A DNA stretch of 64,000 nucleotides, from positions 1-64,000 of the forward strand of contig JANYCY010000095.1 in the NCBI GenBank assembly GCA_025360045.1. The letters run 5' to 3'. The notes below the pieces were generated by a model that was not told the DNA's origin, searched no databases, and saw nothing but the letters and a program-made list of their open reading frames with translations. This DNA comes from Janthinobacterium sp. (GTDB lineage Bacteria > Pseudomonadota > Gammaproteobacteria > Burkholderiales > Chitinibacteraceae). This document shows, piece after piece, positions 1-64,000 of this stretch; the first letter of the stretch is position 1, and each line of letters begins with the position of its first letter. The position numbers and the translations under genes are program-made.

Positions 1-1167
1 ACGAGTCTCAAGAGCGGCAATGTTATTGGTCGATAGAGCGGCAATTTGGCGAGTCGTCAGCACAGCCGCCTGAGCGGTCGTTAAGGCAACAACTTGATCC
101 GAAGTTAAGCCACTCGCAACCGCAGCCGTACTCAAGGCCACCACTTGATCCGTCGTTAAATTCGCCACTTGAGCCGTGGTCATTGCATTGACTTGCGCAG
201 TATTGAGCGCTGCAATACCGCTCGTTTTCAGCACCACTACATCACGCGTTTCAAGCGCTGCAATACTGGTGGTTGATAGGGCGGCGATTTGCGAAGAAGA
301 CAAGGTGGCGGCTTGATCTGTAGTCAGCGCAACCGTCTGATCACTGGTCAGCGCTCTAACTTGGCTGGTCGACATCGCTGCAACAGACGTTGTGGTCAAC
401 ACGGCCACATCGCGGGTTTCAAGTGCTGCGATGTTCGTTGTAGAAAGTGCCGCTACTTGGCGAGAAGTCAGCTCAGTGGCTTGGGCGGTGGTAAGGGCAA
501 CAACCTGATCCGTCGTTAAGCCACTTAATGATGAGGTATTCAGGTTGACTACCTGATCTGTCGTTAAATTAGCGACCTGATCCGTGGTCAGCGCTCTGAC
601 TTGGGCGCTAGACAACACCGCCACACCCTGTGTACTGATCACGGCTAAATCACGTGTTTCAAGGGCTGCGATATTCGTTGTAGAAAGTGCCGCTACTTGG
701 CGAGAAGTAAGCACAGCAGCCTGTGCCGTGCTTAAAGCAACAATTTGATCTGTGCTAAATCCACTCCCTACAACCGTAGTAGTCAGGGCAACAATCTGAT
801 CTGTGGTCAGATTATTAACCTGAGCAGTGGTCAGCGCTCTGGTTTGCGTGCTGGAGAGATTAGCAATGCCGGATGTACTCAGTACAACAAGATCACGTGT
901 TTCAAGGGCCGCAATGTTGGTACTTGTCAGGGCCGCAATCTGGCGCGTGGTTAAGACTTGCGCCTGAGCCGTGGTTAACGCCACCACCTGATCGGTCGTT
1001 AAACCACGATTAATTTGCGATGTGGTCAGCACCACAATTTGGGCAGTTGTTAATGCCGCAAACTGGCTTGTGGAAAATTCCGCTATATCTGCGGTGGTAA
1101 AACCAGCGATTTGCTGGGTTGTCAGTGCAGCAACTTGTGCCGTCGACAGTGCAGTGATATAGCTCAT
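1..1167 (-). CDS. Large octapeptide-repeat protein, N-terminal part (runs off window)
   Basis: The minus frame beginning at the ATG at 1165-1167 is open for 389 codons to base 1 without a stop, so this is the N-terminal part of a longer protein. An AGGAAG ribosome site lies 6 bases before the ATG. After the first few residues the chain is almost entirely an 8-residue unit, consensus A-L-T/S-T-x-Q-V/I-A, about 48 copies, with an occasional 9-residue unit. A second order is visible: the unit ALETRD returns at + positions about 1, 244, 412, 652 and 895 (steps of 243, 168, 240 and 243 bases), i.e. blocks of about ten octads, one shortened to seven. There is no cysteine and no signal peptide. Function is unknown to me; low complexity and Thr/Ala/Leu/Gln richness suggest a structural or surface/adhesin-like role, which is inference. 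Confidence 0.85.
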   Translation of the reverse strand, partial: MSYITALSTAQVAALTTQQIAGFTTADIAEFSTSQFAALTTAQIVVLTTSQINRGLTTDQVVALTTAQAQVLTTRQIAALTSTNIAALETRDLVVLSTSGIANLSSTQTRALTTAQVNNLTTDQIVALTTTVVGSGFSTDQIVALSTAQAAVLTSRQVAALSTTNIAALETRDLAVISTQGVAVLSSAQVRALTTDQVANLTTDQVVNLNTSSLSGLTTDQVVALTTAQATELTSRQVAALSTTNIAALETRDVAVLTTTSVAAMSTSQVRALTSDQTVALTTDQAATLSSSQIAALSTTSIAALETRDVVVLKTSGIAALNTAQVNAMTTAQVANLTTDQVVALSTAAVASGLTSDQVVALTTAQAAVLTTRQIAALSTNNIAALETR

Positions 1168-1531
1168 TTTGTTCTTCCTGAAGAGTGACTACAAACCACA
1201 ATTGCAGACATAAGCACCAGTAGATGCCCTGACTTTTTCGCAGAAGCTTACAAATAATTTTGTTTACTTATTTAAAATAATGTGATTTTTATTTAAATAA
1301 GCATCAAAAAGCACCATGAATCACATCTATCGACAAAGATATGGGTAACTTTAGCACAATTAAATGCTTATTTTCTTACATAATTTTATCGACAAAAAAA
1401 CCACGAACCCCCGCTATGCTTATGATTCTGCACCAAAAATCACCAATAACTCAACAAAGCAGCCATAACAAACAGATCAATGGTTTGGCATGTGAATAAA
1501 ATCACTGCAAACCACCTTAAAACCCAATTAA
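1168..1531. other. AT-rich intergenic region
   Basis: This 364-base AT-rich stretch lies upstream of the repeat-protein gene and downstream of the HAD gene, so it should carry the promoter of the repeat protein. A short word ATCGACAAA occurs twice, near 1328 and 1388. No ORF, RNA gene or convincing promoter hexamer pair was recognised. Confidence 0.5.
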
Positions 1532-2191
1532 TTACAAAAAATTACACCACAGTAAGATTGTAAATTTTCTTTTGATCGCAAAATCACGCAAAGCAGCATC
1601 AGGATTAACCGCATAAGCGTGACTAACAACAGAGAGTAGTGGCGCATCATTTTTTGAATCGCTATAGCCACTACTGTCTGCCAAACTTTCCCCTTCTTTT
1701 TGTAACCACGCTTGTAATCGCAGCACTTTACCCTGCTGATACGTCAACACGCCTTCGGTCTGCCCTGTATACAAACCTGCCTGACTCGCCAGCTCAATGG
1801 CAAGAAAATCAGCCACACCTAAAAAGCGCGCAATGGGGCCAACGATATGATCCCCGGTTGCAGAAATAATCAGCACCCTATCGCCTTGGGCATGATGCTT
1901 TGCAATGACCTGCCGCGCCTCTGCAAACACGATGGGGGCGATCATTTGCTCAATAAAATCCGCCACCCATTGCCCCACCTCATCAATGGAACACCCCTTT
2001 AAAGCTTGCAGCGTAAAAGACATATAGTCTTCCATTTGCAAAAGGCCCTGATGGTAGGCCTGCATCAGCTCCGCTTCTTTGGCCAGCATGCTGGCGTCAG
2101 CAAGGCCGTGATTCACTAGAAACTGTAAAAACAGACTGGCGCTATCGCCATTAATTAATGTGTCGTCTAAATCAAAAATTGCTAATGCCAT
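1532..2191 (-). CDS. HAD-superfamily subfamily IB hydrolase (SerB-like phosphatase)
   Basis: The 219-residue protein starts FDLDDTL, with the DxDxT nucleophile motif at residues 7-11. Motif II is the SAT around residue 110, a lysine near 155 fits motif III, and GYSDSKND at 175-182 supplies the acidic motif IV. The helical insert between motifs I and II and the tail AVNPDAALRDFA match the PSPase-like HAD-IB family (TIGR01490 type). These are cytosolic Mg-dependent phosphatases; the substrate cannot be read from sequence. The ATG at 2191 is chosen because AAGGA lies 5 bases upstream and the protein then begins directly at the HAD core; a frame-open extension to 2350 runs through a palindromic repeat and is rejected. 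Confidence 0.88.
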   Translation of the reverse strand: MALAIFDLDDTLINGDSASLFLQFLVNHGLADASMLAKEAELMQAYHQGLLQMEDYMSFTLQALKGCSIDEVGQWVADFIEQMIAPIVFAEARQVIAKHHAQGDRVLIISATGDHIVGPIARFLGVADFLAIELASQAGLYTGQTEGVLTYQQGKVLRLQAWLQKEGESLADSSGYSDSKNDAPLLSVVSHAYAVNPDAALRDFAIKRKFTILLWCNFL

Positions 2192-2286
2192 GTGTATCCT
2201 TGCTCCACTATTAAGTGGCTTGGGGTGGTGGGTGGGGGTAAGTGCTCTTATATAAATAATCCTGCATTTCAAACAATAGGTTTTCA

Positions 2287-2354
2287 TAGGGTGTGTAACG
2301 ACAAAGTCGTTGCGCACCAAGGGCGGTGCGCAAGAAAAGCACTTGCACACCCTA
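2287..2354. repeat. Cloverleaf-like palindromic intergenic element
   Basis: The ends TAGGGTGTG and CACACCCTA are inverted repeats. Inside are two further hairpins: AACGAC/GTCGTT with a 3-base loop, and GCGCACC/GGTGCGC with a 6-base loop. The element can fold as a three-stem cruciform on DNA or RNA. It lies just upstream of the HAD gene. Confidence 0.7.
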
Positions 2355-2417
2355 TAAAGATCACGCGCTTTTGCATTAGAAATGCCTGATAACTTATGCC
2401 GAGCTACTTACCTAGCT

Positions 2418-2477
2418 GGCGTACTGCGCTTTTACTTGTGACCCAAAATGCTCACAAGTGAAAGCTTCGAGTACGCC
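2418..2477. repeat. Palindromic element (nested inverted repeat)
   Basis: Outer arms GGCGTACT and AGTACGCC enclose inner arms ACTTGTGA and TCACAAGT around a 10-base loop. It lies 32 bases past the end of the phn-locus oxidoreductase gene, so it may also act as a 3' hairpin for that operon, although no T-run follows on the minus strand. Confidence 0.6.
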
Positions 2478-2508
2478 CTACATCGTTATTACATGCCGCA
2501 TAAAATAC

Positions 2509-3909
2509 TCAGGCTTTATCAGACTTACCGGCGGCAGCAGCCAAGCCTGCTAGCTTGCAATCCACTCGCCAAGCGGGCTTGCCTTGATCTTCGGCATTTT
2601 CTTTACGGCGAATGGCATTTCTGACCATATTGGCCCCTAGCCAGCGGATTGGCTCTGGCGGGAAAAAGCCCCTAGGGCCAGTGACCAGCGGGCTACGCGT
2701 CCATTCATTGTCGATATCCAGCACCAGCGACGACAATATTTGCCCGCCAAAATAAGTTGGCCCCACGCCATTGCCCGAATAGCCAAAGCCATAAAAAATA
2801 CGTGGATGCTGATTAAGCCTACCGAAGAAAGGAATGCCTGTTACCGATCGATCAGAAGGGCCATTCCATGAGGCAGCAATCGCCACATCTTGCAGGGCAG
2901 GAAAAAATCGTTTCAAAGTATCCGTAAGCGACTGCTGATAAGCACTTGGCTGATCAAAAGCGGCCAGCATCCGATTGCCATAAGCAAAGGTATTACCGCC
3001 CTTGCCCAGCATTAATCGCCCATCGACAGTACTGCGATAGTAATTCACAAAAATCCGCGAATCGCACACCGCCACGCCTCGATTAAGGCCAGTGCGCTGC
3101 AATAAGTCAGCACAAGGCTCGGTGATAATCATGTCGGACGAAACCACGGCAATGCTGCGCGATAGCGCTGGGAACATCGTTGCCATCGAGGCATTTAGCG
3201 CCAGCACCACGCTGCCCGCGCTGATTCTGCCATGCGTTGTGACCACCACCGGCTTGGCGCTTTCGATCAGCCGCTCCATAGCCGTGGCTTCAAAAATCTG
3301 CACGCCCATTGCCCTTGCCACTCGCGCCAAGCCCCGCACCAGCAAGCCCGGCTGCACGCTGCCACCCACAGGTGAAAAAGCACCTGCGATATGCAGATCC
3401 GAACCCGCCATCAGTTTCACTTCATGCTCGGGCAAACCAAGCCAAGTTGAAGCCTGATGCCGCGCCAGCTCCTTCATCACGCCATCCATACTGCCCAGCT
3501 GAGCGGTATTAGTGGCGGTATAGAGCGTGCCATCGATGCGCACTTCGGCATCGATCTGATGATCGCGGCAAAATTGTGCAATCTGATAAACCGCATCTTC
3601 CGATGCTTTGATAATACGCAGCGCTTCTGCCTCACCAAACAACCTTTTCAGCGTTAAAAACTTAGTCGCCAAGGTCAATAGACAGCCGCCATTACGGCCC
3701 GATGCACCGCTACCACAAAGATCTTTTTCGATGATGACTACGCTTAATTCCGGCTTAGCCATTTTGATCGAAATCGCCGTCCATAAGCCGGTATACCCCC
3801 CACCCACAATGCACACATCGGCCTGTAAATCCTGCTTGAGCGGCACTGCAGCTGGCGGGTTTTCTTTAATTAAGGCCTGCTCAAACCACCAAGGGCGAAA
3901 TTCACTCAT
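2509..3909 (-). CDS. FAD-dependent amine oxidase-like protein of the AEP locus (DAO family)
   Basis: The 466-residue protein has an N-terminal Rossmann FAD-binding motif VGGGYTG at about 35-41, followed by GSGASGRNGG near 70, typical of the D-amino-acid/glycine oxidase (DAO) superfamily. It is the last gene of a minus-strand phosphonate cluster, 208 bases after phnX. FAD oxidases of this class recur in aminoethylphosphonate clusters and have been proposed to act on N-substituted or other AEP derivatives; that role is inferred from context here. The ATG at 3909 is preceded by GGGAAGG at a good distance; the longer open frame to 3996 reads into a palindromic repeat. The final segment (R/K-rich, then Ala/Gly-rich) looks like an unstructured tail. 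Confidence 0.85.
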   Translation of the reverse strand: MSEFRPWWFEQALIKENPPAAVPLKQDLQADVCIVGGGYTGLWTAISIKMAKPELSVVIIEKDLCGSGASGRNGGCLLTLATKFLTLKRLFGEAEALRIIKASEDAVYQIAQFCRDHQIDAEVRIDGTLYTATNTAQLGSMDGVMKELARHQASTWLGLPEHEVKLMAGSDLHIAGAFSPVGGSVQPGLLVRGLARVARAMGVQIFEATAMERLIESAKPVVVTTHGRISAGSVVLALNASMATMFPALSRSIAVVSSDMIITEPCADLLQRTGLNRGVAVCDSRIFVNYYRSTVDGRLMLGKGGNTFAYGNRMLAAFDQPSAYQQSLTDTLKRFFPALQDVAIAASWNGPSDRSVTGIPFFGRLNQHPRIFYGFGYSGNGVGPTYFGGQILSSLVLDIDNEWTRSPLVTGPRGFFPPEPIRWLGANMVRNAIRRKENAEDQGKPAWRVDCKLAGLAAAAGKSDKA

Positions 3910-3966
3910 TAGAGCCTTCCCAATAGATAAAACATCAAACTCAGCGCGTCCTTTGAGGGGAGCTAA

Positions 3967-4090
3967 GTCTTGAACCACAGAGTAAAACGAGGGCACAGAG
4001 TGCCACAGAGAAAACCGTTAAGCGTTTATCAAAAAATAGCTTTCCTCTGTGAAACTCTGTGCGCTCTGTGTCCTCTGTGGTTCAAGATTT
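3967..4090. repeat. CCACAGAG palindromic element, copy A
   Basis: The left arm begins with TCTTGAACCACAGAG and the right arm ends with CTCTGTGGTTCAAGA. Both arms contain further CACAGAG units, giving an imperfect hairpin of about 120 bases. It separates phnX from the FAD oxidase gene inside the locus. Other copies lie at 6569, 10926, 14306, 33281, 45709 and 47431. Confidence 0.85.
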
Positions 4091-4117
4091 AACTCAATCA
4101 AACATCACCCAACAAAA

Positions 4118-4951
4118 TCAAGGACGCTCAGACCGAGCCATGCGCGCTTCAATATCGGCCAGCACCGGCAACAGGTCCGCAATACTGTCGATCACATAAT
4201 GCGCCCCCGCCCGTGACAATTTATCGACCGCCACGGTACGTTTTTTAACTTGCTCGGTGGAGCTTAAATCGGCCCATTCTGCGGCAGTTAAGCCCACTTC
4301 ATTGCCGGTCACCGATAGCCCTACCGTCCACATACCGGCATTTAGGCCCTCATCAATGCCTACGGCGGTGTCATCGACTTTGACGCAGGCGGCCACATCG
4401 CTTACGGCCAGCTCGATTACATTTTGCAAAGCCATCCACGGCCCCGGGCGCGCACCTGCTTTTAGATCATCGGCAGCCACCACGCAATCTGGCGCATAGC
4501 CGCGCTCGCGGGCAATCGGCAGCAAGGCGTTCATCACTTGGCGTGGGTAGCCGGTGCAACTGCCAATCTTGATACCCTTGGCACGCAGCGCGGCCATCAC
4601 ATCGAGCGCACCGTTAATCGGCAAGGAATACTGACCCACCTTGGCAATTTGCAAAGGCATAAACGCCGCGTAAAGCGCATCCACATCAGCATCTGTCATG
4701 CTGCGATCAAACTTCGCCTGCCAGCGTGCGGCCACCGTCGGCAACTGGCCCAGCGCCTTGATATGATCCCACTTCGCCATCCCCATCGGCACGCGAGCCT
4801 CGGCAAGGGAAACCTCAATGCCAAAGCCCGAAAAAGCCTCGATCAACACCTGTGTCGGCGCAAAAGAGCCAAAATCCAGCACAGTGCCAGCCCAGTCAAA
4901 AATAACAGCCTGAATCGGGCCAAGATAAGCGCGGGTGTAACGATAGTTCAT
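4118..4951 (-). CDS. phnX: Phosphonoacetaldehyde hydrolase
   Basis: PhnX cleaves the C-P bond of phosphonoacetaldehyde to acetaldehyde and phosphate, the second step of AEP degradation. The 277-residue protein has the HAD nucleophile motif FDWAGT with Asp19 and the PhnX-specific Asp-Trp-Ala-Gly-Thr pattern. [11 protein letters not shown] provides the cap-domain Schiff-base lysine (about Lys60). The downstream motifs GSCTGYP and [13 protein letters not shown] also fit the family. AAGGA 6 bases before the ATG at 4951 decides the start; the upstream open frame falls in a repeat. It follows phnW after a 422-base gap that holds a composite repeat, so co-transcription with phnW is possible but not certain. 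Confidence 0.95.
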
Positions 4952-4989
4952 GGTTATTCCTTGATTAATGAATTGTTGATGTGTTGAAA

Positions 4990-5352
4990 AACCCAAGTCT
5001 CGAACCACGGAGGACACAGAGAACACAGAGGTTCACGGAGAAAAACTATTTTTAGCTGAGCTATTTATGGGGTTTGAGTAGCTTCAACCGCAGTAAAATT
5101 GATCTATATCGCGACTCCCTGCACAGGGCTTAAATCCCCCCTTGAAGCCGCGACACGAGGAATAAGCGGCTCGGGGTTTCGGAAAAGGGGTAGCGGGCTT
5201 GCTCCCGAGCAGCCTTTTTCGCCGAGCCGATTATCCGCAGTGAGGGGCCTTCGTGCTTTTGGGGTTGCGGTTTTGCTTACTTTCTTGGCCGTTCAAGAAA
5301 GTGAGTCCCCGCGGGGATCCCGCACCAAAATCAGCGTGCCAAAGGCACATAA
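4990..5352. repeat. Composite intergenic element, copy 1 (CCACAGAG half plus GC-rich hairpin module)
   Basis: This fills the 421-base gap between phnW and phnX. It begins with a half CCACAGAG element (about 4995-5045), then a module sharing GATCTATATCGCGACTCCCT (5100-5119), then GGGGCCTTCGTG and a hairpin with arms ACTTTCTTG and CAAGAAAGT (5280-5304). The same modules in the same order occur at 11870-12234. Short ORFs inside it are spurious. Confidence 0.75.
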
Positions 5353-5373
5353 AAAAACGACTCCCGCGTACAC

Positions 5374-6459
5374 CTAAGCCCACCCCAGCTCCGCCAGTAC
5401 CTCGGCAATCGCCGCAATAGCTTGCTGGATTTCTGCCTGATCGATTGCCCCAATGCAGCCCACGCGGAAGGTTTCTACTTCAGTGAGTTTGCCGGGATAG
5501 AGCAAAAAGCCCCGAGCACGAACGGCTTGGTAGAAGCGCTGAAAGTCGTACTCAGGGTGATTCGGCGCAAAAAAGGTATAGATAATTGGCGCTTGTAAAT
5601 CAGCGGGTAAAAAGGATTGCAGACCTAGCTTTTTCATTCCAGCCAACAGTGCATCGCCATTGGCCTGATAGCGAGCCAAGCGTGCAGGCTGGCCGCCTTC
5701 TGCCCAATATTGATCGAGCGCTACCCTGAATGCCGCCACCACATGCGTCGGCGGGGTAAAGCGCCATTGGCCGGTTTTTTGCATATATTCAAACTGATCG
5801 CATAAATCCAGCGATAGCGATGGGCTTTGCCCTTGCACCAAGGCTGCTTGCTTCACAAGCACAAAGCCCATGCCCGGCACGCCTTCTAGGCATTTATTGG
5901 CCGAAGAAATCACCGCATCCACCGGCAAACCATCGACTGGCAGCGCGCCAAAGGCCGACATCGAATCCAAAATCAAGGCTCGCCCAGCGGCCTGCACCAC
6001 GGCGGCCACTTCTGTCACTGGATTGAGTAGGCCGGTGGCCGTTTCGCAATGAATCATGCCCACATGCGAAATCGCCGGATTGGCCGCCAGCGCCTCGCCA
6101 ACAGCAGCGGCGCTAACTGGCGAGCCATCGCTCACTGCCAGCACGCTGACCTTAAGCCCCATTACGGCAGCGATTTTGGCCATTCTTTGCCCGTAAGCAC
6201 CGTTCACCAATACCAGTATTTCGCGATCTTTGGGCACCAAGCTACCAATGGCCGCCTCCACCGCAAAGGTGCCCGATCCTTGCAAAGGCACGCAAACATA
6301 GCCGTCCCCCAGATTGGCAATGCGCAGTAAATCGGCGCACACACTGGCTGTTAGCGCATTAAATTTAGCATCCCAAGAACCCCAATCGACCAGCATGGCG
6401 GCTTTAGTTGCTAGCGAGGTGGTCAAAGGGCCAGGGGTGAGTAAAATCGGTTCACGCAT
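5374..6459 (-). CDS. phnW: 2-aminoethylphosphonate--pyruvate transaminase
   Basis: PhnW moves the amino group of AEP to pyruvate, giving phosphonoacetaldehyde and alanine. The 361-residue class-V PLP aminotransferase starts with the family signature [13 protein letters not shown]. Asp165 (ILDSMSAFG) and the PLP-binding lysine in SSANKCLEG (about Lys189) are present, and length matches the family. The ATG at 6459 has TGGAG 5 bases upstream. It stands between the transporter genes upstream and phnX downstream, the usual catabolic order. Confidence 0.95.
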
Positions 6460-6568
6460 GATGACTCCAATCGTCTAGATGAATTTTTTGATACAAAAAA
6501 ATGGCCGAGGCCTTAATAAGTCATTTCATAGCGTGGCAACGACGCTTCAGCTAGCCTTGATAGAGCGC

Positions 6569-6686
6569 TAAACCTTGAACCACAGAGTAAAACGAGGACA
6601 CAGAGCACACAGAGAAAACCATCAAACCCTTCGTTTCCTCTGTGGAACTCTGTGTTCTCTGTGTTCTCTGTGGTTCAAGATTTAGC
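6569..6686. repeat. CCACAGAG palindromic element, copy C
   Basis: A full imperfect palindrome between the permease gene and phnW: left arm ACCTTGAACCACAGAG, right arm CTCTGTGGTTCAAGATTT, with three CACAGAG-type units in each arm. It occupies most of a 283-base intercistronic gap. Confidence 0.85.
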
Positions 6687-6742
6687 TCCCTTAGCTTTAA
6701 ATAGAAGCATCGTTATAACTAAAAACACTTTATCGTGCCAAC

Positions 6743-8422
6743 CTACCTTCTCCAAGCTTGCAAACGCCTACCCAATAGGGCCGAAGCGATGGCGAAGAGC
6801 AGGCACACCAAGGCCGAGGTCATGACGATCAAAGTCGCCATTGCAGCCGCAGCGGCGGTGTCGCCTGCGTCGTCCATATTCAGTACCGCCAAGGAAGAGA
6901 GCACGGTGTCTGGCGTGTAGAGGAAAATCACGGCGGAGACGGTGGTCATGGCGGAGACAAAATAATAACGGGCGATATCTAAAATTGCGGGCAGGCAAAC
7001 CGGTACAGTCACGCGGCTAAAGGTGGTCCAAAACGGTACTTTCAGCGAAGCGGCGACGGCTTCAAATTCTGCGTCCATCTGCTTGAGCGCAGTGGTGGCA
7101 GTGAGGTGTGCCGTGGTATAAAAATGCGTGACGGTGCAGAGCACCAAAATACCCATCGTGCCGTACAGGCTGTGCATCGGGTTTTGCGGGTGATTAAAAA
7201 AGAACACATAGCCCAAGCCCAGCACCAAACCCGGCACAGCCATCGGCAACATCGCTAAGATGCGCAAGATGGCTTGGGCCAGCGGCGCTACTTTTAGCTT
7301 TTCATTTAAATACGCGCCGATAAACACCAACAACACGCCACAGATCGCCGTCCAAAACGCAAGCTTTAGGCTATTAAAATAAGCCAGCCAACCACCGCCA
7401 TCCATTTGCTCAAAATCAAAATGCGCCAGTGTCAGGCTCAAGTTATACGGCCAGAGCGTGATTAAAGACGCCGCCACAGCCACGCCCAGCATCACGATCA
7501 ACCACATAGAAATCGTGCTGCAACACAGAAATGCGGCGGCATCTCTGAGCGCAGAAGGCTTGGCCACTAAAGGCTGGGCACGGGCAGTGAGCAGCGCTTT
7601 CTGCTTTTTTTGCACAAAGTAATCAACCACAAACGACAGCAAAGCCGGAAAAAGCAGCAAAAGCCCAATCACCGCGCCCTTAGGGAAATTCTGCTGACCA
7701 ATCACCTGCTTATACGCCTCTACCGCCAACACATTAAACTGCCCGCCGATTAGCTTTGGCACGCCAAAATCGGTCATCACCAGCGTAAACACCACAAACG
7801 CCGCCGAGATCAGGCCATAGCGCACCGCAGGCAAAGTCACGGTAAACCATTGCCGCAGCCGCCCTGCCCCCAGCGAAGTCGCTGCCTCATACAGCCGCGC
7901 ATCGGCAATCGCCAGCGCGGTGAGCAAAATCATCAGCGCGTGCGGAAAGGTATAAAACACCTCGCCCAGCACAATCCCCAGCGGGCCATAAATGCTGACG
8001 CCCAGCGGCAGCCAGCTTTTAATCAGGCCTTGATTGCCAAATAAATAAACCAGCGAAATCCCCGGCAAAAGGGAAGGTGCTAAGAGCGGAATTAAGGCCA
8101 GATAGCGAAATACCGCCTTGCCCGGCATGGCGCTACGGCTAAGCGCTGCGGCAAAAACATAGGCCAGCGGCAACACAATCGCCGTAGTCAGCGCCGACAC
8201 CCATAGGCTATTGCCCACCGCAGACCAAAAGCCCGCCACATTAGTAATTTCAATAAAATTGCTTAAACCAGTGAATTCGCCGCTTTGTGCGAGTAAAGAC
8301 TTACCCAGAATCGCCAGCAGCGGGCCCGCCACGCCGATCAGCAAAAAGGCCGCAATCAGATAGCTGATACTGCCCGCCATTCTTTCCCGAATATCGAGCT
8401 TTAAAATGAGACCTTGGCTCAT
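6743..8422 (-). CDS. Putative AEP ABC transporter, double permease (PhnU2 type)
   Basis: The 559-residue membrane protein is two fused permease domains with about twelve hydrophobic segments. Each half carries an EAA-type loop: AATSLGAGRLRQWFTVTLP in the first half and AVAASLKVPFWTTFSRVTVP in the second. A charged linker (QKKQKALLTARAQ) sits between the halves. One chain therefore supplies both transmembrane subunits, as in the PhnS2T2U2 class of AEP importers. It follows the ATPase gene and precedes phnW. The ribosome site is weak (GGGA about 9 bases before the ATG). Substrate is inferred from neighbours; Fe/thiamine-type importers share the fold. Confidence 0.88.
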   Translation of the reverse strand: MSQGLILKLDIRERMAGSISYLIAAFLLIGVAGPLLAILGKSLLAQSGEFTGLSNFIEITNVAGFWSAVGNSLWVSALTTAIVLPLAYVFAAALSRSAMPGKAVFRYLALIPLLAPSLLPGISLVYLFGNQGLIKSWLPLGVSIYGPLGIVLGEVFYTFPHALMILLTALAIADARLYEAATSLGAGRLRQWFTVTLPAVRYGLISAAFVVFTLVMTDFGVPKLIGGQFNVLAVEAYKQVIGQQNFPKGAVIGLLLLFPALLSFVVDYFVQKKQKALLTARAQPLVAKPSALRDAAAFLCCSTISMWLIVMLGVAVAASLITLWPYNLSLTLAHFDFEQMDGGGWLAYFNSLKLAFWTAICGVLLVFIGAYLNEKLKVAPLAQAILRILAMLPMAVPGLVLGLGYVFFFNHPQNPMHSLYGTMGILVLCTVTHFYTTAHLTATTALKQMDAEFEAVAASLKVPFWTTFSRVTVPVCLPAILDIARYYFVSAMTTVSAVIFLYTPDTVLSSLAVLNMDDAGDTAAAAAMATLIVMTSALVCLLFAIASALLGRRLQAWRR

Positions 8423-8438
8423 ATTGAATTCCCACTAC

Positions 8439-8522
8439 AAAGCGTCGTCATTCCCGCGGGTCTTTGGCGGGGATCCAGCACTGCTGCTGGATCCCCGATA
8501 AAACCACTCGGGGATGACGCTT
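8439..8522. repeat. Palindromic repeat between phnT2- and phnU2-type genes
   Basis: Arms AAGCGTCGTCATTCCC and GGGGATGACGCTT enclose a strong inner hairpin, GGGGATCCAGCA/TGCTGGATCCCC (8469-8496). GTCATTCCCG repeats of this kind are common dispersed intergenic palindromes in Proteobacteria. Here the hairpin lies within an operon, where it could stabilise or attenuate the transcript. Confidence 0.75.
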
Positions 8523-8570
8523 GTATTTGATAAGCCCAACATATTTCTAGCCACATCCTAAGGTCCGCAC

Positions 8571-9686
8571 TCATGCCGCATCCTTGCTACAAAAAACCCG
8601 CAACTGATCGTGTGGCAAGGAAACAGGAATGCGCTGCGTTAAGGAGGGCTGATAGAGGGCGAGCTGATCACGACTCAAATCGACCATTAAATCGACATTC
8701 CACACCGGCACATGCAGGCTAATGCGGTAAAAGCTGCCTAATAGCTCCATTTTGCTGACATCTGCCAGCGCGGTATTCGGCTCCCTCAAGAGAGCCACAT
8801 CCCAAGTTGCGTGCAGGCGGACCGCTTCTGGGCGGATAAAGAGTTCCACCTCCTGTCCCAGCGGCAAAGGTGGCAGATGCAGGGCGTAAAGCTCGACATC
8901 GGCGACGCTCAGGCATTGATTGCCGGTCACGCGGGCCTTAATCCAATTCGATTTGCCAACAAATTCGGCCACAAAACGGCTTTGCGGATGGCTGTAGATT
9001 TCTTCAGGCGTGCCGACTTGCTCGATCACGCCGTGGTTCATCACCACAATCCGATCGGCCATCGTCAGCGCCTCATCCTGATCGTGCGTCACTAAAATCG
9101 TGGTAATGCCTAGGCGTTGCTGTAAGTTGCGAATTTCGCGGCGCAAGTGTTCGCGCACGCGGGCATCCAGCGCAGACAGCGGCTCGTCTAATAATAAAAG
9201 CCCAGGGGACGTGGCCAAGGCGCGAGCCAAAGCCACCCGCTGCTGCTGGCCGCCGGATAACTGAGCGGGGTATTTGTCTTCGATACCGGCAAGGCCGATC
9301 AGCTCAAGCAAGCTGGTAACGCGCGCGGCCTTATCGCTACTGCGCCCTTTCAAGCCGTAAGCAATATTATCTGCCACATTTAAATTAGGGAATAAAGCGT
9401 AAGACTGAAACACAATGCCGTAATCACGCTTGGCGGCAGGCAGACGGGTGATGTCTTTGCCCTCAACCGTGATTGCGCCCGCATCGGCAAACTCCAGCCC
9501 CGCAATCATGCGCAGCAAGGTGGTTTTACCGCAGCCAGATGGCCCAAGCAGGCAAAGCAGCTCGCCTTTTTTAACATTCAGCGAGATTTGCTTTAAAGCC
9601 ACAAAAGCACCAAAGCGCTTCGCTAGGCCTTCTATTGATAAATAATCTGCGCTGGCGACGAGGGGCAATTCAATATTTCTATTCAT
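8571..9686 (-). CDS. Putative AEP ABC transporter, ATP-binding protein (PhnT2 type)
   Basis: A 371-residue ABC ATPase with Walker A GPSGCGKTT at 48-56, Q-loop VFQSYALFP near 92-100, signature LSGGQQQR at 143-150, Walker B LLLLDEP at 163-169 and the H-loop in LVTHDQDEA. The C-terminal 130 residues form the TOBE/OB regulatory region typical of the CUT1/Fe/spermidine importer group. It energises uptake through the fused permease encoded next. It follows the binding-protein gene by about 96 bases that include a hairpin terminator. The ribosome site is weak. Confidence 0.92.
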   Translation of the reverse strand: MNRNIELPLVASADYLSIEGLAKRFGAFVALKQISLNVKKGELLCLLGPSGCGKTTLLRMIAGLEFADAGAITVEGKDITRLPAAKRDYGIVFQSYALFPNLNVADNIAYGLKGRSSDKAARVTSLLELIGLAGIEDKYPAQLSGGQQQRVALARALATSPGLLLLDEPLSALDARVREHLRREIRNLQQRLGITTILVTHDQDEALTMADRIVVMNHGVIEQVGTPEEIYSHPQSRFVAEFVGKSNWIKARVTGNQCLSVADVELYALHLPPLPLGQEVELFIRPEAVRLHATWDVALLREPNTALADVSKMELLGSFYRISLHVPVWNVDLMVDLSRDQLALYQPSLTQRIPVSLPHDQLRVFCSKDAA

Positions 9687-9736
9687 TAATCAGGCCTGAA
9701 GCGGTAAACGTTTTGAAACATTAATCTTGAAACGTC

Positions 9737-9768
9737 AAAAACCGGCCTACCTTAAAAGGTAAGCCGGT
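9737..9768 (-). terminator. Intercistronic rho-independent terminator after the AEP binding-protein gene
   Basis: Read on the minus strand, ACCGGCTTACCTT and AAGGTAGGCCGGT form a 13-bp stem (one G-U) with a 2-base loop, followed by a run of T. It lies immediately after the binding-protein gene and before the ATPase gene, the usual place for partial termination that yields excess binding protein. Confidence 0.8.
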
Positions 9769-9782
9769 CTATGCAGCGTTGT

Positions 9783-10793
9783 TTATTTCTTTGCCTCAGA
9801 CTTAGCGTCGTAACGACGTGTCCATTCGGCCAGAATTTTGTCGCGGTTTTGAGCGGACCAACGCAGGTCTTGCTTGATCAGCAATTGCTCGTAGTTAGCA
9901 GGGATATGCGCATTAGGTTTGGCCACGCCAGGGTAGGCCACCACGGCGAAGTTCTTTTCGTACAGCTCATTTGCGCTTTTTGATGCAGACCAATCCGCCA
10001 GCTTTTTAGCCGCATCTAGGTTCTTAGTGCCCTTCATGATGGCCGTGGCTTCTACATCCCAGCCTAAGCCTTCCTTAGGGAATACCAGATCAATCGGCGC
10101 GCCGCCTTCTTTTAGCTTGGCTGCACGGTATTCAAAGGAAATACCAATCGGAAACTCGCCTGCAGCGGCTTGTTTGCAAGGCTTGGAGCCGGAGTGCGTG
10201 TACTGCGCCATGTTTTCGTGCAGCTTATCCATAAAGGCCCAGCCGTCTTTTTCGCCGCCAAACACTTTCAGCCAAGCAGTGACATCAAAATAACCTGTGC
10301 CGCTGGATGCCGGATTAGGCATCACAATTTTGCCCTTGTATTCAGGCTTGGTCAGATCGCGCCAGCTTTCTGGTTTTTTTAGGCCCAGCTTGGCCGCTTC
10401 TACCGTATTAAAACAAACCGTCGCCCCCCAAACATCCATCCCTACCCATGCAGGCGGGTTAGCATCATCGACGTATTGCTTGGAAAGCTTATCTGCACCC
10501 TTGGCCGCGTAAGGCTGCAACATGCCTTCTTTTTCCATCACCAGCAGGCTAGAAGCTGCCACGCCCAACACCACATCGGCTTGCGGGGCATTTTTTTCTG
10601 CCAACAATTTAGCCGTGATAATGCCGGTTGAATCCCGCACCCATTTCAGCTTAATGCCAGGGTTTTGTTCTTCAAATTGCGCTTGATAAGGCTTGAGCTG
10701 ATCCGCTTCAAGCGCGGTATACACAGTCAGAGAAGTCTCAGCAAAAGCGTGTCCGGCAAGTAGCGCGGAGAGCAATACAGCAATACGTGTCAT
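9783..10793 (-). CDS. Putative AEP ABC transporter, periplasmic substrate-binding protein (PhnS2 type)
   Basis: The 336-residue protein has an 18-residue signal peptide ending HAFA, then SLTVYTALEADQLKPYQ, the start seen in iron/phosphonate-type class-II binding proteins. Later motifs SSGTGYFD and KGTKNLDAAKKLADW are typical of the family. It would bind AEP in the periplasm and deliver it to the double permease. AAGGA lies 8 bases before the ATG at 10793. It is the promoter-proximal gene of the locus; regulation cannot be read except for the terminator that follows it. The AEP assignment rests on the neighbouring phnW and phnX. Confidence 0.88.
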   Translation of the reverse strand: MTRIAVLLSALLAGHAFAETSLTVYTALEADQLKPYQAQFEEQNPGIKLKWVRDSTGIITAKLLAEKNAPQADVVLGVAASSLLVMEKEGMLQPYAAKGADKLSKQYVDDANPPAWVGMDVWGATVCFNTVEAAKLGLKKPESWRDLTKPEYKGKIVMPNPASSGTGYFDVTAWLKVFGGEKDGWAFMDKLHENMAQYTHSGSKPCKQAAAGEFPIGISFEYRAAKLKEGGAPIDLVFPKEGLGWDVEATAIMKGTKNLDAAKKLADWSASKSANELYEKNFAVVAYPGVAKPNAHIPANYEQLLIKQDLRWSAQNRDKILAEWTRRYDAKSEAKK

Positions 10794-10925
10794 TCTTCTA
10801 TCCTTTCACGATCGGTAAATTAGCAAGGGAGCGTGGAGGATTGTAGGAAAGCTACATTACATAGGCGTGACGTCTAGACGAATATTGTGTGACGATTTTT
10901 TCTGGGGGGAGGAGGAAGTGCTAGG

Positions 10926-11045
10926 AGAGCTACACCTTAAACCACAGAGAACCCAGAGAGCGCAGAGTTTCACAGAGGAAAGCCAAAGATTGCTTGTGGC
11001 ACTCTGTGTCCTCTTTTTACTCTGTGGTTCAAGGTGTAGCTCACT
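10926..11045. repeat. CCACAGAG palindromic element, copy D
   Basis: A full copy with extended ends: GAGCTACACCTT and its complement AAGGTGTAGCTC flank the CCACAGAG core. It lies upstream of the AEP binding-protein gene and downstream of the GNAT gene, filling about 120 of the 308 bases between them. Overlapping ORFs on both strands here come from the palindrome. Nothing else is recognised in the gap. Confidence 0.85.
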
Positions 11046-11101
11046 GACAAACTGAAGCATCTTTTAAAATCAAATCGCATAAACCCGCACTACAAAAACA
11101 C

Positions 11102-11827
11102 TTACAAGAACGGCGTTGCCAGCAAAGGCCTAGTTAAATCAGACAAAGCCAGCCGCTGCCGCCCTGCTTCATCAAAATTCTCGGGCAACAGCCATTGAGT
11201 AAATGCCTGCTCAAGCGCTGGCCATTCCTTATCCAGCACCGAAAACCACGCCGTATCACGATTACGACCTCTGTTCACGGTGGCCTGGCGAAACACGCCT
11301 TCAAAGCTAAAGCCCAAACGCTGTGCGGCCTTGCGCGAAGGCAGATTCAGCGCATTACACTTCCATTCATAACGCCGATAGCCCAGCTCAAACGCATTTT
11401 TCATCATCAACACCATCGCCGCCGTAGCGAGGCGAGTGCCTTGCAATGCAGGAGAGAAATGCAGCCAACCCACTTCAATGGCAGCCGCCGCCGGATCAAT
11501 CCGCAAATAAGATGCCAACCCCAAGGCCTTGCCACTGGCCTCGTCCACAATGGCGTAAAACTGCGGATCAACCCCGCTACTTACCCTGTCCAGCCAAGCA
11601 TTAAAAGCCTGCACATCTGCAAAAGGCCCAGAGGTTAAATAAGTCCATATCCGGCCATCATCCGCCGAAAAAGCCTGCCATAAATCATCGCCATGCCTCT
11701 CCAAAGACAAAGGCTCCACGCGGCAGCCCCAGCCATTAAGTAGCTTGGCAGGAGGAAAAACAGGTGCAAGCCAATCTTGCAGCGGCAAACCAACAGGCTG
11801 GCCGAATTGGTTTAGTTCGTAGTCCAT
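11102..11827 (-). CDS. GNAT family N-acetyltransferase (RimL-like)
   Basis: The 241-residue protein has the RimJ/RimL-type GNAT arrangement: an N-terminal strand pair, the IEVGWLHFSPALQGTRLATAAM segment that carries the acetyl-CoA pyrophosphate loop (QGTRLA in place of QGxGxG/A), then NLPSRKAAQRLGFSFEGVFRQ. Such enzymes acetylate amino groups of proteins or small molecules; the substrate is unknown. GAGGAG lies 5 bases before the ATG at 11827. It stands alone between repeat elements, on the same strand as the phn genes but about 300 bases upstream, so probably a separate unit. Confidence 0.85.
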   Translation of the reverse strand: MDYELNQFGQPVGLPLQDWLAPVFPPAKLLNGWGCRVEPLSLERHGDDLWQAFSADDGRIWTYLTSGPFADVQAFNAWLDRVSSGVDPQFYAIVDEASGKALGLASYLRIDPAAAAIEVGWLHFSPALQGTRLATAAMVLMMKNAFELGYRRYEWKCNALNLPSRKAAQRLGFSFEGVFRQATVNRGRNRDTAWFSVLDKEWPALEQAFTQWLLPENFDEAGRQRLALSDLTRPLLATPFL

Positions 11828-11869
11828 AAAAGCTCCTCAAATTAAATAACTGATGTTGCGTAACTAAAA

Positions 11870-12234
11870 CCCAAGTCTTGAAATACTTCGGCCCCAGAGA
11901 ACACGGAGTTTCGCGGAGAAAACCATTTCGTAGTGAGGCAATTATTAGGTTTTAAGTCGTTTCAACCTCAGAAAAATGGATCTATATCGCGACTCCCTGC
12001 ACGGGGCTTAAATCTCCCCTTGAAACACGCCGGAGCGAGGAACAAGCGGGGCGGGGGATCGCTTGGGAGCGAGGAACGAGCCAATCCCGCCCGCCGCCGA
12101 CCCGATTGTCCGCAGCGCAGGGGCCTTCGTGTTTCGTGGGGCGGCCTTCTTTGGCTTCGTTTCTTGGCCGCACAAGAAAGGAAGGTCCAGCGGGACGCCC
12201 GCACCTAAACCAACGTGCCGAAGGCACTAAAAAG
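11870..12234. repeat. Composite intergenic element, copy 2
   Basis: This occupies most of the 458-base gap between the GNAT and rhodanese genes. It carries, in the same order as copy 1 at 4990-5352, a degenerate CCACAGAG half, GATCTATATCGCGACTCCCT (11979-11998), GGGGCCTTCGTG and a hairpin TTTCTTG...CAAGAAA (12158-12178). The two copies diverge in the GC-rich middle. ORFs predicted on both strands within it are spurious. Confidence 0.75.
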
Positions 12235-12285
12235 GTCTTTTGATTTTGGTCTTTTTGGTTTCCCTCTGCACACATTAAGCCCCCC

Positions 12286-12732
12286 TCAACAATCACACTC
12301 AATACTCCCGCCCACCAACACCCCCGCCTCTTTTCCAACCGCAATCGGATGCCCATCCCGCTGCCAAAAATCCAAACCACCCACCAGCTCTTTTACGGTA
12401 AAACCAAGCTTGGCAAGCTTATAGCTGCCCCATGTCGAGCCATTGCAGCCTATGCCATCGCAATAACACGCATAAACCTTGCTGCGATCAAGCTGCACCG
12501 TGCTTGCTTCGTCCATTAAGCGATGCGGAAACGAGATGGCACCTGGGATATGGCCACGCTCATAGGCATCGCTGCTACGGGTGTCGAGCGCGATAATTTC
12601 TGGGTGCTGTGCATAAAGATCGCTGGCTAAATCGGCCGCATCGGTATGAAAACGTAGTTTGTCTGCCAAATACGCTGCGGACTCAGCTGGGCTGGCTAAG
12701 CCGCTACTTTTAACTGCAGATTGATCGCTCAT
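12286..12732 (-). CDS. Rhodanese-like domain protein
   Basis: A 148-residue single-domain rhodanese-fold protein. The N-terminal CH2A-like motif IIALDTRSSDAYERGHIPGAISFPH is clear. The active-site region reads YACYCDGIGCNGS, so a cysteine is present but the loop is not the usual CxxGxR; related single-domain proteins with this loop are annotated as rhodanese-like. It may carry sulfane sulfur or be catalytically altered. The C-terminus ends in ECDC. It is divergent from the MocR-type regulator gene, with 77 bases between the starts, suggesting shared control, which is inference. Confidence 0.82.
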   Translation of the reverse strand: MSDQSAVKSSGLASPAESAAYLADKLRFHTDAADLASDLYAQHPEIIALDTRSSDAYERGHIPGAISFPHRLMDEASTVQLDRSKVYACYCDGIGCNGSTWGSYKLAKLGFTVKELVGGLDFWQRDGHPIAVGKEAGVLVGGSIECDC

Positions 12733-12809
12733 TACACTCTCCGAATTAATTGTTCACAGCGCTAATTTAAAGGTAAATTGGCCTGCTGCTACCTACCAAT
12801 TTTACAAAA

Positions 12810-14255
12810 ATGAGCAAACCACTTTCAGCCCCCGTCTGGCCGACCCTTTTTGCTGCAAGCGCCACTATCGGCATGGGGATTCAAGCACAGCTGATCCACA
12901 CCCTGCGTAAAGCCTTGCTGGCTGGGCGATTGCCTCAGGGTAGCCGCTTGCCTGCCAGCCGGATGCTTGCCAAAGATTTAGCGATTTCTCGCAGCAGCGT
13001 AGAGAGCGCTTATGCGCAGTTAGAGGCCGAAGGCTATCTAGAACGGCGAGCGGGATCAGGGAGTTTTGTGGCTTTTACGCCGCAGCTACGCTTGGCAAAA
13101 AAAGCAGCCAGCGCCATGGCGCAACTCTCACTGAGGGGACAAGGGATTGTGGATGCTGGCGGCTGCCGAGATAGCACGCTGGCTAGCCTCGCTTTTAACG
13201 CAGGCCAGCCCGACGCTCGTGCTTTTCCGCATGCTTTGTGGCAAAAGCTGATGCAACAGCGTTGGAGTAAAAGTGGTGCAGCGCTCGCCAACTACGGCCC
13301 GGCACAGGGCTTGCCGGAGTTGCAATCGGCCATTGCGGGCTATTTGGCGCAAGCTCGTGGAGTGGATTGCCAGCCAGAGCAGATTCTGATTTTGAATAGC
13401 TCTCAGCAGGCTTTGCAAATGATTGCCCAGCTACTTATTGATCCGACAGACACCGTTTGGCTAGAAGACCCCGGCTATCTAGGCGCAAGAAACGCCATGC
13501 TGGCAGCAGGCGCCAAAATTGTGCCGGTGCCGGTCGATCAGGAAGGCTTTAACACCGACATCAGCCAAACACTGGCCGCGCCTCGGCTGATTTACACCAC
13601 GCCATCACACCAGTATCCGCTCGGCATTGCCATGAGCTTGCCTCGGCGAATGGCAATGATTGCGCAAGCCGCAGCGCACAAGGCATGGATTATTGAAGAT
13701 GATTACGATAGCGAATTTTATTATGACCAACGCCCGCTACCTGCGCTACAGGGCTTAGATCAGCAGGGGCGAGTGATTTACGTCGGCACCTTCAGCAAGG
13801 TCTTGTTTCCCTCCCTGCGCCTCGCCTATATCGTTTTGCCGCCCGCCTTAGTCCCTGCATTTACCACGGCAAGAATCGCTTTTGATGGGCATAGCGCGCA
13901 GTTTCTACAGGCCGTTACAGCTGACTTTATAGCGCAGGGCCACTTTGCCACGCATTTACGCCATATGCGCCTACTTTACCGCAGCCGCCGAGATTTACTA
14001 CTGGAATGCCTACAGCCCATATCCGATGTAACCCAGCCCATCAACACGGCAGCGGGCTTGCAATTTGCATTGCAACTCCCCAAGGGCTTAGAAAAACCAT
14101 GGACCATTCAGGGTACTGCAGCGGGGCTGGCGCTTAGGCCGCTTTCGGCTTTTTATCAAACAGAGGCAAGCATAGAAGGCTGGCTCATTGGCTATGCCTC
14201 ATTAAACAATGAGCAGATTCGGGCAGCCAGCGCGGCGTTAATGAGCAGTTATTAA
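12810..14255 (+). CDS. MocR/PdxR-type GntR-aminotransferase fusion regulator
   Basis: The 481-residue protein joins an N-terminal GntR winged helix (about 20-85, with SRLPASRMLAKDLAISRSSVESAY) to a fold-type I aminotransferase domain. The latter has WLEDPGYLGARNAM, the IIEDDYDSEFYY aspartate motif and the PLP lysine in GTFSKVLFPSLRLAY (about 330). Members of this class sense PLP or amino acids and control PLP, GABA or taurine genes; the divergent rhodanese gene is a possible target. No strong ribosome site precedes the ATG. Its exact ligand is unknown. Confidence 0.9.
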   Translation: MSKPLSAPVWPTLFAASATIGMGIQAQLIHTLRKALLAGRLPQGSRLPASRMLAKDLAISRSSVESAYAQLEAEGYLERRAGSGSFVAFTPQLRLAKKAASAMAQLSLRGQGIVDAGGCRDSTLASLAFNAGQPDARAFPHALWQKLMQQRWSKSGAALANYGPAQGLPELQSAIAGYLAQARGVDCQPEQILILNSSQQALQMIAQLLIDPTDTVWLEDPGYLGARNAMLAAGAKIVPVPVDQEGFNTDISQTLAAPRLIYTTPSHQYPLGIAMSLPRRMAMIAQAAAHKAWIIEDDYDSEFYYDQRPLPALQGLDQQGRVIYVGTFSKVLFPSLRLAYIVLPPALVPAFTTARIAFDGHSAQFLQAVTADFIAQGHFATHLRHMRLLYRSRRDLLLECLQPISDVTQPINTAAGLQFALQLPKGLEKPWTIQGTAAGLALRPLSAFYQTEASIEGWLIGYASLNNEQIRAASAALMSSY

Positions 14256-14305
14256 GCCTCGCCCTGACTATTAAACTGCTTCAGCTAAAAACCTAGGGTG
14301 CAAAA

Positions 14306-14415
14306 TCTCGAACCACAGAGAACACAGAGTTTCACAGAGAAAAACCAAGGCGAACTTGATTTTCTCTGTGGCCCTCTGTGCCCTCCTTTTACTCTGTGGT
14401 TCAAGGTTTAGCTCC
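14306..14415. repeat. CCACAGAG palindromic element, copy E
   Basis: Left arm ATCTCGAACCACAGAG, right arm CTCTGTGGTTCAAGGTTT, with CACAGAG units in both arms. It lies between the convergent ends of the MocR-type and EAL-protein genes, where it may act as a bidirectional hairpin. Confidence 0.85.
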
Positions 14416-14515
14416 CTATCAAGGCGAGCAAAATATCTTGCTAATCAGGAGCTATTTGAAGCCTTGAATAAATGCGGCTTTTTTTACAAGGGCCTAAATC
14501 CCTTCTCACAAACTC

Positions 14516-16699
14516 TCATGAAAAATGCCGTATAGAATGGCTTCCTTCGGCCATGTTCGAGGGCGTAATGGGTAAATGCAGGTGGGAATCTGCTTTGCAC
14601 CAAAGCGCAAAAGCCTGTGCGGGCATGGGTGCGGCAATTAAATAACCCTGAGCTTCATCGCAGCCCATCACGGCCAAAGCCTGCCATACCGCCTCGGTTT
14701 CTACCCCTTCAGCCACCACTGACAAGCCTAAAATATGCCCAAGCTCGATAATGGATCGCACAATCGATACATTTTCAAAACGCTCATTCATCGACATCAC
14801 AAAACTTTGATCAATTTTTAATTCATGCACCGGCATTTTAGCTAAATAGGCAAAAGAAGAATAACCCGTACCAAAATCATCAATGGATAATTTCACGCCC
14901 ACGGCACGCAAATATTCTAAATTGCGCATTAATTCCTTCGCATTTCTCATTACCCCTGTTTCGGTTATTTCAAGACATAAATTTTGCGGCGGTACATTGC
15001 ACAACACTAATTCTTTTTCTAAAAAAGAAACAAAACTCGTGTCTTCTACATCGCTTACCCCCACATTCACCGAAATACACAGCACCAATCCATCTTCAAT
15101 CCAAGCGGCAGCTTGCATTAATACATCGTGAACGACCCATTCGGTAATGGCCCTTAATTTGCCGGTTTGCTCAGCAAAAGGAATAAATACACTGGGAGCA
15201 ATAAACCCCCGATCTGGATGCTGCCAACGCACAAGGGCTTCCGCCTCGCAAACCATTCCGTCAAGCATTTTTACTTTTGGCTGGTAATACACCAGCAAAT
15301 GACCCTCTGCTAATGCGGTACGCAAATCGCCCATTAAGGTGAGCTGATTACGAGAATAAGCCTCTTGTTCTGGATCATAAAAAGCAAAACTTCGCCGAGC
15401 TAATTTGGCATCACAATGGGCCACTTCAGCATTTCTCAATAAAATATCCGCACTTAAACCATGCTCAGGAAATAAAGCCACACCCGATGTAGCACTAATA
15501 TCTAATCGCTCTTTGCCAATAAATACCGGCTCCGCCATGCTCGCGTCAACCCGCTCTAATACTTTAAGCACATCATCACCTAATACTCGCTCTAGCAATA
15601 AAGCAAAAGTATTCCCCCCCAAACGAGCCACTTTTGTAACCGGGCACTGAAAATCATTTAAACGCCCAGCAATGCAACGCAAAACCTCATCACCATCTTG
15701 ATAACCTAAATACTCATTAATAAAATGAAAGTCATTAATATTGAGAATTAACAAAGCAAATGCGCCTCTTTCAAGGAGTAAGTGCTCAGACATATAGTGT
15801 AAAAAACCCACTCGATTAGCCAGTCCAGATAATGAATCTACATAAGCTAATTCACGTAAAGACTGATCTCTAGCGGTCACTAGCTCACCCAGCGCATTAA
15901 ACGCTCTTGCTATACTTCCCAACTCATCTTTACGCCCGGCCTGAATTCTCACTCCAAAATCACCCGTGGCCATTCTGCGTACAGCCCTAGAAAGCGTCGC
16001 CAATGGTGCAGAAAAATGATGGGCCACAATATAACAAACCACACATGCGGCAATAAAAAGAATTAATCCCATCCCTAATGCTTGCCATCTCGCTTTAGTC
16101 AGCGATTCATAAAGAAGGGCGCTATTAATATCTGCACCAATTAAATAATAAGAACCATCGGCAAGCGGTATAGGCAATAAATAAGAACGAGATTCCCCCC
16201 AGGCATCATTCACAATCACGGTACGGGGATGCCCATCTTTTAAAGACAGTAATGCGGGACTAGCGGGATCATCATTCAGCGCTTGATAACGCCCATAATT
16301 GGCTTTAGCAAGCACTGCAGGCGTAGCGCTATCAATCAAATAGGAAACCTTGTTATTCACCAATTTAAATGCATAGAGATCACGCAAGCCCGCGATCTGG
16401 CAATACCGCTCTAAGATATCCAGATGCTGCAGATACTCTTCGGGTGAAATCTCTTCCCCCGCCAATACACGAGCCAAAGAGTTGTTAGGCAAGATCATGG
16501 GAAAGGTTTGCACCGCAGCAGATAGGCGACTATCTGCATCGCGGCGCACCTCGTCGCACATGACCGACTGAAGCAGTAATGTAAAAATAATCATTAGCAA
16601 TAGATTGAGCACCAACAGCACCAGTAAAATTTTTACTCGCGCACTATTTAGCTGACGAAATCGATGCTTTATAAATGGAGTAGCCATCTGGAACGACAT
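14516..16699 (-). CDS. Membrane HAMP-GGDEF(degenerate)-EAL protein, likely c-di-GMP phosphodiesterase
   Basis: The 727-residue protein has a transmembrane helix near 25-45, a periplasmic sensor region, a second helix near 205-225, HAMP (about 228-280), GGDEF and EAL domains. The GGDEF signature is RLGGNTFALLL: the catalytic acidic residues are replaced, so cyclase activity is unlikely. The EAL domain is intact: EALVRW, LEITETG, IDDFGTGYSS and AEGVET are all present. The protein probably hydrolyses c-di-GMP in response to a periplasmic or membrane cue. The ATG at 16699 is preferred over a TTG at 16705, because AAGGAAG lies 7 bases upstream of the ATG and too close to the TTG. Confidence 0.92.
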   Translation of the reverse strand: MSFQMATPFIKHRFRQLNSARVKILLVLLVLNLLLMIIFTLLLQSVMCDEVRRDADSRLSAAVQTFPMILPNNSLARVLAGEEISPEEYLQHLDILERYCQIAGLRDLYAFKLVNNKVSYLIDSATPAVLAKANYGRYQALNDDPASPALLSLKDGHPRTVIVNDAWGESRSYLLPIPLADGSYYLIGADINSALLYESLTKARWQALGMGLILFIAACVVCYIVAHHFSAPLATLSRAVRRMATGDFGVRIQAGRKDELGSIARAFNALGELVTARDQSLRELAYVDSLSGLANRVGFLHYMSEHLLLERGAFALLILNINDFHFINEYLGYQDGDEVLRCIAGRLNDFQCPVTKVARLGGNTFALLLERVLGDDVLKVLERVDASMAEPVFIGKERLDISATSGVALFPEHGLSADILLRNAEVAHCDAKLARRSFAFYDPEQEAYSRNQLTLMGDLRTALAEGHLLVYYQPKVKMLDGMVCEAEALVRWQHPDRGFIAPSVFIPFAEQTGKLRAITEWVVHDVLMQAAAWIEDGLVLCISVNVGVSDVEDTSFVSFLEKELVLCNVPPQNLCLEITETGVMRNAKELMRNLEYLRAVGVKLSIDDFGTGYSSFAYLAKMPVHELKIDQSFVMSMNERFENVSIVRSIIELGHILGLSVVAEGVETEAVWQALAVMGCDEAQGYLIAAPMPAQAFALWCKADSHLHLPITPSNMAEGSHSIRHFS

Positions 16700-16763
16700 G
16701 TTCAATCTTCCTTGTCATCCCAAATTGATAGCAGTCAGGTGCTAGCAAGGCAACGTCATTTTT

Positions 16764-18575
16764 CTACCCAAGTAGCCAAGCACCTTGTGTCAAGTTACCC
16801 CCGTCACTTACTGTCTTTAGCCTTAAACCGCAAGTTGTCGCTGCGGATTGCTGCAAATGCACATTAAACTGCATCAACTCATCCCGACGGAAAGCCATGA
16901 CCTCAATCTCGCCATTAGTCGGCTGACTAGCCAGTAGCGCGTCTAAATTACCGCTGGTCACGCGTAAGCCATTCATTGCAATCAATAAATCGCCCGCAGA
17001 TAGGCCAGATTTTTGCGCCGCACCGCCATCTAACACATGGCTTAGCTTTACAAAGCCCCCTTCATTACTTGTCTTTACCCCAAGGGTATTCGTGCTTGGC
17101 AAGGCCTTATCTAGCCAGCCGCCTTTATCTGCAGCGCTTACTGCGACACGCATCTGCCAATCCACGCCAAATGCTTCTAGTAAGTTTTGTAATGGCAAGG
17201 GCTCGGTAGAGCGCAGTGCTAAATCAAAAAAGGACTGTAAATCAAGGCCGCTGACTTCCGCTGCTACTCGCTCCCAATCATCCTCTGCAACGCCTTCGCC
17301 TTGAGTCGCAAAATCCTTGCCATAACGCCGCCACAATGCACGCATCACATCATCGAGCGACTTCTGCCCCGCCGTTTGCTGGCGGATCAATAAATCAAGG
17401 CACAGCGCCACCAAAGCCCCCTTGGTGTAATAACTCACCAAGCTATTAGGGCTATTTTCATCTTGGCGATAAAACTTCACCCAGGCATCAAAACTAGAAT
17501 CTGCTAAAGATTGTTTAGTACGCCCATTACCTCTTTCTACGCCACTAATCGTTTGTGCTAATAAATCTAAATATTCTTGCTGACTAATTAAACCCGTGCG
17601 CACCAAGGTTAAATCATCGTAATAAGAGGTAATGCCTTCAAAAGCCCACAATAAACGCGTGTAATTCTCTTGCTTTAAATCATAAGGCGCATACGCCGCA
17701 GGCTTAATCCGCTTTACATTCCAGCTATGGAAATACTCGTGACTACAAAGGCCTAAAAATTGGCGATAGCCTGTTTTAATTTGTGTTTCATGCGCTAAAG
17801 GCAAATCATCGCGATTACACATTAATGCAGTGGATGAGCGATGCTCTAAGCCACCATAACCATCGCCCACTGCCATAGTCATAAATACATAGCGATCAAA
17901 AGGAGCAGGCTCGCCAAACAGCCGAATCTGGTATTCGCAAATTTGTTTTAAATCTTTTTTCAAACGCTTTAAATCTGCATTATGCCGACCGGCAATCACA
18001 ATATCGTGCGGTATGCCGCAGGCTTTAAAGCTAATCTGGCTAAATTCACCCATTTCAACCGGATGATCAATCAACTCATCATAATTAGCCGCTTGATAAG
18101 CTCCAAACTGGCCCTGCTTAGCCGTAGATGTGCCCAGGGTTGTCGCCACTTGCCAATTTTTATATTCCTTACCTTCTGGTGCAATAATCTCTACCTTGCA
18201 TGGCGAATTTTCTTGCCCTTGCACCGCCAAAAACACACTGGTGCCATTAAAAAAACCACGTGTTTGATCTAAATAAGCACCACGCACCGATAAATCCCAA
18301 GCATAAACACTGTAATGAATTTCTAAAGGGGCAGTCACCGCGACGGCATGCCAAGTGTTTTTATCAATCTTATCTAAAATAACGGCTTTGCCTGCCGATT
18401 CCGCCCGAATCTCTACAATATTTCGCGCAAATTCACGAATTAAATAACTACCTGGAATCCATGCAGGCAGCCAGACAAACTGCCCTGCAGGGTTAGGATT
18501 TTTAATAACAATAGAAACATTAAATAAATGTGCGTGCAAAGACGCTGGCGAAATTGTATAAGAAATAGTCATCAT
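16764..18575 (-). CDS. M61 family metallopeptidase with PDZ domain
   Basis: The 603-residue protein begins with the M61 N-terminal beta domain (VWLPAWIPGSYLIREFARNI), has the zinc motif SHEYFHSWNVKRIKP near 270 and a C-terminal PDZ region (GGAAQKSGLSAGDLLIAMNG). No signal peptide is evident, as is common for the cytosolic glycyl-aminopeptidase-like members. Length matches the family. Two adjacent ATGs (18575 and 18572) are possible and the ribosome site is weak. Physiological substrate unknown. Confidence 0.92.
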   Translation of the reverse strand: MMTISYTISPASLHAHLFNVSIVIKNPNPAGQFVWLPAWIPGSYLIREFARNIVEIRAESAGKAVILDKIDKNTWHAVAVTAPLEIHYSVYAWDLSVRGAYLDQTRGFFNGTSVFLAVQGQENSPCKVEIIAPEGKEYKNWQVATTLGTSTAKQGQFGAYQAANYDELIDHPVEMGEFSQISFKACGIPHDIVIAGRHNADLKRLKKDLKQICEYQIRLFGEPAPFDRYVFMTMAVGDGYGGLEHRSSTALMCNRDDLPLAHETQIKTGYRQFLGLCSHEYFHSWNVKRIKPAAYAPYDLKQENYTRLLWAFEGITSYYDDLTLVRTGLISQQEYLDLLAQTISGVERGNGRTKQSLADSSFDAWVKFYRQDENSPNSLVSYYTKGALVALCLDLLIRQQTAGQKSLDDVMRALWRRYGKDFATQGEGVAEDDWERVAAEVSGLDLQSFFDLALRSTEPLPLQNLLEAFGVDWQMRVAVSAADKGGWLDKALPSTNTLGVKTSNEGGFVKLSHVLDGGAAQKSGLSAGDLLIAMNGLRVTSGNLDALLASQPTNGEIEVMAFRRDELMQFNVHLQQSAATTCGLRLKTVSDGGNLTQGAWLLG

Positions 18576-18646
18576 TAATCTTTAAACGAAAGTCGAGAAA
18601 AACAGCTATTTATTACTGCTGCACTATTTAAACAAGCTCATAAGTA

Positions 18647-19909
18647 TTAGTTCTGATGCAATCCTATTTGATTACGCCCGGCATGTTTCGCTTGATAAAG
18701 TGCGGTATCGGCTGCATCAATAAGCTGGGCCGCATCCATATTATTTTTTAAAGCCGCAACCCCCGCACTAAATGTAACGTGGAATTGAATATCACCCGAT
18801 GATTGAATTAAATCAGCAAAACGCTGGCGCCAATCATCAAGCTTTTGAGCGGCGCGAATCAAGCTAGATCCCGAAAAAACCACGGCAAATTCTTCACCGC
18901 CATAGCGTCCTACTGAGCCATCGCCATTAATCGATTGCTGTAATAAGCGCGCTAAATTTTTAATCACTTGGTCCCCAATTGCATGACCATAATTATCATT
19001 TATTTTTTTGAAATGATCGATATCTATCATGGCAAAAGATAAAGAGAGCGTTTCTTTTTTAGCCCGTAATACTTCACGCTCAAGTAATTCAATAATATGC
19101 GTATGGTTTAATAAAGCGGTGAGGCTATCACAACTCATTCTGCGGCGTAATAAACGATAGCGCTCACAGGTCATTGCAACGGAAGCAACTAATTCCTCCG
19201 GCGGCATGTTTTTAACCCAAAAATCATCCCCCCCCATACTCCGAGCCATTAATTGCTTATTGCGATTTGTTTCTGTCGACAAAAAGACAATAGGCACACT
19301 ATCAAATTGTGTTTTCTGGCGAATCACTTTAGCAATTTCATCCCCCGAGCATTGCGGCATATAGACATCCATCAATACAATATCAGGCGAAAATCGCTCA
19401 AGGGGAACAAAAACATCGAGCGGATTTTTTAACACCTGCACTTGCATGCCCGCTTGAATTAAAATATCAGCGCTTAATTTTCCCATCATTTCTGAATCAT
19501 CAACAATTAACACACGATAAGGTGTGCGCTGGCTTCTTTCGACCAAAACATCGAGCCGTTCAATTAGCTTTTGAATATTCAAAGGAAAATAAACAAAATC
19601 AGTGCTACCCATTTTCATTAAATGAATCTGCTGCGCCACACTTAATGACGAAGTGAGGTATAAAAGAGGGCCACGAGAGAGTTTATGCAATAAAGGAAGA
19701 ATTTTCTCAGCGGGGCAATCCTCCAAGCCCGCCTCCCCTAGCAAAACAGCAAAAGGAGCCGTTGTATGCATCGCGGCCAATAAAGCACTTTGCTTAGAAA
19801 AAACAAAACATTCAAAACCAAAAAATGTTAATTGTCTGGATAATTCAGCCATCCCTTGGGTCTGGCTCACAGACAAATAAACGATTGGTTTTTTTTGATT
19901 TGAATTCAT
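18647..19909 (-). CDS. Response-regulator diguanylate cyclase (REC-like, REC, GGEEF)
   Basis: The 420-residue protein has a degenerate receiver-like domain (about 10-120), a true receiver (about 133-250, with VDDS, phosphoacceptor in LMDVYMP and lysine in WVKNMPP) and a C-terminal GGDEF domain with an intact GRYGGEEF active site. The layout resembles PleD, with two receivers and a cyclase. The RxxD inhibitory site is missing (NGDG at that position), so product feedback at that site is not expected. It should make c-di-GMP when phosphorylated; no histidine kinase is adjacent. Confidence 0.92.
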   Translation of the reverse strand: MNSNQKKPIVYLSVSQTQGMAELSRQLTFFGFECFVFSKQSALLAAMHTTAPFAVLLGEAGLEDCPAEKILPLLHKLSRGPLLYLTSSLSVAQQIHLMKMGSTDFVYFPLNIQKLIERLDVLVERSQRTPYRVLIVDDSEMMGKLSADILIQAGMQVQVLKNPLDVFVPLERFSPDIVLMDVYMPQCSGDEIAKVIRQKTQFDSVPIVFLSTETNRNKQLMARSMGGDDFWVKNMPPEELVASVAMTCERYRLLRRRMSCDSLTALLNHTHIIELLEREVLRAKKETLSLSFAMIDIDHFKKINDNYGHAIGDQVIKNLARLLQQSINGDGSVGRYGGEEFAVVFSGSSLIRAAQKLDDWRQRFADLIQSSGDIQFHVTFSAGVAALKNNMDAAQLIDAADTALYQAKHAGRNQIGLHQN

Positions 19910-20032
19910 ATTGGCCTAATTATCATACTTAATAAAGGTACGGCACCAAAGACCGCGTCGCAAGAATGATCTTTGCTGATTTTGTAATGACTTCTATTAG
20001 AATATCAGTCTTTACCCAAATTTCTAAAAATC

Positions 20033-20437
20033 CTATTCAATACTGTTATTTTTTCGCTCAAATTCATGGAGCTGTCGCCGCCATTTTTTACTTGGCCGCC
20101 CCTCTCCTGTTGGATGCTCAAATCTCGGGGCTAGCTGCTGCGCTTCACGCTGGCGCTCTCGCTTTAATACGCTATCGGCGCTTTCTTGATACAACAATCG
20201 CGCGGCCACGGCTGGGCCACGTTGCTCAGATAAAGCCAGCACACTGATTTCAAATTCACCCTGCTCGGTATGCACTCGCACTAGATCCGCTACTTTCAAC
20301 AGCCGAGCAGGCTTGATGCGCTCTGTATTGATATGCACATGGCCCGCATCAATCGCGGCACTGGCTAAGGAGCGTGTTTTGAAAAATCGCGCAGCCCACA
20401 GCCATTTATCAATCCGAACGCTTTTTATCCCAGCCAT
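20033..20437 (-). CDS. hslR: Ribosome-associated heat shock protein Hsp15, S4 domain
   Basis: A 134-residue protein with an N-terminal S4 RNA-binding domain (VRIDKWLWAARFFKTRSLA, then AGHVHINTERIKPARLLKVADLV) and a basic tail (GRPSKKWRRQLHEFERK). Hsp15 binds free 50S subunits carrying nascent chains and aids rescue after heat shock. The ATG at 20437 has AGGAG 6 bases upstream; the open frame further upstream overlaps the typA terminator and is not used. It is downstream of typA on the same strand, another translation-stress factor. Confidence 0.9.
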   Translation of the reverse strand: MAGIKSVRIDKWLWAARFFKTRSLASAAIDAGHVHINTERIKPARLLKVADLVRVHTEQGEFEISVLALSEQRGPAVAARLLYQESADSVLKRERQREAQQLAPRFEHPTGEGRPSKKWRRQLHEFERKNNSIE

Positions 20438-20453
20438 TTTACGCTCCTGAAAC

Positions 20454-20480
20454 AAAAACACCCCGCAGTAGCGGGGTGTT
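20454..20480 (-). terminator. Rho-independent terminator of typA
   Basis: On the minus strand AACACCCCGC and GCGGGGTGTT pair around a 4-base loop and are followed by TTTTTG. It lies about 30 bases past the typA stop and directly before the hslR ribosome site. Confidence 0.88.
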
Positions 20481-20508
20481 GTGTATCCCGAAAAACCGGA
20501 ATAAAAGC

Positions 20509-22329
20509 TTAGTGTGTTTTTGCTTTAAAGTGACGACGACGATCTGTTTCGTTTAAGTAACGCTTACGAATACGGATGCTTGTTGGTGTGATTTCAACCA
20601 ATTCATCATCATCAATAAACTCAACTGCTGATTCCAGCGTCATTTTGATCGCTGTTGTCAAACGAACGGCTTCATCCGTACCGGATGCGCGAACGTTGGT
20701 CAGTTGCTTACCCTTAACTGGGTTAACCACCAAGTCGTTATCACGAGTGTGAATACCGATCACCATACCTTCGTACAGTTTGTCGCCTGGGGCTACAAAC
20801 ATACGACCACGGTCTTCCAGCTTCCACAATGCGTAGGCAACTGCTTCACCGTTTTCTTGGGAAACCAATACGCCATTATGACGACCTGGCATGTCGGCTT
20901 TAGCCGGTGCGTAGTCATCAAACACGTGACCGATCAAGCCAGTACCGCGAGTCATGGTCATGAAATCGCCTTGGAAGCCGATCAAACCACGAGCTGGAAT
21001 ATGGTATTCCAGACGAGTACGGCCTTGACCATCGGATTCCATATTGGTCAGCTCACCACGGCGACGACCAATTTCTTCCATCACGCCACCTTGATGTTCA
21101 TCTTCAAGATCGATTGACAGGTTTTCGTAAGGCTCACATTTTACACCGTCGATTTCTTTGTAAACAACGCGTGGTTTAGCCACGGCCATTTCAAAACCTT
21201 CACGACGCATGTTTTCTAGCAGAATAGTCAGGTGCAATTCGCCACGACCAGAAACGCGGAAAATATCAGCGTCTTCGGTGTCTTCTACTTTCAGCGCTAC
21301 GTTAATCAGCAGCTCTTTAGTCAGACGGTCACGAATTTGACGGCTGGTCACGAATTTACCTTCAGTACCGGCTAATGGTGAAGTGTTCACCATAAAGTCC
21401 ATGGTCAGTGTTGGCTCATCGATGGTTAACATCGGCACGCCTACTGGCATTTCTTTGTCACAGATGGTAACGCCGATACCGATTTCATCCAGACCAGAGA
21501 TAATAATAATATCGCCAGCTTGTGCTTCTTCAACCGCAACGCGTTCCAGACCACTGAAACCCAATACTTGGTTGATACGGCCTTGACCGACTTGGTCGTC
21601 GTGATTCATCACAACAACAGCTTGGCCTGGCTTGATACGACCATTCAGTACACGGCCCACCCCAAGGCGACCGGTGTAGGTGGAGTAATCCAGCGCAGAA
21701 ATTTGCAATTGCAATGGCGCATCAGGATCGCCAACTGGCGCTTGAACGTGTGTCAGTACAGTGTCTAACAATGGACGCATGGTATCGGACTCGGTTTCGA
21801 GTTCGAGCTTAGCGTAGCCATTTAAAGCAGATGCGTAGATGATTGGGAAATCAAGCTGTTCATCCGTTGCGCCGAGCTTATCGAATAAATCGAAAGTTTG
21901 GTCTACAACCCAATCTGGGCGCGCGCCAGGACGGTCAATTTTATTAATAACAACAATAGGCTTCAGGCCAAGCGCCAAAGCTTTTTTAGTAACGAAGCGA
22001 GTTTGTGGCATAGGGCCATCAACAGCATCAACCAGCAGCAATACACCATCAACCATACCTAGAACACGTTCCACTTCACCACCGAAATCGGCGTGACCTG
22101 GAGTGTCTACGATATTGATATGGTAGCCTTCGTACTGAAGGGAGGTGTTTTTAGCCAGAATCGTGATACCGCGCTCTTTTTCGATATCGTTGCTGTCCAT
22201 TACGCGTTCTGTAACCTGTTGGTTTTCGCGGAATGTGCCAGATTGGCGGAGAAGTTTGTCAACGAGGGTAGTCTTACCATGGTCAACGTGGGCAATAATT
22301 GCAATATTACGAATAGCGCGGGTTGTCAT
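20509..22329 (-). CDS. typA: Ribosome-associated translational GTPase TypA/BipA
   Basis: The 606-residue GTPase has G1 AHVDHGKTT (13-21), G2 region with ERGITI, G3 DTPGHADF, G4 NKIDRPGA and the EF-G-like C-terminal domains ending in a basic tail. Length and order are those of TypA/BipA, a ribosome-binding GTPase acting in 50S assembly and in cold and stress adaptation. The gene is monocistronic by appearance, with its own terminator. Confidence 0.97.
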
Positions 22330-22498
22330 TGTCTGGGCTGCAGATTGTAAAAAAAGTGGCCGGATTGTACCACGCGAAGTGGATTACGCGACTAAGTTCC
22401 GACGCCTTAGGAAATAATTCATACTAATCAGTCGATTACCGGTCACGGCAAATCGCCAAAAAGCATTTAACCCTAGCAAAAACCACCCACTTATATAA

Positions 22499-23314
22499 TC
22501 ACAGTGCGGATTCGACAACTTCTTTTACATTAAACGCCAAACCCTCTTGGCTGGCCGAACGTGATCCCGCCTGCGGTGGGTTGCTGCTGGCGTGATAACT
22601 ATAGACGAGAGAATATTTGGTGTGCAGTGTGCGATTTCTACTCGCGGCATGAAAAGTACGCGCATCAAACAACACCACGTCCCCCGCCTGCAAATTAGGA
22701 AACACCGCGCGCGCCACCCAAGGCCCCGCCAGCGGATGGTCGCCCATTAAGAACTCACGTTCATCGTAAGCATCCTCAGGAAAATCAACCTGATGAGAGC
22801 CTGCCAAAAAACCCAAGCCGCCGTTCTCACTGGTTTCACTGCCCAACGCAAGCCATGCAGAAACTAATTCAGGACGAGTAAAGCGCCAATAACGCACATC
22901 ACGATGCCAGCGGGTATCGCTACTAAAGCTAGGTTGCTTACTCATTAAGCTATTGTGGTGCGCTTGGGTTAGCGTGATATGCGGCGTATCAAGTAGTGCA
23001 CTCATCATAGAGAGTAATACCTGATCGCCCGCCCAAGCGGCAAATTCAGAATGCCTTGCGGCCATATTTCTTAAGCGCCGAATTGTGCCGCCCCCTTCAA
23101 CCGCGGTAGAAGCAGGTGCGCCAGGGTAGCCAAGCTCAGCCTCTAGCTCAAAAGGGGGCTGCCGCGCCGCGACTGCATCCATCGCCAAGCGGCGAATTTC
23201 ACTCACGCGATCAGGCGCTAGCAAGCCACGCACCAGCACCACGCCATCGGCTTGAAAACGTTGACGCAACTGGGCTAAATCAATAGGCAGACAAAATTCA
23301 GCAAGCAAGACCAT
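22499..23314 (-). CDS. Phytanoyl-CoA dioxygenase (PhyH) family oxygenase
   Basis: A 271-residue Fe(II)/2-oxoglutarate dioxygenase-like protein. The metal triad is visible as WHRDVRYW (His and Asp) and the distal histidine in GDVVLFDARTFHAAS; the arginine following in SRNRT may bind 2-oxoglutarate. Substrate is unknown; relatives hydroxylate small molecules. CGGAG lies close to the ATG at 23314. It diverges from benE, with 193 bases between the starts. Confidence 0.85.
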   Translation of the reverse strand: MVLLAEFCLPIDLAQLRQRFQADGVVLVRGLLAPDRVSEIRRLAMDAVAARQPPFELEAELGYPGAPASTAVEGGGTIRRLRNMAARHSEFAAWAGDQVLLSMMSALLDTPHITLTQAHHNSLMSKQPSFSSDTRWHRDVRYWRFTRPELVSAWLALGSETSENGGLGFLAGSHQVDFPEDAYDEREFLMGDHPLAGPWVARAVFPNLQAGDVVLFDARTFHAASRNRTLHTKYSLVYSYHASSNPPQAGSRSASQEGLAFNVKEVVESAL

Positions 23315-23507
23315 TACTCCGAGAATAAACAGCAGGAAAGTTAAATTGTAACAGTCCCTATTTAGCTATGTCCTGCCTGACCCCTGCATTTCACACCTTG
23401 GAAATCCCTAAGCTTCCCTGTGCCCCTCTTTATCAGGCAAAGGTGTAACTAGCCAAAAAACCAACCCATCGGCATGATCAAAGCTCTTTACCTTTTGAGC
23501 TACCGCC

Positions 23508-24665
23508 ATGCGACAGACCTCCAGCGCCTTGCCGCTTTTTACTGCCGGCTTTGTCACGGTTTTAGTGGGTTTTACCAGCTCAGCCGCGATTGTTTTTCAG
23601 GCTGCCAGCGCAGCGGGTGCAACGCCGGGGCAGCTTGCGTCCTGGATGTGGGCGCTGGGCATGGGGATGGGCCTCACCTGTATTGGATTATCGCTACGCT
23701 ATAAAAACCCAGTCGTCACAGCATGGTCCACGCCGGGTGCGGCGCTGCTGGCGGGCAGTTTGCAGGGTATTCCGATGGGGGAAGCGATTGCGGCATTTAT
23801 GTTTTGTGCTGCGCTAATTACCTTAAGCGGCATCACAGGTTGGTTTGAACGCATCATGGGGCGCATTCCATTGCCGATTGCGGCGGCGATGTTGGCAGGT
23901 GTTTTAGCGCGTTTTGGTATCAATATCTTCACCGAAATGCAAAGCCAATTCGCCCTTGTCTTTGCCATGTTCATTGCTTATTTAATCTGTAAAAGATGTT
24001 GGCCGCGTTACGCCATCATGCTGGTGCTACTGCTGGGTATTGCAATTGCTGCAGGGCAAGATTTATTACATATAAAAGAAGTCAATATCGCCTTTGCCAA
24101 GCCAGAATTCATGATGCCCATTTTTAACTGGCAAACCATGCTCAGCATTGGCGTGCCGCTATTTGTAGTGACGATGGCATCCCAAAATATGCCGGGAGTG
24201 GCGGTGATTCGGGCCAATGGCTACAACACGCCAATTTCACCTTTAATTAGCTGGACCGGCATCACCACTTTATTACTTGCACCCTTTGGTTGCTTCTCGC
24301 TTAATTTAGCCGCCATTACCGCCGCCATTTGTATGGGCAAAGAGGCGCATGAAGACCCCGCTCAGCGCTATAAAGCCAGCATTGCCGCCGGCTGTTTTTA
24401 TTTATTACTGGGTGTTTTTGGCGCAACGATAGGGGCACTCTTTACCGCTTTTCCTAAAGCCCTGGTTTTGGCGATTGCCGGCCTCGCCCTGCTGGGCACG
24501 ATCGCCAATGGACTGAGCGCGGCGATGAGCGATGAGAAAATTCGCGAGCCTGCCCTCGTCACATTTTTGGTCACGCTTTCAGGCATTTCACTCTTAGGAA
24601 TTGGCGCAGCATTCTGGGGTTTAACTGCAGGTACAATTGCTTTATTGATCATAAAAAAAAACTGA
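23508..24665 (+). CDS. benE: Benzoate/H+ symporter family transporter (BenE type)
   Basis: A 385-residue membrane protein with about ten to twelve hydrophobic segments and BenE-family motifs: the N-terminal GFTSSAAIVFQAA, TAWSTPGAALL near 72, and GCFSLNLAAITAAICMG in the second half. It would import benzoate or a related aromatic acid with protons. No benzoate-degradation genes are in the window, so the substrate is uncertain. No strong ribosome site precedes the ATG. The gene directly abuts a CBS gene lacking its 5' end. Confidence 0.9.
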   Translation: MRQTSSALPLFTAGFVTVLVGFTSSAAIVFQAASAAGATPGQLASWMWALGMGMGLTCIGLSLRYKNPVVTAWSTPGAALLAGSLQGIPMGEAIAAFMFCAALITLSGITGWFERIMGRIPLPIAAAMLAGVLARFGINIFTEMQSQFALVFAMFIAYLICKRCWPRYAIMLVLLLGIAIAAGQDLLHIKEVNIAFAKPEFMMPIFNWQTMLSIGVPLFVVTMASQNMPGVAVIRANGYNTPISPLISWTGITTLLLAPFGCFSLNLAAITAAICMGKEAHEDPAQRYKASIAAGCFYLLLGVFGATIGALFTAFPKALVLAIAGLALLGTIANGLSAAMSDEKIREPALVTFLVTLSGISLLGIGAAFWGLTAGTIALLIIKKN

Positions 24666-24965
24666 TAAAACAATGAACTGTAAAAACATGCACCCCGCTT
24701 TCTTTATGCTGTGCAAATGGGCGTAGCATGACAAAAAAGGCCATGACATTGCGATAAAAACAAGCGTCACAACCAATTACAACACTTTACATTTACGTGC
24801 AGCACACCAGATCAGCGACTGGCCGCACCTAAAGACGATTTTGTCGGCTCTTTTGTCGGCCAAGATCGCACCTTAAAACGCCTGCTACTGATTAATGCAG
24901 GCCAAGTCTGCGATACCCCCCTAACCGCTCAACCTTCTACCGATTTAAAAGAAGCATTCAGCTTA

Positions 24966-25247
24966 ATGGACGGCAGCGAGCAGCGTTTTCTAACCATTAT
25001 TGACGATAAGGCGACTCCACTGAGCGATGTCTCCCGCAAGGAAATCCGCAACGCCAGCGGCACTGGTATTGATAAGCCCCATCCTGCTGAAGTCACTACC
25101 CAGGCCAGCGATAATTTGCGCGTCATCCTTTCCAAGCTTTATGAACACAACCTAGTGTGGATGCCGATTGTGGATGATGACAATAATTACCAAGGTGAAA
25201 TCTCACAAGACGATATCGCCCGCCACTTAAGCGCTCCAGCGCTGTAA
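24966..25247 (+). CDS. CBS-domain protein, apparently 5'-truncated
   Basis: From the first in-frame ATG this is 93 residues, including VWMPIVDDDNNYQGEISQDDIARHL, a CBS half-motif. The same frame is open and looks coding back to about 24750 (for example RLAAPKDDFVGSFVGQDR and the CBS-like segment leading into AFSLMDG), but it holds no ATG, GTG or TTG before 24966 and meets stops at about 24744. The real N-terminus is therefore lost or uses a non-standard start. A single CBS pair would be expected in the intact protein. The downstream terminator is intact. It may be a decaying gene left by a rearrangement next to benE. Confidence 0.6.
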   Translation: MDGSEQRFLTIIDDKATPLSDVSRKEIRNASGTGIDKPHPAEVTTQASDNLRVILSKLYEHNLVWMPIVDDDNNYQGEISQDDIARHLSAPAL

Positions 25248-25253
25248 AAAAGA

Positions 25254-25287
25254 GCAGCCATCGCCAGGGAGGCGATGGCTGCTTTAA
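25254..25287 (+). terminator. Rho-independent terminator after the CBS gene
   Basis: GCAGCCATCGCC and GGCGATGGCTGC form a perfect 12-bp stem with a 5-base loop, followed by a short T-run. It sits 6 bases after the CBS stop. Confidence 0.8.
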
Positions 25288-25329
25288 GGGATCGCCTCAG
25301 CAAAGAAAAGGTGTTTATTCCCTCACAAC

Positions 25330-25350
25330 ACAATTGGTAATCATTATCAC
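25330..25350. promoter_or_regulatory. Probable Fur box upstream of the siderophore-interacting protein gene
   Basis: GGTAATCATTATC matches 12 of 13 bases of the right-hand part of the Fur consensus (GATAATCATTATC). The left hexamer is poor. The site is about 50 bases before the ATG at 25398, in the promoter zone, and agrees with an iron-related product. Confidence 0.7.
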
Positions 25351-25397
25351 TTATGTTACTGTATCACTACTGATACACCGTAAAAAAGTGAGCGGCC

Positions 25398-26216
25398 ATG
25401 AGCCAAGTATCGCCCCCAAAACTAGCCCCACGTAAATTACAAGTGCTGCATAGCGTTCAGCTAACGCCGCACCTACAACGCCTGACTCTGGGAGGCCCAG
25501 AGCTGCAAGGTTTTCCCAGCCCAAGCAATGGCGCGCATATCAAGCTACTTTTACCCCAGCAAGGGCAGGCACTCACCCTACCTATCGTGGGTCCCAAAGG
25601 CTTAATCTGGCCACCTGCACAAGACCGCCCCGTAGTACGTACTTATACCGTTCGCCAATTTGATGTTGAGCAGCAAAAGTTGATCGTTGATTTTGTTATT
25701 CATGATGAATACGGCCCCGCTTCCTACTGGGCGCAGCATGCACAAATAGGCGACGATGTCGGTCTGGCAGGCCCCGGCGGCCCGGCTCGTTTCAATCCAC
25801 ATGCAGATTACTTTTTATTAGCGGGTGATCTATCTGCCCTGCCAGCGCTCTGTACAGTGCTTGAAGCCTTGCCTGCAAACGCCGTTGGCACCGCTTTGAT
25901 CGAGATCCCTACAGCAGAAGACCAGCAGCCCCTGCAACACCCGGCTGGGGTTAATATTGTATGGCTAATCAGCGCCACGCCTAGTGCTCTGCTACCACAA
26001 GCCGTTTTAGATCTGCCGTGGCCGGAAGGATTAGTCTCTGCCACCGTGGCCGGCGAAACAGAAGCCGTAGTGCAAATCCGAAAATATCTGCGTATTAATA
26101 AAAAGCTCAATGTAAATCAGTGCTACGCCGTGCCTTACTGGAAATACCAGCTTAGTGAAGAGTCCTACCACGACGAGCGCCATCGCATTATGGATGAAGT
26201 ACTGACACCGGCGTAA
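25398..26216 (+). CDS. Siderophore-interacting protein, ferric-siderophore reductase family (SIP)
   Basis: A 272-residue flavin reductase-like protein: the FAD-binding beta-barrel with RPVVRTYTVRQFD (about 75-88) and DEYGPASYWAQHAQIGDDVGLAGPGG, then an NAD(P)-binding half with FLLAGDLSALPAL and the C-terminal KLNVNQCYAVPYWKYQLSEESYH. SIP family members such as ViuB/YqjH release iron by reducing ferric siderophores in the cytosol. The Fur box upstream supports iron repression. Expression appears monocistronic. No siderophore synthesis or receptor genes are in the window. Confidence 0.93.
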   Translation: MSQVSPPKLAPRKLQVLHSVQLTPHLQRLTLGGPELQGFPSPSNGAHIKLLLPQQGQALTLPIVGPKGLIWPPAQDRPVVRTYTVRQFDVEQQKLIVDFVIHDEYGPASYWAQHAQIGDDVGLAGPGGPARFNPHADYFLLAGDLSALPALCTVLEALPANAVGTALIEIPTAEDQQPLQHPAGVNIVWLISATPSALLPQAVLDLPWPEGLVSATVAGETEAVVQIRKYLRINKKLNVNQCYAVPYWKYQLSEESYHDERHRIMDEVLTPA

Positions 26217-26304
26217 GCTATGCTTCTTATAAATTTGTGACAAACCCTGTCACAGAGAGAAAAAATGAAGAAAGCAAGGAGTTGATTTACTACTTTGCTT
26301 CATA

Positions 26305-26342
26305 CAGCCCGCCACACTCATAAAATGGCGGGCTGCTCATTT
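26305..26342 (+). terminator. Hairpin after the siderophore-interacting protein gene
   Basis: CAGCCCGCCA and TGGCGGGCTG form a 10-bp stem with an 11-base loop. The following T-run is poor (CTCATTTAT), so termination is likely but not textbook. Confidence 0.6.
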
Positions 26343-26427
26343 ATGCTTTAAAAACAAATTACTGCAGAATAAAAGCATAAGAAAATTCTGTAATTTGCAC
26401 TTTTTTATCAAAAAATACAAAAAGCCG

Positions 26428-26456
26428 TTGACAAGAAACAAGAAGACAGCAACAAT
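26428..26456 (+). promoter_or_regulatory. Possible sigma-70 promoter for the small protein at 26635
   Basis: A perfect TTGACA (26428-26433) is followed after 17 bases by AACAAT (26451-26456), a weak -10. If used, the transcript has a leader of about 170 bases before the ATG at 26635. The 417-base gap 26217-26634 holds this, the preceding hairpin and a small hairpin at 26598-26615; nothing else was recognised. Confidence 0.35.
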
Positions 26457-26634
26457 CGCCTCACTAATTTGATTGAGCATAACCTTGTAAAGCGAATATT
26501 TTTATTCGCAATGTGTTTGTAGCAGCACTATCCAGCAAGCCTTCTCAGCTTTTCTGCAAGTTCTCCCCGAACCAGGTGCTCTTCTTTTGGTGCTTTGCCA
26601 TCCAACCTTGGATGGCCATTTACTAGGAGCCATC

Positions 26635-26847
26635 ATGGCACAATTTGATTTTATCGTAGAAGCACGTCCCTCCACTCGTCACACTGGCATGGAAGGTTGG
26701 TACCAAATCGTCGTTTGTCACGGCAAGCATAAAAAACCAGTCACCGACTGGCAAGCAGCACCCCAAGCACACGACAATAAGTTGCACAGCGTACTAAACA
26801 GCGCCGCAACTTTAGCCAAACAACAGATTCAAGTGCAATTTCACTGA
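26635..26847 (+). CDS. Small hypothetical protein, 70 residues
   Basis: The ATG at 26635 has TAGGAG 7 bases upstream, and the gene ends 30 bases before a strong terminator, so it is a well-formed small transcription unit. The protein is polar, starts AQFDFIVEARPSTRHTGM and has one Trp-rich stretch (GWYQIVVCHGKHKKPVTDW) and a Gln/Ala-rich end. No signal peptide, membrane segment or known domain is seen. An in-frame TTG at 26587 is rejected because it lacks a ribosome site. Function unknown. Confidence 0.7.
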   Translation: MAQFDFIVEARPSTRHTGMEGWYQIVVCHGKHKKPVTDWQAAPQAHDNKLHSVLNSAATLAKQQIQVQFH

Positions 26848-26876
26848 TTCTGTAATATAAGCTAAGTAGTTCACTC

Positions 26877-26905
26877 AAAAGCCCACGACAACGTGGGCTT
26901 TTTAC
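26877..26905 (+). terminator. Rho-independent terminator
   Basis: AAAAGCCCACG and CGTGGGCTTTT pair around ACAA and are followed by TTT. It ends the small-protein gene at 26847. Confidence 0.88.
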
Positions 26906-26996
26906 ATTTGCAGCAAACCCATTCCAAACAATTCCCAAAACCTGCAATACCAGCTCACATGGTAGAATCAAGCCTTATCTGTTTTTCAGCCAAACC

Positions 26997-27677
26997 ATGC
27001 CCTATCTTGCACTCGATACCTCCACCGAATACTTATCACTTGCCATCAGCACCACCAAGGGCATTGTTGCCCGTGATTGGCCTGCGGGGCAAAAACACGC
27101 CGAGATGATTCTTCCCGCCTTAGCCGAGCTACTCAGAGAGTGCCAGCTTTCCATGCAAGACATCGAAGGCGTCGCCTTTGGCAATGGCCCTGGCTCATTC
27201 ACCGGACTGCGTATCGCAGCGGGAATCACCCAAGGCTTAGCCTTTGCGCAAGATATCCCTGTACTGGGGGTTTCTACCTTGGCGGCGCTGGCCGAAGGCT
27301 GTCACGCCAATCAGGTTTATGTGTGTCTTGACGCCCGAATGAACCAAGTCTATTGCGCTGCCTATCGCAAGGAAGCGGGCGTTTGGCAGACGATTGTCGA
27401 GCCCTGCCTGAGCGATCCTGACGCCATTCCCTTGCCAGACGGCAGTAACTGGCTCGGTGCAGGCAGTGGTTTTGCCGCCTATGGTCCGGCGCTCAAGCAA
27501 CGCCTTGGCGCTCAGCTCAATGGCGCTAATGCCGAGCGTTTCCCACAAGCTAAAGATGTGCTGACACTCGCCTTGCCAGATTTTGCAGCGGGTAAGGGCA
27601 TGCCCGCCGCTGAGGCAGAGCTGGTGTATCTACGCAATAAAGTGGCCCTTAAAACGCATGAGCGAATTAAGAAATGA
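26997..27677 (+). CDS. tsaB: tRNA threonylcarbamoyladenosine biosynthesis protein TsaB
   Basis: The 226-residue protein starts YLALDTSTEYLSLAI, the ASKHA-fold phosphate-1 motif, and has the family signature FGNGPGSFTGLRIAAGITQGLAF at about 60-82. TsaB pairs with TsaD and TsaE to make t6A on tRNAs reading ANN codons. Its stop overlaps the rimI start by 4 bases (ATGA), and the tsaB-rimI order is widely conserved, so translation is likely coupled. Confidence 0.96.
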   Translation: MPYLALDTSTEYLSLAISTTKGIVARDWPAGQKHAEMILPALAELLRECQLSMQDIEGVAFGNGPGSFTGLRIAAGITQGLAFAQDIPVLGVSTLAALAEGCHANQVYVCLDARMNQVYCAAYRKEAGVWQTIVEPCLSDPDAIPLPDGSNWLGAGSGFAAYGPALKQRLGAQLNGANAERFPQAKDVLTLALPDFAAGKGMPAAEAELVYLRNKVALKTHERIKK

Positions 27678-28123
27678 GCGTGCGCGACTTAAATGCCAGC
27701 GATATTCCACAGCTAATGGCGCTAGATGCCGCCACCAACTCGCATCCTTGGGACATCAGCCACTGGCAGCATTCATTAAAAGCGGATGTTTGCCTTGGTG
27801 TTGATGGCGACACGGGCATCGAAGCCTTTGCCGTAGCGATGAAGATGGTCGATGAGGCCGAGCTGCTGCTGATTGCGGTTCAGCCCAAATTGCAGAGCAA
27901 GGGCCTTGGTCAGCTCATTTTCAATGCACTGACTGAAAAACTAGCCAATAGTGGCGCACAAAGCCTGTTTTTAGAAGTACGTGAATCCAACCGCAAAGCA
28001 CGGCGTTTTTACGAATCGGCAGGTTTTGCCGAAACCGGCATCCGCCCTGCTTACTACCCCGCAGCCAGCGGCTCTGGCCGTGAAGACGCGCTTATTTTTG
28101 CCATGATGATGAGTAAAGCCTAA
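27674..28123 (+). CDS. rimI: Ribosomal protein S18-alanine N-acetyltransferase
   Basis: A 149-residue GNAT protein with LLIAVQPKLQSKGLGQLIFNAL (acetyl-CoA loop QSKGLG), FLEVRESNRKARRFYESAGFAETGIRPAYYP, the RimI hallmark. It acetylates the N-terminus of ribosomal protein S18. Position directly after tsaB, with a 4-base overlap, supports the name. Its stop overlaps the next start (TAATG). Confidence 0.94.
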   Translation: MSVRDLNASDIPQLMALDAATNSHPWDISHWQHSLKADVCLGVDGDTGIEAFAVAMKMVDEAELLLIAVQPKLQSKGLGQLIFNALTEKLANSGAQSLFLEVRESNRKARRFYESAGFAETGIRPAYYPAASGSGREDALIFAMMMSKA

Positions 28124-28965
28124 TGAGCCGCCGGGCGCTGATACTGGAAGAGCTGGGTCTCAACCCTGTTTGGGTGCGCACAGCCATACTGCCTGAGTTG
28201 CAAATTGCCGCTCTTGCCGTGCAGGCTGTGGCCGTCAAAGCGCCTGCGCCAGCACCGCGCCCACCAGGCTTATCAGCTGTCGCCGTGGCAGCACATCAAG
28301 CCCTTGCGCCTTTAGTGAGTCAGCCCAAATTCAGCCCGCCAGCGGTCGCCATTCCCGCCAATGATCCGGTCGAAGACGAGCGCTCCAAACGCATTGCCAT
28401 CATGAATTGGGATGAGTTGCAAAGCGCGGTCAGCAGCTGCACCGCCTGCCCACTTTGCCAAAGCCGCCAAAAAAACAATGAGCAGCCGGTCTTTGGCACC
28501 GGGCCAATGCAGCCCAGCATTATGGTGCTCGGAGAAGCCCCTGATGGCGACGAAATCGCCCAGCAAAAGCCATTTTTAGGTGAGGCAGGCAAGCTACTCG
28601 ACAATATGCTGGCCGCCATTAGCAAAGACAGCTTGATCTACAAAACCAATATTCTAAAATGCCGCACACCCAATAAACGCAATCCACAGGCTGCCGAAGC
28701 CCTGCAATGCGCGCCGTTTTTAAAGCGCCAAATCCAGCTACTTCAGCCTAAATCCTTGTTTGTAGTAGGCCGCTTTGCCCTTAAAACATTGCTAGAAACC
28801 GACGAGCCCGTTAGCGTATTACGTGAAAAGCTACAACACTACAAACAGATTCCGCTCGTCGTCAGCTATCACCCAGCTTATCTATTACGCAACTTACCCG
28901 ACAAATCTAAAGCATGGCAGGATTTACTGCGCCTTAAAGGCACGCTCACGCCTCCCTTGGCTTAA
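28123..28965 (+). CDS. Uracil-DNA glycosylase, family 4-like (Fe-S)
   Basis: The 280-residue protein has a variable Ala/Pro-rich N-terminus (about 1-90), then the family 4 UDG fold: CTACPLC (about 106-112), GEAPDGDEIAQQKPFLGEAGKLLD (uracil-pocket motif), TNILKCRTPNKRNP, and VVSYHPAYLLR. Cysteines in CTACPLC, KCR and QCAPF can supply the four ligands of the 4Fe-4S cluster. It removes uracil from DNA. It is the third gene of a tsaB-rimI-UDG operon seen in many beta- and gammaproteobacteria. Confidence 0.92.
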   Translation: MSRRALILEELGLNPVWVRTAILPELQIAALAVQAVAVKAPAPAPRPPGLSAVAVAAHQALAPLVSQPKFSPPAVAIPANDPVEDERSKRIAIMNWDELQSAVSSCTACPLCQSRQKNNEQPVFGTGPMQPSIMVLGEAPDGDEIAQQKPFLGEAGKLLDNMLAAISKDSLIYKTNILKCRTPNKRNPQAAEALQCAPFLKRQIQLLQPKSLFVVGRFALKTLLETDEPVSVLREKLQHYKQIPLVVSYHPAYLLRNLPDKSKAWQDLLRLKGTLTPPLA

Positions 28966-29062
28966 ACCGATCATCTTGTCGGGTCTCAACAAAGTAAAAC
29001 TGAGTTCTTCGGTCTTAAAAATTTACGACTAGACTGCAGTACTCACCTTTGCTCAGACTGCC

Positions 29063-30265
29063 ATGCAAAATTCATATCATCTGGGACGTCAGCCCATTCT
29101 AAATCGTCAGCAAGAGCTGGTGGCTTACGAATTATTATTCAGAAACAGCAGCCAGCGTAACGAAGCCATCGTCCCCGATGACTTTCTAGCCACGCTGGAT
29201 GTCATTCAACATGCTTTCAGCACACTCGGGGCAAGCAGTGTATTAGGTGACAAATTAGGATTTATTAATGTCAGCGCAGATTTACTGATGTCTGACGTTC
29301 TAGAATTACTCCCACCACAGCAAGTTGTTTTAGAAATTTTAGAAACCGTTGAAATCACCCCTACCATTATTGAGCGCTGCCTTGCACTCAAAAAGAAAGG
29401 CTTTAAACTCGCCCTCGATGACATTATTCATTTAGATGACACGCAAAGAACACTCCTCCCTCACCTGAGCTTTGCCAAGCTAGAAGTCATGGGTATGGAA
29501 AGCGCGCAAATGAGCGCCTTAATCAAGGAGCTACGCCCCTATCCTTTGCAAATTTTGGCAGAAAAAGTAGATAACCCTGACCAGCATCAGCTATGCATGA
29601 AACTTGGTTTTGATTTATTCCAAGGCTATTACTTTGCTAAACCGACGATTTTATCAGGCAGTAAACCCCAGCCCTCACAAATGGCTTTATTGCGTTTATT
29701 GGGCCTCATTAATAGCAATGCCGATAACCATGATATTGAATTGTCATTTAAGCATTCCCCTGATCTAACTATTAATTTACTTAAACTCGTTAATTCAGTG
29801 GGTTCTGGCACGCCAAAAAAAATTGATAGTCTTGCCGCCGCCATTACCGTATTAGGCCGCCGCCAACTTGGCCGCTGGATTCATCTATTAGCCTATGTGC
29901 AGCAATCAGGGAAAAATATCGGCAATAATCCCCTCGTTCAAACAGCGGCAATTCGCGGCAAATTTATGGAATTACTAGCCTTAAAGAAAAAACCACGCGA
30001 TCAAAGCTTTGCAGATCAGGCGTTTATGGTCGGGATGTTTTCTTTAATTGATGTGCTATTTAATGCGCCACTTCAAGAACTCATCGAACCACTTAATTTA
30101 AATGACGATGTGCGTGATGCGCTTACGGGCAAAGCCAATGCACTGGGGGAATTACTCAATCAAGCGCTACTCGCTGAAGACAACAACCCTCTAATTAGCA
30201 AGGAGATGCCCAGCGATCTTGATGCCCTGCTTAGCGCCATGAGCTGGGCCAATGAATTAGGCTAA
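29063..30265 (+). CDS. EAL-like/HDOD signalling protein (YuxH/CdgJ type)
   Basis: The 400-residue protein has an N-terminal EAL-like domain in which the catalytic motif is YELLFRN rather than EALLR and IDDFG is replaced by LDDII, so phosphodiesterase activity is unlikely. The C-terminal HDOD domain runs from about 195 (LLRLLGLINSNADNHDIELSFKHSPDLTINLLKLVNS). This layout is known from CdgJ/YuxH proteins, some of which affect motility and type IV pili. No strong ribosome site is visible. It ends before a symmetric terminator. Confidence 0.9.
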   Translation: MQNSYHLGRQPILNRQQELVAYELLFRNSSQRNEAIVPDDFLATLDVIQHAFSTLGASSVLGDKLGFINVSADLLMSDVLELLPPQQVVLEILETVEITPTIIERCLALKKKGFKLALDDIIHLDDTQRTLLPHLSFAKLEVMGMESAQMSALIKELRPYPLQILAEKVDNPDQHQLCMKLGFDLFQGYYFAKPTILSGSKPQPSQMALLRLLGLINSNADNHDIELSFKHSPDLTINLLKLVNSVGSGTPKKIDSLAAAITVLGRRQLGRWIHLLAYVQQSGKNIGNNPLVQTAAIRGKFMELLALKKKPRDQSFADQAFMVGMFSLIDVLFNAPLQELIEPLNLNDDVRDALTGKANALGELLNQALLAEDNNPLISKEMPSDLDALLSAMSWANELG

Positions 30266-30275
30266 AGATACAAGC

Positions 30276-30319
30276 TAAAAAAAACACCCTACATATTTAA
30301 ATATACCGGTGTTTTTTTA
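30276..30319. terminator. Bidirectional rho-independent terminator
   Basis: AAAAAAACACC and GGTGTTTTTTT pair over a loop that itself contains TATTTAAATA. A-run and T-run on both sides fit termination of the EAL/HDOD gene (+) and rnk (-). Confidence 0.85.
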
Positions 30320-30330
30320 TGCGCCCAATC

Positions 30331-30714
30331 TTATCGACAGACACTGAGTATTTTAACTTTTACTTCTTTACCACCCGGAGCAGGCCAATCAATACTTTGC
30401 CCTACCGATAAACCTAATAAAGCGCTCCCTACTGGAGCCGTCACCGATACTTTGCCCGCCTCTCCACTCACCTCATGCGGAAAACATAAAGTAAGCTCAA
30501 ATTCTTTATTACCCGGCGTCATTAAAAAACGTGCCGTAGAGTGCATCGTCACCACATCGTTGGGCATATCGGCTTGCTCTAGCACCGTAGCACGTGCTAA
30601 TTCTGCTTCTAATGCATCTGCACCTGGAAAAGCATTTGCAGGCAATTTATCAAGCAAAGCATAAAGGCGATCGCTATCTAAAGTCGATACGGTAATTGGG
30701 GGTAATGCACTCAT
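30331..30714 (-). CDS. rnk: Regulator of nucleoside diphosphate kinase, GreA/B-like
   Basis: A 127-residue protein with an N-terminal short helical segment and a C-terminal GreA/GreB-type domain: FELTLCFPHEVSGEAGKVSVTAPVGSALLGLSVGQSIDWPAPGG. Rnk lacks the long coiled coil of GreA; it binds RNA polymerase weakly and influences nucleotide pools. It has its own terminator shared with the convergent EAL/HDOD gene. Confidence 0.92.
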   Translation of the reverse strand: MSALPPITVSTLDSDRLYALLDKLPANAFPGADALEAELARATVLEQADMPNDVVTMHSTARFLMTPGNKEFELTLCFPHEVSGEAGKVSVTAPVGSALLGLSVGQSIDWPAPGGKEVKVKILSVCR

Positions 30715-30814
30715 ACTCAGATCTCCAAACCCGCCTGTAAATCAGGCATTAATATTCCATAATGTCGATTAGACGCCACTTATAAAAAGTAGTTCCCCTA
30801 GAACATATTCAGCT

Positions 30815-30850
30815 CAAAAAAATCCCCTTTTATAAAAAGGGGATTTTTTT
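30815..30850. terminator. Bidirectional rho-independent terminator of the cysI operon
   Basis: AAAAAAATCCCCTTTT and AAAAGGGGATTTTTTT form a long symmetric hairpin about 18 bases after the DUF934 stop. T-runs occur on both strands. Confidence 0.88.
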
Positions 30851-30868
30851 AGTAATAAAGCACGCTAT

Positions 30869-31369
30869 TTAAGCACGCCGCCTAAATAAAGGCTGCCGCT
30901 GATCAATTCCTGTTTGATACACTTCTGGAAGATCATTTAAACCCAATAAAGCATCTTCAAGACTTTTATCGCCATTTACGACAAAGGCATTAAAACCACA
31001 GCGTCTTAAATAGCCCATCGTGTCTTTAAATACATCGCCAAACGCACGTAACTCGCCCACAAAACCAAAGCGCTCGCGCAATACACGGCCAATCGAAAAG
31101 CCACGACCATCGGTAAACGCAGGAAATTCCACTGCGATCAACGCAAGGCTAGCAGCCTCTGCACCTAAGCTTTCTGGCTCATCATCGGGTGCAAACCACA
31201 CCCCAAAATCACCACGACTGATCAACGCTGATTTTTGCGCCAAATATTGCGCCAGCGGCACAATCACTAAGCCACTGGCTGGCAGCTCAGCAAAGCTGCC
31301 ATCGTCACTAAGGCGTAGCAGCTGCGCATCGCATTCCACAATTGCAGCATCTTTAATCATGCGCGCCAT
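30869..31369 (-). CDS. DUF934 family protein (sulfite-reduction operon)
   Basis: A 166-residue soluble protein matching the DUF934 pattern: GVWFAPDDEPESL, then IAVEFPAFTDGRGFSIGRVLRERFGFVGELRAFGDVFKDTMGYLRRCGFNAF. DUF934 genes follow ferredoxin/NADPH-dependent sulfite reductase genes in many beta- and gammaproteobacteria; a role in sulfite reductase function or maturation is inferred, not known. Its ATG overlaps the cysI stop as TAATG, so translation is coupled. Confidence 0.9.
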   Translation of the reverse strand: MARMIKDAAIVECDAQLLRLSDDGSFAELPASGLVIVPLAQYLAQKSALISRGDFGVWFAPDDEPESLGAEAASLALIAVEFPAFTDGRGFSIGRVLRERFGFVGELRAFGDVFKDTMGYLRRCGFNAFVVNGDKSLEDALLGLNDLPEVYQTGIDQRQPLFRRRA

Positions 31370-33030
31370 TATGCAATCTCCTTTGCATAAACACGGGTCT
31401 TAAAGGGCAGCATACCGATGCGATCAAACACATCAATAAAGCGCTCTTCACCTAGGCGATTTTCCACAAATACGGCCATGATTTTTTCGATGACATCCGG
31501 CATTTGTTCCTGAGCAAAAGAAGGCCCAACCACTTTAGCTAAAGTAGCGCCATTACCCTGACGCCCGCCCAAGGACACCTGATACCATTCGGAGCCATTT
31601 TTATCGACCCCTAAAATACCAATATTACCGACATGGTGGTGACCACAGGCGTTCATACAGCCCGACATATTTAAATCAATTTCGCCTAGGTCATGCAGAT
31701 AATCTAAATCATCAAAGCGCGCTTGAATTGCAATCGCAATAGGGATTGATTTGGCATTAGCGAGCGAGCAGAAATCGCCACCGGGGCAGCAAATTACATC
31801 GGTCATTAAGCCAATATTAGGTGTAGCAAAACCAATCGCCTTGGCTTTTTCCCAAAGCTCGAATAAATCAGCTTGCTTTACATCAGCCAGAATCAAATTC
31901 TGCTCATGCGAAACACGCAATTCGCTAAAGGAATAAGCATCAGCCAAATCGGCCACGGCAGCTAATTGCTCGCTAGACGCATCCCCTGGTGCAGCGCCAT
32001 GCTTTTTAAGGCTGAGCGTAACAGCGGCATAGCCTGCTTGCTTATGCTTAAACACATTGCGCTCTACCCAGCGGGCAAACGCTTGGCTCTCTAATTGCTG
32101 CTGAACAAAGCCTGCATCGTCCCCTGCAAAAGCAGTGTAATCCGGCACGGTAAAGAAGCCATTCATTCTATCAATTTCAGCAGCGGTTAAAGTTTGTGGG
32201 CCGTCTTTTAAAAACGCCCATTCTGTTTCAACTTTGCTGGCGAATACTTCGGGCGTCATGGCTTTAACCAGAATTTTAATTCGCGCTTTATATTTATTAT
32301 CCCGACGGCCATAGCGGTTATACACACGCAATACAGCATCTAAATAAGTCAGCAAATGAATACTAGGTAAAAACTCACGAATTACGCTGCCAATAATCGG
32401 TGTGCGGCCCAAGCCACCACCCGCAATCACTTTAAAGCCAATCTCACCGGCTTCATTTTGCACTACATTTAAGCCGATATCGTGCACCCAAATCGCGGCG
32501 CGATCTTCTACTGCGCCATTGACGGCAATTTTAAATTTACGTGGCAAATGGGCGAATTCAGGGTGAAAAGTTGACCATTGACGAATAATCTCGCACCAAG
32601 GGCGCGGGTCGAGTAATTCATCATGCGCCACACCGGCAAACTGATCTGAGGTGGTATTGCGAATACAGTTGCCCGAAGTTTGAATAGCGTGCATTTGCAC
32701 AGTCGCTAATTCAGCCAGAATATCAGGCACATCTTCTAATTTAGGCCAGTTATATTGCAGATTCTGGCGAGTAGTAAAGTGTGCGTAGTCTTTATCATAT
32801 TTACGCGCAATTTCTGCCAATTTACGTAATTGGATGCTAGTCAGATGCCCGTAGGGAATCGCCACGCGCAGCATTGGGGCATGACGCTGGATATAAAGGC
32901 CGTTTTGCAAACGCAGAGGGCGGAATTCTTCGTCGCTCAGCTCACCCGCTAAAAAGCGGCGAGTTTGATCACGGTACTGAACCACACGCTGGTCTACGAT
33001 GCGTTGGTCGTAGTCGTCGTAGATATACAT
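31369..33030 (-). CDS. cysI: Sulfite reductase hemoprotein (nitrite/sulfite reductase family)
   Basis: A 553-residue siroheme/4Fe-4S reductase. Substrate-binding motifs YAHFTTRQNLQYNW and TSGNCIRNTTSDQFAG are present, and the cluster ligands appear as CCPGGDFCSLA and NMSGCMNACGHHHVGNIGILG. It reduces sulfite to sulfide for cysteine synthesis. The start at 33030 (YIYDDYDQRIVDQRV) has GGA 8 bases upstream; a second ATG nine bases further upstream (33039) is possible. Cotranscribed with DUF934. Confidence 0.94.
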   Translation of the reverse strand: MYIYDDYDQRIVDQRVVQYRDQTRRFLAGELSDEEFRPLRLQNGLYIQRHAPMLRVAIPYGHLTSIQLRKLAEIARKYDKDYAHFTTRQNLQYNWPKLEDVPDILAELATVQMHAIQTSGNCIRNTTSDQFAGVAHDELLDPRPWCEIIRQWSTFHPEFAHLPRKFKIAVNGAVEDRAAIWVHDIGLNVVQNEAGEIGFKVIAGGGLGRTPIIGSVIREFLPSIHLLTYLDAVLRVYNRYGRRDNKYKARIKILVKAMTPEVFASKVETEWAFLKDGPQTLTAAEIDRMNGFFTVPDYTAFAGDDAGFVQQQLESQAFARWVERNVFKHKQAGYAAVTLSLKKHGAAPGDASSEQLAAVADLADAYSFSELRVSHEQNLILADVKQADLFELWEKAKAIGFATPNIGLMTDVICCPGGDFCSLANAKSIPIAIAIQARFDDLDYLHDLGEIDLNMSGCMNACGHHHVGNIGILGVDKNGSEWYQVSLGGRQGNGATLAKVVGPSFAQEQMPDVIEKIMAVFVENRLGEERFIDVFDRIGMLPFKTRVYAKEIA

Positions 33031-33614
33031 CTGAATCATCCAAAAAAGAGATCGGGCTGTGCCGCCAATGGCATTAAAGCTGCAATAAAAAGGGCAGAAA
33101 ATCTCACTACTTGCAGAGATTGTCTACCCGAGAGCGCTCAGCATTTAAGCCTATTTATGCCTCAGACTATACCAGCGGCACTTTGTAAACTAAATGACTA
33201 TTTTTGAATAAGGTTAGGCCGCAATCGGCATATACACGGGGGCTTTGAGATAGCTAGAAATAAATATTAGCGAATAAGCCCAAATCTTGAACCACAGAGA
33301 ACACAGAGGACACGGAGTTTCACCGAGAAAACCAATGAATCAGCTTGGTTTCTCGATATTCCTCTGTACCCTTGTTTGACTCTAAGGTTTAAGGTCTAAC
33401 GCTGTCTTTATCCAAAGCAGTTTCAATTCGCATTTTTCAAAGCTTGAGCGACATCCACAAATAAAAACCCCAGCAAAGCAATACTCTACGCATTATTTAC
33501 CTTGCACTTCTCTGGCACAAAACAATCGTATGGGATAACCACGATGGCGATTTATTTACACGGCTCTTGCACGAAGAGTATCCTCGCATTTCAATCGAAC
33601 TTTGAATCCACAGC
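33031..33614. other. Divergent intergenic region between cysI and pepN
   Basis: The 580-base region between divergent cysI and pepN must hold both promoters. It contains the degenerate CCACAGAG element at 33281-33402. The short ORFs are not convincing. No cysB/Cbl site could be assigned by eye. Confidence 0.5.
33281..33402. repeat. CCACAGAG palindromic element, copy F (degenerate right arm)
   Basis: The left arm AATCTTGAACCACAGAG is well kept with CACAGAG units. The right arm has decayed (CTCTGTACCC, then GACTCTAAGGTTTAAGGT), so this looks like an older copy. Confidence 0.75.
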
Positions 33615-36233
33615 ATGACACTCCAAAGCACCCCAATTAATCGCCTCGATTACACTCCTCCGGCCTTTTTAATCGACCGAGTGGATCTTACTTTTGAACT
33701 GGAAGAGCGCCAAACTCGGGTTAAATCCCGCTTGGTACTCAAACGCAACCCTGAGGCCGCTCCACAATTACCGCTGGAGCTGGCAGGCGAAGAGCTGACA
33801 CTTGAATCAATCAAGTTAGACGGCGCGCCACTCAAGGCCGATGCTTATACGGTTTCTGCCAAAGGCCTAGTCATCGCGAGCATGCCCGATGAAGCCATAC
33901 TAGAAATCGTGACCATGATTAACCCGCTTACCAACACCAGCTTAAATGGGCTGTATGTTTCTAGCGGTAATTTTATTACCCAATGCGAGGCCGAAGGCTT
34001 TCGCAAGATTACTTATTACTTAGATCGCCCTGATGTGATGGCTAAGTTCACCACCACCATCATTGCCGATAAAACCCGCTACCCTGTGCTGCTGTCTAAT
34101 GGCAATCGCGTTGATAGCGGCCAGATGGATAAAAATCGCCACTGGGTAAAATGGGTCGATCCGTTTAAAAAGCCGGCTTATCTGTTTGCGCTGGTGGCCG
34201 GTAAATTAGTCATGCTGGCCGATCAGCACACCACGCCAAGTGGCCGCCAGGTTGCGCTGGAAATTTTTGTAGAGCCGGGCAATCTGGATAAATGTCATCA
34301 CGCCATGGCCGCCATTAAAAAATCCATGCGCTGGGATGAAGAGCGCTTTGGTCTGGAATACGATTTAGATTCTTATATGATCGTTGCCACCAGCGATTTC
34401 AATATGGGCGCGATGGAAAACAAAGGCTTGAATATTTTCAACACCAAATATGTGTTGGCCAAGCCTGAAACTGCGACTGACGTTGACTTTGACGGCATCG
34501 ACGCCGTGGTTGCGCACGAATACTTCCATAACTGGACCGGCAATCGGGTGACCTGCCGTGATTGGTTCCAGCTCAGCCTTAAAGAAGGGCTCACCGTTTA
34601 TCGCGATCAAGAATTCTCTAGCGATATCGGCAGCCGCTCGGTGGAGCGGATTAATAATGTGAAAGCACTGCGCGAAATGCAATTTGCCGAAGATGCGGGC
34701 CCGCAAGCGCACTCGGTACGCCCTGAAGCTTACTCAGAAATTAATAATTTCTACACCATGACCATTTACGAGAAAGGCTCGGAAGTGGTGCGCATGTATG
34801 CCACCCTCTTAGGGCGTGAAGGTTTCCGTAAGGGAATGGATCTTTACTTTAAGCGCCACGATGGTCAGGCCGTCACTTGTGATGATTTCCGCGCTGCGAT
34901 GAGCGACGCTAACGGTGTAGATCTCACTCAGTTTGAAGAATGGTATAAGCAAGCAGGCACACCAGAATTGGCCATCAGTAGCCAATATGATGCTGACGCG
35001 AAAACCTACACACTGACTATCAGCCAAAGCTGCCCAGCCACACCGGGCCAAGCCGAAAAACGCCCATTCCATATTCCACTGGCACTTGGCCTTTTGGATA
35101 AGAGCGGCAAAGACTTGCCGCTGCAATTAGTAGGTGAAGTAGAAGCACAGGGTACAACGCGTGTACTAGAGCTAACCGCCGCCAGCCACAGCTTTAGCTT
35201 TATCAATATTGACGAAGCGCCAACGCCATCATTGCTGCGTGATTTCTCTGCACCAGTGAAGGTCAGCTACGCCTATACCGATGAAGAGCTGGTGTTTCTG
35301 ATGGCTAACGACAGCGATGCCTTTAATCGCTGGGAAGCGGCCAATACCTTTGCCAAAAACCTACTGCTCTCACTTTACGCCAGTAACGATGACCAGCCAC
35401 TTGCGCCAGCCAGCTTTATCAATGCGCTGCGTAAAGGATTAAGCGAAAAGCTCGATCCTTCACTTATTGCGCTGATGCTGGATCTGCCTCGTGAAAACTA
35501 TCTGCTTGAGCAAATTGATAGCGTCAACCCTGCGCAATTGCATCTAGTGCATCGCAGCGTCAAAGCGCAAATCGCCCGTGAATTACGCGCCGAGCTGATC
35601 GCCACTTACAATAAGCTCAACGATGGCAGCGCCTATCAGTACGAAGACGCAGGTAAACGCAGCCTAAAAAACATCTGCTTAGATTACTTAGCCGAACTGG
35701 ATGAGCCATTGGTGACCGAGCTACTCAGTAAGCAATATCGCCTTTCCGACAATATGACCGACCGCCTTGCCGCGCTTAAAGCACTGGTCAACCGCGATGG
35801 TGGTGAAGCGCAGCTGGCCGACTTTGCCGTGCAATGGCACGACGACGCGCTGGTGATGGATAAATGGTTTGCCCTGCAATCCACCAGCCGCCGTCCCGGC
35901 GCATTGAGCCGTGTGCAAGCACTGATGGATCATCCGGCGTTTTCAATTAAAAACCCAAATAAAGTACGCTCGCTGGTCATGGGTTTCTGCCTGCAAAATG
36001 CGGTGCACTTCCACGCAGCAGACGGCTATGGCTACGCATTTGCCGCAGATCGAATTATCGAACTCGACAAAATCAACCCGCAAGTGGCTGCCCGCTTGGC
36101 TTCCAGCTTTAATCGCTGGAAAAAAATGGAGCCACAACGCAAGCAAATGATGCAAGCCGAGCTACAACGCATTGCCCAGCAAGGCGATTTATCCAGCGAT
36201 TTGGCGGAGATTGTAAATAAAGCGCTCAGCTGA
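33615..36233 (+). CDS. pepN: Aminopeptidase N (M1 family)
   Basis: The 872-residue M1 aminopeptidase has the exopeptidase motif MGAMENKGLNIFN, the zinc site HEYFHNWTGNRVTCRDWFQL with the downstream glutamate in LKEGLTVYRDQEF, and the long C-terminal helical domain of gammaproteobacterial-type PepN. It removes N-terminal residues from peptides in the cytosol. Length matches E. coli PepN. It ends at a strong terminator. Confidence 0.97.
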   Translation: MTLQSTPINRLDYTPPAFLIDRVDLTFELEERQTRVKSRLVLKRNPEAAPQLPLELAGEELTLESIKLDGAPLKADAYTVSAKGLVIASMPDEAILEIVTMINPLTNTSLNGLYVSSGNFITQCEAEGFRKITYYLDRPDVMAKFTTTIIADKTRYPVLLSNGNRVDSGQMDKNRHWVKWVDPFKKPAYLFALVAGKLVMLADQHTTPSGRQVALEIFVEPGNLDKCHHAMAAIKKSMRWDEERFGLEYDLDSYMIVATSDFNMGAMENKGLNIFNTKYVLAKPETATDVDFDGIDAVVAHEYFHNWTGNRVTCRDWFQLSLKEGLTVYRDQEFSSDIGSRSVERINNVKALREMQFAEDAGPQAHSVRPEAYSEINNFYTMTIYEKGSEVVRMYATLLGREGFRKGMDLYFKRHDGQAVTCDDFRAAMSDANGVDLTQFEEWYKQAGTPELAISSQYDADAKTYTLTISQSCPATPGQAEKRPFHIPLALGLLDKSGKDLPLQLVGEVEAQGTTRVLELTAASHSFSFINIDEAPTPSLLRDFSAPVKVSYAYTDEELVFLMANDSDAFNRWEAANTFAKNLLLSLYASNDDQPLAPASFINALRKGLSEKLDPSLIALMLDLPRENYLLEQIDSVNPAQLHLVHRSVKAQIARELRAELIATYNKLNDGSAYQYEDAGKRSLKNICLDYLAELDEPLVTELLSKQYRLSDNMTDRLAALKALVNRDGGEAQLADFAVQWHDDALVMDKWFALQSTSRRPGALSRVQALMDHPAFSIKNPNKVRSLVMGFCLQNAVHFHAADGYGYAFAADRIIELDKINPQVAARLASSFNRWKKMEPQRKQMMQAELQRIAQQGDLSSDLAEIVNKALS

Positions 36234-36243
36234 TTGTTAGCAT

Positions 36244-36279
36244 AAAAAAAATCTCCGGCTTTTAACCGGAGGTTTTTTT
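36244..36279 (+). terminator. Rho-independent terminator of pepN
   Basis: AATCTCCGG and CCGGAGGTT pair around CTTTTAA and are followed by a seven-base T-run. Confidence 0.87.
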
Positions 36280-36321
36280 ACGTCTCAGCACGGCCAGCTC
36301 ACATTTCAAAACCAATCCGCC

Positions 36322-37806
36322 TCATGCAACCAAATGCATCGCCTGCCTCTGTGGTGCAGCTGTCGTTTTCCCCTTAGCCTGCTTGCCCGCGTAATCACTC
36401 GCGATCAGGCTTTGTGCTGCATCCAAAGCTAGGCCCTGCTCTTCCACCAAATACTGCACCACCATTTTTGCCAGCCTATCTAATGCAATGCGGTGCGTGG
36501 CATCGGTGTTTTGATACAGCCAATCACTAAAAGCCATAAATCGATTAAACGGCGAATCACCCAGAAGCACTGGCAACGTATGGGCGAAGCGGCCAGAATT
36601 AGCCACTAAATCCCAATAGCGTGAGAAGCGCACCAAACGCTGCATGGTGGCAAAATCAATCACCTTATTAGCAAGAATGGTATACGGCGGGAAGCTGTCA
36701 TACACCATGCCAAAATCCTCGGTATGGCGAATAATTGGCGTGCCACGCAGGCGTTTCAAAATACCAAACTGAATCTCATGTGGGCGCAGCGCATACAGCT
36801 GATCAAAACCCCTGCCAAAGCTCGCCATATCTTCCCCTGGCAGGCCGGCAATTAAATCCACATGCAAATGCGCGTGCGAATGCTCAATCAGCCAAGAAAT
36901 ATTATCTGCCGCTTTTTCATTATTTTGCTTACGGCTCACCAAGGCTTGCACTTCAGGATTAAAGCTTTGAATACCAATCTCAAATTGCAAAGCACCGGCA
37001 GGAAACTGACTAATGCCTGCCTTTAAGGCTTCGGGCAAATGATCAGGCACTACTTCAAAGTGAGCAAAGACTGGGTCATCTGGGTGGGCGGCAATTTTAT
37101 CCAGAAAGAACTGCATAATCTTTAAACTGGATTTGATGTTCAGATTAAAGGTGCGATCAACAAATTTAAACAGCCGCGCACCGCGCTGATAAAGCGTCTC
37201 CATCTCGGCCAGAAACACATCCAAATCAAACGGCCACGCTGTTTTATCCAGCGCCGACAAACAGAATTCACACTTAAACGGGCAACCTCGGGAAGCCTCC
37301 ACATAGAGAGTGCGGTGAGCGATATCTTCATCGGTATACAGTGAATACGGCAGCGCCAAATCGTTAAGCGGTGGCTGCACACCCACATGCGTTTTCATCA
37401 AGGGCTGCGGGCCTTGCAAAATCTGCTTACAGAGCTGCGGCAATGTCACCTCGCCCCAACCGGTAATTAAATAATCCGCCTGCTTAACAATACTTTGCTC
37501 CGCGCTTTCGTAAGACACCTCAGGGCCACCCAAGATAATCTTAATCTGCGGCGCAACGCGTTTGAGCATCGCCACCACCCGACAGGTTTCCTCCACACTC
37601 CAGACATACACCCCAAAGCCAATGATTTTGGGCTGCTTAGCCAGCAATTGCTCAACGATTTCGGTGGTCTTGGTGCCAATCACAAACTCCGCCAGCTGAG
37701 TCTCCCCCCGCAAATCGCCCATATTGGCCAGCAAATAGCGTAGCCCAAGGGAAGCATGGGTGTAACGGGCGTTGAGAGTAGCAAGAATAATCGACATGGC
37801 AGACAT
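36322..37806 (-). CDS. B12-binding-domain radical SAM protein (DUF4080 type)
   Basis: The 494-residue protein has a cobalamin-binding-like Rossmann domain (about 1-150; IIGFGVYVWSVEET, IILGGPEVSYE), then a radical SAM core with the cluster motif CPFKCEFC near 180 and FVDRTFNLN, and a C-terminal DUF4080-like region. Such proteins occur widely in bacteria and their reaction is unknown. Two ATGs, at 37806 and 37797, are possible; neither has a strong ribosome site. Confidence 0.9.
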   Translation of the reverse strand: MSAMSIILATLNARYTHASLGLRYLLANMGDLRGETQLAEFVIGTKTTEIVEQLLAKQPKIIGFGVYVWSVEETCRVVAMLKRVAPQIKIILGGPEVSYESAEQSIVKQADYLITGWGEVTLPQLCKQILQGPQPLMKTHVGVQPPLNDLALPYSLYTDEDIAHRTLYVEASRGCPFKCEFCLSALDKTAWPFDLDVFLAEMETLYQRGARLFKFVDRTFNLNIKSSLKIMQFFLDKIAAHPDDPVFAHFEVVPDHLPEALKAGISQFPAGALQFEIGIQSFNPEVQALVSRKQNNEKAADNISWLIEHSHAHLHVDLIAGLPGEDMASFGRGFDQLYALRPHEIQFGILKRLRGTPIIRHTEDFGMVYDSFPPYTILANKVIDFATMQRLVRFSRYWDLVANSGRFAHTLPVLLGDSPFNRFMAFSDWLYQNTDATHRIALDRLAKMVVQYLVEEQGLALDAAQSLIASDYAGKQAKGKTTAAPQRQAMHLVA

Positions 37807-38375
37807 CTGGCTGAGGCAAAGAGGGGTATTTTACGGGTTTATGCGATGGAAAGAGAAAAGAACTAACCTTCATCAATTTTGCCACGGGGCAAAAACACGG
37901 AATAAATCATAGATATGCATACAAGCTCGCATACAAGCTCAGAAAAAAGCAAGAAGCATCAAAATTAACATGATGATCGAAAAGACCATTAGGCTCGTAT
38001 ATAAAAAGCTCATTCAAGGCACTCTATCCAAACGAGCTTCCATGTAATTTAAGCGCAGTGGTAAACTTAACCCATATTAAAAGTGAATGGCTCCCCACTT
38101 ACCTAAGTACGCCACAAGCGTCATTACAAACTACGGCTCCATTTCACGAAAGCAACGCTTACCTCAAATAGGCGTCATAGCTGAAGTAGCTAAGGCGGAG
38201 AAAACAACCTACGGTTTATTTTAAAAAATGATTAATACATATTAAAAACAGCAATAAAAAAATCAATACCCTCACTGCAAAAAAAATTGGTTTGACAGCT
38301 TTTTCGATACTATCCATCAAAACAAACCAAAACCATTCAAACACAAGACACTTTTGAGTTAGATATTGGAAACAT
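37807..38375. other. AT-rich non-coding boundary of the accessory island
   Basis: The 569-base stretch lies between divergent genes. A direct repeat GCATACAAGCTC occurs twice at about 37914-37938. The part from 38210 to 38375 is markedly AT-rich with a -35-like TTGACA at 38292-38297 but no good -10 at 16-18 bases. No ORF is credible. It is probably the promoter zone of the three-gene cassette and the junction between host backbone and acquired DNA, by inference. Confidence 0.5.
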
Positions 38376-38798
38376 ATGGCAATGGACACTGACTTTCTCG
38401 ACGCTCATGATCGTCACAAGCAAGATGCTGATTTTTTGTTTGAAGCTTCACGCTGGGCCAATGCCGATCATCTTTATGGTGTAGCCGCTGAATGTGGGTT
38501 AAAGCGACTAATGATGCTATTTGGAATGACAGTTAGTGCCACCGGTGACCCAACCGATAAAAACGATAAAGTTCATGCAAAAGCTATATGGGCACGTTAT
38601 GAATCTTATCGTTCTGGAAATACAGCCGGCGCAAGTTATCCACTCCCAACAATTAATCCATATGCCGATTGGGATGTGGCTCAACGCTATGCCCATCAAT
38701 CCCATTTCGATGAAGTGCGTGCAAAAGTACATCAAAACGGAGCCAACGTTGTGCATGCGCTGATAAAAAAAGCAAAATTGGATGGATTATTTTCATGA
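38376..38798 (+). CDS. Small HEPN-like protein of a three-gene accessory cassette
   Basis: The 140-residue protein is predicted mostly helical. Residues 15-50 (DADFLFEASRWANADHLYG, then VAAECGLKRLMMLFG) resemble the first helical pair of HEPN domains, where an A-E-x-x-L-K motif is typical. R26 and H32 give an R-x5-H spacing compatible with the HEPN RNase motif, though at an unusual place; a second candidate near R114 has R-x3-H. No other domain is recognised. TGGAA precedes the ATG. Its stop overlaps the next start by 4 bases (ATGA). The HEPN call is inference from pattern; an uncharacterised family is the alternative. Confidence 0.75.
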   Translation: MAMDTDFLDAHDRHKQDADFLFEASRWANADHLYGVAAECGLKRLMMLFGMTVSATGDPTDKNDKVHAKAIWARYESYRSGNTAGASYPLPTINPYADWDVAQRYAHQSHFDEVRAKVHQNGANVVHALIKKAKLDGLFS

Positions 38799-40099
38799 GC
38801 ACCTTTGATGAGATTTTGCCTGCGATCAAAGAAATACTGCAGGCGCAAACCGAAAACTTACAAAAACTTGGCGCCATCGTAATCAATCGAGATTTAAATG
38901 GCCGTGTGCGTTTAGTCGTAAACGAAAGCATACGTGATGACACTGAAGCTAATCATGTCCTTAACTCTATAGTTTTGGAACTACATACGCGCCTTGGCAC
39001 ACACTCATTTCCTCCTGAGCGTATGGTTTTATTTGAAGCCGACGTACACACAGTGATACAGAATGCACCACACTTCAAATTGGAAGGTTTTGACGCCGTA
39101 ACGATTGTTGATCGACTAACCACAGATACTGACTGGGCAAATATAGAGCCTATTGCAGCCGGTGCACCACGCATTGTATTTTTTTCAATCAAAGGGGGTG
39201 TAGGACGATCTACGGCACTTGCTGTTTCCGCATGGTCACAGGCACAACAGGGTAAACGCGTTCTGGTACTAGATCTCGATTTAGAGTCACCCGGACTATC
39301 GAGTTCATTACTGCCAGAGGAGCGCCGCCCCCAATTTGGTATTGCCGACTGGCTGGTAGAAGACTTGGTAGACAACGGTGCGAGTGTCTTTTCAGACATG
39401 TACGCGACAAGCAATCTCTCCCACGACGGAGAGATTTACGTCGTTCCTGCTCATGGTCGCGATCCAGGCGAATACGTTGCAAAACTCGGACGAGTGTGGA
39501 TGTCTAAAGTCGGCCCAGATGGCGTACGCGAATCTTGGTCAAAACGTTTAAATCGCTTACTAAACGATCTGGAACAGCGCATAAACCCGGATGTAATCTT
39601 GATTGATTCACGAGCCGGTATTGACGAAGTCGCATCGGCTTGTGTTACCGACCTCGGGGCGTGTGGAGTATTGCTTTTTGCAATTGATGGTGAGCAGACT
39701 TGGTCTGGCTATCGTATTTTATTTCGCCACTGGCATCGCGCAGGGGTCGCAAGAGGCATCCGCGAGCGACTTCAAATGGTTGGAGCGATGATTCCAGAAT
39801 TAAATGGTGCTGAATATTTCGAGGGGCTGCGAGAACGGGCTTGGAGTACATTTACGGAAGCCCTCTATGATGAAATCCCTGCGGGAGAAACCACGGAGGA
39901 GCGCTTTAGCTTTGATGAACCCGATGAAGCGGCTCCTCACTACCCTTGGCCAGTCAAATGGCATCGCGGGTTTGCAGCACTCCGTTCAGTACATACTCGT
40001 TGCCAGAATGTAGACCCAAATGAAATAACAGCAATCTTTGGCCCCTTGGTCAATGGCATAGATGCTATCGCCGATAGCGAAGGAGAGAGGCATGGATGA
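38795..40099 (+). CDS. ParA/MinD-like ATPase with KGGVGR variant P-loop
   Basis: The 434-residue protein has about 125 residues of N-terminal extension (alpha/beta), then a SIMIBI-class NTPase domain starting RIVFFSIKGGVGRSTALAV. The deviant Walker A reads KGGVGRST at 133-140: the signature Lys133 is kept but the usual P-loop lysine of KGGVGKT is arginine. LDLDLESPG (159-167) and DVILIDSRAGIDEVAS near 265 are the other switch motifs. No plasmid-partition neighbours exist. Such KGGVGR ATPases occur in accessory loci; their role is not established. Overlaps the neighbours on both sides, so the three genes are coupled. Confidence 0.85.
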   Translation: MSTFDEILPAIKEILQAQTENLQKLGAIVINRDLNGRVRLVVNESIRDDTEANHVLNSIVLELHTRLGTHSFPPERMVLFEADVHTVIQNAPHFKLEGFDAVTIVDRLTTDTDWANIEPIAAGAPRIVFFSIKGGVGRSTALAVSAWSQAQQGKRVLVLDLDLESPGLSSSLLPEERRPQFGIADWLVEDLVDNGASVFSDMYATSNLSHDGEIYVVPAHGRDPGEYVAKLGRVWMSKVGPDGVRESWSKRLNRLLNDLEQRINPDVILIDSRAGIDEVASACVTDLGACGVLLFAIDGEQTWSGYRILFRHWHRAGVARGIRERLQMVGAMIPELNGAEYFEGLRERAWSTFTEALYDEIPAGETTEERFSFDEPDEAAPHYPWPVKWHRGFAALRSVHTRCQNVDPNEITAIFGPLVNGIDAIADSEGERHG

Positions 40100-41528
40100 C
40101 CAAGTTACATCAATTCGCCACGCCATGATCGAGGCAATTCCTTACACAACATCGAATTATGGAAAAGTACCAGAGCAAAGTCTGGTTTATATTCCCCCAG
40201 CTCACCTTAAAGCACTAAGACTAGAATCAAATCTGGTTATAGGCTCACGTGGTGTCGGCAAATCGTTTTGGACGGCAGCACTAGGATCCGCCGCTTTACG
40301 TACGATGCTAGGGGCCTCAGTTCGCGAATTGGAACATACCCAAGTGCGTATCGGATTTGCGGTCAATCAAAACATTGATTTCTACCCAAACACCGAGGTT
40401 TTTGCCAACCTGTTAACCGAAGGTTTTAGCCCATATGAAGTATGGCGAGCTGTCGTCTTGCGCTGGCTTGCGGAATATATCAATGAAACAATTCCAACAG
40501 ACAGCTGGTCAAAAACAAGCTCTTGGGTAAGAACAAACCCCGAGCCTTTGGCTAGACTCATACAAAAAGCAAATCAGGCTTTTATAACAAATGGCAAAAA
40601 AGGACTCATCGTATTCGATGCGCTTGATCGCTCAAGCAATGACTGGCAAAGCATGGACAATATCGTCCGTGACTTACTCAGGGTAGTGCTATGGCTAAAA
40701 TCCTATCCAGCAATCCATGCCAAGGTTTTTCTCCGAGAAGATCAGCTAGAACGAACTGTTACAGACTTCCCTGATGCCTCAAAACTAATGTCGACCAAAG
40801 CCGAGCTAACATGGCAACCCCATGACCTACACGGCCTGCTGTGGCAATTACTCTGCAATGCGCCGGATATGCATGGGGAAATCCTTCGAGCAACTTATGA
40901 GCAAGCCTATGGAAGCCTTCCCATTCAAGCAAATGGAGTTTGGGTACTACATGAAACGGCCAAACGCGAAGGACTCAAACAGCGAGCACTGTTCGAAACA
41001 CTAGCCGGCCCCTGGATGGGAAAGGACCGACGTCGCGGAGTACCCTATGTATGGTCCGTAAGTCATTTAGCTGATGGTAAAGGGCGGACATCGCCACGAT
41101 CATTTCTAGCGGCGATTCATGCGGCAGCAGAAGATTCTCTAGATAAATACACTAGCCATCACGTCGCCCTACACTACGAAAGCATAAAACGCGGTGTTCA
41201 GAAGGCTTCAGAAATCCGTATTGCAGAGATGGCAGAAGATTACCCATGGGTGAAAGACTTTTTTGAACCATTAAAGGGCGTAACCGTCCCTTGTGAGTTT
41301 TCAATTATTGAAGAACGGTGGGCGCAGAAGTTTACAGATGGGCCAACAGCACTATCTCATGAGCGACTACCACCACAACATGCAGCACGTGGATGGTTAG
41401 GTGTTCGAGAGGATCTTGAGCGGCTCGGACTATTCGAGACAATGAAAGATGGTCGCGTTAACATGCCTGATTTGTATCGAGTAGGCTTCGGACTTGGACG
41501 TCGCGGTGGAGTTAGACCCATGAAATAA
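40092..41528 (+). CDS. P-loop NTPase of the accessory cassette
   Basis: The 478-residue protein has Walker A GSRGVGKS at 51-58 and a hydrophobic strand GLIVFDALD at 171-179 that fits Walker B, followed by DRSSNDW and a conserved-looking IHAKVFLREDQ that could be a sensor arginine region. The remainder (200-478) is alpha-rich with a winged-helix-like end (GWLGVREDLERLGLFETM). It resembles STAND/AAA-type ATPases of defence loci; this is inference. AAGGAG precedes the ATG at 40092, which lies inside the previous gene (8-base overlap). The gene ends at a terminator. Confidence 0.82.
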   Translation: MDDQVTSIRHAMIEAIPYTTSNYGKVPEQSLVYIPPAHLKALRLESNLVIGSRGVGKSFWTAALGSAALRTMLGASVRELEHTQVRIGFAVNQNIDFYPNTEVFANLLTEGFSPYEVWRAVVLRWLAEYINETIPTDSWSKTSSWVRTNPEPLARLIQKANQAFITNGKKGLIVFDALDRSSNDWQSMDNIVRDLLRVVLWLKSYPAIHAKVFLREDQLERTVTDFPDASKLMSTKAELTWQPHDLHGLLWQLLCNAPDMHGEILRATYEQAYGSLPIQANGVWVLHETAKREGLKQRALFETLAGPWMGKDRRRGVPYVWSVSHLADGKGRTSPRSFLAAIHAAAEDSLDKYTSHHVALHYESIKRGVQKASEIRIAEMAEDYPWVKDFFEPLKGVTVPCEFSIIEERWAQKFTDGPTALSHERLPPQHAARGWLGVREDLERLGLFETMKDGRVNMPDLYRVGFGLGRRGGVRPMK

Positions 41529-41564
41529 AAAAACCAAACAAAGTTCAACTTGGCTTTTATTTAA

Positions 41565-41597
41565 ATAAAAAGCCAGATCATCCAATCTGGCTTTTTA
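41565..41597 (+). terminator. Rho-independent terminator of the accessory cassette
   Basis: AAAAGCCAGAT and ATCTGGCTTTT pair around a 6-base loop with T-run. An alternative overlapping hairpin, GGCTTTTATTT/AAATAAAAAGCC at 41552-41574, could compete with it. Confidence 0.82.
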
Positions 41598-41619
41598 AAT
41601 TTACAAACTATGCAGCACC

Positions 41620-42717
41620 TTAACTTTTTAAAACCTGCAAAGGCATACGCAGCATATCGTCACCATGGCCTGCAAAATACCAGATGATGCCAATCAGAGC
41701 GCCAACGGTGATTAAATACCAAACTGCAGAGAAAATTTGCCCATAGCGGTCCAGCGGCAGCAAGTGGCTTTGATGCCGACCACGCCATTCAAAGATAATT
41801 TCTACGCTACCAATCAGCAATAAAAACCCTAGTAGCGCAAGACCCAATGAATAGCTAATAAATACCCCTAGCACCGCACCGACCACACAGGCGATTAGCC
41901 CTAGTTTGCTATTCATGGAGAAACTAATGCTTTTTAAAATATGCCCACCATCCAACGGTAAAATGGGTAATAAATTAAATAAATTGAGCAGCGCATTAAA
42001 AGTAGCTAAGCCCGCAAAGAGCATCGAGCCTGTCAACCAATAAATAACCAGACAGACAATCGATAGCAATAGGCCAAAGGTCGGCCCCATGATGGAAATC
42101 ACCACATCTTGCCAGCGGGTATTAATTTTCTCATCCGACAATGCCAATCCGCCCATAAAGGGGATGAGATAAATACCCTTAGTTTTGATGCCAAAGTATT
42201 TCATTGCCCTAATATGGCCATATTCATGAAAAACCAAACAGGCAATTAAGGCAATTGCAAATTGAAAAGAAAATAACCATGAATAGGCTGCAACACTGGC
42301 CCCAGCCAAAGCGACTTTAACCAGCTTGGCACTTTTCAGTAGTTTTAGCACTAAAGCCCCCAAACCCAGCAGACTGAGTTTATTGGGCTTGATATTTTGA
42401 TTAACCGGTGTTTGCCGCTCAATATCCTGAGTATTGCGCTCGCCTTTAAGCGACTCTTTATCATCAATCAATAAACGATATTTCAATACAAAAGGCTGCC
42501 ATTGCAAATCTGTTTCAAGATAAATACGCGTCGTTGTAGTCATGCCATCAGGGCTTATAGCCGAAAGCTCAAATTGCAAAGCACTCAAACCTTCGCGCTC
42601 AGCAGAGGCGTTTTTTTCGGCAACTAGGGTATTGTCCCAAAATAACTGCTGCCAGCCCGCTGGCGTGCCTTCTAGCCTGAGTGATTTTCCTAGGCAATTA
42701 ATATTCAATAATTCCAC
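41620..42717 (-). CDS. Site-2 protease family (M50) membrane metallopeptidase
   Basis: About 365 residues. The N-terminal part (about 1-120) is soluble and polar; the rest holds about six hydrophobic segments. The zinc site is FHEYGHIRAMKYFG and the second motif is LPILPLDGGHIL, both typical of M50 site-2 proteases. It would cut a substrate within the membrane; the target is unknown. The start is uncertain: a GTG at 42717 with GGA 6 bases upstream is chosen; the frame is open to a TTG at 42786 without a ribosome site. Confidence 0.85.
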   Translation of the reverse strand: MELLNINCLGKSLRLEGTPAGWQQLFWDNTLVAEKNASAEREGLSALQFELSAISPDGMTTTTRIYLETDLQWQPFVLKYRLLIDDKESLKGERNTQDIERQTPVNQNIKPNKLSLLGLGALVLKLLKSAKLVKVALAGASVAAYSWLFSFQFAIALIACLVFHEYGHIRAMKYFGIKTKGIYLIPFMGGLALSDEKINTRWQDVVISIMGPTFGLLLSIVCLVIYWLTGSMLFAGLATFNALLNLFNLLPILPLDGGHILKSISFSMNSKLGLIACVVGAVLGVFISYSLGLALLGFLLLIGSVEIIFEWRGRHQSHLLPLDRYGQIFSAVWYLITVGALIGIIWYFAGHGDDMLRMPLQVLKS

Positions 42718-42839
42718 AGCAGATCCAATAGCATAAAGGGTGAGTGAATTCAGGCATTTTACGGGTTTATCAATCTTTAGGGGCAAGCACTAAAAGTGCT
42801 GTTCAAATAAGGCCAAACGCGCCCTTTTCTATTTAATGA

Positions 42840-43430
42840 TCAGACAAACTGCCCCAGTGGCAAACCCAATGAAATAGGGGAGTTCGCAAACGCCGCAGCG
42901 TGCTGATGCGCATGTTCAGACAATAGGCGAAGCAGCACCACCTTGCCCAACTCCGTACTGGATAAAGCGCCCACATCGTGGCTTCCAATCACCGCCACGG
43001 AAACCACAGGCCAGCCTGCTTTGGCGTAAAACGAGGCCAGCGGCGGATCGCAAGTAAACAAGCCGATATCTGCATGGCTATTTTCAATGCAGCGCGTTGC
43101 TGCACTGACAACTAAGCTGCTTAAGCCTTGATTTTGGTAAGCGGGGTCAGTTGCTACACAGCTCAAAGCAGCCGTGCGAAAGTGTTGCCCAGCGTGGCTT
43201 AGCGTAAAATTCAGCACCGCAGCATAGCTCAGCAGGCGATTATCCCGATATATAAAACAGGAAAGTGCATCCAGCGCCGGATCGTGCTCCTCTGGCACGG
43301 CTTCGTCCTGAGAGGGAGCAGGCGAACTTGGCCATACACGGTGCATCAGCAAGGCAATATCTCGCCTCACCCGCTCAGAAGTCTGTCGATAAGGCAAAAT
43401 GCTAGGCAAATCAAATGTTATGACACTCAC
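42840..43430 (-). CDS. GNAT family N-acetyltransferase
   Basis: About 196 residues. The central segment SCVATDPAYQNQGLSSLVV has the GNAT acetyl-CoA loop (QNQGLS), and CDPPLASFYAKAGW matches the C-terminal strand region of aminoglycoside 2'-type acetyltransferases. The substrate is unknown. The start is uncertain: a GTG at 43430 with GGGAG 10 bases upstream is preferred over a TTG at 43457 without one. Confidence 0.78.
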   Translation of the reverse strand: MSVITFDLPSILPYRQTSERVRRDIALLMHRVWPSSPAPSQDEAVPEEHDPALDALSCFIYRDNRLLSYAAVLNFTLSHAGQHFRTAALSCVATDPAYQNQGLSSLVVSAATRCIENSHADIGLFTCDPPLASFYAKAGWPVVSVAVIGSHDVGALSSTELGKVVLLRLLSEHAHQHAAAFANSPISLGLPLGQFV

Positions 43431-43547
43431 AAAATTAAAACTCCCAATCTTAAACAATGAAAGCAGCTAAATTAATTCATCAATATGCATATTATTTACA
43501 GTGCTTTATACATTGATTGAGGGGGCACACCTCTTTGTAAAAAATGA

Positions 43548-44576
43548 CTAAAGTAGCTTTAGTACCTCATTCGTAAAATAAGGTTCATCTTCTACCCAAA
43601 AAATATAATCCAATCCTAGATAATTCTGGCCAAAATCCAGAATATCACCCACCGTATTTTTTTTGCCGGTTTTAGGATTGATCTGGCGAAGATTGCCATC
43701 TTGCACCGCCATGCCCTTTACCAGATTGTTGGGATAATCTTTAAAAAACCCATAGCTCTGCGCCATATGGCTTTTGCGGTAGGGCATTAAATCCGGCCCG
43801 CCTACAGCCATTTTTAGCGATTTGGCCAAGGCAAATAGGCCACGCATATAGCCCTTATCATCGCCCGGCAACCATTCATCCGGCAGAAAATTTAAATAAA
43901 CCATGGCGGTGGATTGCTTAAACGATGCCGCCAATATGCGCATATTGTCGCCAATGGCATCGACATAGGCTTTAGGATTGAAATCCTGAGGGAAAGTGGT
44001 CGTGCCATCAGCGTTTTCAGTGCCAACATCAATCGAGCTTTCGCTAAAATTAATCCCCGCAATTTTGCCATCAAATTCACGGCCCAATTGCAGGATTAAT
44101 TTTTGATACCGCTCCCGCACCGATGGCTCCCACATTTTGGCCGACCAGCCATATTCATCATCAGTAACCGGCTTATTAGGATCACGCTCTGGCGCACTCA
44201 GCATACTTTGCTTAATCGCGCCGCCCTTATAAATAGGGTCTTGCAAAAGATAGGCAGGCACATTGAGGCGGGGCGAAAAAGACTTTTCTTGCAGCTGAAT
44301 CCACAGCTTTTTATTGATCGAATTCAAATAGGCGATATCCACTTTAATCGCGCTAAAATCGTAGTTGTCTTGAGTCGGCTCCAGATCTCGCCATTTATAG
44401 ACAATTTGCGCGCCACTAAAGCGAGAATCCAGCAGGCCCTTATCTGCCTTAATATTTACCCCGCCCGCCTCGCGGTGATTGATATAAATAAAATGCTGAG
44501 AAGTAGTAGTGGCGGCCAAAGCCGCCGAGCTCATTAGGGACAAAACCAAAGCAAAACTGAATAATCGGCTAAGCAT
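43548..44576 (-). CDS. Secreted TIM-barrel-like protein, possibly a glycoside hydrolase
   Basis: The 342-residue protein has a signal peptide (LSRLFSFALVLSLMSSAALA) and then a single globular domain. Features such as YKWRDLEPTQDNYDFSAIK, KIAGINFSESSID, and the C-terminal GLDYIFWVEDEPYF resemble beta/alpha-barrel glycosidases, where the first motif marks an early barrel strand and the Glu in NFSES could be catalytic. No family can be named by eye. The ATG at 44576 gives the best signal peptide; an ATG nine codons upstream (44603) is the alternative. Confidence 0.72.
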   Translation of the reverse strand: MLSRLFSFALVLSLMSSAALAATTTSQHFIYINHREAGGVNIKADKGLLDSRFSGAQIVYKWRDLEPTQDNYDFSAIKVDIAYLNSINKKLWIQLQEKSFSPRLNVPAYLLQDPIYKGGAIKQSMLSAPERDPNKPVTDDEYGWSAKMWEPSVRERYQKLILQLGREFDGKIAGINFSESSIDVGTENADGTTTFPQDFNPKAYVDAIGDNMRILAASFKQSTAMVYLNFLPDEWLPGDDKGYMRGLFALAKSLKMAVGGPDLMPYRKSHMAQSYGFFKDYPNNLVKGMAVQDGNLRQINPKTGKKNTVGDILDFGQNYLGLDYIFWVEDEPYFTNEVLKLL

Positions 44577-44682
44577 GAAAGCCCAGTATTGATTAAAAAA
44601 CATACAGTAAACCCGATTTTTTTGCCGTAGTAAGCCATATTATTTACATCAACAGATTTGGACTAGACTAAAGCAGATATGG

Positions 44683-45498
44683 CTACAGCGCTGTGGCAAA
44701 CAAACTTTCCGCCTCGGCAAAGCCATAAAATCGCTCGCCCATCAGCTGCCAAGTTCCTGCTTCACGCGCCTCATGGGCAATATCGCGCAGAGTACCCATC
44801 ACCGCCAACATTGGGCAAACGCCAAGACTTACTCGACGCACACCTGCAGCAAACAGGGCCGCCGCAGATGGCGCGCCAGGCATGGCCATCACGCTGACGG
44901 GCCCCTTTACCTGCTGGCAAAGTCGTGTCAGCGCAGATAAATCAACTAAGCCCGGCACAAACACCATATCAGCACCTGCGGCCAAATAGGCATTAGAGCG
45001 CTCTACAGTGATAGCCAAGCGTTCTTCCTCATTCATCCCAAGGCCCAGTAAATAAGTGTCGGTACGCGCATTAATCCACAGCAAATCTCCTGCCGCCACG
45101 CGTGCGGCATTGATTCTTGCCGCTTGTGCGCTTATATCAAACAAGCCCGCTGCGCCATGCTGGCGATCTTCTAAATTCACCCCCACCGCCCCCGCCGCAA
45201 TCACCGCCTTGATGGTTTCTGCCACCGCCTCCGGGGATCTGCCGTAGCCTGCTTCAATATCTGCAGTCACGGGCACACTCACCGAACGGCAGATGGCCGC
45301 TAGCTCGCTGAACATAATTTGAGGATCAATTTGCTCGCCGTCTTTAAGCCCACGTGCATAGGCCATTCCGCCACTCGTTGTGCCAATGGCCGCAAAGCCT
45401 GCGGCGGCAAAAACCCGCGCACTGCCTGCATCCCAAGCATTAGCAAGTAAAAATTGGCCCTGATTGTTTAATGCGCGAAATTGCTGAGCAAGCTGCAT
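44683..45498 (-). CDS. Isocitrate lyase/PEP mutase superfamily enzyme
   Basis: A 271-residue protein of the PEP mutase/isocitrate lyase superfamily: NAWDAGSARVFAAAGFAAIGTTSGG at the start, metal-site TADIEAGYG near 86-94, then GVNLEDRQHG and INARTDTYLLG. The active-site loop is LEDRQHG, not the KKCGH of isocitrate lyase; neither does it show the PEP-mutase-specific EDK-x3-NS pattern. A C-C or C-P lyase role is possible but unproven. The ATG at 45498 has GGGAG 7 bases upstream. Confidence 0.88.
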   Translation of the reverse strand: MQLAQQFRALNNQGQFLLANAWDAGSARVFAAAGFAAIGTTSGGMAYARGLKDGEQIDPQIMFSELAAICRSVSVPVTADIEAGYGRSPEAVAETIKAVIAAGAVGVNLEDRQHGAAGLFDISAQAARINAARVAAGDLLWINARTDTYLLGLGMNEEERLAITVERSNAYLAAGADMVFVPGLVDLSALTRLCQQVKGPVSVMAMPGAPSAAALFAAGVRRVSLGVCPMLAVMGTLRDIAHEAREAGTWQLMGERFYGFAEAESLFATAL

Positions 45499-45587
45499 GC
45501 TGTGTCTCCCAAAAAAACCGCATCTTGCCGCGAAGGCAAAGACTAGGCTGGCGCTTTTCGGACGTGGACATGGCTGAAACAGTTCTG

Positions 45588-45627
45588 TAAACACAGAGAG
45601 CGGGGAGATCACAGAGCACACGGAGAA
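45588..45627. repeat. CCACAGAG element, partial copy H
   Basis: One arm only: TAAACACAGAGAGC, then ATCACAGAGCACACGGAG. It lies 80 bases from full copy G in the same gap between divergent genes. Confidence 0.6.
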
Positions 45628-45708
45628 AACCCAATAACTAAGGATGAAGCCATATTTAGCCCGCCTCAGGCATTCTTACTCTCAGCTATGATCATTTCAC
45701 CTAAACCA

Positions 45709-45830
45709 AAATCTTGAACCACAGAGTAAAAGGAGAACACAGAGGGCCACAGAGAAAACCAAGTCCGATTTGGATTTTGCTCTGTGAAACTCTGTGCCCT
45801 CTGTGTTCTCTGTGGTTCAAGGTTTTGCTC
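45709..45830. repeat. CCACAGAG palindromic element, copy G
   Basis: Full copy. Left arm AATCTTGAACCACAGAG, right arm CTCTGTGGTTCAAGGTTT, with two further units per arm. It fills the centre of the 428-base gap between the divergent PEP-mutase-like and AlkA genes, upstream of both. Confidence 0.85.
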
Positions 45831-45926
45831 AGGGATTTGCTTCCACTGTGGGCATTCGCATCTACCCAGCCTGCCACGTCCGAAAACCGCTAGCCCGTAT
45901 CAAACTTGCCTGTCATGATTTCGCCC

Positions 45927-47429
45927 ATGGAACTCAATCACGATATTTGCTACAGAGCACTTGCCAGCCGCGATGCGCGCTTTGATGGGCGGTTTTTTAT
46001 TGCCGTCAAAACCACCCGTATCTATTGCCGGCCCATCTGCCCTGCCCGCACCGCTAAACAAGAGAATGTTTTATTTTTTCATACTGCAGCCGAGGCACAG
46101 GAGCTGGGCTATCGCCCCTGCTTACGTTGCAGGCCAGAGGCTGCCCCGCATTCCGGTGCTTGGCGTGGCGTATCTAACACAGGATTTTCCAATACGGTCA
46201 GCCGTGCGCTCAGGCTGATAGAGATGGGGGATTTAGATGAGGGCACACTCGATTCACTCACCGATAAATTAGGCATTGGTGAGCGCCAATTGCGCCGCCT
46301 GTTTGAGCAATATGTCGGCGCATCGCCACAGGGTGTGGCACAAACGCGGCGCGTGCTACTGGCTAAGCAACTCATCCACGAAACGGCCATGCCCATCACC
46401 GATATCGCTTTTGCAGCGGGCTTTGGCAGCGTACGCCGCTTTAATGAAGTCTTTCAGCAGCTTTACCAGCGCCCGCCCAGCGATTTACGCCGAGATAAGC
46501 AGGCCGGATCTTCAACCGGCGTTACCCTGCTGCTGCGCTATCACCCACCTTACGACTGGCAAGCCATGCTGGCCTATTTATCGGCCCGCGCTATTACGGG
46601 GCTAGAGGTCGTAGAGGATGGCATTTACGTGCGATCCATCTGCATCAATGGTGTGCAGGGCTTGGTATCGGTGCAACAGAGCGAGCAGCATGCGCTGGCA
46701 GCCACCATCTGTTTTCCCAACTTAGCCGCACTGCCACAAATTATTGCCCGCCTCAGAGCCATGTTTGATTTATCTGCCGACCCCGACATGATTAATCAGC
46801 AATTAGCCTCCGATCCACTCATGGCAAAGCTCACCGCAAGACGCCCCGGCCTGCGTGTACCCGGCGCTTGGGGTGGCTTTGAGCTGGCGATGCGTGCGGT
46901 ACTTGGCCAGCAAATTACCGTCGCCGCCGCGATTAAACTCGCGGGCAAAATGGTGGCGCAATATGGCGAGCCATTAGGCACACTTGATGCGCAACACCCC
47001 TCTTTAAGTCATGTTTTCCCCACTGCGGCCATCTTGAGCAAGGCGAATTTTACGGGCATGCCGCAAAGCCGCGCCAACACTCTATCGGCGCTGGCCACCG
47101 CCTTTGAGGCCGACCCTGATTTATTAAGCAGCGGCAGCAATGTTGCCGAGACCTGCGCCAAACTGCTCGCCATTACTGGCATCGGCGACTGGACCACCCA
47201 ATATATCGCCATACGCCAATTGCGCGAACCTGACGCCTTCCCCGCCAGCGATGTTGCCCTGATCAAAGCCATCACCCAGCTAGAAGGCCAGTGCAAACTC
47301 AGCACCAGAGCCGAAGCATGGCGGCCTTGGCGAGCTTATGCGGCGCAACATCTTTGGACATCGCTTGGAGATGCTGTGAATGCGGAAGATAAAAGCGAAC
47401 AAAACACTCTGATTAAAAACGGCGACTAA
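45927..47429 (+). CDS. Ada-type zinc domain / AraC / AlkA fusion, DNA-3-methyladenine glycosylase II
   Basis: The 500-residue protein joins an Ada N-terminal metal domain (CYRALASRDARFDGRFF, YCRPICPAR, CLRCR), an AraC-type helix-turn-helix (about 80-185; MPITDIAFAAGFGSVRRFN) and an AlkA glycosylase domain (about 195-490) with the HhH region AITGIGDWTTQYIAIR and the catalytic aspartate in ASDVALIKAI. It excises alkylated bases and probably controls its own expression after sensing methyl phosphotriesters. The ATG at 45927 is chosen; a second ATG at 45915 is possible, neither with a clear ribosome site. Confidence 0.9.
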   Translation: MELNHDICYRALASRDARFDGRFFIAVKTTRIYCRPICPARTAKQENVLFFHTAAEAQELGYRPCLRCRPEAAPHSGAWRGVSNTGFSNTVSRALRLIEMGDLDEGTLDSLTDKLGIGERQLRRLFEQYVGASPQGVAQTRRVLLAKQLIHETAMPITDIAFAAGFGSVRRFNEVFQQLYQRPPSDLRRDKQAGSSTGVTLLLRYHPPYDWQAMLAYLSARAITGLEVVEDGIYVRSICINGVQGLVSVQQSEQHALAATICFPNLAALPQIIARLRAMFDLSADPDMINQQLASDPLMAKLTARRPGLRVPGAWGGFELAMRAVLGQQITVAAAIKLAGKMVAQYGEPLGTLDAQHPSLSHVFPTAAILSKANFTGMPQSRANTLSALATAFEADPDLLSSGSNVAETCAKLLAITGIGDWTTQYIAIRQLREPDAFPASDVALIKAITQLEGQCKLSTRAEAWRPWRAYAAQHLWTSLGDAVNAEDKSEQNTLIKNGD

Positions 47430-47430
47430 A

Positions 47431-47541
47431 CCTAAAACCACAGAGCAAGCGAGAACACAGAGCACACAGGCAGCAATTCTTTGGTTTTCTCTGTGCAACT
47501 CCATGCTCTCTGGGGCATCGAAGTTTCAAGGCTTGGGTTTT
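47431..47541. repeat. CCACAGAG palindromic element, copy I (degenerate)
   Basis: Left arm AAAACCACAGAGCAAG with CACAGAG units; the right arm (TTCTCTGTGCAAC, ATGCTCTCTGGGGCATCGAAGTTT) is partly decayed. It lies between convergent AlkA and redoxin gene ends. Confidence 0.65.
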
Positions 47542-47559
47542 CCTTGCGTAAGACCCATT

Positions 47560-48096
47560 CTAAGCAATGCGGCAACCATTGGCATCGCAAGCGCCTTCTG
47601 GCGTATTTGCCACAGTATCCACCACTGCCTCTGCCAACAAGCCACCCAATTTTGCGCCCAAACGTAAATCATCCAGATGGCCAAAGTGCTGCAGGCGCAG
47701 CTGCCCTTGCCGGTCGATTAAAATGAGGCTGGGTGTGCCTTGTAACCCGTAGTTTTGCATGGTCTGTGGGATAGGCCCCTGCAAGGATGCTTGATCTATT
47801 CCCACAGGAAAGCCGATGCGATATTCGTGCAAAAATACCCGTAAAGCCGCAGCGCTCATCACCGAATGGTGCTCAAAAACGGAGTGCAGCCCCAGCACCA
47901 CAACATCCGACTCAGCAAAAGCGCCACGGATCGCCTTGGCTTGTGGCAAGCCATGGCTCACGCAGGCTGGACATAGCATTTGAAACACATAGATCAGCAC
48001 CACTTTACCCAAAAGATCGTTTAAGACCACGGGCTGATCGCTATTGAGCCATTGCGAGGTCTGAAGAGCTGGCGCTAAGCGGGGGGATGAATTCAT
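47560..48096 (-). CDS. TlpA/AhpC-like thiol-disulfide protein
   Basis: A 178-residue thioredoxin-fold protein with CPAC in LIYVFQMLCPACVSHGLPQA and the cis-proline loop GTPSLILIDRQGQ. No signal peptide or lipobox is seen, so it is probably cytosolic. The C-terminus ends ACDANGCRIA, an extra cysteine pair. It follows the AhpD-like gene by 75 bases on the same strand and is probably cotranscribed with it under the MarR-type operator. Confidence 0.85.
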   Translation of the reverse strand: MNSSPRLAPALQTSQWLNSDQPVVLNDLLGKVVLIYVFQMLCPACVSHGLPQAKAIRGAFAESDVVVLGLHSVFEHHSVMSAAALRVFLHEYRIGFPVGIDQASLQGPIPQTMQNYGLQGTPSLILIDRQGQLRLQHFGHLDDLRLGAKLGGLLAEAVVDTVANTPEGACDANGCRIA

Positions 48097-48171
48097 GATT
48101 ATTTCTCCTTTTACTACAACTATTACTGCAGCTGTTGCTACTAAGGGGCAGCTCGCTGCCCCTCTTATCCA

Positions 48172-48711
48172 TTAAGCAAGCAGGGCTACTTTAGGAAAAT
48201 CCACCGGCACATCAAATGCCACATTGACATAGTTGGTGAATAAATTAAGAGCGACATGGGCAAGAATCTCAACGATATGCTCGTCGTTAAAACCATGCAC
48301 TCGCAGTTGGGCAATGTCGTCCGCTGAGACTTGCCCGCGGTTTTCCACAAGCTTCAAGGCAAACTGTAGCGCAGCGCTGGTCTGCGGATCGCTAGCTTCA
48401 CCCGCCTGGGCTGCCCGCATTTCATCGGCTGTCGCCCCAGCTTTTTTCCCTAAGGCGGTATGCGCTGCTAAGCAGTATTCGCAGCGATTACGATTGGCAA
48501 CGGCCACCGCAATTTGCTCGCCCAGCTTGGGGGAAATCACCCCTGCACCTAGCGCAGCAAAAGAGCCCCACATACTTTTAAGCGCCGCTGGCGAATGGGC
48601 GACAACGCGAAACATATTTGGCGTGGCCCCGAATGCAGCATGAATTTGTGACAAAACGGCCTGACGGTCTGCCGTGGTGGATTGGGTGTCAATTAAGGGA
48701 AGGTGTGACAT
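48172..48711 (-). CDS. Carboxymuconolactone decarboxylase / AhpD-like protein
   Basis: The 179-residue protein has the AhpD-type redox motif CEYCLAAHTALG near 77-88 in an all-helical CMD fold. Such proteins commonly act as peroxidase-coupled thiol reductants. Length is close to alkylhydroperoxidase D-like members. It precedes the TlpA-like gene and follows a palindromic operator, so this pair looks like a peroxide or electrophile-responsive unit. Confidence 0.9.
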   Translation of the reverse strand: MSHLPLIDTQSTTADRQAVLSQIHAAFGATPNMFRVVAHSPAALKSMWGSFAALGAGVISPKLGEQIAVAVANRNRCEYCLAAHTALGKKAGATADEMRAAQAGEASDPQTSAALQFALKLVENRGQVSADDIAQLRVHGFNDEHIVEILAHVALNLFTNYVNVAFDVPVDFPKVALLA

Positions 48712-48797
48712 TTTAATTCCTTTGCATAGATAGAAATGAGAGAGGGGTAAAACAAGGGCTGCTTAGCACGATTTAATTCAGTTATCGCAATATTACA

Positions 48798-48808
48798 TAG
48801 GACTCCTA
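48798..48808. promoter_or_regulatory. Likely MarR operator before the AhpD-like gene
   Basis: TAGGACTCCTA is a perfect 5+1+5 palindrome in the promoter zone of the AhpD-like gene (start 48711). The AGGACTCCTA core recurs at 49530-49539 upstream of the MarR gene. Confidence 0.65.
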
Positions 48809-48841
48809 ACTATTTAAATTAAAAAAATAGCGCCACTGCAG

Positions 48842-49495
48842 CTATTCCATTTTTTCCCAATTCAGCCGAGCAATCACAGGCTCTGCCTGAATATGCTCAG
48901 GGCAATCAAGCCGAAGCAAGGCCGCAGACAAAGGCGCATCGACCAAGCGGCAATGATGCGGCGCAGCGCTATCTGCATGTACATTGGCCGCAAAATGCTG
49001 GCAGCTAAGGCAGGCGCGTAATTCAGGGAAACGCTCTGTTTGCTGCAGCTGGCCAATCAAAGCCAGCAGCGATGAAAACAATTCGTCTTGCTTAGGCTGA
49101 GGCAAACGCTCGACAGCCTCTAACGCAAAACCCGTAGCATCGACAATTTTTAAGGCCAGCGCCTGCCCGGCTGAAGTAAGCCGCAAAGCCACCGCTCGCC
49201 CATCCCCCGCTGCACGCCCTTTTTCGATCAACCCTTTAGCCACCAAAGAGGCAATCGAATCGCTGGCACTGGCTGCCGTCACCCCTAGCTGCTGAGCAAT
49301 CCACGATAGCCGGACGCCCTCGCTGCGTGAGCGCAAGATTTCTAAGACTTCCACCTGAGCGTGGTTTAGGCCCTCAGCCGTCGCAAACTGCCAAACACCC
49401 GTGCGCAATACCGAAGCAATGCGAGAGATGGCACTGACAATGCGCTCACTGCCCGCCGGGGTATCGCCCCAAAGTGTTGAAAGTTCTGTTTCCAT
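48842..49495 (-). CDS. MarR family regulator with cysteine-rich C-terminal tail
   Basis: The 217-residue protein has a MarR winged helix (about 30-140; VRLSWIAQQLGVTAASASDSIASL, GDGRAVALRLT) and a long tail with a CLSC, HHC and DCPEH series: C-x2-C-x17-C-x15-C. The tail could bind a metal or Fe-S cluster or serve as a thiol sensor. Proteins with this tail recur in Beta- and Gammaproteobacteria; their effector is unknown. A palindromic operator copy before its own gene suggests autorepression. AGGA 7 bases before the ATG. Confidence 0.9.
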   Translation of the reverse strand: METELSTLWGDTPAGSERIVSAISRIASVLRTGVWQFATAEGLNHAQVEVLEILRSRSEGVRLSWIAQQLGVTAASASDSIASLVAKGLIEKGRAAGDGRAVALRLTSAGQALALKIVDATGFALEAVERLPQPKQDELFSSLLALIGQLQQTERFPELRACLSCQHFAANVHADSAAPHHCRLVDAPLSAALLRLDCPEHIQAEPVIARLNWEKME

Positions 49496-49528
49496 CCCTG
49501 CATCCTAAAACATGAAGTGTAAATTGTA

Positions 49529-49539
49529 AAGGACTCCTA
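49529..49539. promoter_or_regulatory. Likely MarR autoregulatory operator
   Basis: The AGGACTCCT palindrome with flanking A/T lies 34 bases upstream of the MarR ATG. It matches the core of the site at 48798-48808. Confidence 0.6.
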
Positions 49540-49589
49540 ATTAATTTATTTTCCCAGCGATAGCCAGCCCTTATTTTCTAAAGCTTTCA

Positions 49590-49610
49590 ATATACCCTGC
49601 ATGGGTATAT
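49590..49610. promoter_or_regulatory. CsoR-type copper operator upstream of copA
   Basis: ATATACCC-TGCAT-GGGTATAT is a 21-base inverted repeat 26 bases before the copA ATG. ATACCC/GGGTAT arms are the known core of CsoR operators, and a csoR gene is encoded at the end of the same cluster. Confidence 0.85.
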
Positions 49611-49635
49611 TATCATCTCAAACAGGAGGGGAAAA

Positions 49636-51744
49636 ATGACTTCAGAAATCCAACTTCGTCTTGGAGGTATGACCTGCACAGCTTGTGCGGCGCGGATTGA
49701 GAAAATTCTTAATCGCCAGACGGGTGTGGCCGCCGAGGTGAATTTTGCGACTGAAACCGCGCATATCCGCAGCAGCGACACAACCATCACCGCCGATGCA
49801 CTGATCGCCACCATCAGCCGCGCAGGATTTACGGCCGAGCTAGCCAGCACGCCTGCTGCTGCAGAGAAAGACGAGCGCTGGCCGCTGCTGATCGCCGCCC
49901 TGCTTAGCCTGCCGCTGATGGCCAGCATGTTTAGCGCAGATCACGCCGAGCTATTGCCGCGCTGGCTACAAATGCTGCTGGCTACGCCGGTGCAATTTAT
50001 TCTGGGATGGCGCTTTTATCGCGGTGCGTTCTTTGCACTGAAAAGTGGCGGGGCAAATATGGATGTGCTGGTGGCGCTGGGCACGACCATGGCCTATGGC
50101 CTATCGGCGGCCGTCACCCTGCTGGGCCTGCACGAGCAGCACGTTTATTTTGAAGCCAGTGCGATGATTATTACGCTGGTACTGGCAGGTAAATGGCTGG
50201 AAAGCCGCGCCAAAAAGAAAACATCGGGGGCAATTAGCGAGCTTTTAAAACTTCAACCCAAAACCGCAAGGGTAGAAACGGTGGATGGATTGATTGATTT
50301 ACCGATCAATCAACTCAAGCCAGGCGATATGGTGATTGTGCGCCACGGCGAAGTGATTCCCGTCGATGGCGTAGTCATCGAGGGCCAAGCTGCGGTCGAT
50401 GAAAGCATGTTGACGGGCGAAAGCCTGCCAGTTGAAAAGAATATAGCCAGCAAAGTATTTGCCGCCACTAAAAACAGCAGCGGCATGCTTAAAATCCGCG
50501 CCAGCAGCGTGGGCAGCAAAACCCAGCTGGCAGAAATTGTGCGGCTAGTGGCGCATGCGCAAGGCTCTAAAGCGCCTATCCAGCGCCTTGCCGATCAGAT
50601 TTCTGGCGTATTTGTGCCCATCGTGGCGGCGATTGCCGTGCTGACCTTTTTTGGCAGCTTTTGGTACTGGGATAGCGCCGTTACCGCACTGATTCACGCC
50701 GTTGCCGTCTTAGTGATCGCCTGCCCTTGCGCACTGGGGCTGGCCACGCCAACTGCAATCTCAGTCGGCATAGGACGAGCGGCGCAGCAGGGTATTTTAT
50801 TTAGAAATGCCACGGCGCTAGAGCATGCAGGCAAGATTGAAATGCTGGTGGTCGATAAAACCGGCACGCTGACCACAGGGCAGGCCAAGGTTGTAGAAAT
50901 CATCAGTTTGCAGAGCGAGTTATCCAAAGAGGATTTGCTGCAACTCGCTGCCAGCTTGGAGCAAGGCTCAGAACACCCTCTAGGCCACGCCATCTTGGCC
51001 GCTAACACCTTGCCGCTATTGCCTATCAGTGACTTTGTCGCCGTAGCAGGGCAAGGCGTGATGGGCAAGCTGGACGATGGCAGTGAAATCAAAATCGGCA
51101 TCCCAAGTTGGGCAGGTGAAATGCCAGAAAAAAACACCCAGCCACATACCTTAGTCAGCATCGCCAAAAATGGCATCTTACTGGGACAATTAGCACTGGC
51201 CGATACACTCAGAGCCAGCTCGGTGGAGGCCGTTAAACGCTTGCAAGCAATGGGCATTGAAGTAGTGATGCTGACCGGTGATCAGCCAGCCACAGCCGCC
51301 GCCATTGCCAAGGCCAGTGGTATCCGCCAATACCAAGCTTTGATGCGCCCGCAGGACAAAGCTGCGTTCATCCAACAACAAAGCAAAGTCGTGGCGATGG
51401 TTGGCGATGGTGTAAACGACGCCCCCGCACTCGCCGTTGCAGCAGTGAGCTTTGCGATGGGCGCAGGCAGCGATGTGGCGATTGAAGCGGCCGATATCAC
51501 CCTGCTGCATAACGATTTACTGGCGGTGAGCGACGCGATTGCCTTGTCCCGCGCCACCATCAAAAAAATTCGCCAGAATTTATTCTTCGCGTTTTTCTAT
51601 AACACGCTAGGCATACCGCTGGCGGCCATCGGTATGCTTAACCCGGTATTGGCAGGAGCTGCTATGGCGCTGAGTTCGGTTTCGGTGGTGAGTAATTCAC
51701 TATTGCTGAGGCGGTGGAGAAGTGAGCCCCAACAAGATCACTAA
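49636..51744 (+). CDS. copA: Copper-exporting P1B-type ATPase
   Basis: The 702-residue pump has one N-terminal heavy-metal domain ([13 protein letters not shown]), eight predicted membrane segments, [11 protein letters not shown], the metal-transport motif [22 protein letters not shown], the [11 protein letters not shown] locus and [12 protein letters not shown]. It exports Cu(I) using ATP. It is on the short side for CopA, with a single HMA domain. GGAGGGG lies upstream of the ATG. A CsoR operator precedes it; copZ and csoR follow. Confidence 0.96.
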
Positions 51745-51756
51745 ACCTGTAGCTCC

Positions 51757-51900
51757 GTAGGGTGGGTTACGGCCAATTGAAAGACCAAAGAAAGAGAGAA
51801 CGGATTCCTGGCTGTAACCCACCGCCGCGCCATGGCGGGTTACGGCCGAAATAAATCAGCGTCTTTAATGAGCATCAAGAGCGGCCTAACCCGCCCTACA
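51757..51900. repeat. GTAGGGTGGGTTA palindromic element, copy 1
   Basis: Outer arms GTAGGGTGGGTTACGGCC and GGCCTAACCCGCCCTAC enclose an inner inverted repeat (TAACCCACCG/ATGGCGGGTTA). It lies between copA and copZ, inside the copper cluster. Confidence 0.8.
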
Positions 51901-51929
51901 TTTTTTTATACATTAAAAGGAGTAAGAAA

Positions 51930-52136
51930 ATGGAACACAGCACGCTTAAAATCGAAGGCATGACTTGTATGGGTTGTGTGCGATCTTTAACCAACGCTTT
52001 AAGCGCCCTACCCGGAGTAAGCCATGTGGCGATTGATTTAGAAAGCGGCATCGCCAAAGTCGATCACAACGCGGCGATGACCTCGCTTGATGCTTTAGAC
52101 GAAGCGATTGAAGGAGCGGGCTTTGAGCTTGTCTGA
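51930..52136 (+). CDS. copZ: Copper chaperone CopZ
   Basis: A 68-residue heavy-metal-associated domain with the metal site MTCMGC near residues 10-15. It delivers Cu(I) to CopA or CsoR. AGGAG lies 7 bases before the ATG. Its 3' end overlaps the csoR start. Confidence 0.95.
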   Translation: MEHSTLKIEGMTCMGCVRSLTNALSALPGVSHVAIDLESGIAKVDHNAAMTSLDALDEAIEGAGFELV

Positions 52137-52443
52137 TTGCGGCACCCCAGATGAAGGGCCCAAAGTGGTTCAGCCGGGCAAGCAAAAGCTGCTCTCCCGC
52201 CTCAACCGCATCGAAGGCCAGGTGCGCGGCGTGATTAAAATGGTCGATGAAGATAGATACTGCGTGGATGTATTAACGCAAATCTCGGCCATAAAATCCG
52301 CCATGGATTCAGTCGCCATGCAGCTATTAGAAAACCATGCTCATGGCTGCGTGGCAAAGGCGATTCAAGAAGGGAAAGGAGATGCAGCGATTGATGAGCT
52401 GATGATGGTGGTTAAAAAGCTCAGTGGAAAAACGCTGGGGTAA
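52123..52443 (+). CDS. csoR: CsoR-type copper-sensing repressor
   Basis: The 106-residue all-helical protein of the DUF156/CsoR-RcnR family has LLSRLNRIEGQVRGVIKMVDEDRYCVDVLTQ and ENHAHGCV, giving the Cys-His-Cys copper ligands typical of CsoR. It should repress the operator at 49590 until Cu(I) binds. The TTG at 52123 has AAGGAG 6 bases upstream and is preferred over a TTG at 52108 without one. Overlaps copZ by 14 bases, so translation is coupled. Confidence 0.88.
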   Translation: MSLSDCGTPDEGPKVVQPGKQKLLSRLNRIEGQVRGVIKMVDEDRYCVDVLTQISAIKSAMDSVAMQLLENHAHGCVAKAIQEGKGDAAIDELMMVVKKLSGKTLG

Positions 52444-52473
52444 AACAAAAAATTCTGTAGACACAGAGAGCTT

Positions 52474-52614
52474 GTAGGGTGGGTTAGGCCAAGCGATGCA
52501 CTAAATATGAGCGCTACCGTATTTCGGCCGTAACCCACCGCAGCGCCACGGTGGGTTACGGCCGAAATAGCTCAGCACCCTAATCAGCACTAAGAGCGGC
52601 CTAACCCACCCTAC
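52474..52614. repeat. GTAGGGTGGGTTA palindromic element, copy 2
   Basis: Same architecture as copy 1, with inner arms CGGCCGTAACCCACCG and CGGTGGGTTACGGCCG and outer arms GTAGGGTGGGTTA and CTAACCCACCCTAC. It lies just past csoR; with copy 1 it brackets copZ-csoR. Confidence 0.82.
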
Positions 52615-52627
52615 GTTACATCAAAAC

Positions 52628-53368
52628 TTACAACGTCAAGCCACCCGTCACTTCAATCGCTGCGCCATTGATATAGCTGGCTTCATCGCTAGCTAAAAAC
52701 GCATACACATTGGCGATTTCTTCGGGTTGGGCCATGCGCTTCATGGGCACACGCGCTTCCATATCTTGGATCACTTTTTCTGGCATGGCTTTCAGGATCG
52801 GTGTTGCTACAAAGCCAGGGCAAACTGCGTTAGCGCGAATACCCTTCTTACCCAGCTCTTTGGCCCATGTTTTGACAAAGCCAATCACCCCAAATTTAGC
52901 CGCTGCGTAATTAGTCTGGCCAAAATTGCCGTACACGCCCACTACCGATGAGGCATTTAAAATCACACCACTACCCTGCTCTACCATGGTGTCGACCACA
53001 GCACGAGCACAGTTGTAAACGCCTTTCAGATTAATATCGATCACGCGATCAAACTGCTCTTCGGTCATTTTGATCAGTTGCGCGTCTTGCACAATACCAG
53101 CGTTATTCACCAGCACATCAATACGACCAAATTGCGCCTTAACCGCAGCCACCATTTCGGCAATTTGGGTTTTATTAGTCACATCGACCACATAACCCAC
53201 CGCCACTGCACCGCTTTGCACCAAGCTCGACACCACGCTATCAATACCGCTTTGGTTTACATCGCAAACCACGACTTTAGCGCCTTCAGCGGCAAATTTA
53301 ACCGCGGTTGCCTGCCCAATTCCACTGGCAGAGCCCGTAATAATTGCTACTTTATCTTTGAGTCGCAT
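52628..53368 (-). CDS. Short-chain dehydrogenase, 3-oxoacyl-ACP reductase-like (FabG family)
   Basis: A 246-residue classical SDR: cofactor motif TGSASGIG (residues 11-18), NNAGIV near 87, catalytic serine region NASSVVG, and YAAAK at about 155-159 (Tyr/Lys). NADPH/NADH-dependent 3-oxoacyl or acetoacyl reduction is likely; the fold is shared by many SDRs, so substrate is not certain. The gene is monocistronic, with 351 bases to the next gene upstream. Confidence 0.9.
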
Positions 53369-53720
53369 AACGCACCTTATCGATCAATTGTAAAATGGCT
53401 GCACAGAGTGCTCGCTCCGCATGCAGAAAAAGCAAGGCCGATATAGAAAAAAAGGAAACGCTTTCTGTTATCTATCAGCACCTTAGCCCCGCAGGCTCAG
53501 AGCAAGTCAATAAGAAACACGCAGTGCCTCTTATCCCTATGCGATAGGCTAAGCATAGACGCAACTTGTGCAGCGCAACAAGTCAAAATCTCATGAAAAG
53601 AAAGAAAAACGAAGAACAACAGGAATAAACATTTACACATTCCCAACTAAATCGGCCACTTAGCTGATCTTATCAGGAAGAATGAGGAAGGTATCCCAAG
53701 CCCAAAGGCTTGGGGAAGGC
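53369..53720. other. Intergenic region between the FabG-like and DUF3579 genes
   Basis: The 352-base gap holds a GAAA-CGC-TTTC half-palindrome near 53455 of unknown meaning and the GC-rich hairpin at 53694. No ORF or RNA gene was recognised. Confidence 0.45.
53694..53714. terminator. Hairpin downstream of the DUF3579 gene
   Basis: TCCCAAGCC and GGCTTGGGG pair around CAAA, 7 bases past the DUF3579 stop. There is no T-run on the minus strand, so it could be a weak terminator or a stabilising 3' hairpin. Confidence 0.45.
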
Positions 53721-54035
53721 TTACTCTGCTGGTTTATCCGCGTAATGCTCACTCAGCAAGGAGCGGCAATCAACAATGCGTAAATCATTGTCGCGGGCAA
53801 AGGTCATAAGGAATTCAAAGACACGCGGATCGATTTTTTCAAGCTGCTTATCAACCGCTACGCAACGAACATTGTCGTGCACCATCGGGCGAACAAAAGG
53901 AGCATAGGAAAGCTTCTGATCAACACCGAAAGTGCTTAGGATGCCAGACAAGCGATCAGCCCAGTCGCTGGGCCGAAATTCACGCCCATTACTGGTAATG
54001 CCCTGAATAATGATTTCGTATGGATTGCAGATCAT
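53721..54035 (-). CDS. DUF3579 family protein
   Basis: A 104-residue soluble protein with the DUF3579 pattern: IIQGITSNGREFRPSDWADRLSG and SYAPFVRPMVHDNVRCVAVDKQLEKIDPRVFEFLM. DUF3579 proteins occur mainly in Betaproteobacteria next to arginine-biosynthesis genes, as here (argF is divergent at 54369). Function is unknown. Confidence 0.92.
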   Translation of the reverse strand: MICNPYEIIIQGITSNGREFRPSDWADRLSGILSTFGVDQKLSYAPFVRPMVHDNVRCVAVDKQLEKIDPRVFEFLMTFARDNDLRIVDCRSLLSEHYADKPAE

Positions 54036-54368
54036 TTTAACAACAGCGTATTTAATGGTGGAATATCCATCAGATTATACCATCGCAGGCCAAACTGCTG
54101 CCTTAGAAATTCTCAAAGTTAACTAGATTTAATCCTGTACTTAAAACCATAAAGCACTGACAAAGCTTGCCAGCCGCCTGCAAACGGTTGAATAATGGTT
54201 ATTTTTTCTCAAAGTGGCTCACACCGTTTCAAAAATAAAGACTGCAAATCCAGCATGAAAAATGATGTGCACCATCGAAAGTCTGTAAGAAATTGTGCAG
54301 AACACTGTGGATCACAGCCTAGTGAGATTTATCTTTTTTGAAGCGGCAGCCCATTCGGACTGTTCCCT
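54036..54368. other. Divergent promoter region of argF and DUF3579
   Basis: The 333-base region must hold both promoters. TTGAATAATGGTTATTTT near 54190 faintly resembles an ArgR box, but not well enough to call. No ORF recognised. Confidence 0.4.
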
Positions 54369-55283
54369 ATGCGCCATTATCTGCAATTTACTGATTTCAC
54401 CCGCGAAGAATATGAATATCTATTCAAACGCGCCGCCATTCTTAAAGCCAAACTAGCCGCAGGCGAGCTTTATCAGCCGCTGATTGGCAAAGTTTTAGCC
54501 ATGATTTTTGAAAAATCATCGACCCGCACCCGTGTTTCTTTTGAAGCCGGTATGGCGCAATTCGGCGGCCATGCGATGTTTTTGCAATCTAAAGACACCC
54601 AGTTAGGCCGTGGCGAACCCATCGAAGATGTGGCGAAAGTCATTAGCCGCATGACTAATATCGTCATGGTTCGCACTTTTGAGCAAAGCATTGTTGAGCG
54701 CTTTGCTGATAATTCATTAGTGCCTGTGATTAACGGGCTGACCAATGAATATCATCCATGCCAAATTTTGGCCGATATTTTTACGTATATCGAAAAACAT
54801 GGCTCAATCGAAGGCAAGACCGTAGCTTGGATTGGCGATAGCAACAATATTTCCCGCACTTGGCTACAAGCGGCAAAAATATTCAACTTCAAGCTCAACC
54901 AAGCCTGCCCACGCGGCTATGAAATGACCGTTTTAGATGGCCAAAAATACGGCATCGAGCATTTCGAAACATTTTACGATCCGTATCAAGCCGCCCGAGA
55001 TGCCGACATTGTCACCACCGACGTTTGCACTTCGATGGGTTTTGAGCGTGAAACATTGCAACGCAGAAAAGACTTTTTGCACTATAAAGTCAGCGAAAAA
55101 GTGATGCTGCAAGCCAAGGCAAATGCCATGTTTATGCATTGCCTGCCAGCGCATCGCGGCGAAGAAGTCGATCCAGAAGTGATTGATGGCCCGCAATCTG
55201 TAGTTTGGGATGAGGCAGAAAATCGCATGCACACGCAAAAAGCAGTGATTGAATACCTATTACTCGGTAAAGTAGAGGATTAA
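54369..55283 (+). CDS. argF: Ornithine carbamoyltransferase
   Basis: The 304-residue enzyme has the carbamoyl-phosphate motif SSTRTRVSFE (about 51-60), the ornithine-site regions, and the C-terminal HCLPAHRGEEV. It makes citrulline from ornithine. Length is the family norm. The LysE gene and argG follow on the same strand. Confidence 0.97.
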   Translation: MRHYLQFTDFTREEYEYLFKRAAILKAKLAAGELYQPLIGKVLAMIFEKSSTRTRVSFEAGMAQFGGHAMFLQSKDTQLGRGEPIEDVAKVISRMTNIVMVRTFEQSIVERFADNSLVPVINGLTNEYHPCQILADIFTYIEKHGSIEGKTVAWIGDSNNISRTWLQAAKIFNFKLNQACPRGYEMTVLDGQKYGIEHFETFYDPYQAARDADIVTTDVCTSMGFERETLQRRKDFLHYKVSEKVMLQAKANAMFMHCLPAHRGEEVDPEVIDGPQSVVWDEAENRMHTQKAVIEYLLLGKVED

Positions 55284-55350
55284 GTGAGTTTACGCGCCCA
55301 AAATGGGCACAAACTGCTTATTTCTAGCCCCGGAATACAGGATTACCCAG

Positions 55351-55971
55351 ATGTTTGGCATTACCGATTTAAGCAGCTATTTACTCGGCACTATTTTTAT
55401 TATTTTATTACCGGGGCCTAATTCCATTTTTGCGCTCTCTGTTGCCGCCAAACAAGGCGTGCGCGCAGGCTATGCTGCTGCGGCAGGGATTGTGACGGGC
55501 GATCTTATTTTGATGCTATTAGCCAGCTTAGGTGTTGCCTCTATCATGCGCACGCATCCAGCCGCCTTTGATATGGTTCGCTACGCAGGTGCAGCGTATT
55601 TAGCTTGGATGGGTTTTAAAATGCTGTTTGCCAAACCTCAGGCAACAAGCAATACCCCGATTGAAGTGCCCTCTAGTCATATTTTTAAGCAGGCACTCTC
55701 AATTTCACTGGTTAATGTGAAAGCTATATTATTTTTTATGGCCTTCTTCCCCCAGTTTGTGGATCCGACTTATGATCGGATTCCATTGACGTTTGTAGTA
55801 CTTGGCATGATCGTACAAGCCGTAAGTTTGGCTTATCTGACCTTTTTAATTTTTGCTGGCGCTGGCCTTTCTCGGCGGCTAGCAGGCAAACAGTGGCTGG
55901 GCCGTTGGCTAGCACGCCTAACTGGTGTACTTTTCATCAGCTTTGGTGCGCGGCTTGCTCTTATTCACTAA
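55351..55971 (+). CDS. LysE/RhtB-type amino-acid exporter
   Basis: A 206-residue protein with six hydrophobic segments and the family N-terminus FIILLPGPNSIFALSVAAKQGVRAGYAAAAGIVTGD. It would export an amino acid such as leucine, threonine or a basic amino acid; its place between argF and argG suggests arginine or a related amino acid, by inference. The ATG at 55351 has AGGA upstream and removes 16 non-conserved residues of a longer open frame. Confidence 0.88.
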   Translation: MFGITDLSSYLLGTIFIILLPGPNSIFALSVAAKQGVRAGYAAAAGIVTGDLILMLLASLGVASIMRTHPAAFDMVRYAGAAYLAWMGFKMLFAKPQATSNTPIEVPSSHIFKQALSISLVNVKAILFFMAFFPQFVDPTYDRIPLTFVVLGMIVQAVSLAYLTFLIFAGAGLSRRLAGKQWLGRWLARLTGVLFISFGARLALIH

Positions 55972-56001
55972 TCCTTGCCTTTCTCCCTTCTTGGAGTTCT
56001 C

Positions 56002-57216
56002 ATGTCTGATGTAAAAAAAGCGGTTCTTGCCTACTCCGGTGGCCTCGATACCTCGGTAATTCTGAAGTGGTTGCAAGATACATATCAATGCGAAGTGGTG
56101 ACATTTACCGCAGACCTGGGCCAAGGTGAAGAACTTGAGCCTGCCCGCCAAAAAGCGGTGCAATTTGGCATTAAGCCAGAAAATATTTTTATTGATGATT
56201 TGCGCGAAGAATTTGTGCGTGATTTTGTATTTCCCATGTTCCGCGCAAACACGGTTTACGAAGGTGAATACCTGCTGGGCACATCCATTGCTCGCCCACT
56301 GATTGCCAAGCGTCAAATTGAGATTGCCAATTTAACCGGTGCAGATGCCGTTAGCCACGGCGCAACTGGCAAGGGCAACGATCAAGTTCGCTTCGAGCTA
56401 GGCTATTACGCCCTGCGCCCGGACATCAAAGTGATTGCACCATGGCGTGAATGGGATTTAAACAGCCGCGAAAAACTGCTGGATTACGCCGAAAAACACG
56501 GCATGGATATCGCGAAGAAAAAGAACGGCGGCAGCCCTTACTCGATGGATGCCAATCTATTGCATATCTCTTACGAAGGCCAAGTACTGGAAAACCCAGC
56601 AGCCGAGCCAGAAGAAGATATGTGGCTGTGGTCGGTTAGCCCAGAACAAGCGCCAGATGCTGCTGAGTATGTAGAGCTTGAATACGAGCAAGGCGATATC
56701 GTCGGCATTAACGGCGTAAAAATGAGCCCAGCTACCGTTTTAGCCACGCTGAATAAGCTCGGTGGCAAGCACGGCATTGGCCGTCTTGATCTGGTCGAAA
56801 ACCGCTTTGTAGGCATGAAGAGCCGTGGCTGCTACGAAACCCCAGGTGGCACGATTATGCTCAAGGCGCACCGCGCCATTGAATCCATCTGCCTCGATCG
56901 CGAAGTCGCTCACCTTAAAGACGAGCTAATGCCTAAATACGCCAGCCTGATTTACAACGGCTACTGGTGGGCTCCAGAGCGCCTCATGCTGCAAAGCATG
57001 ATTGATGCAAGCCAAGCCCATGTAAATGGCTGGGTACGCGTCAAGCTCTACAAAGGTAATGTTATTGTGGTGGGACGTGATTCTAAAGAATCGCTATTTG
57101 ATGCCAACATTGCCACCTTTGAAGACGACGGTGGGGCTTATAATCAAGCGGATGCAGCAGGCTTTATTAAACTGAATGCACTGCGCATGCGAATTGCCGC
57201 TAAATTACGCAAGTAA
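56002..57216 (+). CDS. argG: Argininosuccinate synthase
   Basis: The 404-residue enzyme has the ATP-binding AYSGGLDTS (about 10-18), the aspartate/citrulline loop [14 protein letters not shown], and [10 protein letters not shown] near the end. It joins citrulline and aspartate to argininosuccinate. GGAG precedes the ATG at 56002; a longer open frame to 55975 is rejected. It follows argF and the exporter. Confidence 0.97.
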
Positions 57217-57227
57217 GCTTATCGTTA

Positions 57228-57430
57228 TTTGACAAAGCCGGCTTGCAGCCTGTCGGACTTAGGCAGTCAAAGCGAAAAATCGCATGGTCGAGAACAGATT
57301 TTGCCGGATTTGCAGCGCCAATAACGTGTTATTGGTCAAAAATACGGTGAAATATGGGCCGATCAGGTGATTTTGCAGCTGACTGATACTAAGTCCGACA
57401 GGCTGCTCACAGCCGGCTTTGTTCGTCAAA
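57228..57430. repeat. MITE-like element with inverted ends
   Basis: About 203 bases with imperfect terminal inverted repeats of roughly 35-40 bases: the left end (57228-57262) includes AAAGCCGGC, then CAGCCTGTCGGACTTAG; the right end is its complement with a small insertion. No ORF inside. Its right end provides part of the AAAGG ribosome site of the DUF2788 gene. Confidence 0.72.
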
Positions 57431-57440
57431 GGAAACCATC

Positions 57441-57662
57441 ATGCTTGAGGCGCTTAAAAATATGTCAGAGGAAACATTCACCACCCTATCGGTGTCTATC
57501 CTCTGCACCGGCCTCATCATCTATATGGGCTTTATCATTTATCGATTAGCAGCGGATTCTAAAGCGGGGAAATACGGCTCCTTAGTTTTATTTTTTACAC
57601 TAGGATTCGGCGTATTCGGCTTTATTATTAAAACCGTGCTAACCGAAATCATTCAAAAATAA
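57441..57662 (+). CDS. DUF2788 family membrane protein
   Basis: The 73-residue protein has two hydrophobic helices (about 15-33 and 48-66) and the family end FGFIIKTVLTEIIQK. DUF2788 proteins are small inner-membrane proteins of unknown function in Beta- and Gammaproteobacteria. AAAGG lies 8 bases before the ATG, at the end of the MITE-like element. Confidence 0.85.
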   Translation: MLEALKNMSEETFTTLSVSILCTGLIIYMGFIIYRLAADSKAGKYGSLVLFFTLGFGVFGFIIKTVLTEIIQK

Positions 57663-57674
57663 AGAGAATTCTCT

Positions 57675-57986
57675 ATGTCACAATTTGATAATGTATCGGT
57701 ACTTAAGCAGGGCAATGTTTATTTCGATGGCCTATGCGTATCACACACCCTTATTTTAGCCAGCGGCGAAAAGAAAACAGTGGGTGTTATTTTGCCATCA
57801 ACGCTGACATTTAATACTGGCGCAGCAGAAATCATGGAAATCGTCGCTGGCCTTTGCCATGTAAAACTGGCCGGTGAATCTGAGGCCACCCCCTATACTG
57901 CAGGTCAAAGCTTTAATGTGCCAGCTAACTCTAGCTTTAGCATTGAAACACTAGCAACACTGCATTACGTTTGTCATTTTGCATAA
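57675..57986 (+). CDS. ppnP: Pyrimidine/purine nucleoside phosphorylase (PpnP)
   Basis: A 103-residue cupin-fold protein matching PpnP/DUF1255: FDNVSVLKQGNVYFDGLCVSHTL, ILPSTLTFNT, EIMEIVAG and GQSFNVPANSSFSIE. It phosphorolyses several nucleosides. It is a few residues longer than E. coli PpnP. A 12-base palindrome AGAGAATTCTCT directly precedes the ATG. Confidence 0.92.
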   Translation: MSQFDNVSVLKQGNVYFDGLCVSHTLILASGEKKTVGVILPSTLTFNTGAAEIMEIVAGLCHVKLAGESEATPYTAGQSFNVPANSSFSIETLATLHYVCHFA

Positions 57987-58034
57987 AGCAAACTGAAATA
58001 GATTTAATTCACTACTTACAAAAAGGAGAAGCCC

Positions 58035-58529
58035 GTGCCTTCTTTCGATATTAGCTCCGAACTGGATATGGTTGCTCTCAAAAATGCCATTGACGCGGTT
58101 GATCGCGTCATCAATAACCGCTTTGATTTTAAAGGCACTAGCGCCAAAGTTGATCTAAACGAAAAAGATGAAACCATTACCCTGCATGGTGATTCCAACG
58201 CGCAACTGGATCAAATTAAAGATATTTTATTTCCAGCCTTAGAGAAAAAAGAAGCCGACAGCAGCAAACGCTTAGAAAGTGGCGAAGTGCAAAAAATATC
58301 TGGCAACAAAGTAAAGCTAGAAATGAAAATCAAGGCGGGGATTGATCAAGATTTAGCCAAAAAAATCATCAAGCTGATTAAAGATGAAAAATTGAAAGTA
58401 CAAACTGCAATTCAAGGCGACACCGTACGTGTAACGGGCGCTAAGCGAGATATTTTGCAAGAAGTCATCGCACTCATGCGTAAATCAATTACCGACTTCC
58501 CATTGCAATATCAAAATTTCCGCGACTAA
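58035..58529 (+). CDS. yajQ: YajQ family cyclic-di-GMP-binding / RNA-binding protein
   Basis: The 164-residue protein matches YajQ: PSFDISSELDMVALKNAIDAVDRVINNRFDFKGTSA, then the C-terminal QAIALMRKSITDFPLQYQNFRD-like ending. YajQ proteins bind c-di-GMP and act with regulators in some gammaproteobacteria. The GTG start at 58035 has AAGGAG 6 bases upstream. The diguanylate cyclase gene follows 40 bases later. Confidence 0.94.
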   Translation: MPSFDISSELDMVALKNAIDAVDRVINNRFDFKGTSAKVDLNEKDETITLHGDSNAQLDQIKDILFPALEKKEADSSKRLESGEVQKISGNKVKLEMKIKAGIDQDLAKKIIKLIKDEKLKVQTAIQGDTVRVTGAKRDILQEVIALMRKSITDFPLQYQNFRD

Positions 58530-58542
58530 TAATTAAGGATTA

Positions 58543-58564
58543 GGGCGGCAGATTATTGCCGCCC
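58543..58564 (+). promoter_or_regulatory. Hairpin between yajQ and the cyclase start codon
   Basis: GGGCGGCA and TTGCCGCCC pair around GATTA. It ends 5 bases before the ATG at 58570. The only Shine-Dalgarno-like sequence (AAGGA at 58534-58538) lies upstream of it, so the hairpin may bring it near the ATG or mask the start. Confidence 0.5.
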
Positions 58565-58569
58565 ACACC

Positions 58570-60414
58570 ATGAACTGGACTACTCGCCAATCTGCTTTTA
58601 TCACCCTGCTTGCCATGCTATTTGGCCTAGGGATGATTTTTATTCTAGCTTATCAAGTGAATAGCTCTTATAAAGTTGAAATACAGCGCGCTCGCTTGAG
58701 CGCTGCCCAGCAATCTAGTGAAGTCGCCCACAAAATCAGTGGTGCATTAAGAGAAATAGACATCGTCCTTAAAGATTTAAGCGATCGAATTAGCCCTCAA
58801 GACCTTCTCAATGCAGAGCAAGGCCATAGCCGCAATGCAGAATTACAAAATATTTTATTAGATAAACTACTTCAAATTCATCAAGCGGACAATATCGTCC
58901 TGGTAAGTAGCGATAGCAGCATCACCCATCGCGCACTAGATACGCCAGGCCATGGGCAATTAATGGACGATGCTTATTTTCAGCTCATTCGTAATAATCG
59001 TTACCAAGAACGTATTTACACTCGCCTCGCCAGTCACAGCCAAAATACAGGAATTGTTGTGGCTAGACGGGTTGAATCACTCACCGCCGAATTTTCTGGG
59101 CTTATTGTCGCCAATATCACTCACAATTATTTAGATGAGTTATTAAGTGAACTCCATTTGGGAAAGCACGGCAGCGTGCAACTCATTGATCAACATAAAA
59201 ACATACTTGCGAAATATCCACCCAATGCACTCACTTTACCAATCAATGAGGCAACGCTCAAAAATCTAATCGCAGGCAAAGAAAGTAAAATATTACTTAA
59301 CCATACCGAGCCCACACAGAGCATCAGCAGCTACCATTTAATAAAAGATACCTCTTTTATTGTGATTGTGAATGCCTCATCTGACGATTATTTATTGCTT
59401 TGGCGAAATAACACCCTGTATTACTTACTAGGCGGTGGCACGCTACTGATTATGGCTTTGCTAATGTGTTATTTCTTTTGGCGATCACATCGTTTAACTC
59501 AAAATCTGCATAAAAAAGAAAAACACTTAAATGCAAGCGAGGCACGTTTCAGGCAAATGATTGAAACCAGTCCTGTGGCCATTGTGCTCGCCCGCATGCC
59601 GGATTACTTTATTACCTATATCAATCATCAGGCGGCAGAGTTATTCGATCAAACGCAAGCAGGAGCCTTATCGCAACGCGTTTTTGAATTATATAAATCT
59701 AAGCCCAATTTTATAGATCAGCTTAACAAAATCCAAGCAGGGGAAGATCAGCATAATATTGAAGTGATACTACAACGCAAAAATGGCCAGCCTTTCTGGG
59801 GAAGCCTTTCCATGTCAATCAGTGAAACATCCCAAGCCACTACGCTAATGATTGGGATTAGTGATATCACCACAAAAAAACAATTAGAAGCTGATCTACA
59901 GCACCGTGCCACAATTGATAGCTTATCAGGGTTATTTAATCGCGCTTATTTTACCGAGCGGGCCAATCATGAAATTGCGCGAGCCAAACGAAATCAACAA
60001 CCCTTATTAGTTATCATGCTTGATATCGATCACTTCAAGCGTATCAATGATAATTGGGGGCATGATATAGGGGATAAAGCGATTCAAAGTTTGTCCGAGC
60101 TTTGCCGCTCTACATTGCGGGATATTGATATTATTGGCCGTATTGGCGGTGAAGAATTTGCTATTTTATTACCAGAGACTGACTTAGAAACAGGATTCCC
60201 TGTTGCAGAGCGCTTAAGACAACGTATTGAGGCGCAGCGTATTGCATTAGCCAATCAACAAACATTGCAGTTTACTGCCAGTATTGGACTCAGCATACTC
60301 TCCGCTGATGATCAAAAAATTGATCAAATTCTTAAGCGTGCAGATTTAGCACTTTATCAAGCAAAGAATGAAGGCAGAAATCAAACCGTAATTTACAGCA
60401 AGAAAACAGCGTAA
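58570..60414 (+). CDS. Membrane diguanylate cyclase (sensor-PAS-GGEEF)
   Basis: The 614-residue protein has a membrane helix near 10-29, a large periplasmic sensor (about 35-280, Cache-like), a second helix near 285-305, a PAS domain (about 325-440; FRQMIETSPVAIVLARMPDYFITYINHQA) and a C-terminal GGDEF domain. GRIGGEEF is intact, and RDID five residues upstream fits the RxxD inhibitory site, so product feedback is likely. It makes c-di-GMP in response to an outside signal. Position after yajQ, which binds c-di-GMP, is suggestive. Confidence 0.93.
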   Translation: MNWTTRQSAFITLLAMLFGLGMIFILAYQVNSSYKVEIQRARLSAAQQSSEVAHKISGALREIDIVLKDLSDRISPQDLLNAEQGHSRNAELQNILLDKLLQIHQADNIVLVSSDSSITHRALDTPGHGQLMDDAYFQLIRNNRYQERIYTRLASHSQNTGIVVARRVESLTAEFSGLIVANITHNYLDELLSELHLGKHGSVQLIDQHKNILAKYPPNALTLPINEATLKNLIAGKESKILLNHTEPTQSISSYHLIKDTSFIVIVNASSDDYLLLWRNNTLYYLLGGGTLLIMALLMCYFFWRSHRLTQNLHKKEKHLNASEARFRQMIETSPVAIVLARMPDYFITYINHQAAELFDQTQAGALSQRVFELYKSKPNFIDQLNKIQAGEDQHNIEVILQRKNGQPFWGSLSMSISETSQATTLMIGISDITTKKQLEADLQHRATIDSLSGLFNRAYFTERANHEIARAKRNQQPLLVIMLDIDHFKRINDNWGHDIGDKAIQSLSELCRSTLRDIDIIGRIGGEEFAILLPETDLETGFPVAERLRQRIEAQRIALANQQTLQFTASIGLSILSADDQKIDQILKRADLALYQAKNEGRNQTVIYSKKTA

Positions 60415-60513
60415 GAAAAAACGAATGATATAGACATACAAATTTGATATGCGTCAACACCCTCCAGACCGATTTGCTTTTATATAGCGATATATACAGA
60501 GATGGAGGTCATC

Positions 60514-60684
60514 ATGGAAAATACACCACTACAAGCGCTGTTTACTACTGATATCGGCCTATTAAGCCTATTCACCATTTGCTTTATTTTAGGGATGGCA
60601 CTCTATATTTTTTTCTATGTACGTCGCAAAGTAACTGAAGATACTGCCGCACACCGAAAAGATCTAGCAACAAAAAGACAATAA
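60514..60684 (+). CDS. DUF3149 family small membrane protein
   Basis: The 56-residue protein has one hydrophobic helix (about 18-37) with the DUF3149-type start LQALFTTDIGLLSLFTICFI and a charged tail (KVTEDTAAHRKDLATKRQ). Function unknown. GGAGG lies 5 bases before the ATG at 60514, so the upstream ATG at 60502 is not used. Confidence 0.75.
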   Translation: MENTPLQALFTTDIGLLSLFTICFILGMALYIFFYVRRKVTEDTAAHRKDLATKRQ

Positions 60685-60710
60685 ATCAGCATAAAAACCA
60701 TGTGCACATT

Positions 60711-60747
60711 AAAAAAAGGATCGCTTATCAATAAAGCGATCCTTTTT
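60711..60747. terminator. Bidirectional rho-independent terminator
   Basis: AAAAAAGGATCGCTT and AAGCGATCCTTTTTT form a long stem. It serves the DUF3149 gene (+) and may also end the convergent glycosyltransferase gene (-). Confidence 0.88.
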
Positions 60748-60749
60748 TA

Positions 60750-62375
60750 TTATTGCACTGTAATCAACGCAAAGGATTCTTTGCGCTCCCCTGCACGATT
60801 ACCCCGCCATAACACCGTACTCCCCAATGGCTCGCCACCAATGGTCATTCGCAAAGGGCAAGCTTGCGCCTTGCTTCCTTGTTGCAGCGCAATCCCCGCA
60901 AAATACTCAAATGATGCGAGAGGCGCTGAGGGGATATTTCGCCCATCAATGCACCCCTTCTGCGCCTGCATTACATCACGCAAAGAATAAGAAACCGCAC
61001 GATAACTTTTCTGCGCATCCAGCCAAGGCTGCCAGAGACTAATAAGCACGCCCCAAATCAAAGTCACACCACATGCCCAATTTGTTACTGCTAAACGTCC
61101 TGGTGGGCGTTTACGTGCAATGACAAAGCACCAAATAATAGTCAGACCCAGTGCAAAGACAACTCCCACCCCTTTCCATTGGCCTTGATAAGCAGGGCTA
61201 GCCTCCTGCAAAGCTCTCGCTATGCCCATTGGTACGCCGAGATGCACCGCCAGCCAACCCAGCCATAACAATCCAGTGAATAGGCCAAACGTCATTAGGC
61301 CAAACCAGTTCAGCGCCTGAGCCGCGCCACGGCGCAAATCATCCACCCCGCTAGCGGCCAAAATAGACAGGGGCAATAACACAATCAAAGCATGAGATTC
61401 CCGCGCATCTCCCGCCATCACAAACCAAAGCACATGCAGAAGCAGTAACACGCTAGGCAAAAGCATTTTAGGCTGAATCAGCTGATGGCGATTCGCCCAT
61501 AAGCCCCATATCGCAAGAGGTAAAGCGGGCCACGCAAACCACAGCACAATCGAGGAAAAAAACCCAAAAGCATGAAAAGCCTTAAAATCAGCTACCCCAC
61601 CAAAAGGCCCAAACGCATACTGATTAATCCATAAATCAAAGACCGGCCGAGCATGCTGATAAAGATCGATAGGCCAGATTGCGCTCAGTGGAACGGCAAT
61701 GACCACGGCAGATAATAAACTCACACCATAGGAGGTATTTCTCCAAGGCTTAAATAGAAATAGCAGCACAGCCGATGTCAGCGCCAAAACAAATTCAGCC
61801 CAATTTCCACCTAAAAGCAGCAACAGCCATGCCAAACCCAGCAGCAAGCCTGCACGTAATGGCTGGCGTAAAGCATAAGCTAAAGCATAAATATGCCAAG
61901 CAAAGCCAGCCAAGACCAAAACTTGTGGGGATAGATGGTGGCCCCAAATAATCAAACCAATGCAGCCAATCAAGGTAATCACAGCCACGCGGCCATAGCG
62001 ACGACCATATAACTCGCGCCCTGCTAGCCCCAGCCCCCACAAGGCGAGCGCCATCCAAATACCAGTCGTTAAGCGGGCCGCATCATGCACTGCCATACCG
62101 AGCTTTTGCAGAGGCCACGCAAAAAGTGCCGCGCTCCAATAATATAAAGGTGCGTGTTCTAAATAAGGTTGGCCTGCAAACTGCGGCACCGACCAATAAG
62201 CTCCTTGCATAAACTGCTTGATTACCGCCGCCGTTTCCACCTCGTCCGGCTTCCATGGATCATGGCCAATCAAGCCTGGCAATAACCAAACCAAACAAAG
62301 CAGCAGCAACAGCCAAGGTTTTTCTGTACCAGCAGGCAGCGGCTCGCGCTCAAGAGGAGGAATATAAGTCAACAT
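60750..62375 (-). CDS. ArnT/GT39-like membrane glycosyltransferase
   Basis: About 541 residues with ten or more membrane segments. The luminal motif HDPWKPDEVETAAVIKQFMQGAYWSVPQFAGQPYLEHAPLYYW resembles the acidic loop of ArnT/PMT-type GT-C glycosyltransferases (Asp-Glu followed by an E-H/K-P-P-L-like motif). It probably moves a sugar from a lipid carrier to a lipid or protein at the periplasmic face. The ATG at 62375 is chosen; the TTG at 62405 has no ribosome site. Exact donor and acceptor unknown. Confidence 0.85.
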   Translation of the reverse strand: MLTYIPPLEREPLPAGTEKPWLLLLLCLVWLLPGLIGHDPWKPDEVETAAVIKQFMQGAYWSVPQFAGQPYLEHAPLYYWSAALFAWPLQKLGMAVHDAARLTTGIWMALALWGLGLAGRELYGRRYGRVAVITLIGCIGLIIWGHHLSPQVLVLAGFAWHIYALAYALRQPLRAGLLLGLAWLLLLLGGNWAEFVLALTSAVLLFLFKPWRNTSYGVSLLSAVVIAVPLSAIWPIDLYQHARPVFDLWINQYAFGPFGGVADFKAFHAFGFFSSIVLWFAWPALPLAIWGLWANRHQLIQPKMLLPSVLLLLHVLWFVMAGDARESHALIVLLPLSILAASGVDDLRRGAAQALNWFGLMTFGLFTGLLWLGWLAVHLGVPMGIARALQEASPAYQGQWKGVGVVFALGLTIIWCFVIARKRPPGRLAVTNWACGVTLIWGVLISLWQPWLDAQKSYRAVSYSLRDVMQAQKGCIDGRNIPSAPLASFEYFAGIALQQGSKAQACPLRMTIGGEPLGSTVLWRGNRAGERKESFALITVQ

Positions 62376-62444
62376 GGTATTTACCCAAGACCAGCAGGAA
62401 TCCAATAAATATTATTGAATTTTTGAAGACAATATTTAAATGCA

Positions 62445-62472
62445 AAAAAGGCAGCGCGCGGCTGCCTTTTTC
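62445..62472 (-). terminator. Rho-independent terminator of rpmE2
   Basis: On the minus strand AAAAAGGCAGC pairs with GCTGCCTTTTTT over a short GC loop, followed by T-run. It lies 20 bases past the rpmE2 stop. Confidence 0.85.
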
Positions 62473-62491
62473 AGATACTGCGCAGGAACAA

Positions 62492-62749
62492 TTATTCCTT
62501 GCTGCCGTACATGCTGTATTTCTGACGGAACTTGTCGATACGACCAGCAGTGTCCACGATCTTCTGTTTGCCGGTGTAGAATGGGTGCGATTCCGAAGAA
62601 ATATCCAGCTTAACAAGCGGGTACTCTTTACCGTCAGTCCAAACGATAGTTTGTTTAGCGGTCAGAGTAGAACGGCTCATAAATTTGAAATCAGCCGCTG
62701 TGTCATGAAATACAACGTCTTTATATTCTGGGTGAATACCATCTTTCAT
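62492..62749 (-). CDS. rpmE2: Large ribosomal subunit protein bL31 type B
   Basis: The 85-residue protein starts [15 protein letters not shown] and has [27 protein letters not shown], the type-B L31 pattern. It lacks the CxxC zinc ligands of type-A L31, so it is the zinc-independent form. GGGAAG precedes the ATG at 62749; the longer open frame is not used. rho lies directly upstream on the same strand. Confidence 0.93.
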
Positions 62750-62855
62750 TTTACTTCCCTTTACATTGTTAGCGTGCTGGGGTTGTGCCAACACTAGCCA
62801 TAAAAACGAGATCATCGCACAAAAGCGCAATAAGAACAAGCTGCGCTATATGTAC

Positions 62856-64000
62856 TTATCGACGCATCGAATCAAAGAAATCCATATTATTCTTGGTTCC
62901 TTTGATTTTATCCAATAGGAATTCCATCGCATCCAAATCATCCATTGGATAAAGTAATTTGCGCAGAACCCAAATTTTTTGCAATTGATCTTGCTGAATC
63001 AGCAATTCTTCGCGACGTGTGCCGGAGCGATTTACATTGAGTGCTGGATAAGTGCGCTTTTCTGCCATACGACGATCAAGGTGAATTTCATTATTACCTG
63101 TACCCTTGAATTCTTCGTAAATCACATCATCCATACGGCTACCGGTATCGATCAGCGCCGTGGCAATAATCGTTAAACTACCGCCCTCTTCGATATTACG
63201 TGCTGCACCAAAGAAGCGCTTAGGCCGCTGCAATGCGTTCGCATCCACACCACCGGTCAATACCTTGCCAGAAGCAGGCACCACGGTATTGTAGGCGCGA
63301 GCCAAGCGGGTAATCGAATCTAGCAGAATCACCACGTCTTTTTTGTGCTCAACAAGACGCTTGGCTTTTTCGATGACCATCTCAGCCACTTGTACGTGGC
63401 GAGTTGCTGGCTCATCAAAAGTAGAAGAAACCACTTCACCCTTCACGGAGCGCTGCATTTCGGTTACTTCTTCAGGACGCTCATCAATCAAGAGCACAAT
63501 CAGCATCACTTCTGGGTGATTGGCACTAATGGCATGGGCAATATGCTGCAACATCACGGTTTTACCGGTTTTAGGCGGCGCAACTAACAGTGCGCGCTGG
63601 CCTTTACCAATCGGGGCGATCAAATCAATGATACGGCCAGTGACGTTTTCTTCGGCGCGAATATCACGCTCAAGATGCAAACGCTTATTCGGAAATAATG
63701 GCGTTAAGTTTTCGAATAAAATTTTATGTTTGGCGTTTTCTGGCGATTCGCCATTTACTTTATCGACTTTAACCAGCGCAAAGTAACGTTCACCATCTTT
63801 AGGCGTACGAATTTCGCCGTCGATGGTGTCGCCCGTGTGTAGATTAAAGCGGCGAATTTGGCTAGGGCTGACATAAATATCGTCGGGGCCCGCTAAATAT
63901 GAAGTATCTGGGCTTCGCAAAAAGCCAAAACCATCGGGTAATACTTCCAATGTTCCATCGCCATAAATGCTTTCGCCTTTTTTGGCTTTTGTTTTTAATA
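62856..64000 (-). CDS. rho: Transcription termination factor Rho (5' end outside window)
   Basis: The frame stays open to the window edge (GESIYGDG precedes [17 protein letters not shown]), so at least 381 codons are seen and the N-terminus is missing. The cold-shock-like RNA-binding domain ([12 protein letters not shown]), Walker A APPKTGKT, Walker [17 protein letters not shown], the Q-loop and the R-loop ([31 protein letters not shown]) are present. Rho ends transcription of untranslated RNA. rpmE2 follows. Confidence 0.97.

Follow-up and report, generated by a model that had tools for sequence, protein, structure and literature searches.

A catalogued PDC-M28 cassette in Janthinobacterium sp.: a predicted HEPN protein with a candidate alternative active site and two P-loop ATPases

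Three consecutive genes, A, B and C, were analysed in the window (the whole stretch of 64,000 nucleotides of contig JANYCY010000095.1). By sequence comparison they are assigned to PDC-M28, a candidate system of the PADLOC catalogue, and the trio is therefore already catalogued and not new. These genes very probably form a mobile defence cassette, and a general role in anti-phage defence is highly likely. PDC-M28 was until now a mere catalogue label; its three parts are given likely folds and roles here. The new elements are the HEPN fold and the alternative active-site set of A, the presence of two ATPase switches with C assigned to the ORC/STAND type, the sites of nesting, the gene fusions and the evidence for an insertion in this genome.

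Results

Gene organization and catalogue identity

The ORF listing of the window shows A, B and C as three ORFs of the forward strand in one operon-like block (Table 1). The initial annotation described three overlapping genes between a radical SAM gene and a site-2 protease gene, and the ORF coordinates agree with it. The A/B overlap is the ATGA at 38795-38798 (4 bases) and the B/C overlap is of 8 bases, given a start of C at ATG 40092. This ATG is closely preceded by AAGGAGAGAGG, a strong ribosome-binding sequence, whereas the alternative start at 40062 (longest ORF) would enlarge the overlap with B and lacks such a sequence. The third-position GC is 31%, 41% and 39% in A, B and C, respectively, 54-55% in the upstream aminopeptidase and radical SAM genes, and 43% in the protease gene. 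In the window the trio is alone, with no partner defence system adjoining. Scans for promoter and terminator consensus sequences identified no useful site and did not report the palindrome at 41566.

Table 1. Coordinates of the cassette, its genes, their conserved motifs and the flanking features in the window.
Feature	Positions	Strand	Remarks
Radical SAM gene	36322-37806		Flank of the trio
Accessory cassette	37849-41565		Inserted between two syntenic chromosomal genes; homology breakpoints against seven congener sites
Gene A	38376-38798	+	140 aa; predicted HEPN-fold protein (PDC-M28A), proposed RNase-type effector
A, E39-x3-K43	38490-38504	+	Ex3[KR] motif of HEPN helix 2; both residues in 52/52 homologues
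A, H67	38574-38576	+	Candidate alternative catalytic His in the helix 2 - helix 3 insert; 51/52 homologues
A, R104	38685-38687	+	Conserved HEPN Arg; 51/52 homologues
Gene B	38795-40099	+	434 aa; KGGVGR-variant ParA/MinD-like ATPase (PDC-M28B)
B, KGGVGRST	39191-39214	+	Variant P-loop, Arg replacing the Walker A Lys; Arg in 57/57 homologues
Gene C	40092-41528	+	478 aa; predicted ORC/STAND-type AAA+ ATPase, C-terminal winged-helix region (PDC-M28C)
C, GSRGVGKS	40242-40265	+	Walker A; G51, G54, G56 and K57 invariant (52 sequences)
C, IVFDALDR	40608-40631	+	Walker B; D176 invariant, D179 at least 90% (52 sequences)
C, TSPRSFL	41088-41108	+	Sensor-II-like motif; S334-F338 invariant in 29 close sequences, P335-F338 at least 90% in 52
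Palindromic stem	41566-41597		Terminator-like, arms of 13 bp; resident, adjoining the right edge of the insertion
M50/site-2 protease gene	41620-42786		Flank of the trio

The PADLOC models of PDC-M28 match the three proteins over their full length: PDLC04558 for A (E 1.4e-53), PDLC04559 for B (E 3.4e-185) and PDLC04561 for C (E 1.5e-209). The M28A, M28B and M28C matches are adjacent, co-directional, in the same order and overlapping, and nothing essential distinguishes the catalogue entry from the trio of the window. The initial annotation had not recognised the trio as a named system; it does have this catalogue name. The PDC systems are candidates included in PADLOC without published tests (PMC11811056). 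The literature searched, which left bioRxiv and most subscription papers out of reach, contained no description of the anatomy or function of PDC-M28 and no measured activity of any PDC-M28 system. Queries on PDC-M28, Sll1717 and KGGVGR returned nothing useful; the words ParA, SIMIBI and Soj are absent from a BREX survey of 2026, and DefensePredictor makes no mention of ParA.

The HEPN protein A and its candidate active site

Gene A had been described as HEPN-like, and the AlphaFold2 model (pLDDT 95.4) together with the structure comparisons leads to the same conclusion: the predicted fold of A is the HEPN four-helix fold. HEPN structures from Thermus, Archaeoglobus, Sulfolobus and Thermotoga and from human sacsin come first in both Foldseek and VIA. 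The matches in VIA include 1ufb (Z 12.8), the sacsin HEPN domain (Z 12.4) and 2hsb (Z 12.0); the first seven rows have Z values of 10.5-12.8, and the top 16 (Z 7.3-12.8) are all HEPN-domain or nucleotidyltransferase-HEPN chains. As Foldseek gave only weak E-values (0.19 or higher), the assignment is based on the VIA Z-scores, on the consistency of the match list and on the PF05168 matches of divergent A homologues, one of which is above the cut-off. The A protein of the window has no Pfam match, and a PDB sequence search with it gave nothing significant.

The classical HEPN RNase motif Rx4-6H is absent in 47 of the 52 homologues of A, a His at the required distance (x4-6) after the conserved Arg being found in only five. 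An RNase activity of A would consequently depend on an alternative active-site pattern. Such a pattern is known from AbiV and AF0298, in which the His of the motif has been lost, the helix 2-3 insert contains a different conserved His, and helix 2 carries Ex3[KR]; it has been proposed that HEPN proteins of this type may still cleave RNA (PMC3710099). The title of an AbiV crystal structure in the PDB designates this protein as an RNase in an antiphage system. Protein A resembles AbiV and the AF0298-type HEPN-T proteins in its fold and displays the same pattern: the Arg of the motif is kept, the His of the motif is lost, and the conserved His67 lies between the model helices 27-48 and 68-80. On the basis of these residues we consider A as an AbiV/AF0298-type HEPN protein and a putative RNase with an E/K-His-Arg site. 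Our earlier reading, that A is simply inactive for lack of Rx4-6H, was revised in view of the conservation of the alternative set E39/K43/H67/R104, and these four residues are the ones that would decide between an RNase and an adaptor. Unlike AbiV itself, A is associated with other operon partners, and it has no significant match with the AbiV family as a whole (best E 4e-4, below the cut-off).

The two ATPases B and C

The description of B as a ParA-like ATPase with the variant P-loop KGGVGRST is corroborated by its match with the NCBIfam family AAA_KGGVGR (NF047398; E 3.9e-60, 203.4 bits for a cut-off of 90). With a score above the curated cut-off and a P-loop of the form KGGxGR, B is classified among the KGGVGR-variant ParA/MinD-like ATPases. 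The N-terminal domain of about 118 aa (residues 1-118) has no Pfam match; in this region R32 and W114 are invariant in 57 sequences.

The Walker A and Walker B motifs and the winged-helix-like end attributed to C in the initial annotation were recovered by motif conservation and structure matches, respectively. The model of C (pLDDT 87.8) resembles ORC/Cdc6 and BrxC in Foldseek. In VIA, the matches are archaeal STAND-like ATPases (2qen, Z 13.3; 2fna), plant NLRs (NRC4, Z 12.7), CED-4 (Z 12.3) and Orc1/Cdc6; their Z values range between 11.5 and 13.3, and the alignments extend to residues 465-470, spanning the C-terminal winged-helix region. By sequence, C has a weak AAA_16 match and a whole-protein match with the Sll1717-family P-loop ATPase (NF047389; E 4.9e-20) whose 72.1 bits fall just below the cut-off of 75; a PDB sequence search gave nothing significant. 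C is thus predicted, from its model, to be an ORC/STAND AAA+ ATPase with a C-terminal winged helix, in which the TSPRSFL motif may correspond to sensor II. It shares the AAA+ core and the winged helix with the BrxC/DUF499 ATPases and other ORC-STAND AAA+ proteins, but it is short.

In five loci of one genus (L067, L068, L069, L070 and L071), proteins of 1328-1790 aa combine C with a calcineurin-like metallophosphoesterase and a NACHT domain, the added domains having been identified with Pfam on two of the five; these fused forms possibly represent a distinct subtype. In two other loci, B and C form one protein. Both kinds of fusion fit a role of C as a switch that accepts other effectors.

Linkage and distribution of the three genes

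Co-occurrence was determined in 398 genomes of the phylum, evenly drawn, with thresholds of E <=1e-8 for A and E <1e-90 for B. A and B were each found in 19 places, and a comparison of the three result tables indicates that these places are identical, with A and B adjacent and always accompanied by C, which occurs in two more places. The genes are therefore not found apart, the places of A and B coinciding in 19 of 19 cases. When the locus of the window is excluded, 59 of 67 loci carry A, B and C, and the order is the same in most of the 67; three of the eight exceptions are truncated by the end of a contig, and the set includes a few records counted twice. The pairwise divergences of A, B and C are correlated (r = 0.94-0.97). 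Given the shared order and the correlated divergences, the recurrence of the trio is far beyond chance.

The trio has spread horizontally. Relatives occur in Pseudomonadota, Chlorobi, Desulfobacterota-type genera, Nitrospirae, spirochaetes, actinomycetes and cyanobacteria, and several of them are located on plasmids or beside integrases. Phage records and E. coli genomes gave no matches at the DNA level. Pseudomonas lopnurensis contains two divergent trios placed face to face (L007:3637-6766 and L007:8271-11430). The metagenome bins L015, L016 and L039 have truncated A and B genes or an in-frame merger of the two, owing either to decay or to assembly error. C is present without A and B in L070, L076 and L097, possibly through decay or misassembly, or else as a solo form.

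Nesting in other defence operons

Trios related to that of the window are nested in known defence operons, as established by reading individual loci and not by counted enrichment. On three plasmids, the trio is inserted in BREX-2 operons: in Sphaerotilus and Thiodictyon it lies between pglX and brxC, and in Streptomyces its neighbours are pglW and pglX. In Halothiobacillus, the gene order is DUF499, macro-domain gene, DUF1156 methylase, A, B, C and PLD-helicase; a gene of the PLD-helicase type also directly follows C in L025, L027 and L036. We had considered that the trio replaces DUF499 in the DUF1156/PLD-helicase loci; this was rejected, DUF499 being directly upstream in Halothiobacillus (L126 into L033), and DUF499 is also present in two more genomes with such loci. 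Relatives of C thus sit within BREX-2 and DUF499 operons alongside BrxC or DUF499, and since they coexist there, C does not replace these ATPases. Elsewhere, the trio precedes hsdR and hsdM-S (type I R-M) by 28 bp (L014) and adjoins an HmaC/DUF499 gene in Calothrix and HsdR in Nostoc. Many copies stand alone, including that of the window. In L017:9562-12723 and L019:9586-12690, a large gene on the same strand is found 134-173 bp downstream of C; in L017 it encodes an HD-CE and GHKL-ATPase protein, and the gene of L019 starts alike.

Insertion site in the genus

Homology to seven congener sites stops at 37836-37848 and restarts at 41566-41567, which delimits an insertion of 3.7 kb. Each of the nine genomes of the genus contains both flanking genes, which are closely spaced in eight; in one congener they are separated by only about 190 bp. 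The cassette does not occupy a conserved site in all close relatives, the trio being absent from the eight congeners searched, where the C gene was not found either, save for a weak match to a distant sequence in G006 (E 2.3e-4). At the same intergenic site, other congeners (L119-L124) carry unrelated cargo, namely an MlaC-like gene with a 115-aa ORF, or a 128-aa ORF. As the cargo varies from congener to congener, this position between the radical SAM gene and the protease gene seems to be a small hotspot for insertions.

The single terminator that had been ascribed to the three genes is present as a stem with perfect arms of 13 bp (41566-41578 and 41585-41597), but it does not belong to the cassette: homology to the congeners without trio, in which the stem is conserved, restarts there, and the stem is therefore resident. 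A perfect 12-bp tandem duplication at 37917-37940 (GCATACAAGCTC x2) is present in the AT-rich leader of the cassette.

Proposed function and alternatives

The defence reading relies on the PDC-M28 membership, the HEPN fold and conserved alternative active-site set of A, the linkage and co-divergence of the three genes, the nesting, the absence from congeners and the likeness of C to BrxC/ORC/NLR switches. A defence function had been suggested in the initial annotation; the nesting in defence operons supports this suggestion, while the activity itself remains predicted. As for the mechanism, we give about even chances to a mobile backup defence whose effector, an RNase-type HEPN protein, is held back and set free by the ATPases B and C. 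In this model, A would be the effector, cutting RNA with its E/K-His-Arg site, and B (ParA-like, KGGVGR) and C (ORC/STAND-like AAA+ with winged helix) would constitute a nucleotide-dependent switch keeping A inactive. C, or the partner defence system around the trio, would sense invading DNA or be disabled; B and C would then release A, resulting in abortive infection through growth arrest. There are precedents: HEPN and ParA/Soj dyads have been postulated as toxin-antitoxin pairs (PMC3710099), and HEPN RNases have likewise been postulated to serve BREX-type loci as backup suicide effectors (PMC12839542). The nesting of the trio within such loci suggests that the trigger may be linked to the surrounding host system, which is not always needed, as the stand-alone copies indicate. 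Counted against this explanation are the missing Rx4-6H, the isolation of the trio in the window, the occasional occurrence of C without A and B, the absence of any measured PDC-M28 activity from the literature searched and the fact that two other PDC candidates gave no defence when tested (PMC12409345).

The role of A is the point on which the main competing explanation differs. A could be a non-catalytic HEPN protein serving as RNA- or nucleotide-binding sensor or adaptor, with B and C acting on invading DNA or recruiting other effectors. The missing canonical motif and the presence of the sacsin HEPN domain among the closest folds point in this direction, HEPN domains without the motif may merely bind nucleic acid (PMC3710099), and the fusion of C relatives to metallophosphoesterase and NACHT implies that other effectors can be attached. 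Nevertheless, E39, K43, H67 and R104, the proposed alternative catalytic set, are nearly invariant in 52 diverse sequences, and we regard a non-catalytic A as unlikely. A plain toxin-antitoxin system, composed of the HEPN toxin A, the ParA-like antitoxin B and the accessory C, would maintain itself or its mobile element, phage defence being secondary. The postulated HEPN and ParA/Soj dyads (PMC3710099) and the relatives on plasmids or by integrases agree with it; the linkage of C to A and B (19/19 A/B places) does not, and repeated insertion into BREX-2 and DUF499 operons better fits defence than simple maintenance; this alternative is slightly less likely still. ParA-like and ORC-like ATPases also serve in DNA partition and replication. 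This background, together with the solitary trio of the window, would suit an accessory role outside defence, for instance in regulation or in DNA segregation; the sporadic distribution, the absence from congeners and the nesting in defence operons render such a role very unlikely.

Returning to the restrained HEPN effector, one of the arrangements closest to the trio is the dyad of a HEPN protein of the MAE_18760 family and an adjoining ParA/Soj ATPase (PMC3710099). The MAE_18760 HEPN keeps Rx4-6H, in contrast to the AbiV/AF0298-like HEPN of the trio, and the trio has a KGGVGR-variant ATPase and the ATPase of the third gene. A more specific and tentative version, which we hold as rather doubtful, is that the trio is a plug-in guard for modification-based immunity (BREX-2, DUF499, type I R-M): C would sense the engagement or inhibition of this immunity and fire the AbiV-like HEPN RNase, the same switch being rewired to metallophosphoesterase-NACHT in some bacteria. 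Should the trio indeed guard BREX-2 or DUF499, it would add to the examples of layered immunity, of which PARIS with BREX is one. As is proposed for the trio, PARIS and the other backup modules of BREX loci (PMC12839542) are small ATPase-plus-RNase modules within a larger modification-based defence; PARIS differs by its OLD-type ABC ATPase and its TOPRIM nuclease.
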